Shown piece by piece: positions 1-24,700 of a DNA stretch of 24,700 nt. A program made the translations under genes and the position numbers. The first letter of the stretch is position 1, and the number at the start of each line of letters is the position of its first letter. Source of the stretch: a virus. The stretch covers positions 1 through 24,700 of the IMG/VR virus record IMGVR_UViG_3300049491_000613; one strand, given 5' to 3'. The notes beneath the pieces were generated by a model, which worked only from the letters and a program-made list of their open reading frames with translations, searched no databases and had not been told where the DNA came from.

Positions 1-91
1 CGATAGAGGACTGAAATGCGTTCTGGGCTGCTATCTCGAGATTGCTTGCACTTCGTGTAGGACACATCCTCGAGCGATAGAGGACTGAAAT
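1..91 (+). CRISPR. Possible end of a CRISPR array (two repeat 3' ends, 74-bp unit)
   Basis: A 17-bp sequence ending in GGACTGAAAT is at 1-17 and again exactly at 75-91, a unit of 74 bp that would fit a repeat and a spacer of about 37 nt each. Upstream of the second copy, TCCTC at 68-72 can pair with GAGGA at 80-84. The ending resembles the GAGGATTGAAAC end of Thermus-type CRISPR repeats as I remember them. There is no third copy to the right, so this would be the distal end of an array continuing to the left. Against this, an open minus-strand reading frame passes through the region, and only one complete unit is visible. It may be a plain direct repeat. Confidence 0.35.
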
Positions 92-272
92 TTGAGTACC
101 GTGTGTCGCGTAGCAGGTAATCACTCATTCGAGCGTGACAAACAAAAACGGCGTTTTCTCCTGCTAGTTTTGCGATTTCGTACTTTCGTAGGTTAGGGTT
201 TTGTTTGATTAAATCCAGCACGTGATTACGTCGTTCAATCCAGGTTTTACGCTGCTCGGTTTGAAGGGTCAT
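1..272 (-). CDS. Partial hypothetical protein, HTH-like N-terminus
   Basis: An open frame of 90 codons starts at ATG 272 and runs off the left edge. The start is supported by a 4-bp ATGA overlap with the stop of the methyltransferase gene and a G-rich ribosome site (GGGGGGTG) just upstream. The first 55 residues are basic, with a stretch resembling a helix-turn-helix (LDLIKQNPNLRKYEIAKLAG), so a small DNA-binding protein is possible. The reading continues through the CRISPR-like repeat at 1-91 in two different frames, so the distal residues may not be conserved protein. Function unknown; the C-terminus is outside the window. Confidence 0.55.
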   Translation of the reverse strand, partial: MTLQTEQRKTWIERRNHVLDLIKQNPNLRKYEIAKLAGENAVFVCHARMSDYLLRDTRYSNFSPLSLEDVSYTKCKQSRDSSPERISVLY

Positions 273-1162
273 GATGCACCCCCCAAAATGGTTTGCATAA
301 TGCCTTTAGCAAATCGTGGCGGTATAGCATTACCAATCAGCGTGTACTGATGAGTTTTGGGCAAATGCTTAATCGGCTCGAGTGGCACACCTTGGAGGTC
401 GACACACTCGAGAATTGACCGCCCAGTAAAATTGACCTTACGCGTTGCTGGATTTGTGCTTGTATGCCCCGTATGTTCGCTTGCTGTTGGTGCTCGAGAC
501 CATTTCGTTTCCCTGCTCCGCCCTTGATCGCGGTTGGCAAGCTTTCGAGCTTTTCGCTTTTCCTCAGAATCCCACAAACCCGCGACTAGGGTATCAGACG
601 GGAAAGGCTCGAGATTCATGCCAGATGGTTCATGGGATTCTGGTACGTCTGCCATCGGTCCAAACAACGTCCAAGGTGCATTGATCGTGATGATGACTCG
701 CCGACGCAATTGAGCCACACCGAACCACCACGCGGGAATCAAATTGATGTCGCACGTCAAACCTAATTTCTTGCACGCGCTACGCAGTTCCTCAAGTTCA
801 GCTTTGCCATCGGATTCAACGGCAAGCCCTGGCACGTTCTCGAGTACCGCAAATTTTGCAAACTGAACTTGATGCGCGAAATGGGCAAGGCTGTAATAAC
901 TCGAGTGTGATTTACCACGTCTGACACGGTTTGCTGTGCTCCAAGGTTGGCAAGGCAACGATGCCCAAACAATCCGTCCTTTTAATTCTTCGGGTTCAAT
1001 GGTTTTCACATCCCGAAGTTCACACGGAACACCAGGATGCCAGCGTTTATGAGCGTCTACGGCAATCTGCCAATTATCAAAAGATTTTTCAATCTCGAGT
1101 CCAGCCGCAATAATGCCAGCACTCGCCCCACCGTACCCACAGCACAATTCAATGACTTTCAT
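269..1162 (-). CDS. C5-cytosine DNA methyltransferase
   Basis: A 297-aa Dcm-type enzyme that would transfer a methyl group from S-adenosylmethionine to carbon 5 of cytosine in a specific DNA site. The ordered motifs are present: I, ELCCGYGG near residue 5 (cofactor binding); IV, PCQPWS at 70-75 with the catalytic Cys71; VI, ENVPG at 108-112; VIII, QLRRR at 151-155; X, IGNAIPP at 276-282. The target-recognition part between VIII and X is short (about 90 residues), so the protein lies at the small end of the family. No restriction nuclease is adjacent, so it is an orphan phage methylase, probably protecting phage DNA or marking it. It is the next-to-last gene visible in the early operon, with ATGA overlaps at both ends. 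Site specificity cannot be read from the sequence. Confidence 0.93.
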   Translation of the reverse strand: MKVIELCCGYGGASAGIIAAGLEIEKSFDNWQIAVDAHKRWHPGVPCELRDVKTIEPEELKGRIVWASLPCQPWSTANRVRRGKSHSSYYSLAHFAHQVQFAKFAVLENVPGLAVESDGKAELEELRSACKKLGLTCDINLIPAWWFGVAQLRRRVIITINAPWTLFGPMADVPESHEPSGMNLEPFPSDTLVAGLWDSEEKRKARKLANRDQGRSRETKWSRAPTASEHTGHTSTNPATRKVNFTGRSILECVDLQGVPLEPIKHLPKTHQYTLIGNAIPPRFAKGIMQTILGGAS

Positions 1163-1341
1163 CCCGCACCATTCCGTACTGCACGGAAAGCATTTTCCAA
1201 CGCATCCCGCTCTTCTGCTATCCGCTCGAGATCAATAGCACACCCCTCGAGACGTGCTTCGAGTTGCACGATACGTTCCTCAAGTTCAGCGCGGGTCATG
1301 CTGGCTAGGTGCTCGGTTTTTAGTTTGGTAAGAGTAATCAT
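1159..1341 (-). CDS. Small coiled-coil protein, 60 aa
   Basis: Starts at ATG 1341, overlapping the previous stop as ATGA, with GAGGT 7 nt upstream; its own stop overlaps the methyltransferase start. From about residue 18 it is a run of charged heptads (RAELEERIVQLEARLEG...), predicted as a continuous coiled coil, so it probably dimerises or binds a partner helix. No known family recognised. Its position directly before the methyltransferase suggests coupled translation, but no functional link is shown. Confidence 0.7.
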   Translation of the reverse strand: MITLTKLKTEHLASMTRAELEERIVQLEARLEGCAIDLERIAEERDALENAFRAVRNGAG

Positions 1342-1676
1342 TTCAATACCTCGTATTCACCCTCGAGACACGATGCAATCCAACCAAGTGGCGTTTTACG
1401 AACACCAATGTTCGACCACGTTTCTAAATCTTCGTCGGTCATGGACTCGTCTATTACACCCCAACCATTGCCAGTGCTGCATTTTTCAGGCTCGAGTAGC
1501 ACTTCGATTTCATTTTCAGCTTGGTCTGCTGTTCGAGGGAGGATTCTCCCAACACATTCAAGATATTCGGTGTCAAACCCTGAGGGGTCTTGAGGGAAGT
1601 TTAAATAGAATTTAACGCGGTTGCGTGGTGGTCTTGGGGTTGCTTGTGATTTGCCAAAGAGATTTAGTTCAATCAT
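1338..1676 (-). CDS. Hypothetical protein, 112 aa
   Basis: Acidic small protein in the ATGA-coupled early operon (overlaps at 1673-1676 and 1338-1341). The N-terminal 20 residues are basic and Pro-rich (ATPRPPRNRVKFYLN), and the rest is acidic with several Trp and Cys. No domain recognised. The size and neighbours fit an accessory early phage gene. Confidence 0.7.
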   Translation of the reverse strand: MIELNLFGKSQATPRPPRNRVKFYLNFPQDPSGFDTEYLECVGRILPRTADQAENEIEVLLEPEKCSTGNGWGVIDESMTDEDLETWSNIGVRKTPLGWIASCLEGEYEVLK

Positions 1677-2044
1677 GATGCACCTCGAGCTTTCACGAAA
1701 TCACGAATTCTTTGAATCACATCAGCTTTTGTTACGGGTGAACGATAAGCAGTTTTATTAAACAAGTTATACGATTCGCCGCGTTTCAAATTGAAGAGAA
1801 CATCTACAGCTTGCCAATCCGATGAAAACCATCTCGGATGCGGGTAACCTAAATCTGGTCGCCCCTGACTATTGAGCTTGAACCCTCGAACGTTAAACAC
1901 TTCAATTTGTCCCGCCCAACCAACAGCACAACACACAGAACCGCACTTCCATTCAGAAAGATCAAAGTTTTCATCTTGAACTTTCTTCTCGAGAAAATCT
2001 GCAAGGGTCAGTAAATCCTTATTGCTTTGTTCAAGGACGGTCAT
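1673..2044 (-). CDS. Hypothetical phage protein with CGSVCCAVGWA motif, 123 aa
   Basis: I place the start at ATG 2044 (MTVLEQSNKD); the frame extends further up but would run through the upstream gene. AGGCGG lies about 9 nt before this ATG. The centre carries W-K-C-G-S-V-C-C-A-V-G-W-A, followed by a Pro/Trp-rich segment ending in a helix. Proteins with a W-x-CGTxACxxGWA-like motif recur as unknown phage early genes, which I recall only as a family resemblance. The start overlaps the upstream gene by 14 nt rather than by the usual 4. Function unknown. Confidence 0.7.
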   Translation of the reverse strand: MTVLEQSNKDLLTLADFLEKKVQDENFDLSEWKCGSVCCAVGWAGQIEVFNVRGFKLNSQGRPDLGYPHPRWFSSDWQAVDVLFNLKRGESYNLFNKTAYRSPVTKADVIQRIRDFVKARGAS

Positions 2045-2243
2045 GATACACCGCCTGTTTATGAATTTCCCAAGCTCGAGCAAGCGGCGCAGAAATAATG
2101 CTGCCATGTTTTTCAATCAACTTTAAGCTCCATACTGTCGTCCATCGCGTTACATCCTGCCGCCAACCTGCTTTATATAGTGCGTCTCGAGCTTGTTTTC
2201 TTGAGATTGGCACACCGAAATCGTTCGTTAATGGCTGTTTCAT
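2031..2243 (-). CDS. Hypothetical protein, 70 aa
   Basis: Start chosen at ATG 2243 (MKQPLTNDFG), which overlaps the stop of the upstream membrane protein as ATGA and has GGGAGGAAC just before it. The sequence contains ISRKQARDALYKAGWRQ, which could be a short helix-turn-helix or a helical hairpin; the rest is basic with several Trp. It ends 14 nt inside the following gene. No family recognised. Confidence 0.65.
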   Translation of the reverse strand: MKQPLTNDFGVPISRKQARDALYKAGWRQDVTRWTTVWSLKLIEKHGSIISAPLARAWEIHKQAVYHDRP

Positions 2244-2416
2244 TGTTCCTCCCAAAATGCTTCTACTTCCGCTTGTGCGGGTCGTGAAGGTGGTTCACAA
2301 ATGAATGGCGGGTTTCGTTCCTCGAGTCTGCTTTCATGACTGCTTACGCTCATTACAGCCATGAGTAGAATGCCAAGACTTGAACCGACGAACAAACCAA
2401 CAATGAAAGCAATCAT
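2240..2416 (-). CDS. Small single-pass membrane protein, 58 aa
   Basis: Start at ATG 2416 (MIAFIVGLFV), which gives the ATGA overlap with the upstream gene; an in-frame ATG at 2425 is less likely. Residues 1-24 form one strongly hydrophobic transmembrane helix with small-residue Gly/Ser spacing, followed by a charged, Pro- and Glu-rich tail of about 33 residues. It probably sits in the host inner membrane with a short soluble tail. Small early membrane proteins in phages can act in superinfection exclusion or host takeover, but nothing here shows which. Confidence 0.65.
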   Translation of the reverse strand: MIAFIVGLFVGSSLGILLMAVMSVSSHESRLEERNPPFICEPPSRPAQAEVEAFWEEQ

Positions 2417-2733
2417 GCGCCCCACTCAAACCCTTTGGACAAACGACTTGGTTTTGATGATGTAAACAACGCCCATGCTTGTCGCTTTTCGAGTTCTGTG
2501 ATTTCAGGCTGACGACCTTCTTTAATTTCAGTCCGCATGGCTTCAACCATGCCCAAAAAAGCTTCTCTGGTGATGATAGGTTCTTGCAAAAAAGCATTAA
2601 AATTAATACCTGCAATCAATTGAGAAATCGTTTCACCTGTTTGAATTTCGGCAATTAACAGCATTCTCGCAATTTGTCCACCGTTTAACTTTAAATTCAA
2701 AATATTCTTAGGGCTAAATTCAAATTCGTTCAT
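2413..2733 (-). CDS. Hypothetical protein, 106 aa
   Basis: The frame is open further upstream, but the start is ATG 2733 (MNEFEFSPKN): GGAGGT lies 9 nt before it and it overlaps the upstream stop as ATGA. The protein reads as a mostly helical small domain (GGQIARMLLIAEIQTGETISQ) with an acidic middle and basic C-terminus. No known family recognised. Confidence 0.7.
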   Translation of the reverse strand: MNEFEFSPKNILNLKLNGGQIARMLLIAEIQTGETISQLIAGINFNAFLQEPIITREAFLGMVEAMRTEIKEGRQPEITELEKRQAWALFTSSKPSRLSKGFEWGA

Positions 2734-3335
2734 GCTACGACCTCCGATGCTTCCAACAACTGTCTGAGATTCTCTGGTGTACTCTCGAGCAACACCACCG
2801 CTAACCGCTCGAGGGTTTGAACTGGGGTGAAACCAAGTGTGGTAGCTCGAGTTAACCCACGATTGATAAGGTCTTCGACGTGTTTGTCTTTGCAAGCAAT
2901 TTGCAGTAAAGTCAATTGTTTACTGTTCCCAACACGTGATTTTTCGTAACTGGCTCGAGTTGGGGTCAAAGCGTATTTCTCAAGAGCTTCAAACACTGGC
3001 GTTCCCCGTTCGACTTCTCGAGCCGCTTGATACACGACCTCGAAGGCTTTGATGCCAGTCTCGAGGATTGCATCAATCCCAACATTGATAATCAAGTGCT
3101 TCCCAACGGTTAAGCGTTTACTGGTTTGGGTGCTACTCGCACCGAGTTGGTCAGCGCAAAACATGGTTAAACCTCCTGCGCTTTGCACGGCGGGACGGTA
3201 CTCCCAACTGGCTGTTATTTCTGCCAGTCGTAACGAATTCTCGAATATTGATCCGTCAATCTGGAGTGCTTCTTGCACCTCGAGCGCGGTTGTTTCGTCT
3301 AGGTTCTCGGTTTTCCCCGAGGAAATTTTTGTCAT
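2730..3335 (-). CDS. Hypothetical protein, 201 aa
   Basis: Mid-size soluble protein, helical throughout, with no motif I recognise. Start at ATG 3335, coupled by ATGA to a 46-aa gene upstream; GAGGACGGTG precedes it. The N-terminal third is acidic and Thr/Glu-rich; the middle (KAFEVVYQAAREVERG) and the C-terminal third (LLESTPENLRQLLEASEVV) look like amphipathic helices. Being the second gene after dnaB, it may take part in replication or host takeover, but that is context only. Confidence 0.7.
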   Translation of the reverse strand: MTKISSGKTENLDETTALEVQEALQIDGSIFENSLRLAEITASWEYRPAVQSAGGLTMFCADQLGASSTQTSKRLTVGKHLIINVGIDAILETGIKAFEVVYQAAREVERGTPVFEALEKYALTPTRASYEKSRVGNSKQLTLLQIACKDKHVEDLINRGLTRATTLGFTPVQTLERLAVVLLESTPENLRQLLEASEVVA

Positions 3336-3472
3336 GGTTCACCGTCCTCTTTGCACATTTCGATCACGTTTAAATCTGTTTGTAGCTCGAGAAATGCTTC
3401 TAAAAAACAATCATCCACATCTGGTAAATCCCTGAATTCTTGTTCAAGCTCGAGAATCTGATTTGTACTCAT
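3332..3472 (-). CDS. Small acidic protein, 46 aa
   Basis: Short gene between dnaB and the 201-aa gene. ATG 3472 overlaps the dnaB stop as ATGA with GGGAGGCG just before it, and its own stop overlaps the next start as ATGA. The product is strongly acidic and Leu-rich (for example QILELEQEFRDLPDVDDC), likely a helical hairpin. Tiny acidic phage proteins beside replication genes can be DNA mimics or helicase modulators; this is only a possibility. Confidence 0.65.
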   Translation of the reverse strand: MSTNQILELEQEFRDLPDVDDCFLEAFLELQTDLNVIEMCKEDGEP

Positions 3473-4767
3473 TCACGCCTCCCGTTTGAAAATTGTTGGT
3501 ATGCACCGTACCAACTGAGTTTCACGACTCCTGTTTGTCCAGCACGGCATTTAGCGATGTCCCATTCGGCTGTTTTGTCCGATTCGTCTTTGCTGTAATA
3601 CCCGTCACGGTAGTAGAAAATAACGGTATCTGCGTCTTGTTCGATGCTGCCTGAACCTCGAAGATCACCAAGGTTGGGGCGTTTGTCTGAGCGTTTTTCA
3701 ACATCTCGGTTGAGTTGACTTACCAAAAAAATAGGGATATTCAACGTGCCAGATAAATCTTTTAATGTTTGAGTCATGTACCCAAACTCGAGATTCTCAC
3801 TCAGTCCGTTTTTACGCCATTTCACACGCTGTAAGTAGTCAACGACCAGGAATCCGAATGGTTCACGTCGGTATTGACGGTTTGCGGTTTGCACAATTTC
3901 ATCAATGGTTAAACCGCGTTGGTCAAAAACGAAGACTGGTATGTCTGGTAGTGCATTAACACGCTCGAGATGCTGGGGTGATAGTTTCCCAAACCGTACC
4001 TGGTCGTATAGCACTTTTGCACGGCATGATACTGCCCGTTGGAGTAATTCGGTTTGTTGCATCTCGAGACTGAAAAATGCTGTGGTTATGCCATTTGTGG
4101 CAGCATGAATAGCGGTTTGTAATGCTGCCACGCTTTTACCCATGCCTGGTCTGCCAGCACCTACGATCAATTGTCCTGGTTCAAACCCACCATGTACCCG
4201 ATCAAAATCTTCAATCCCAGTAAAAACAATGCTTTTTACCTTCTTGCCCTTCCCTCGAGCTACGTTCTCGTTATACCGCTCTGAGAACCCGTCCATGAGT
4301 TTTGATACGGATTTGTGTTTGCTCGAGGTTTTAACGGCATTCAGGGCTACGCTGGCGGCATTCAGGGCTTCGGTCGGGTCGGTATGTTCATGGCTGGCGT
4401 GAATAATTTGTTCTCCAGCCTTACTGATTGCCCGTAAGCTTGACTTGTCTTTCACCGTTTGAGCGTAGTGTCTTGCGTACAATGAAATCATGGTTTCACG
4501 TTGAAGCCCAACCAAGTACGTGATTCCACCAATACTCTCGAGCTTCTCTTCATCTCGTAGGCTGATGATGAGTAAATCTGTGTCCAGTGGTTGCCCTTTG
4601 GCATGTAAAGACTCTAGGTGCTGCCAAATAATCCGATGCCGATCCGAGAAAAAATCTTGTGCCGTAAGGATTTCTCGAGCATCTAAAAATGCTTCAATGT
4701 CAATCAAAGCACTACAAATCACGTTCATTTCTGCTTCCATCGCGGTGTGAGATTCAGGAATGGTCAT
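3469..4767 (-). CDS. dnaB: Replicative DNA helicase, DnaB family
   Basis: A 432-aa hexameric 5'-3' helicase that would unwind the fork for phage replication. The N-terminal all-helical domain (about residues 1-110) and linker are followed by the RecA-like motor: Walker A GAGRPGMGKS at 203-212, Walker B FLVVDYLQ at 306-313, sensor-type SQLNR at 350-354, and the R-x-P-x-L-x-D-L-R-x-S-G-S-I-E-Q motif at 363-377. The length is normal for a complete DnaB. It follows the initiator gene with a TGATG overlap, the usual phage order of initiator then helicase, so the phage probably loads its own helicase instead of the host's. Confidence 0.95.
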   Translation of the reverse strand: MTIPESHTAMEAEMNVICSALIDIEAFLDAREILTAQDFFSDRHRIIWQHLESLHAKGQPLDTDLLIISLRDEEKLESIGGITYLVGLQRETMISLYARHYAQTVKDKSSLRAISKAGEQIIHASHEHTDPTEALNAASVALNAVKTSSKHKSVSKLMDGFSERYNENVARGKGKKVKSIVFTGIEDFDRVHGGFEPGQLIVGAGRPGMGKSVAALQTAIHAATNGITTAFFSLEMQQTELLQRAVSCRAKVLYDQVRFGKLSPQHLERVNALPDIPVFVFDQRGLTIDEIVQTANRQYRREPFGFLVVDYLQRVKWRKNGLSENLEFGYMTQTLKDLSGTLNIPIFLVSQLNRDVEKRSDKRPNLGDLRGSGSIEQDADTVIFYYRDGYYSKDESDKTAEWDIAKCRAGQTGVVKLSWYGAYQQFSNGRRE

Positions 4768-5573
4768 CAGTCATCTCCAATGATTGGTTTTAATTCATTC
4801 CGAATTCGTACTGGTTCAATTTGGGTGTGAGGTTGCTTACTTGGGAAAACACCTGACCAACTTCCGTTGATAGATTTTTCCAAACAAGCGATAGGGTCAG
4901 AATCAGCAAGTAAAACCTTGAACTGTTTTCGGTCTGAAAAAATCGAACAAGGTTTTTTTAGTTCTTTAGTTCGGAATTCATTCCATTCAATCCAAGCTTG
5001 TTCAAATCCTTGAATCTTCAAAAGCTTTTCAGGTATCTCGAGTCTCTCTTTTGAAGATTTTTTAACTTTTGAAGATTTTTTAACTGTATGTGTATTTGTA
5101 AGTGTAACTGCTTCCTTATATACATCAGCGCCTTTTCTGTAGCCCTGCATTAGCGCCTTTTCCTGCTGTTGCATTAGCGCCAAACCTGCATCATGGGTTA
5201 GCGCCTTTTGTGCATACTGGTCAAGCGCTTTTTGAACATGAATTTCAAAAACTATGTAATCCAACCGATACCACAAAGTTCGATCTCGAGTGTCATCACA
5301 TAATGGTTCAGCAATTACAACACCCGATTTCCTAAGTTCATTTAAAGCATCCCAAATGGTTCGTTCATTCATGAACCAGAATTTTTCACCCCATTCGGCT
5401 CGAGTGTTGTAAACCCACGCAAAACCATTTTTAAAATTCTGGGTTTTACGTTCGTTGATCCCACACCACCAGTGAATCTCTTGAAGGACGACAGCGTTTG
5501 TCCAACCAAATACAAATACGAGGGATGGTTGCACGATCAATGGCTGTTCATCCAAAAGGTATCTCATGGTCAT
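4767..5573 (-). CDS. Phage replication initiator, winged-helix (O/DnaD-like)
   Basis: A 268-aa origin-binding and helicase-loading type protein. The start is ATG 5573 ([10 protein letters not shown]), coupled by ATGA to the upstream gene with GGGGGG about 10 nt before; the same frame is open far upstream only because it runs through the repeat array. Residues 15-105 form the typical N-terminal winged-helix domain of phage replication proteins ([35 protein letters not shown]). Next comes a region of 8-aa KAL repeats coded by iterons (about 115-150), a Lys/Ser linker coded by an 18-bp tandem repeat, and a C-terminal helical domain ([26 protein letters not shown]) of the kind that binds the helicase in DnaD-type proteins. 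It is directly followed by dnaB. The gene contains its own putative origin. Confidence 0.85.
5049..5234 (-). other. Putative replication origin: five iterons plus AT-rich tract
   Basis: Inside the initiator gene the core GGCGCT (one copy AGCGCT) recurs five times; on the plus strand AGCGC starts at 5127, 5152, 5176, 5200 and 5224, spacings of 25, 24, 24 and 24 bp. The fuller minus-strand consensus is about AAAAGGCGCTAATGCA. Directly beyond, at 5049-5125, lies a very AT-rich stretch with an 18-bp perfect tandem repeat (5049-5066 and 5067-5084). Iterons followed by an AT-rich unwinding region within the initiator gene is the lambda O/ori design, in the same order relative to transcription. The 25-bp step puts one iteron out of frame with the other four, so DNA sequence rather than protein seems to be kept. 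Confidence 0.7.
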
Positions 5574-6535
5574 TTGCTTGTTTCCCCCCGTCGTTCGGGG
5601 TAGGTGAGGCGAGCCATAAACAATTGACTTGCCGCATCCCATGCCGCATCCCTTGCCGCACCCCATGCCGCAGCCCTTGCTATTACCGCATCCCTTGCCG
5701 CATCCCTTGCCGCATCCCTTGCCGTAGCCCTTGCCGCATCCCTTGCCGCACTCCATGCCGCAGCCCACGCCGCATCCCTTACCGCATCCCTTGCCGCATC
5801 CCATGCCGTATCCCATGCCGTAGCCCATGCCGTAGCCCGTGCCGCATCCCTTGCCGCATCCCTTGCCGCATCCCATGCCGCATCCCTTGCCGCATCGCTT
5901 GCTATTGCCGTAGCACTTACCGCATCCCTTGCCGCACTCCATGCCGCAGCCCTTGCCGCAGCCTTTACCGCATCGCTTGCTATTGCCGTAGCCCATGCCG
6001 TAGCCCTTGCCGCATCCCTTGCCGCAGCCCACGCCGCATCCCATGCCGCATCGCTTGCCGCAGTCAATTGTTCATGGCTCGCCTCACCTACCGCGAACGC
6101 ACGACTTACGGCGATGCAATCTCGAGGGCGGCTATCGTCGGGTTTTTCTGTCTCAAAAATCGGTAGCACCATTTCAGCGCAATCACACGCAAAAAGTCTG
6201 GCAATACAGTTTACGGTGTTCGTGTCCGCAACAGTTCGTAGTGCCCAAATGGCATCGTCTAGACCATTTGATTCAAGAATTTGTAACAGGTTGATTGGTT
6301 GCTCATCCGCCCAATCCGTGCCCAAATTTTTGACCAATTTTTGATAACTTCCATCTTCGTCAACCTGCCCGCAAGCTTCAAACCTGCGTAACCGTCTCAA
6401 ATTTGTTTCGAGTACAACGGGTTGAATGTTTTGTTTTCCTAGGATTTCGGTTACACTAGCGTTCCAATCAGTCATAATTTGGGTCATTTTTGCCTCCAGT
6501 TTTTCTTTAGTGCGGTTCGGGGTAATATCACTCAT
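5570..6535 (-). CDS. Imm5-like protein with long Ala/Trp/Arg/Asp repeat domain
   Basis: A 321-aa protein. Residues about 85-155 (ALRTVADTN..., then [16 protein letters not shown], then D[19 protein letters not shown]) match what I know of the putative immunity protein Imm5 family of phages and toxin-immunity loci, where this segment leads into Ala-rich repeats. Here about 140 residues follow, made of irregular copies of AARDAAWDA, coded by a GC-rich 12-bp repeat. The array ends abruptly in [13 protein letters not shown], coded by an inverted copy of the DNA that codes [13 protein letters not shown] before the array. ATGA overlaps join it to the neighbours on both sides. The role is unknown; a helical repeat scaffold is likely. 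Base composition and the scarcity of CTCGAG set it apart from its neighbours, as for transferred DNA. Confidence 0.8.
5592..5629. repeat. 38-bp inverted repeat, left arm
   Basis: Matches the reverse complement of 6062-6099 at 36 of 38 positions (mismatches at 5598 and within CATaAAC/CATgAAC). It codes the C-terminal [13 protein letters not shown] of the Ala-repeat protein. Together with the right arm it brackets exactly 432 bp of repeat array. Confidence 0.9.
5630..6061. repeat. GC-rich 12-bp degenerate tandem array, 432 bp
   Basis: About 36 degenerate copies of a 12-bp unit (plus strand close to CCGCATCCCTTG). The unit length is a multiple of three and lacks stops, so several frames are open: minus strand AARDAAW-like (the gene product), minus strand Cys/Gly-rich, and plus strand RIPCRSPC-like. 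It contains no CTCGAG. Expansion, contraction and slippage are likely in such an array. Confidence 0.9.
6062..6099. repeat. 38-bp inverted repeat, right arm
   Basis: Inverted partner of 5592-5629. It codes [13 protein letters not shown], the natural end of the Imm5-like segment, so this arm is probably the original and the left arm the copy. Confidence 0.9.
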
Positions 6536-6705
6536 TCGCTTAATTCACCCCGTTCAAATGTGCTGTCAAGAAAAATCAATTGACGCAGTTCCTCAACCGC
6601 ATCAATTACATAAACTGCATAGGTTGCTGCATTGGCTGCATTGGCTGCATCAACCGCTTTGGCTACATTGGCTGTATAGGCTACATGGGCTTTAATGGTT
6701 GACAT
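6532..6705 (-). CDS. Small Ala-rich helical protein, 57 aa
   Basis: Start taken as ATG 6705 ([10 protein letters not shown]), overlapping the end of bet by 14 nt; the stop overlaps the next gene as ATGA. Residues 10-35 are Ala-rich ([16 protein letters not shown]), a weaker echo of the repeat domain in the next gene, ending in [14 protein letters not shown]. It may be a detached N-terminal or partner segment of that Ala-repeat family. Function unknown. Confidence 0.65.
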
Positions 6706-7624
6706 CCATAAACACATCCAGCGCGAGTGGTAAATCATCACCATCGCCTAACGGATTCGCTTTGATAAACTCTACAAACCCATCCACAAACGCCAGCAAA
6801 CCCTTAAACGATGTCCGTAGGATTTCTTCGCCAGGCGCGTAAGTCAAATCACCCAAGAATTTCTGATAAACCATGTACCGCATGTCATCCGAAAAGTTGA
6901 ACCCTTGAAATGCTTTAGCGAGCCTGACTTTTTCACCCTGTCCAATAAATTCCGATGTTTGAACACTCGAGCCTCGAGTCACGCCAGGAATTTCAACTGG
7001 TTTGACTTCCCGAGGTTCAGGTTTTGATTCAGACGCAAATGTTGTTTCAATGATTGGCTCAGTGTTCGACGACTGAGCCATTTCCTCAACCGTGTACAAA
7101 CCGCTCATATCCTGCGGAAAAGCTTTTCTAAGTGCCAGTGCCTCAGCAACTTTTGCCAGCATCAAATCTGGCATTTTTGCCCACATGCTTAAGGGTTTAC
7201 CTTCTTTTGTGGTTTGGACATACGATGTCCAACGTGCCACGGCGTACAACGGTGCTTGAAACGAACGCTTCAAAACACCAACTCGAGCGGCTGCGGGTGG
7301 TTCATTCCCAAGCCACACCTCACACCAAACCCCGTCCTGACCACACCACTCAGGACCAATCTGACCTGTGTATAGCCCAGATCGTTCTGCAACCAGTCGT
7401 AGACCATCAATTGAAACTTGAATACCCATGACGTTACGGTTGGTTCGAGAATCATAACGTTGAATAGCATAAATTTGTCGTGCGAACGGGTCTAATCCTG
7501 TGCGGTTGCATTGTTGAATAAACAACGCCAATTCATCATCAGTCGCACCTCTGGCAATGGTGCGTTTAATCAATTCGATTTGTTCTGTCCCAAGTGCACT
7601 GTTTTCTCGAGTTGCAAGTGTCAT
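6692..7624 (-). CDS. bet: Single-strand annealing protein, Bet/RecT family
   Basis: A 310-aa Red-beta type recombinase, which anneals complementary single strands for phage recombination and concatemer formation. Family signatures: [20 protein letters not shown] near 19-38, [20 protein letters not shown] at 39-58, [17 protein letters not shown], and a late [15 protein letters not shown] followed by [10 protein letters not shown], where the core ends. The last 100 residues are a variable tail, rich in Pro/Glu then helical. The stop gives a 14-nt overlap with the next gene and the start is coupled by ATGA to the gene upstream. No clear partner exonuclease is visible; one of the unknown genes or DNA outside the window may supply it. 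Confidence 0.92.
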
Positions 7625-7833
7625 TTTTTCACCCTCCTGACGCTCTTCACGTCTGACCTACCTTGTGCGTACCGCCTCATCTCGAGATCGTTGTACGAGG
7701 TTTGATCGTTCCTAAGATGCTTCTCCCAGTATGCTCGTGCTGCGTTTTCTGGCATGGTTGCACGGTATTTAGTCCCGTCAATCCCTGCCATGAACTCGAG
7801 CAGGGAATACCAGAGAGTACGAAGGCGAGTCAT
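7621..7833 (-). CDS. Hypothetical protein, 70 aa
   Basis: Start at ATG 7833 ([10 protein letters not shown]), coupled by ATGA to a 15-aa ORF upstream; the frame continues to a GTG at 7842, but the overlap favours ATG. A hydrophobic helix ([15 protein letters not shown]) is followed by a strongly basic, Arg/Lys-rich remainder. It ends with an ATGA overlap onto bet, so it may be co-translated with the annealase. No family recognised. Confidence 0.6.
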
Positions 7834-7877
7834 GATGCCCACGTGCTTACACCAGCGTTGAGTTTTTCTGTTTTCAT
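7830..7877 (-). CDS. Micro-ORF, 15 aa ([15 protein letters not shown])
   Basis: ATG 7877 has AAAGGA 5 nt upstream and overlaps the previous 18-aa stop as ATGA; its own TGA overlaps the next start as ATGA. Perfect placement in the coupled chain argues that it is translated, although only a link in re-initiation may be needed and the peptide itself may do nothing. Confidence 0.5.
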   Translation of the reverse strand: MKTEKLNAGVSTWAS

Positions 7878-7930
7878 AAAGTCCTTTCTTTCTCTGCGAT
7901 TAAATTCTGTTTTCCAACTTCAACTTTCAT
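7874..7930 (-). CDS. Micro-ORF, 18 aa (MKVEVGKQNLIAEKERTL)
   Basis: ATG 7930 overlaps the stop of the 101-aa gene as ATGA and its own stop overlaps the 15-aa ORF as ATGA. GGTGG lies about 5 nt before the start. Basic, charged peptide with no known relative. Same reading as the neighbouring micro-ORF: probably translated, function unknown. Confidence 0.45.
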   Translation of the reverse strand: MKVEVGKQNLIAEKERTL

Positions 7931-8232
7931 GATTCCACCCACCTGGCATCACCAGCCATAAAATCAAGGCACAAAATGCGAAGCTGCTCGTTCGCGTCGT
8001 ACCCCGTGTACTCTCGAGCAGCCCCAAGCTCATACGTTCTAACCGTCCCGTTCGTATGGATGGTCAAAATCTTAATAGTTGAGATTGCTTCATTCCCGAA
8101 ACGCTCCAAAACTCGAGCGGTACGGGTCGTCAAGTTGCGTGTTACCAAACCTTTGATTGCCGTGTTGAGATACACGTACATCGTGGTTTGGACACCGACA
8201 GGATTATCTGCTATCATTTCTGTGGTTTTCAT
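7927..8232 (-). CDS. Hypothetical protein, 101 aa
   Basis: Start at ATG 8232 (MKTTEMIADN) with CAGGAG 5 nt upstream; an earlier in-frame start at 8250 lacks such a site. Beta-rich look, with alternating hydrophobic and Thr residues (VQTTMYVYLNTAI; ISTIKILTIHTNGTVRTYEL). It ends with a 4-bp overlap onto an 18-aa ORF. It lies just after a hairpin that follows the HTH gene. No known family. Confidence 0.7.
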   Translation of the reverse strand: MKTTEMIADNPVGVQTTMYVYLNTAIKGLVTRNLTTRTARVLERFGNEAISTIKILTIHTNGTVRTYELGAAREYTGYDANEQLRILCLDFMAGDARWVES

Positions 8233-8248
8233 AAAGCTCCTGTTTTGC

Positions 8249-8274
8249 AACCCTCGAGTGCGGACTCGAGGGTT
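8249..8274. terminator. 11-bp hairpin after HTH gene
   Basis: AACCCTCGAGT at 8249-8259 and its complement ACTCGAGGGTT at 8264-8274 form a perfect 11-bp stem with a 4-nt loop GCGG. It lies 5 nt beyond the stop of the HTH gene on the minus strand. For minus-strand transcripts no U-tract follows (GCAAAAC), so it may be an RNA-processing or pausing site; for plus-strand transcripts TTTACTTTT follows, which would fit a weak terminator against antisense reading. Confidence 0.5.
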
Positions 8275-8279
8275 TACTT

Positions 8280-8471
8280 TTAAGCCTGTTGGTTTTTCAG
8301 AAAAAATTGTAGAGACTCTTCTAACCCATGCAGTGTTATCGCGTGTGGTTGAGTACGACCCTTGACAACGTTATCCAAGGTTTTTAGGTCAACCCGTGCA
8401 CGTTTGGCTATCGCACGATTGGTCACACCAAGCACTCGAGCAGCCTTATATAATTCCTGAATTTTGTCCAT
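8280..8471 (-). CDS. Small Cro/CI-type helix-turn-helix regulator, 63 aa
   Basis: Single-domain XRE-like DNA-binding protein. The helix-turn-helix is VTNRAIAKRARVDLKTLDNV (about residues 16-35), followed by a basic recognition edge and one C-terminal helix; there is no dimerisation or cleavage domain, so it is Cro-like in size. It has its own strong promoter (TTGACA/TAGGCT) with ATG 6 nt after the -10 box, hence a leaderless message, unlike the coupled genes around it. It may regulate early against late or lytic against lysogenic expression from the control region at 11.4-11.6 kb. Confidence 0.8.
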   Translation of the reverse strand: MDKIQELYKAARVLGVTNRAIAKRARVDLKTLDNVVKGRTQPHAITLHGLEESLQFFLKNQQA

Positions 8472-8477
8472 AAAGAC

Positions 8478-8506
8478 AGCCTATTACAGGAAGATTCCCA
8501 TGTCAA
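8478..8506 (-). promoter_or_regulatory. Promoter of HTH gene, leaderless
   Basis: Minus strand -35 TTGACA (8501-8506), 17-bp spacer, -10 TAGGCT (8478-8483). The expected transcript start falls at or next to ATG 8471, which begins 6 nt after the -10 box. There is no ribosome site between. Confidence 0.75.
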
Positions 8507-8509
8507 TAG

Positions 8510-8818
8510 TTACTTGAACCTTTCTATTGACAAGTGCTTATTTTGCGTTACCAGAGCCACAAATTCGATCAGGCAGTTAATGGCGTCAGCTTGCGTTGCG
8601 TATCCCAATTCTGCGATAAAATCAGCAACCGCTAAAATCTGGTTTGGATTGTCGTACAAACGAACTCGAACCACGAGTTCGTGGTTCACATCACCTGCAA
8701 AATTTGGATGCTGCAATGTGTAAATTGCAGCGCTACCAACGTGTGTGGTGTCGTTTTTGATTGCAAATTCTTCTTTTGCAATCTGTATGCGGATGTCGTA
8801 CTGTACACGGTTTTTCAT
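8510..8818 (-). CDS. Hypothetical protein, 102 aa
   Basis: Start ATG 8818, ATGA-coupled to the upstream gene with AAAGGGG before it. Probably an alpha/beta fold: N-terminal strands (VQYDIRIQIAKEEFAI), middle HELVVRVRLYDNPNQIL, C-terminal helices. A 9-bp perfect palindrome pair (8668-8676 and 8679-8687) lies in the coding region. It ends 3 bp before the -35 box of the HTH promoter. No family recognised. Confidence 0.65.
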   Translation of the reverse strand: MKNRVQYDIRIQIAKEEFAIKNDTTHVGSAAIYTLQHPNFAGDVNHELVVRVRLYDNPNQILAVADFIAELGYATQADAINCLIEFVALVTQNKHLSIERFK

Positions 8819-9057
8819 TTTGCGCCCCTTTCCAAATACCTAATTTTTAAGAGACGCCCCAAAAAAACAGGTACGGTCACCCCCTCGTTTTCTGCCTCGA
8901 GCCGCAAATTCGCTTTGACATCCTCGAGTTCTTCAGGTGTGGAACACGCAAGTTGCGTGTTCCACTGCCATTTGGTTTTGGTCTTTCCTGCTTTTAAAAA
9001 AAAACCAGGTCTTAAGTTTTTTAGTGAATTCGGGTTCATTTTTCGAGGTGTTTTCAT
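8815..9057 (-). CDS. Hypothetical basic protein, 80 aa
   Basis: Start chosen at ATG 9057 (MKTPRKMNPN), giving an ATGA overlap upstream and AAAGGGA before it. The N-terminal 40 residues are strongly basic (Lys/Arg), the remainder acidic and helical, a layout seen in small nucleic-acid-binding proteins. A 27-bp perfect palindrome (8939-8965) falls inside the gene and codes part of QWNTQLACST. No family recognised. Confidence 0.65.
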   Translation of the reverse strand: MKTPRKMNPNSLKNLRPGFFLKAGKTKTKWQWNTQLACSTPEELEDVKANLRLEAENEGVTVPVFLGRLLKIRYLERGAK

Positions 9058-9314
9058 GATTCCCTTTCGTACTTTGCCCACGCAGTTTGTTTTACCGCAT
9101 TACATACATCACTCGCGTGATTTACTTTCTGTATGTATGTCGCTCGTTCCTGCACTTCAATTTCAAAAAATTGTGAACTTGAAATGCTCCCCTTTATTTT
9201 TAGATCTAGCGCGGCGGCTACTATGCCGTCATGCTCCGCCTTAGCTGTAGCGATAGCTACCTGCTCTACCGCCACGGCTGGAGCGATATCCGCCCTGTAC
9301 CGTTCCCATTTCAT
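9054..9314 (-). CDS. Hypothetical Ala-rich helical protein, 86 aa
   Basis: Start ATG 9314, ATGA-coupled to a 28-aa ORF, with GAGGT 8 nt upstream. Largely helical and Ala/Val/Ile-rich in the first half (AVAVEQVAIATAKAEHDGIV), then a charged helix (QFFEIEVQERATYIQKVN). Could be a coiled-coil partner protein. No family recognised. Confidence 0.65.
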   Translation of the reverse strand: MKWERYRADIAPAVAVEQVAIATAKAEHDGIVAAALDLKIKGSISSSQFFEIEVQERATYIQKVNHASDVCNAVKQTAWAKYERES

Positions 9315-9397
9315 AGTTGACCTCGCGTTGATCCTGGAACGCAGTAACCTTGTGAGTCCGTGCGCCCTTCACTCACTCCAACCCTTTGTATTTCCAT
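9311..9397 (-). CDS. Micro-ORF, 28 aa
   Basis: ATG 9397 has AAGGGG 6 nt upstream; the TGA at 9313-9311 overlaps the next start as ATGA. The peptide (start MEIQRVGVSEGRTDS) has no known relative. It is the first link of the coupled chain that continues down to the left edge, so it may set the translation rate of the genes that follow. Confidence 0.5.
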   Translation of the reverse strand: MEIQRVGVSEGRTDSQGYCVPGSTRGQL

Positions 9398-9438
9398 GGT
9401 GTCCCCTTTTTCCGAGATTCTAGAATCTGAATTTAGCG

Positions 9439-9484
9439 TTTTCACCCCGTGCTCGAGTTTACCTCCTCGAGCACGGGGTGAAAA
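9439..9484. other. 19-bp perfect hairpin in intergenic region
   Basis: TTTTCACCCCGTGCTCGAG at 9439-9457 is repeated inverted at 9466-9484 with an 8-nt loop; both arms contain CTCGAG. Neither strand has a U-tract after the stem, so a simple intrinsic terminator is unlikely. The minus-strand loop reads GAGGTAAA, a Shine-Dalgarno-like sequence with no start codon near it. It sits in the 160-bp stretch 9398-9557, which I read as non-coding. Confidence 0.85.
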
Positions 9485-9517
9485 TTCTAGAATTTGAGAT
9501 GCTATTTAGTCTATAAC

Positions 9518-9539
9518 GGTAGACTTTACGCGGTCTACC
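9518..9539. repeat. GGTAGAC/GTCTACC hairpin, copy 1
   Basis: 7-bp inverted repeat around an 8-nt loop TTTACGCG, just beyond the 3' end of the 108-aa gene. Nearly the same element, with the same flanking AGCGCT and CGAGAC, is at 9896-9917 before that gene, so the two copies bracket it. Confidence 0.8.
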
Positions 9540-9557
9540 AGCGCTTCTCGAGACGGT

Positions 9558-9884
9558 TTACGAGAATTTATTTGAGTTCAGCCCCTTGCAGCCGACGGGT
9601 TGCCCGTCGGCCCCCCTCACGAGTTCGCCTGGAGAGAGCAAATCCGTGCGTGTGCTGCGCTCAAGCACGACGAGCGAAACGACAAACAAGGTGCCTTGCA
9701 CCGGTTCAGGAAGACCTTCGACTTCCCCAAAAACGGATTTGGAAATTTCAATTCCATCCTCAATGCGAACAATTTCTCGAGTAACTTTCACTCGAGCTAG
9801 AAATTCTGACTTCTCGAGCGTGCAGACGGAAGCGTCTGCACGGATGATATTGAGTGCGTGTGGTGTGCAGTTTACTAAGTTCAT
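9558..9884 (-). CDS. Conserved phage hypothetical protein (TPHAL family-like), 108 aa
   Basis: Start ATG 9884 with AAGGAG 6 nt upstream. The opening MNLVNCTPHALNII and the later EGLPEPVQGTLFVVS, DLLSPGELVRGADGQPVGC are typical of a small family frequent in phages and prophages with unknown function (N-terminal LTPHAI, then GLP-x-P-x-x-x-x-x-YIVS). A 9-bp hairpin (9591-9611) lies in the region coding ADGQPVG. A hairpin abuts the ribosome site and could control translation. Confidence 0.75.
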   Translation of the reverse strand: MNLVNCTPHALNIIRADASVCTLEKSEFLARVKVTREIVRIEDGIEISKSVFGEVEGLPEPVQGTLFVVSLVVLERSTRTDLLSPGELVRGADGQPVGCKGLNSNKFS

Positions 9885-9895
9885 AATTTCTCCTT

Positions 9896-9917
9896 GGTAG
9901 ACTTTTCGCGGTCTACC
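9896..9917 (-). promoter_or_regulatory. GGTAGAC/GTCTACC hairpin next to ribosome site, copy 2
   Basis: 7-bp stem with loop TTTTCGCG (plus strand). On the minus-strand transcript the hairpin ends immediately before AAGGAG of the 108-aa gene, so it is placed to act on translation or mRNA processing. Near-identical to 9518-9539. Confidence 0.65.
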
Positions 9918-9947
9918 AGCGCTCGAGACTGGAATCTGTTTAGCACG

Positions 9948-9998
9948 CTAAATTTCGTAAACTTCTTTACTTCTCTGCTCAAGTTGAATGCGTGTCAT
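9948..9998 (-). pseudogene. Truncated third copy of the MTRIQLEQRS gene, 16 aa
   Basis: ATG 9998, 4 nt after the stop of the 343-aa gene, with AAGGAG inside that gene's end. It reads MTRIQLEQRSKEVYEI and stops. The first 57 bp match the start of the 64-aa gene (from 11347 down to 11291) with two differences, and the following bases match that gene's end (AATCTGTTTAGC-CGCTAAATT), so this is an internally deleted copy of it. The peptide may be non-functional or act as a coupling ORF. Confidence 0.65.
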
Positions 9999-10002
9999 GT
10001 GA

Positions 10003-11034
10003 TTAACTCCTTACGAATTCTGGTACGTTCAGCCCGACAGCTCGAGCTAGAGTTTTCAACTCTGAAATGTACGGTGCGGCGCGTTCAATGTTGGTTCGTA
10101 CAATTTTTTCCAGCTCGAGCGGTAAGTAATTGTCATGCTCGAGATTAAAATCTCGAATGAAATTGTTTAAGCCCTCGCTGCAAAAGCCAAGGCTTTTGCA
10201 GAGTTTCCATGTGATGAGGTCGGCTCGTTTAGCACGTCCGGTTGCTAAAATCTTTTCGCGTAAACCGCGAACAGCTGAGATCATAGAATCTGAATGATAC
10301 GTTGTACCACTCAGAGCAACAGCACAAAAATCTTCGTGATCACCGCACAGAGTTCGTTCGTAGATTTTAACGCTACCAATAGACCGTACCAACGTCACGT
10401 CAAACGCACCGTGTAAGCGGATGTTCATCAAACCCGCTTTTTTCTCAAGAATCCCCTCGAGCATGGAATTCAAGATCCAATTGCCACGCCATCCGCTCAA
10501 GTTGAGCGTTTTCGTCTCTTGAGTTTTTACGTTATCAAACCGCACTTTTCGATCTGACACCGTCACTTTTGGATGGCAGTAACTTTTGGCGTAGTAATTC
10601 CAATCTACGTCGCGGTTTTCGGAACTGGTGATAATCCAATCACCTATTTGCGCGTACTGGAATGCGTTGCCGCCCTCGAGATTCTCGAATCCGACTCGAG
10701 TTTTACGAAGTGTTGCATTGTTTGATTGTCGCGCTAAAATCGCGCGTTCAATCGCAATCTCGAGCGTAATTTTTTCATTAGGATGCTTCATGCGATCAAT
10801 AAAACCGTTCGTTCTGTACATTTTGTTGACTTCCGGCGCGACACTTTCTTCTTTTTGCGGCTGTCGCATTTTGGCTTTCAACTCAAGCATTTTGAACACT
10901 CGAGCCTCTAATTCTGCTCGCAACCTCGGAGCGCCCCTTTTACCTTCGAAAATTTCAGGATTTAGGTGTGGGTGATGCTTAACGACCAACGCGTATTCGT
11001 GCCTACTTCTTTGCTCGAGTTGAATGCGTGTCAT
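10003..11034 (-). CDS. Hypothetical protein, 343 aa
   Basis: The largest unknown early gene. I set the start at ATG 11034 (MTRIQLEQRSRHEYAL): AAGGAG lies 8 nt before it and the same start and leader occur in two other copies; the frame is open 24 codons further but only through the duplicated leader. The first 120 residues are basic and helical; the middle has strands and WNYYAKSYCHP, LSGWRGNWILNSMLEGIL; the end has ADLITWKLCKSLGFCSEGLN and a helical tail. Cys/His are scattered without a clear zinc motif. I do not recognise the family. Two palindromes lie within it (10139-10154, 10178-10201). Confidence 0.75.
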   Translation of the reverse strand: MTRIQLEQRSRHEYALVVKHHPHLNPEIFEGKRGAPRLRAELEARVFKMLELKAKMRQPQKEESVAPEVNKMYRTNGFIDRMKHPNEKITLEIAIERAILARQSNNATLRKTRVGFENLEGGNAFQYAQIGDWIITSSENRDVDWNYYAKSYCHPKVTVSDRKVRFDNVKTQETKTLNLSGWRGNWILNSMLEGILEKKAGLMNIRLHGAFDVTLVRSIGSVKIYERTLCGDHEDFCAVALSGTTYHSDSMISAVRGLREKILATGRAKRADLITWKLCKSLGFCSEGLNNFIRDFNLEHDNYLPLELEKIVRTNIERAAPYISELKTLARAVGLNVPEFVRS

Positions 11035-11111
11035 GTGATTAACTCCTTCTCGAGTTAGTGCTCGAGTCACACGAGAATTCTTATTTTCTATCAGAGTCTC
11101 GAGCAACTGCT
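11004..11111. repeat. 108-bp direct repeat (leader plus gene start), copy A
   Basis: Identical to 11303-11410 at every base as far as I can read, offset 299 bp. On the minus strand it comprises an untranslated leader with two CTCGAG hairpin arms, the AAGGAG ribosome site and the first ten codons (MTRIQLEQRS). The promoter upstream of copy B is not part of the repeat. Confidence 0.95.
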
Positions 11112-11138
11112 CGAGTCACACGAGTTTCTTGAATCTGT

Positions 11139-11333
11139 TTAGCGCGCTAAATTCTGACTGATGCAATCAATAAGTGCTTGCCATTGTGTACGCCCAAACC
11201 CCAGTTTGAGCACCTGCCCCGCCCTCGATTCCGCTACCCATTCTCGTGCTTCGGTTTCGGTGGGAATTGTGTAACAGGTAAAGCCGTGCTCGTAAACTTC
11301 TTTACTTCTTTGCTCGAGTTGAATGCGTGTCAT
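11139..11333 (-). CDS. Hypothetical protein, 64 aa (first gene of early operon)
   Basis: Start ATG 11333 (MTRIQLEQRSKEVYEH) with AAGGAG 8 nt upstream, inside the 108-bp repeat. Contains TCYTIPTETEAREWVAES, then a basic segment and helix. The stop lies in a 14-bp perfect palindrome TTTAGCGCGCTAAA (11138-11151), whose close relative follows the truncated copy near 9940-9953. It is first behind the strong leftward promoter and shares its opening ten codons with the next gene. Confidence 0.7.
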   Translation of the reverse strand: MTRIQLEQRSKEVYEHGFTCYTIPTETEAREWVAESRAGQVLKLGFGRTQWQALIDCISQNLAR

Positions 11334-11410
11334 GTGATTAACTCCTTCTCGAGTTAGTGCTCGAGTCACACGAGAATTCTTATTTTCTATCAGAGTCTCG
11401 AGCAACTGCT
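11303..11410. repeat. 108-bp direct repeat (leader plus gene start), copy B
   Basis: Partner of 11004-11111. It forms most of the 5' untranslated region behind the promoter at 11430-11458. Confidence 0.95.
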
Positions 11411-11429
11411 TCTGATCTCTGATGTAGGA

Positions 11430-11458
11430 ATATTACCACGCTATCTGCCAAATGTCAA
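11430..11458 (-). promoter_or_regulatory. Main leftward early promoter
   Basis: Minus strand TTGACA (11453-11458), 17-bp spacer, TAATAT (11430-11435): near-consensus sigma-70. Expected start about 11423, giving a leader of about 90 nt before ATG 11333 that contains the duplicated 108-bp element. It probably drives the whole minus-strand operon. Confidence 0.8.
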
Positions 11459-11488
11459 GAGGTTTGCTAGAAAATAGCCTTAATCGTT

Positions 11489-11517
11489 TTGACACAAATA
11501 CGAAAAAGCAATACAGC
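11489..11517 (+). promoter_or_regulatory. Possible rightward promoter
   Basis: Consensus -35 TTGACA (11489-11494), 17-bp spacer, weak -10 TACAGC (11512-11517). It would transcribe a 21-aa ORF and then the 158-aa gene. TTTCC-CCGA-GGAAA at 11526-11539 just downstream is a small inverted repeat that might be an operator. Confidence 0.4.
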
Positions 11518-11547
11518 ACAACAAATTTCCCCGAGGAAACTCAAAAA

Positions 11548-11613
11548 ATGAATCTAGCAAAATACCAAGATTTACTAGAAAAAACACTTTTCGAGCACAA
11601 AAACACAACGTGA
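11548..11613 (+). CDS. Possible leader peptide, 21 aa
   Basis: ATG 11548 with GAGGAAA about 9 nt before it; reads MNLAKYQDLLEKTLFEHKNT plus Thr and stops at 11613, inside the next promoter's extended -10 box. A-rich codons. It may be a chance frame; its ribosome site and position speak mildly for translation. Confidence 0.3.
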   Translation: MNLAKYQDLLEKTLFEHKNTT

Positions 11614-11619
11614 TATACT
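11611..11619 (+). promoter_or_regulatory. Extended -10 promoter, leaderless start of 158-aa gene
   Basis: TGATATACT is an extended -10 (TGnTATACT); no good -35. ATG 11626 follows the box by 6 nt and no ribosome site is present, so the transcript would be leaderless. Confidence 0.6.
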
Positions 11620-11625
11620 CGAACC

Positions 11626-12102
11626 ATGATAAAAACAAAAAGTGGTAACTACGACGTACCACACAACGTTCTCGAGACACCAGCATCACTCTCGAGCGAT
11701 GACCGACGCACCGCTAGCGCGTGGTACCAATTCATACGCGTCTGGAAAATTGAAACAGAACACATACCACGCGTTGGCTGGCGTGTATCACAACAAAATT
11801 ACATCATACTCGGCAAAAAAACATCACTCGAACACGACACACAAAACGTATTCGTGGTACAAACCATGACCACACCAGATAGCTGCAGATACAGACCACA
11901 TGAAGTACTAGCAGCAATTCAAGCATTACCACTCGAGTACAGACTAAAGCTTGACGCGATCAGATGCGATAGACAACTTGGTGGACGTAGCAGTATGCCA
12001 ACCACGCTGTATCCAACAGGATTTTACGGACAACGCTTAGCACAACGAGATCACATCGCAAGAGCTTGTCTAGCACTCCAAACAGCATTAAAAAAACAAT
12101 AA
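11626..12102 (+). CDS. Hypothetical protein, 158 aa (first rightward gene)
   Basis: Starts at ATG 11626 directly behind an extended -10 box. Basic protein with helices at the C-terminus (HEVLAAIQALPLEYRLKLDA; RDHIARACLALQTALKK) and a Trp/Arg-rich middle. It is coded with many A-ending codons, so its composition differs from the terminase genes. It precedes terminase, a place where phages often keep an HNH nuclease or a regulator, but I see no HNH or HTH motif. Function unknown. Confidence 0.65.
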   Translation: MIKTKSGNYDVPHNVLETPASLSSDDRRTASAWYQFIRVWKIETEHIPRVGWRVSQQNYIILGKKTSLEHDTQNVFVVQTMTTPDSCRYRPHEVLAAIQALPLEYRLKLDAIRCDRQLGGRSSMPTTLYPTGFYGQRLAQRDHIARACLALQTALKKQ

Positions 12103-12104
12103 TG

Positions 12105-12133
12105 TTGCAAAAACAATCCAAACACATTACACT
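12105..12133 (+). promoter_or_regulatory. Putative late promoter before terminase
   Basis: TTGCAA (12105-12110), 17-bp spacer, TACACT (12128-12133). A further TATACG lies at 12141. The small terminase starts 80 bp later. Confidence 0.45.
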
Positions 12134-12158
12134 ACAAAAATATACGAATCAAAACCAA

Positions 12159-12182
12159 CTCTCGAGCAACCAAACTCGAGAG
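12159..12182 (+). other. CTCTCGAG hairpin before terminase
   Basis: CTCTCGAG at 12159-12166 and CTCGAGAG at 12175-12182 form an 8-bp stem with an 8-nt loop, 31 bp before the small-terminase start. Two iterated CTCGAG sites make the arms. Could be a weak terminator or a leader structure. Confidence 0.5.
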
Positions 12183-12213
12183 ATTTCTATTGCTCAAGAA
12201 AGGAAAAACACGT

Positions 12214-12660
12214 ATGGCACGAGGTTCAAAATACAGTGATGAATTCGTAGCACAAGTACTAGCACAATGCGATCTAAGCACCAACGTATCCGAAGTGCTA
12301 AAACAGCATCGCATCTCGAGTAGTACACACTTCGACTGGATGAACAGATCAGAGCGTGACGAAAGGCTCGGGAAACTTCGGATGAGCAAGAGAAAAGAGC
12401 TTGAGAAAGAGTGGAAACGCTTTGCAATTTCGAGTTTACGCAAAGCGTTTCAGCGCTCAAACGTCCTCCTGGACGCATGTAATAAACCAGAGCATCTCGA
12501 GTACATCAATCAGCACATTAAGACTGTTGGTGAGCTAGCGGTTAACATCGAGGTGTTGAATGATCTTGGACAAACAGAAACTCAAATTACTCAAGATCAC
12601 TCCTCGAGTCAGAGCGGCGCTCGAGGAGAAGTTAACGCGTCAGGCACAGCAGTTAATTAG
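12214..12660 (+). CDS. terS: Terminase small subunit (HTH protein)
   Basis: 148 aa from ATG 12214 (MARGSKYSDEF), AAAGGA 10 nt upstream; an in-frame TTG at 12190 has no such site. Residues 5-40 form an HTH of the terminase/transposase-OrfA kind (YSDEFVAQVLAQCDLSTNVS, KQHRISSSTHFDWMNR), the DNA-recognition part of the packaging complex. A basic helix and a long helical oligomerisation segment follow, then a Ser/Gly tail. The large subunit starts 100 bp before its end. The assignment rests on the HTH plus position; sequence alone would not exclude an unrelated HTH protein. Confidence 0.7.
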   Translation: MARGSKYSDEFVAQVLAQCDLSTNVSEVLKQHRISSSTHFDWMNRSERDERLGKLRMSKRKELEKEWKRFAISSLRKAFQRSNVLLDACNKPEHLEYINQHIKTVGELAVNIEVLNDLGQTETQITQDHSSSQSGARGEVNASGTAVN

Positions 12661-14143
12661 TTTGAATCGCTCGAGAACACTGAATTCAGAGCTTCAAATT
12701 GATCGTCCACTTGGTCCAATTCAAGAGAAGTACGTTTCGTTTGTAATGCGTGAGGCACGCATTGGTTTCAAAGAATCACATTTTCGTGGTGGCTTCGGAA
12801 CTGGTAAAAGCACAGCGCTAGTTGAGCGTCACGGACGGTACAGATTGAAGTATCCTGGTAGTCCAGGATTGGTGTGCAGAGCGAACTTGAGCGTGTTTCA
12901 ACGCACTACGCTCGTACCGTTCCGGAAGTTGTGGAGCGCTTACGGTGAGTTCAAAAACGATGAGAGCGAATTCCATTGGTTCAATGGTTCAATCTCGTAT
13001 TTTTTTGGTTTAAACGCGATCAATAGCCTCGCGGCATTGAAGTCTTTCGAAGCGCTAGACGTTGCCATAGACGAAGCGGATGAGATTACTCTCGAGCTTT
13101 ACCGTATCGCAAATGGTCGGACACGCTGGCAGCCGTCTGGTGCGTTGCGCGCGCAGTACATTCGTGATGGTTTGTGCACACCGTATTTGGATAAAAATGG
13201 TGTGGAACAGCTTGGTTTGCCGTACACCACGGATTCTGTATCAAATTTCAATGGTAAAGATTGGGTTTATTATCGCTTCAAAGAAAAGCGGCATGCTGAT
13301 GAAGAAGTTGCGTCTAGAGCGTACTTTGAAGCTCAAACGTTTGAGAATCACAGCAATCCGGAAGGATACGTCGAAGACCTACTAAACGATAACGGTGAAG
13401 AATTCGTCAAGCGCTTCGTGTACGGCGATGATTCCATCAATTTCGGACGCATCCTCACGAAATGGAATGGCTCGAGAGATGATGATGGTAATCCACTCGC
13501 TGGTAGCAACCTATTTTACCCTGCGGACATTCCAGATCATTGGTCGTTGTACGTCGGTGTAGACGTTGGATTTCAGCATCCTACAGCTGGTTTGATAGCT
13601 CGAGTTTCCGAGGACGGACGCATCTGGATTACACACGAATATCTTGAAGCGGAACGTGTAGCACTCGAGAATGCTCGAGGTATCAAGAGCTTGTGTGGTA
13701 CGACGAAAATCACGAGCACGTATGGTAGTCCTGATGCGGCGAGGAAAGACCAAACCAGTGGTCGTAGCGCATCTGATGATTATCGCACGGCTGGCATCAC
13801 CATCATTCCTGCGATGCTCAACCACGATGATAGCGTGAACACCGTTAATACGATGCTCCGACCAATACAACTCGAGCCTGGTCAAACGAGCAAACCTCGA
13901 GTGATGGTGAGCACGTCGTGTACACGGTTGATACAGCAAATCGAGGGTTACACGTGGCAGTTGAGACGCAAAAAAGCAAATTCTGGTAGTCAAAAAACTG
14001 ATCCGACAGGTGGTGATTGGGATTTGTATGACACGTTCAGGATGTTGTTGTGTTCGATTCCTGTCACATCTCGAGCACCCGCTGATGGTATTCTGAGTGC
14101 ACCTGTCCGTGTGGAAAAACGGAAGATGCTTGGAGGGTACTGA
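12560..14143 (+). CDS. terL: Terminase large subunit
   Basis: 527-aa packaging motor with ATPase and nuclease. Walker A GGFGTGKST at 77-85, Walker B LDVAIDEADE at 166-175 with the catalytic Glu next to Asp, then TRWQPSGAL as coupling region. The nuclease domain opens with YVGVDVGFQHPTAG (Asp335) and continues with acidic segments such as YGSPDAARKDQ. The start at 12560 (GAGGTG upstream) overlaps the small subunit by 101 bp, long but common for terminase pairs; a later start would still keep all motifs. It ends RKMLGGY, the same ending as the last gene of the following cassette. Confidence 0.93.
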   Translation: MILDKQKLKLLKITPRVRAALEEKLTRQAQQLISLNRSRTLNSELQIDRPLGPIQEKYVSFVMREARIGFKESHFRGGFGTGKSTALVERHGRYRLKYPGSPGLVCRANLSVFQRTTLVPFRKLWSAYGEFKNDESEFHWFNGSISYFFGLNAINSLAALKSFEALDVAIDEADEITLELYRIANGRTRWQPSGALRAQYIRDGLCTPYLDKNGVEQLGLPYTTDSVSNFNGKDWVYYRFKEKRHADEEVASRAYFEAQTFENHSNPEGYVEDLLNDNGEEFVKRFVYGDDSINFGRILTKWNGSRDDDGNPLAGSNLFYPADIPDHWSLYVGVDVGFQHPTAGLIARVSEDGRIWITHEYLEAERVALENARGIKSLCGTTKITSTYGSPDAARKDQTSGRSASDDYRTAGITIIPAMLNHDDSVNTVNTMLRPIQLEPGQTSKPRVMVSTSCTRLIQQIEGYTWQLRRKKANSGSQKTDPTGGDWDLYDTFRMLLCSIPVTSRAPADGILSAPVRVEKRKMLGGY

Positions 14144-14146
14144 ATG
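14120..14146 (+). repeat. 27-bp direct repeat, left boundary of cassette
   Basis: Covers the codons for RKMLGGY, the stop TGA, a GGAGGG ribosome site and the following ATG. It matches 15696-15722 at 26 of 27 positions. Confidence 0.9.
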
Positions 14147-14437
14147 AGTCCTGAAATGGTGGAATCAATCCGTGCTGCTCGAGAATATCTTGAGCAGCCA
14201 ATAAATTTAATGTTGTTAGAAAGCATTCCAAACGTTATGAAAAAGGTTGAACGTTTGAACGAACATGAGCAAGTAGGTGATATGGGTTCTGTTTTCAGTT
14301 ATACGAGATGGTTGTACCGTGCTGCTCGAGAGAATGGTTTCATTCCAGTGGATAATCCGTTTGTTTCAGTGTTCCCTGAGGCACCTCTCACGGCTGTCTG
14401 CTTTATTTCTGATTTAACCGTGGCACTTAACTTATAA
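14144..14437 (+). CDS. Hypothetical protein, 97 aa
   Basis: Starts immediately after the terminase stop (TGA-ATG) with GGAGGG as ribosome site. Helical; contains SIRAAREYLEQPINLMLLES and a C-terminal hydrophobic run (AVCFISDLTVALNL) that could be a buried helix. The 102 bp after it (14438-14539) hold no gene that I can see. First member of the inserted cassette; function unknown. Confidence 0.7.
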   Translation: MSPEMVESIRAAREYLEQPINLMLLESIPNVMKKVERLNEHEQVGDMGSVFSYTRWLYRAARENGFIPVDNPFVSVFPEAPLTAVCFISDLTVALNL

Positions 14438-14539
14438 CAGAATAACTCGAGTGTTTTCCTAGCATTTTGAGACACTTTCGCGCCATATCTCAAAAGCATT
14501 ACGGGATTAACAGAATCTTCTTAAGCGGAGGAAGGCATC

Positions 14540-14866
14540 ATGACATATGAAGAATTTCAAAGACTGAACAACCAAGAACCACAACAACTTTTTGAATGCG
14601 GCTGGATAGATTCCAACATTCATAATCTAACTCGAGGGTTCACGCCAGAACACGCGGCTTACAAATTCTTGCAACAGTTCATGGAATTCTCTAATTTTAC
14701 TGGTAGTACAATCAAAATTTCAGTACGCAGTAGGCAATTTTACGGATTTGAATTTTTTACGTTTCAATTCCCAAGACTCGAGCCTGAAATGTTTTTTCCA
14801 AAACAAGTTTATGTTTCAAACAAATTTGTTGACCAGCACAACAAGATTGCCAAAGGAGAATCATGA
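14540..14866 (+). CDS. Hypothetical protein, 108 aa
   Basis: ATG 14540 with GGAGGAAGG upstream, a strong ribosome site. Aromatic-rich: many Phe and Tyr in the C-terminal half (QFYGFEFFTFQFP). The next gene begins in its stop codon (ATGA). No family recognised; part of the cassette between terminase and portal. Confidence 0.7.
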   Translation: MTYEEFQRLNNQEPQQLFECGWIDSNIHNLTRGFTPEHAAYKFLQQFMEFSNFTGSTIKISVRSRQFYGFEFFTFQFPRLEPEMFFPKQVYVSNKFVDQHNKIAKGES

Positions 14867-15306
14867 TTTACCTTGTACAAAGCACACCAGATTATGAAGG
14901 ACAATTAACCCATTTTGCCACGCTCGAATTTGAAAAAGCGGAAGCGGCAGCAATCAAAATCATGCAAGGCATGAACATAGATTATCTTGAGATTTTCGCT
15001 GTACCACTCGAAATAATTAACGTACATGAATCAGAAATGCCGCAATGGGAAAGTATGGGTGTGTACCGTACTTTTGAACCTCGAGATGATATCCGAACGT
15101 TAACGGTTGAAGTCGTGCCAGGTGTTTGGAAGTCAACATCTCGAGAACCCACACTTGAAGAACTCGAGGATGAGCAACGTAAGAAAGTAAATCCGAATCG
15201 TCCTGATTGGTTGAGTCCATCATCAAGCTCAACTACTTCTTGGCTTCCTCGGATGTCGAATAGTTTAACAAGTTTTGAAGGTTGTTTTAAAACTTTTCAA
15301 GATTAA
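14863..15306 (+). CDS. Hypothetical protein, 147 aa
   Basis: Coupled by ATGA to the previous gene. The N-terminal 100 residues look like a compact alpha/beta domain (YLVQSTPDYEGQL, EKAEAAAIKIMQG); then an acidic linker (TLEELEDEQRKK) and a Ser-rich disordered tail ending in Phe/Thr. No known family. Confidence 0.7.
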   Translation: MIYLVQSTPDYEGQLTHFATLEFEKAEAAAIKIMQGMNIDYLEIFAVPLEIINVHESEMPQWESMGVYRTFEPRDDIRTLTVEVVPGVWKSTSREPTLEELEDEQRKKVNPNRPDWLSPSSSSTTSWLPRMSNSLTSFEGCFKTFQD

Positions 15307-15317
15307 GGGGGTATTGA

Positions 15318-15434
15318 ATGCGTCGTAAAATCTTAAAATGGGTGTTGAATTTGCCACAAAGTCGGTTCACGTACTGGTTTGCACCTCGAGCGTTGGGTTT
15401 ATTGTTGAGTGCTCGAGCAAAACGGGTGAAATAA
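15318..15434 (+). CDS. Small basic protein, 38 aa
   Basis: ATG 15318 with AAGGGGG 6 nt before it; the stop TAA is at 15432. Strongly basic with a hydrophobic stretch (MRRKILKWVLNLPQSRFTYW; ALGLLLSARAKRVK), so amphipathic or membrane-associated. Two CTCGAG sites lie inside it. Short, but well supported by its ribosome site and its fit between two real genes. Confidence 0.5.
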   Translation: MRRKILKWVLNLPQSRFTYWFAPRALGLLLSARAKRVK

Positions 15435-15449
15435 TTTGGAAGGTGAAAC

Positions 15450-15719
15450 ATGCCTGATTACATGGCTAAACTCGAGTTTGATGATGGACAACAACGAACC
15501 ATTCGTTTTTTTGCTAAAAACGAACAAGTTGCAGGAGAGTTTGCTGCTGAGCATTTCATTCAATCTGGGGGGACGTATCGAATGATGCAACTCAAACCAG
15601 ATGAAAAAAACGATCATGATGTGGATATCATTTTGTGTTGGGATGGGGTTGAATTTGTTCCTCGAGAATTAAACCCTATAACACCTTCAAAAACTCGGAA
15701 AATGCTTGGAGGGTACTGA
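15450..15719 (+). CDS. Hypothetical protein, 89 aa
   Basis: ATG 15450 with GGAAGG upstream. Small alpha/beta domain (YMAKLEFDDGQQRTIRFFAK) resembling a general phage accessory fold; an acidic middle; the C-terminal RKMLGGY is shared with the large terminase because of the 27-bp repeat. The stop is directly followed by the portal ATG. Confidence 0.7.
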   Translation: MPDYMAKLEFDDGQQRTIRFFAKNEQVAGEFAAEHFIQSGGTYRMMQLKPDEKNDHDVDIILCWDGVEFVPRELNPITPSKTRKMLGGY

Positions 15720-15722
15720 ATG
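15696..15722 (+). repeat. 27-bp direct repeat, right boundary of cassette
   Basis: One mismatch to 14120-14146. It restores the same stop/ribosome site/start arrangement before the portal gene, so deletion between the two repeats would leave terL directly followed by the portal. Confidence 0.9.
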
Positions 15723-17546
15723 CTGACTGACTCTCAAATGAATCCACCAAATAATCAATTCGACACTGACCCACTTGAAACACCGCCAGATCAAATGGCG
15801 GTGTTTGATTTTGGGAGCGAAGAAGCTCTTAGAATCTCAAGCTTATTAAAACAAGAAATTCAACAAGCTGAACTGGAACAAGGCGATCATATTGAAAGAA
15901 TTCAGAATTTCAGAGCAATTTATGAACTTCGAGTTCCAGATCGCGAACCCGCTTGGGAAGGCGCAGCAAATTACAGAACGCCTCTCTCGAGAAACAAAGT
16001 TGATAAAGTCGCAGCGATGCTGGCGGCGGCGTTGGATCAAGACCCGTTTTTTAGTTTACGTTCTCGTACAGCGAAAGCCGAAAAAATTCGGGTTGATATT
16101 GAAGAGTACCTTGACTCGAGACTTGATGAGATTAAGATTCGTGACCATGTGTTACCTGTGATTCTTGAAACGTTAATCACTGGAACGGGAATCACAAAAA
16201 TCTTGTACGAAACGTCAGGTGTGTCACCTAACACGATCAGTCAAAATAAACTTGAGTTAGTACCAATCGAAGATTTTTTTGTTACACCAATCAACATCAC
16301 CACGCTTGATAAAGCATTTTTGGTAGCGCAACGGTTTTGGATTCCGTACTGGGAACTTGAAGAAATGTACGAGGATGGCAATGTTCAAGGGGATATTGAA
16401 GCTTTGAAGAATCAATCTTCGAGCGACAATGGCGATGAGCAAAATGCGATGCTGAATGATCTCGCAGGGCATAACACGAGTAGCACAGGGGCAAATCCTT
16501 CGTCACAGAACGTTCCGATTTTTGAGTGTTGGTGGCGTGATCGAGGTGAAATGTGGGTTACTTGGATTCATAGGAGTTCAGGTCGTATTTTGAAGCATGA
16601 ACGCAACCCGTTCAATCATGCTCGAGCACCATTCACGTTGCATAAATACTGGGTTAAACCCAATTTCTTGTTTGGTACAAGCATGGTTGAATTGCTCGAA
16701 AGTACGCAACTCGAGTTAGATGCGGTGACGAATGCCAGAACTGATGCGAACAGCCTAGCCATTGGTGGGTTGTTCCTTGTTGAAGATGGCAGTAAAGCGC
16801 AACGTTGGTTATCAGAAACAGGGAATACGTTCGCGCCTGGTGCTCAAATTACGGTAAACAGTTTGAAAGACCCTGGGATTCTGCAATTCAACATTGCAGG
16901 CGCGAACCCAGTATCGTTGCAAGATCAACAATTACTATTCCAGTTTGCGGATAAAAGCACGATTCCAGACTCGAGTCTGGCACAACCTTTAACAAATCGT
17001 GACCCTACAGCAACAGAGGTTAATCGAGATCAAAGTGTTGTAACAGTGGTAGTCAAAGCTTGGTTACATTGTTTGCATCAGGGTTTACGTGAACTTGGAT
17101 TTTTTGTGATGCACAACTTGCATCAATTTGAAGTATCTCCAAGCATTGTCATCAACCCTGATATGAGTATTTCAAATGGTACGCTCGAGTTTTTGAGCAC
17201 TGACAAAACCCGAACGATTAAGTCTGATGAGATGTTCTTATCAGATTTTGATCTTGAAGTGAACGGGCGTGAAACACAAACCATGCAAGTCGAACGGCGT
17301 CAACAATTTATGATTGCTTTCCAGTTGGTTATGCCAGTTTTGCAACAACTGCAAGGACAACCAATAAGTGATTCTCGAGTGTACGCCATGTTGAAAGGTT
17401 TACTTGAAGCCAATGGGATTAAGAATTGGGAAGAGTTCTTAGGTCCAAGCCCTCAACCCATTGCAGATATTACACATCAGTTAAACGCGACTGCAATGCA
17501 AAACCAAATGCAGAAAATGCTTGATGACCAATCCAAAGGCAGGTGA
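15720..17546 (+). CDS. Portal protein
   Basis: 608 aa. The place right behind terminase, the size, and sequence features identify it as the dodecameric portal through which DNA is packaged. N-terminal disordered acidic segment (1-60), then EGAANYRTPLSRNKVDKVAAM and a LARxxxxxD-like helical core, ILETLITGTGITKILYE, VPIEDFFVTP (typical of P22-like and other large portals), the WWRDRGEMWVTWIH strand region, KYWVKPNFLFGTSMVELLES and a long C-terminal helical part ending in Gln-rich repeats. I cannot place it in one portal subfamily. Confidence 0.85.
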   Translation: MLTDSQMNPPNNQFDTDPLETPPDQMAVFDFGSEEALRISSLLKQEIQQAELEQGDHIERIQNFRAIYELRVPDREPAWEGAANYRTPLSRNKVDKVAAMLAAALDQDPFFSLRSRTAKAEKIRVDIEEYLDSRLDEIKIRDHVLPVILETLITGTGITKILYETSGVSPNTISQNKLELVPIEDFFVTPINITTLDKAFLVAQRFWIPYWELEEMYEDGNVQGDIEALKNQSSSDNGDEQNAMLNDLAGHNTSSTGANPSSQNVPIFECWWRDRGEMWVTWIHRSSGRILKHERNPFNHARAPFTLHKYWVKPNFLFGTSMVELLESTQLELDAVTNARTDANSLAIGGLFLVEDGSKAQRWLSETGNTFAPGAQITVNSLKDPGILQFNIAGANPVSLQDQQLLFQFADKSTIPDSSLAQPLTNRDPTATEVNRDQSVVTVVVKAWLHCLHQGLRELGFFVMHNLHQFEVSPSIVINPDMSISNGTLEFLSTDKTRTIKSDEMFLSDFDLEVNGRETQTMQVERRQQFMIAFQLVMPVLQQLQGQPISDSRVYAMLKGLLEANGIKNWEEFLGPSPQPIADITHQLNATAMQNQMQKMLDDQSKGR

Positions 17547-17549
17547 ATA

Positions 17550-17828
17550 ATGCAGTGGTTTAATAAACGTAAATCCCGTCCGTTACCGTTGGCACTTGAA
17601 CCACCTCAACCCGTGCAACTCGAGCCGTTAATCATCACACCTTTTGAGCAAGTTGTAGCGAAATTAAAAATTCCGAACAACTTAAAAAGTGAGTTGAGCG
17701 CAGCATTTAAACGTGAGTGCGAACGCCAAGCTTTGCGTGCTTTGACGCTCGAGGAAGTGCACAGGGCACAAGGTGCTCGAGATGCGTTTGAGAAATTCTT
17801 AAATCTTGCTGGGGAGGTGAAAACGTGA
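17550..17828 (+). CDS. Hypothetical protein, 92 aa
   Basis: Follows the portal by 3 bp. Basic start (MQWFNKRKSRPLPLALEPPQ), Pro-rich, then a helical C-terminal half (NNLKSELSAAFKRECERQAL). The next start GTG overlaps its stop (GTGA). Possibly a small head-assembly factor by position only. Confidence 0.65.
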   Translation: MQWFNKRKSRPLPLALEPPQPVQLEPLIITPFEQVVAKLKIPNNLKSELSAAFKRECERQALRALTLEEVHRAQGARDAFEKFLNLAGEVKT

Positions 17829-18247
17829 TTATTGACGGGTTCAAGAAAGTGAATTTTGTTGAAACCGTGTTCCCGTTGGGGATTTCGGGTACCTATTCAG
17901 GGTTGACGCATGACACGGGAGCAACACAAATAAATGTTGGGCAAGCTCTTGCAAACCCTCCGTTGAGTATTCAACCAGGAAATCAAAGTGTTGAGGGTGG
18001 CACGTTCGTTTATGCCACTGTCTTTTCTGATGTTGCGGGTACGTTGTTCATTGACCAGTCGCATGATGTTTCATCTGGTGCGAACTGGACGTGTTGCACT
18101 GCGACGGATTCACTGGCAATCGCGGCGGGTGTGGCGCAACGAATAAAAGTACCGCTTGATAAACGGTATTGGCGAGCGCGTTATATCAATGGTGGGACAG
18201 CACAATTGACGTTCATTTTTACGAGTTGTCAATCGGAAGGGGTTTAG
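17825..18247 (+). CDS. Hypothetical beta-rich structural protein, 140 aa
   Basis: Starts at GTG 17825, overlapping the stop before it; GGGGAGGTG precedes. Thr/Gly/Val-rich beta pattern (GGTFVYATVFSDVAGTLFID; YWRARYINGGTAQLTFIFT), like small phage head or fibre domains. Two adjacent Cys (WTCC). Probably a virion component; exact role unknown. Confidence 0.65.
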   Translation: MIIDGFKKVNFVETVFPLGISGTYSGLTHDTGATQINVGQALANPPLSIQPGNQSVEGGTFVYATVFSDVAGTLFIDQSHDVSSGANWTCCTATDSLAIAAGVAQRIKVPLDKRYWRARYINGGTAQLTFIFTSCQSEGV

Positions 18248-18248
18248 T

Positions 18249-18401
18249 ATGAAAAACAAAATGGCGGTGGTTAAAAACCAATCTTTTTCGAGTCGCATGA
18301 AAACCCAAGGTAATTCTGCTCGAGCTACGCAGTTGGATACCAAGGATGTGCCAATGAATCGGGTGGGGAAAGGCGCAGCGAAAGGAAAGGGTAAACGCTG
18401 A
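18249..18401 (+). CDS. Small basic protein, 50 aa
   Basis: ATG 18249, one base after the previous stop; ends in a TGATG overlap with the next gene. Very basic, disordered, with a Gly/Lys tail (GKGAAKGKGKR). Could bind DNA or act in the head interior. The ribosome site is the GGAAGGGG about 7 nt upstream. Confidence 0.6.
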   Translation: MKNKMAVVKNQSFSSRMKTQGNSARATQLDTKDVPMNRVGKGAAKGKGKR

Positions 18402-18688
18402 TGGCAAAAAAAGCTAGTGCGGAAACTCGAGAATCTGTGACTGAATCTGTGACTGAATCTGTGACTGAATCTGTGACTGAACCATTAAATTATGCTTTGG
18501 TTTTCCTTGTACCTGGAACCCGAAATGAGTTCCTACAAGCATGGCAAGATGGACTCACTAAAGTCCCAACAGATGCTCAATTTACAGGAGAAGCACACGA
18601 CTTCACACGGAATTGTGATGTGCTACGGTTTGCACATACCGATTTCCCAGTGACAATTTTAGGGAATCAACTTCCTAATTTAATTTAA
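18401..18688 (+). CDS. Hypothetical protein with ESVT repeats, 95 aa
   Basis: TGATG overlap with the gene before. Residues 11-26 are four ESVT units coded by four perfect 12-bp repeats (18431-18478), a flexible linker; the rest is a small compact domain (ALVFLVPGTRNEFLQAWQDG). The stop is followed by an intrinsic terminator at 18716. Copy number of the repeat may vary between isolates. Confidence 0.65.
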   Translation: MAKKASAETRESVTESVTESVTESVTEPLNYALVFLVPGTRNEFLQAWQDGLTKVPTDAQFTGEAHDFTRNCDVLRFAHTDFPVTILGNQLPNLI

Positions 18689-18715
18689 AACTCGAGTCAC
18701 AAACCGAATTTCTTT

Positions 18716-18740
18716 CCCTCTCTTTTGAGAGGGCTTTTTA
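18716..18740 (+). terminator. Intrinsic terminator
   Basis: CCCTCTC (18716-18722), loop TTTT, GAGAGGG (18727-18733), then CTTTTTA. A perfect 7-bp stem with a T run; closes the transcript before the scaffold gene or attenuates it. Confidence 0.85.
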
Positions 18741-18755
18741 TTGAAAGGAAAACTT

Positions 18756-19520
18756 ATGGAAGAAAACGAAGCGGCGATAGAAGAAATTATTGTAGATGTG
18801 ATTGGTGACACTCCCCAGGTTGTGCAACAAACCGAAGTTCAGAATCCTCAACCAGAAACACAACTTGCGAACATGCTCGGTCAAGACCCTCAACTTGCAG
18901 CAGCATTCGCGCAATTTGTGGCAAATGGTGGGCAAGGAACACAACCTCAACAGCAAACATTCATTCCAGAGTACGTTGACCCATTAAGCGACCCCGCTCA
19001 GGCACAAGCGTTTAATGAGTTGATGTTTAATAACCCGTCTGAATGGCATCAAAAAAATCAACAAATGGTAGCAGATCGGATGGCATTCGATAATGCTCGA
19101 GGAAATGTTCAATTTGTTGAGCAAAGCGTGATGAGCGGGTTGTCAGAATGGTTTGGTGATCTTGCTCCAGCACTGCAAGGGCAAGCACGCGAGTTTCTTT
19201 TGAAAGCAAAACAGCTTGATTTCAAAGCGTTTGCACAACCTCAAAGTGTGATTAACGCTGTGCGTGAGGCATTGAAAACCAAGGCTTATGATTTGGAGGC
19301 ATTGAAAACCAAGGCTTATGATTTGAGGGCAAATGTGACACAAGCTCAACAGCAATCTACAAAAACCCCAGTGCTGGCAGGTACTCGAGGGACACCAACA
19401 CCAAACACGCAAACAGTTAGGCGAGTGCAACTTACAGAAAAACAAGCTCGCGCCGCAATTGAAAAGTTTGGAATTACCCCGCAACAATACGCTCAGAATC
19501 TTGACAAAGGAGGGCGCTGA
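18756..19520 (+). CDS. Putative scaffold protein, 254 aa
   Basis: ATG 18756 (MEENEAAIEE) with AAAGGA upstream; the TTG at 18741 is less likely. Acidic helical start, long Gln/Ala/Pro-rich disordered stretch, helical C-terminal third and basic tail: the usual build of phage scaffold proteins that shape the procapsid and leave. It stands between portal and capsid genes. A perfect 30-bp tandem repeat (19266-19325) gives EALKTKAYDL twice, a recent duplication. No sequence-specific family mark, so the call is by build and place. Confidence 0.6.
   Translation: MEENEAAIEEIIVDVIGDTPQVVQQTEVQNPQPETQLANMLGQDPQLAAAFAQFVANGGQGTQPQQQTFIPEYVDPLSDPAQAQAFNELMFNNPSEWHQKNQQMVADRMAFDNARGNVQFVEQSVMSGLSEWFGDLAPALQGQAREFLLKAKQLDFKAFAQPQSVINAVREALKTKAYDLEALKTKAYDLRANVTQAQQQSTKTPVLAGTRGTPTPNTQTVRRVQLTEKQARAAIEKFGITPQQYAQNLDKGGR
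19266..19325 (+). repeat. 30-bp tandem duplication in scaffold gene
   Basis: Two perfect copies (19266-19295, 19296-19325), each ten codons (EALKTKAYDL), in frame. Confidence 0.95.
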
Positions 19521-20137
19521 TGCCTCCATTGCCAAAGAACACAACTGAAGCACAGAACCTACCAACTGTTCAGGAAGCAGTAGTGACATCGTTACAACCT
19601 GAAGTAGCAGCAACAGTGTCGGAACCTGAAAGTGCATTAAGACGATTTGACCCGAGCAAAACAGTAATTCCTGATATTCGCACCATCTTGTCGCAGCACG
19701 ATCAGGTTATCCCGTATCAAGCTGAGTCACACCCGATGATTCACGTAGCTTGGATTGATGATCGAGGATTATCAGTCGCTCGAGCGGCGAAGTTCCAACC
19801 TGTCAGACGTGACGATCTTGTGGAACACCATGAACCGTTACAAATGCACGAAATTAGGGTTTCTGGTGGGATTTCTACACTTAATTTTGATGGGAATGGC
19901 GTTGTTAAAAACCCTGACGGTCATTACTTAATGTTTGTGGACAAACGGATTTATGAACGATATCAACAAGAACGTTTGATGCAAGCTCGAGAAGTCATGG
20001 CGGAATCTGCGACAAGTGATCCTGCGATTGAGATTATGCGGAATCACAAAAAGGACAAAATTGCAGACATGATGGAAGGTTCAAGCAAGCATCAAGTGTC
20101 AACGGGTGATGTTCGTAACGAGTTTGAAGTAGGTTAA
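19520..20137 (+). CDS. Hypothetical head-region protein, 205 aa
   Basis: TGATG overlap with the scaffold gene. N-terminal 40 residues are flexible; the middle holds MIHVAWIDDRGLSVARAAKF and HEIRVSGGISTLNF, beta-rich; then GHYLMFVDKRIYERYQQE and a basic C-terminal tail. The place between scaffold and capsid suggests a head-assembly or minor virion protein. Followed by an intrinsic terminator. Confidence 0.65.
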   Translation: MPPLPKNTTEAQNLPTVQEAVVTSLQPEVAATVSEPESALRRFDPSKTVIPDIRTILSQHDQVIPYQAESHPMIHVAWIDDRGLSVARAAKFQPVRRDDLVEHHEPLQMHEIRVSGGISTLNFDGNGVVKNPDGHYLMFVDKRIYERYQQERLMQAREVMAESATSDPAIEIMRNHKKDKIADMMEGSSKHQVSTGDVRNEFEVG

Positions 20138-20153
20138 TTTTTTTTGGTTTGGC

Positions 20154-20182
20154 AAAAGCCCTGTTATGGACAGGGCTTTTTT
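20154..20182 (+). terminator. Intrinsic terminator
   Basis: AAAAGCCCTGT (20154-20164), loop TATGG, then ACAGGGC and six T (20170-20182). Strong rho-independent signal, 33 bp before the next start. Confidence 0.9.
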
Positions 20183-20214
20183 ATTCTCGAATTCTTGTGA
20201 AAGAAGGTTAGATC

Positions 20215-20715
20215 ATGGCAACAATTGGTATTCGTGCGCCACTGGTATACGCAAGTGCTCCCCCTGTTCACTTGCGTGAAGCTGCAAGCCAAACGTTTAA
20301 AAAAGGTGATTTGGTGAAAGTTGTTGCTGGGCTTGTCACTGCGGCAACCACTCCAGCAACTGATGTACAACTTCTGATAGCTGCTCAGGACGCAAGCAAT
20401 AACGCTGTAGCTGGTGCTGTGCGTTGTGCTTGTTATCGTCTGACTGACGATGTGACCATTGAAATGAATTTATTTCACGCCACGCCAGCGTCGGCAGTAT
20501 GGGCATTCACTGACATCGGCACAGGGTACGAATGGGTTATTAACTCAGGTGCGTTGTGTTTGAACAAAGCAGGTGTGACCAACGTGCGTTTCAAAGTGAT
20601 GGAAGTTGGTCAGAATCAAAACCCTGATTATGGCAGTACCACGAGTGATACCTATCCTCGAGTGCTGGTCAAACCCATTGTCGGCGCGGCTGGTGCGGCA
20701 AGCAACTTCTATTAA
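20215..20715 (+). CDS. Putative head decoration protein, 166 aa
   Basis: ATG 20215 with AAGAAGG upstream. Ala/Val/Thr-rich all-beta protein: LREAASQTFKKGDLVKVV, TPATDVQLLIAAQDASNN, ending AGAAGASNFY. Such proteins usually sit directly before the capsid gene and coat or stabilise the head. The FKKGDLVKV segment is typical of many small phage head proteins. The exact family is not certain. Confidence 0.6.
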   Translation: MATIGIRAPLVYASAPPVHLREAASQTFKKGDLVKVVAGLVTAATTPATDVQLLIAAQDASNNAVAGAVRCACYRLTDDVTIEMNLFHATPASAVWAFTDIGTGYEWVINSGALCLNKAGVTNVRFKVMEVGQNQNPDYGSTTSDTYPRVLVKPIVGAAGAASNFY

Positions 20716-20743
20716 GCCTCAATCAATTTAAGGACGGTACAAC

Positions 20744-21703
20744 ATGGCAACTTACGCAGCACAAGTTGGTTTCGACTTGCAAACACTCGAGCCTGGTATT
20801 AAGTATTTTTTCAAACAAGGCGAAAATGGCGAGATTCGTTTGAAAGGCAGCGAAATCCTGAAATGGGAAGGCAGCCAAAAAGCGAAGGAAACCATCAGGT
20901 CTTTCTCGAGCTTCGCTTCAATGAGTCAAATGCAACACGGTGGCGTGATTCCAAGTGACACACTTTTGCCTGGTTACAGTACGGTGTTTACACACGGGAA
21001 ATACGGTAAGGTCATTGGGCTTGATAAAGAATCTTGGGATGATGATCTGTACGATGTGATTCGTCGTACTCCCGAGCTTCTTGGGGATTCACTTCGTTAC
21101 ACCAAAGAATTGATTGCTCACGCGCCATTCAATCTTGCTTTTGCGGCGGGTGGCACGGTACTTGGTGATGGTGTCAGTTTGATTAATGCAAACCATCCGT
21201 TAACCAAAATTGGTGGTGTGTTCTCAAACGTTTTAGGAACCCCTCAACCACCTTCTTACGGCAGCTATGCTTCACTGCATCGCTTGTTACAAATTCAGAA
21301 AAACAGTGCTGGTATGCCAATTGATTACCAAAGCAAACCAAAACTGTGGATTGTGCACCCTGATTATGGCGATATTGCACGTCAAGTCGTGGGTAGCTCG
21401 AGTGGTATGTACGTGCAACAAACTGCTACGCAAAACGCGAACAGCAACGTTATCAACCCTTGGTATGGTAATGTAAAAGTTGTTGAAAGTCCGTACCTGA
21501 CACAAAATACCAGTCATTTCTTGATGATTGCATCAGGACATTACGGGTATTTTTTCACTCGGACGGAAGCAAATATGCCTAATGTAAACGATAGAAGCGT
21601 CTGGGAAGAACCAAACCCAGAAGTTGTTTACGCAAAAGTCACACTTCGCGCAAGCAGCGGATTTGCTGACTGGCGCGGAATTGTTGGGACTTTTGGTGTG
21701 TGA
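20744..21703 (+). CDS. Major capsid protein
   Basis: 319 aa, the size and character of an HK97-fold capsid protein of the Mu gpT-like kind. Signals: a long helix segment before LLGDSLRYTKELIAHAPFNL (spine helix), AFAAGGTVLGDGVSLINANH (the short loop before the P domain), KPKLWIVHPDYGDIARQVVG, VVESPYLTQNTSHFLMIASG, and the closing RASSGFADWRGIVGTFG. AAGGACGG lies before the start. No N-terminal scaffolding or protease region, in keeping with a separate scaffold gene. Confidence 0.85.
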   Translation: MATYAAQVGFDLQTLEPGIKYFFKQGENGEIRLKGSEILKWEGSQKAKETIRSFSSFASMSQMQHGGVIPSDTLLPGYSTVFTHGKYGKVIGLDKESWDDDLYDVIRRTPELLGDSLRYTKELIAHAPFNLAFAAGGTVLGDGVSLINANHPLTKIGGVFSNVLGTPQPPSYGSYASLHRLLQIQKNSAGMPIDYQSKPKLWIVHPDYGDIARQVVGSSSGMYVQQTATQNANSNVINPWYGNVKVVESPYLTQNTSHFLMIASGHYGYFFTRTEANMPNVNDRSVWEEPNPEVVYAKVTLRASSGFADWRGIVGTFGV

Positions 21704-21704
21704 T

Positions 21705-21806
21705 TGAAAATTTCTCGAGATGCGGCTCGAGGGTATTGGAAGGCGTGGCGCGGGTTACATCCCGCTTGATGTAATTTTTGGGGTTCGATTCCCTGACTTT
21801 CAACCA
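21705..21806 (+). tRNA. tRNA-like element ending in CCA (anticodon unclear)
   Basis: The gap between capsid and adaptor genes holds a clear tRNA 3' half: TGGGG, loop TTCGATT, CCCTG (T arm, 21779-21795), acceptor strand ACTTTCA, discriminator A, encoded CCA at 21804-21806. A 5' acceptor partner could be TGAAAAT at 21705 (one mismatch) or TGGAAGG at 21737 (last pair mismatched). Between them lie two competing hairpins: GCGGG-TTACAT-CCCGC and TTACATC-CCGCTT-GATGTAA. I cannot fit a normal D arm and 7-nt anticodon loop, so it may be a divergent, long or decayed tRNA, or a tRNA mimic. Confidence 0.4.
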
Positions 21807-21820
21807 TAAAGAGGTAATTT

Positions 21821-22540
21821 ATGATTTTTGGAACAAGTGCAAGCGTCAATGATGACAGCCTTCACGCTGAACTTTCAAGATTACTGGCAGACACGACACT
21901 TGATGTATGGTCTGACAGTGATCGAACCACGTACATTAACCGAGCGTATCGTGAATTAAATCAGTTGGTAAAACCTATTCGGATGCCTGCTCAAGTCATA
22001 CAACCAAGTAACGCGGCAGGTTTGACATTACCAACTGATTTTATGGAACTTGCTGTTGGTGGGATAACTTGGGCGTTTAATTCAGACACTACTACACGAT
22101 CCCGTTTACAACGACGCGGTATCGCCGAATTAGACGAACTTGTGAATGGATGGCAAAGTGCGGATTACCCAAGTGGGACACCTAAATTTTATTATCTCGA
22201 ATCGTACAGTGGAAGTACCCCAACTGTGGTGCTTGTTCCTAAACCTAGCGCTTCGGGAATCATCATGCTCGAGTATCACCCACGCATGACCGCACTGAGC
22301 AACAGCGCGGATCAACCTTGGGGCGGGAACTACCCTGAATGGCATCATGCAATCGCTTATCAAGCCGAAATTTACGCTCGTCAACAAGAACAAGACGCGC
22401 AAATGGAACAAGCAGCAATGCAACGAGCGGCAATGGCAAAATTTGGGTTTACAAAAGCGGTTAGTGATTTAGGTCCACCACGAAGTAATGTGGTGCATGG
22501 CAATCCGTATCGTAAAGGTTTTCGATTGGGAAGGGGTTAA
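21821..22540 (+). CDS. Head-tail adaptor/connector protein
   Basis: 239 aa. The N-terminus (ELSRLLADTTLDVWSDSDRT, then TYINRAYRELNQLV) is the characteristic helical start of phage adaptor proteins of the gp4/gp11 type that bind the portal and start the tail. Then a strand-rich part (GLTLPTDFMELAVGGITW; GSTPTVVLVPKP; IIMLEYHPRM) and a C-terminal helix (WHHAIAYQAEIYARQQEQDA) as in podovirus adaptors. The place after the capsid agrees. Role: joins portal to tail. Confidence 0.75.
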   Translation: MIFGTSASVNDDSLHAELSRLLADTTLDVWSDSDRTTYINRAYRELNQLVKPIRMPAQVIQPSNAAGLTLPTDFMELAVGGITWAFNSDTTTRSRLQRRGIAELDELVNGWQSADYPSGTPKFYYLESYSGSTPTVVLVPKPSASGIIMLEYHPRMTALSNSADQPWGGNYPEWHHAIAYQAEIYARQQEQDAQMEQAAMQRAAMAKFGFTKAVSDLGPPRSNVVHGNPYRKGFRLGRG

Positions 22541-22542
22541 TC

Positions 22543-22833
22543 ATGGATTTAATGTCTTTGTTGGGTGGTGGGCAATCAGAAGATTCGAGCATGAATGCAC
22601 CAATGGGGGGGCGTCAATTACCGTTAGACATTGACCCTCGAGCGGGGGATAAGAAGTTAAACACGATTTTGCAATTGCTAATTTTGATGCTGGCAAAAGG
22701 GCAAGCTCCACAAGCTCCACAAGCTCCACAAGCTCCACCAGTGCCTGTGGAACAACCTCAACCACCACAAACTCCCATGCAGCCACCGCAAGGCTTACAA
22801 GCCCCTTCAAATCAACCACAAACCATGTTTTAA
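22543..22833 (+). CDS. Hypothetical Pro/Gln-rich protein, 96 aa
   Basis: ATG 22543, 2 bp after the previous stop, with GGAAGGGG upstream. Gly-rich start, one hydrophobic helix (LNTILQLLILMLAKG), then a disordered tail with four QAP units coded by four 9-bp repeats (22702-22737) and more Pro/Gln. Perhaps a minor virion or internal protein. No family recognised. Confidence 0.6.
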   Translation: MDLMSLLGGGQSEDSSMNAPMGGRQLPLDIDPRAGDKKLNTILQLLILMLAKGQAPQAPQAPQAPPVPVEQPQPPQTPMQPPQGLQAPSNQPQTMF

Positions 22834-22842
22834 GGTGGAATC

Positions 22843-24663
22843 ATGAATCAATTACCCGCTCGAGCAGAATTGAAAAATCATGAAATTCAAGCGTTCACGG
22901 GTTTGATTACGGGCGCAGCAAAAGGAACCGAAGCTCTTGGGTTTCGAGTGCTTGATAATTTTGTCTTCACTCGAGAAGTCAATGGGTTAGCTTTAGCCCC
23001 AAGCAAACAAGTGCTGTTCACTGAAAATGAAACAGTGCAACGATTCATCGTGCTTTGGGATGGACAAACACCAGGGCAAACCAACCCAACGATTTACACA
23101 CAAACAGGTGTTGGCATTCGGTATCGTTTTCAATGGACAACAGCAAGCGGAACATTACTGTCTTACGGTACTGATTTTGCAAGCAAATTTAATATTCAAA
23201 AAATCTGGCGTGGCAAAATGGGTGTGCTACAAAGCGCAAATCAAACGTATGGTGCCGCATCTGCATTTAAATTAAATTTCATGTCTACCAACGGGTTTAA
23301 AGATACTACTCGAGACCCTGCATTCACTGCCACTGTTACCGCCATCGCCGACCCAAACACCACACTTGCGGCAGGAGATTACAGAATCGCAGTATTGGAA
23401 GCAAAAAAAATCTTGGTTGGGTTTGATGAATTTTACGTTCTCGAGAATGGCACGTACCCATCAACTGTTTTAACACTTGTCGCAGGACAAGCAATACAAA
23501 TTGCTTGGACTAGTGTTGATGCGGTTGTTGCGGCAATCATTCCAGCGTTTACGAATACGCAAATGGCAGGGTTTGAAACAGGTGTTCTTACCACAAACCC
23601 AAGTAAAATCCTGAGTTTTGATTTACTTGGTGGAACATCAAATGCGTACTACCCGTATTCGTTAATGGCGTATGCGTCTGGACAATTTGTTGCATACCGA
23701 TTTGGGCGGACTTGGATTGCTGGGAATACAGTTCGAGCAAACCTTGAAAAAAGTACAAGCCCTTTTGGTGTTGAGGACAAACCCAACCCAACCACATCAA
23801 CGTTGTACTACAGCAATACCGAAACACTTTGGGGATTTCCAAAAGCCAATTTTATCAACCTTGCAATCACGGGCAGCATCACAGGTTTGGCAACACTTGG
23901 GAATTTATTGATCGTGTTTTCTGAAAGTGAAGTCTGGGCAATTTCAGGGAACACAGATGCAGATTTTTATGCACGAAAGCTTGATATCAAACCAGGTTGT
24001 ATCAACCAAGATTCACTTCAAGAATGGCGTGGTGTGCTGTTCTTCTTAGCTCGAGATGGTATTTATGCCATGACCGAATCAGGACAAGCTGTTCGTGTTA
24101 GTGATGGAATTCGAGATGTGTTCTTGAACATGGGGAACACACCAACAATCTCAAGTGGCATAGACCGACTTAAAGCCGAATATCTCATCGCAATCAATGG
24201 CGTGTTATACGTGTATGACATTGACCGTAAAGCTTGGATGACTCGAGGGACTGCCAATTGGGTTGAAGGCGGGAACGTGGTCAGCGTATCCGATGGTGCT
24301 GTCGTTAGCGCTTTGAATGGTACTTCACAAGTTACGGGTGTGATGCAAACTGAATTTTTTGATTTCGGAATGCCCGAAGTTGATAAATTCTTTAGGCAAG
24401 TCAGGCTTGCCATTGAAAACAACACAGCCGCAAGTTGCACGATTACCGTGCAACCCATCAAACCAGATGGAACAAATGGTGTTGCCCCTGCTTCACAAGT
24501 CGTACTTGCAAACACTCGAGCCAGATTAAACTTTGGTTTACGGGGACAGTCCATGGTCGGGCGAGGGTTAGCATTCAAAATAACAATTGTTGGCTTACCT
24601 GGCGTTCTGGTACGTCCTGACATTAGCATTCAATGGCGAGCTTTGGGAGAACGGGGGCGGTGA
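22843..24663 (+). CDS. Large beta-rich tail hub/nozzle protein
   Basis: 606 aa, mostly beta strands with repeated blades, such as YSLMAYASGQFVAYRFG, TLWGFPKANFINLAITG, LATLGNLLIVFSESEVWAIS and QEWRGVLFFLARDGIYAMTE. This blade pattern matches the propeller-type stabilisation and nozzle proteins of short-tailed phages (P22 gp10, T7 gp12), which lie directly after the adaptor. It would close the tail exit after packaging. The identification is by fold pattern and gene order; a fibre or other tail protein remains possible. Confidence 0.7.
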   Translation: MNQLPARAELKNHEIQAFTGLITGAAKGTEALGFRVLDNFVFTREVNGLALAPSKQVLFTENETVQRFIVLWDGQTPGQTNPTIYTQTGVGIRYRFQWTTASGTLLSYGTDFASKFNIQKIWRGKMGVLQSANQTYGAASAFKLNFMSTNGFKDTTRDPAFTATVTAIADPNTTLAAGDYRIAVLEAKKILVGFDEFYVLENGTYPSTVLTLVAGQAIQIAWTSVDAVVAAIIPAFTNTQMAGFETGVLTTNPSKILSFDLLGGTSNAYYPYSLMAYASGQFVAYRFGRTWIAGNTVRANLEKSTSPFGVEDKPNPTTSTLYYSNTETLWGFPKANFINLAITGSITGLATLGNLLIVFSESEVWAISGNTDADFYARKLDIKPGCINQDSLQEWRGVLFFLARDGIYAMTESGQAVRVSDGIRDVFLNMGNTPTISSGIDRLKAEYLIAINGVLYVYDIDRKAWMTRGTANWVEGGNVVSVSDGAVVSALNGTSQVTGVMQTEFFDFGMPEVDKFFRQVRLAIENNTAASCTITVQPIKPDGTNGVAPASQVVLANTRARLNFGLRGQSMVGRGLAFKITIVGLPGVLVRPDISIQWRALGERGR

Positions 24664-24700
24664 TGCTCGAGGGGAAAGAACGTGAGGAACTGGAAGCCTT
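24663..24700 (+). CDS. Start of next late gene (partial)
   Basis: ATG 24663 overlaps the preceding stop as TGATG; 12 codons are visible (MLEGKEREELEA) before the window ends. Acidic-basic helical start; identity unknown. Confidence 0.5.
   Translation, partial: MLEGKEREELEA

Follow-up and report, generated by a model that had tools for sequence, protein, structure and literature searches.

Why does a block of five small genes separate the terminase large-subunit gene (terL) from the portal gene in an uncultured phage, and why is the end of terL copied at the far border of that block? An earlier note on this DNA had described the arrangement and proposed a moron-like unit that could be removed exactly by recombination between the two copies. 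The window analysed here, 24,700 nucleotides long, is one whole 24.7-kb IMG/VR record of an uncultured tailed phage infecting bacteria, and is probably a fragment of its genome. The features on which the analysis bears are listed in Table 1.

Results

Setting of the locus

The head genes of the window follow the order terS, terL, the five interposed genes (designated c1 to c5), portal, a small gene, a scaffold-like gene and capsid. Compared with the TerL proteins of distant phages, that of the window shows 22-29% identity. The small-terminase slot is occupied by a transposase-type HTH protein (12214-12660, plus strand; HTH_Tnp_1 of Pfam, 7e-6). Elsewhere in the window, the phage encodes a C5 cytosine methyltransferase, predicted from sequence (269-1162, minus strand; Pfam, 2.8e-29), and an array of 12-bp repeats, about 500 nt long (5604-6099), falls within two overlapping reading frames, that of an Imm5-like gene (5570-6535) and the N-terminal part of a DnaD-like ORF.

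Table 1. Positions of the terL-portal block, its border repeats and the related features of the window
Feature	Position	Strand	Description
RecT-like single-strand annealing protein	6692-7624	-	Candidate agent of recombination at short homologies; PHROG 2780, 1.1e-67
Second unit, downstream repeat copy	9968-10011	-	RBS, ATG, MTRIQLEQRS
343-aa orphan gene	10003-11034	-	About 1 kb, early region; flanked by 44-nt repeats
Second unit, upstream repeat copy	11004-11047	-	At the start of the 343-aa gene
TerL (terminase large subunit)	12560-14143	+	Ends ...VEKRKMLGGY; PHROG 979, 8e-9; PHROG 5653, 1.7e-5
J1	14120-14146	+	Last 7 terL codons (RKMLGGY), stop, ribosome site, start codon of c1
c1	14144-14437	+	97 aa, orphan; coding signal; only a sub-cut-off NCBIfam match
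c1-c2 spacer	14438-14539	+	102 nt, imperfect hairpin
c2	14540-14866	+	108 aa, orphan; coding signal; low-confidence alpha/beta model
c3	14863-15306	+	147 aa, orphan; coding signal; 4-nt overlap of its start with the c2 stop
c4	15318-15434	+	38 aa, very basic peptide, orphan; coding signal
c5	15450-15719	+	89 aa, orphan; coding signal; predicted beta-beta-alpha-beta core, low-confidence tail ending RKMLGGY
J2	15696-15722	+	Last 7 c5 codons, stop, ribosome site, start codon of portal
Portal protein, SU10 type	15720-17546	+	Pfam SU10_portal PF23899, 4.7e-20; PHROG 1216, 3.6e-18

Five orphan genes between terL and portal

For each of c1 to c5 (5/5), the in-frame codon score was positive and above that of the other five frames, and a purine-rich ribosome site precedes each start; taken with the four-base overlap of c2 and c3, these data indicate that all five are real genes, as the earlier description of five small unknown genes implied. 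Comparison of c1 to c5 with Pfam, PHROGs, PADLOC and NCBIfam yielded no match beyond noise, the PADLOC match of c5 to defence-system models being itself at noise level, so that the anti-defence or exclusion function suggested earlier finds no backing in these collections. Likewise, c1, c2, c3 and c5 had no match among phage records, c2 and c3 had none among IMG/VR contigs, and no significant homology was detected among the five proteins themselves. When single-sequence models (pLDDT 54.6 and 62.5) were used for fold searches, nothing was returned at E <= 0.001; a beta-beta-alpha-beta core like that of the c5 model is shared by many small, unnamed proteins of phages, so the likeness tells us little. 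The hairpin in the c1-c2 spacer is no stronger than in shuffled sequences (z -1.0), and a consensus scan of the plus strand from 14144 to 15719, from which host promoters may differ, revealed neither a sigma-70-like promoter nor a terminator-like site. For the five products, a role as small, late-expressed accessory proteins is the most likely one.

The end of terL is repeated at the far border of the block

The repeat, CGGAA[G/A]ATGCTTGGAGGGTACTGAATG, is present in two copies (J1 and J2) that are identical at 26 of 27 positions with a 21-nt exact core, which fully bears out the direct repeat with a single mismatch noted earlier. Similarity continues weakly upstream (32 nt at 91%), and the sole mismatch within the 27 nt is synonymous (AAG/AAA, both Lys), so that the C-terminus of c5 is a copy of the TerL arm RKMLGGY in the same reading frame. 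No further copy was found in the window at up to three mismatches, nor any in 100 dinucleotide shuffles, and about 1.7e-6 pairs matching at 26 or more of 27 positions would be expected by chance from base composition. When the regions around gene starts (27 nt upstream plus the ATG) were compared in all 561 pairs, c1 and portal agreed at 27 of 30 positions, where the average pair agreed at 10.9 (sd 3.0); the only pair to exceed them, DUFbig/geneA (30/30), is itself a duplicated region. A candidate third copy before c4 (GGGGGTATTGAATG) was dropped, as it lies within the chance expectation for ribosome sites. Inverted repeats were absent from the block borders.

Joining J1 to J2 in silico yields ...RKMLGGY*MLTDSQ..., in which TerL and portal are both complete and the ribosome site is kept; on paper, therefore, exact excision leaves a working junction, as had been claimed.

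As to which copy came first, one of the two final residues is aromatic in 13 of 22 TerL proteins (that of the window included, and several of them close kin, so that the independent cases are fewer than the count implies), versus 13% of 471 background ORFs. In phage D6E, a C-terminal arm of TerL with basic residues has been implicated in ATPase control and, probably, in portal docking (PMC5727402). Because a terminal aromatic residue is common in TerLs and such a basic arm is known from D6E, RKMLGGY appears to be the original terminus of TerL, from which the c5 copy would derive, as judged from these comparisons, and J1 is likely the ancestral terL/portal junction.

The terL-portal junction in other phages

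That terL and portal are normally neighbours was confirmed in nine of the 12 distant phages in which both genes could be located (CHOED, MQM1, 1233, TacPo2, PJNS034, GAP52, G003, MW202743 and MT836592), one or two genes lying between them in the other three; a wider search added Beans and Genamy16 to those in which portal directly follows terL. Filled junctions were seen with one gene (Sparcetus, API480 and Patience), two genes (Shocker and GurgleFerb) or seven genes (phiM6) in between, and in P1312 the annotated portal is on the other strand. Larger blocks occur in Microbacterium phages, with 17 ORFs in Quhwah and 40 in Hendrix (PMC7302621). Since other phages carry one to seven genes there, and Microbacterium phages up to 40, the terL-portal junction is a known insertion place; here, five genes of unknown function lie between two genes that adjoin in related phages. 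None of the six filled phages (Shocker, GurgleFerb, Sparcetus, phiM6, API480 and Patience) has a junction repeat, the best match between terL end and portal start being 7-8 nt, which argues that a repeat is not needed for insertion at this place. The new part is thus the repeat at the block borders.

No close relative was found in IMG/VR by TerL, portal, major capsid, c2, c3 or a degenerate junction pattern, nor by TerL in GTDB contigs, in five Deinococcales genomes and in 111 genomes from that order. A search for TerL and portal in the records surrounding 26 relatives of RecT gave only distant TerLs.

Repeats of another kind were seen in CHOED-like phages, where an exact 22-24 nt sequence stands before terL and again before the gene two after portal (L004, 3292-3314/7729-7751; L163, 2655-2678/6980-7003; L164, 2652-2673/6980-7001); these are possibly shared late promoters. 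In L115, an 18-mer that recurs at the starts of two genes was discarded as ribosome-site consensus only.

Base composition and host signature

The c1-c5 block has a GC content of 40.1%, versus 47.9% for terL and 43.0% for portal, and ranks second of 464 at the AT-rich extreme of the window for 1.5-kb stretches. GC at third codon positions (GC3) is 0.30-0.36 in c1, c2, c3 and c5 and 0.44 in c4 (38 codons), with values of 0.47 in terL and 0.39 in portal. The low GC, together with a GC3 below that of both neighbours in c1, c2, c3 and c5, suggests that the block has a history different from theirs.

The palindrome CTCGAG occurs 138 times in the window, against about 5 expected (28-fold over-representation), and is as dense in the block (12 sites in 1549 bases, 7.75 per kb) as in terL. 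In a scan of GTDB genomes for clustered CTCGAG, the densest among the loci returned were nearly all uncultured Deinococcales MAGs (6-11 per kb); CTCGAG would accordingly be a highly iterated palindrome of a Deinococcales group and would point to the host. Its density in the block shows that the block is no recent arrival from another host; it has long been in the gene pool of the same host lineage rather than freshly imported from an unrelated one.

A second repeat-bounded unit in the early region

A 343-aa orphan gene on the minus strand, flanked by 44-nt repeats that contain a ribosome site, an ATG and the codons for MTRIQLEQRS, is a second repeat-bounded unit (9968-11047) of the same design as the c1-c5 block. 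What remains after joining these repeats on paper is a reading frame of 16 codons, MTRIQLEQRSKEVYEI, which resembles the start of the neighbouring small gene (11139-11333).

Other repeats lie close by. The small gene at 11139-11333 (minus strand) is itself bounded by perfect 108-nt direct repeats (11004-11111/11303-11410, 299 nt apart), a pair that represents recent duplication or ongoing conversion. Hairpin repeats of 27 nt (9518-9544/9896-9922) flank a gene at 9558-9884 (minus strand), for which PADLOC gives a match to Unk_01, described as "sometimes fused to CARF" (7e-21). For comparison, an exact 20-nt repeat at a distance of 200-5000 nt was present in 28 of 164 other loci, many of these being coding repeats.

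Discussion

We consider it moderately probable that the five-gene block was inserted between terL and portal by short-homology recombination which duplicated the junction, and that it can be lost precisely by annealing. The insertion, its route and any loss are events that we infer, none having been seen directly. Five genes drawn from the phage gene pool of the same host would have been added at the terL/portal junction, and the event would have left that junction (TerL C-terminal arm, stop, ribosome site and ATG) at both ends. J1 now ends terL and would start translation of c1, just as J2 ends c5 and would start translation of portal; because each copy thus does a job, the block could sit silent in the late operon and remain precisely losable, annealing between J1 and J2 leading to occasional exact loss and restoring the empty junction. 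The likely agent would be the phage's own RecT-like annealing protein, which shares 62-68% identity with copies in Deinococcales genomes.

Lambda-type recombination, which is Red- and RecA-dependent, needs about 30 bp of homology (PMC2327257), and phage Rad52-like proteins recombine regions with only short common stretches (PMC3945230). A 27-nt near-identical repeat is therefore at the low edge of usable homology, yet suffices for infrequent events when phage populations are large. Such an origin is favoured by a border repeat beyond chance, the clean junction product, the direct succession of terL and portal in distant phages, the TerL-native end, the low GC, the second unit at 9968-11047 and the presence of RecT. 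Against it, the exact match of 21 nt is shorter than the roughly 30 bp minimum for efficient recombination, the six other filled junctions lack such a repeat, and the polarity of the insertion is read from relatives whose TerL identity is about 22-29%.

Several other explanations have to be weighed. The repeat could be kept for the protein it encodes, c5 using its copy of the TerL arm to dock to portal or TerL and thereby regulating, or competing in, packaging, with DNA identity as a by-product of recent copying. The repeated codons are indeed the last seven of TerL in unchanged frame, the one mismatch is synonymous, the tail of distant TerLs is often short and closes with an aromatic residue (that of phiM6 ends VFGY), and the basic arm of D6E TerL has the proposed roles cited above; however, the frame would be the same by chance in one case out of three, the c5 tail is modelled with a pLDDT below 50, and identity continues beyond the stop, through the ribosome site and up to the ATG, an extension of no use to a peptide mimic, so that we hold this explanation improbable. 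A regulatory or translation-start element used twice, with no recombination history, would suit the strong ribosome site within the repeat and its ending exactly at the ATG, and repeated start elements are known in Cluster K mycobacteriophages (PMC3203893). Such an element is nevertheless unlikely, since a search of the window that allowed up to three mismatches found just the two copies, and since the half of the repeat that precedes the ribosome site is coding and uses the same synonymous codons in both.

A one-step insertion at a staggered break, in which foreign DNA was captured and 27-nt overhangs were filled, would equally yield a target directly repeated at both ends of the insert, and would agree with the lack of a recognised recombinase or transposase gene inside it; but a target-site duplication of 27 nt would be a long one, and the block has neither terminal inverted repeats nor a mobile-element gene, and we regard this route as doubtful. 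As the window is a metagenome-derived virus record, two genomes might have been joined during assembly at a common 27-nt word. Metagenome assemblers usually work with words longer than this, the CTCGAG signature spans both flanks and the block, and the operon is continuous, all of which renders a chimera very improbable.

Orphan genes between terL and portal are often carried by phages, and their route of entry or exit is rarely visible. For the preferred history of junction-duplicating insertion, a copied junction at both borders offers a concrete route, open to testing, by which genes could be gained and lost reversibly, and the empty allele can be sought in reads. We would give little credence, for now, to a more far-reaching idea, namely that c5 took over the arm with which the terminase docks on the portal and acts as an accessory protein that competes with or tunes the packaging motor there, and, more broadly, that genomes of this lineage expand and shrink by whole cassettes, each flanked by copies of a gene junction (one gene's end plus the start site of the next), which would make gain and loss seamless. 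If the c5 arm does work, it would represent a new way of controlling DNA packaging.

Among known systems, the blocks of Microbacterium phages come close in consisting of small unknown genes placed exactly between terL and portal and co-directional with the late operon, but the available excerpt of their description (PMC7302621) contains no direct repeat of the terL end, unlike the present case. With lambdoid morons the block shares its situation between structural genes and its differing composition, but the promoter and terminator of their own that morons carry were not detected in the c1-c5 plus-strand consensus scan, so that the moron-like label given earlier is not supported in the strict sense. 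The genes of the block are absent at this place in distant relatives, no close ones having been found. A transposon or other mobile element was rejected in view of the lack of any recombinase or transposase family in c1-c5 (Pfam and PHROGs) and of border inverted repeats. The start-associated sequences of Cluster K mycobacteriophages are 13 bp long, present in many copies and mostly located at non-structural genes (PMC3203893). They resemble the present repeat in including the ribosome site right before the start codon, but the latter is 27 nt long and bounds a block, and with only two copies its membership of a family of many short ones was rejected. The mobile regulatory cassettes (PeSL) of T4-type phages, described by Arbiol and colleagues in 2010 (cited in PMC4177764), reportedly have short repeats as boundaries beside genes, and homologous recombination at these repeats has been proposed to shuffle genes. 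Repeated boundaries beside genes are common to both arrangements, but PeSL comprise an early promoter and a stem-loop and are intergenic, whereas the boundaries described here are made of coding sequence and a ribosome site and lie in the late operon.
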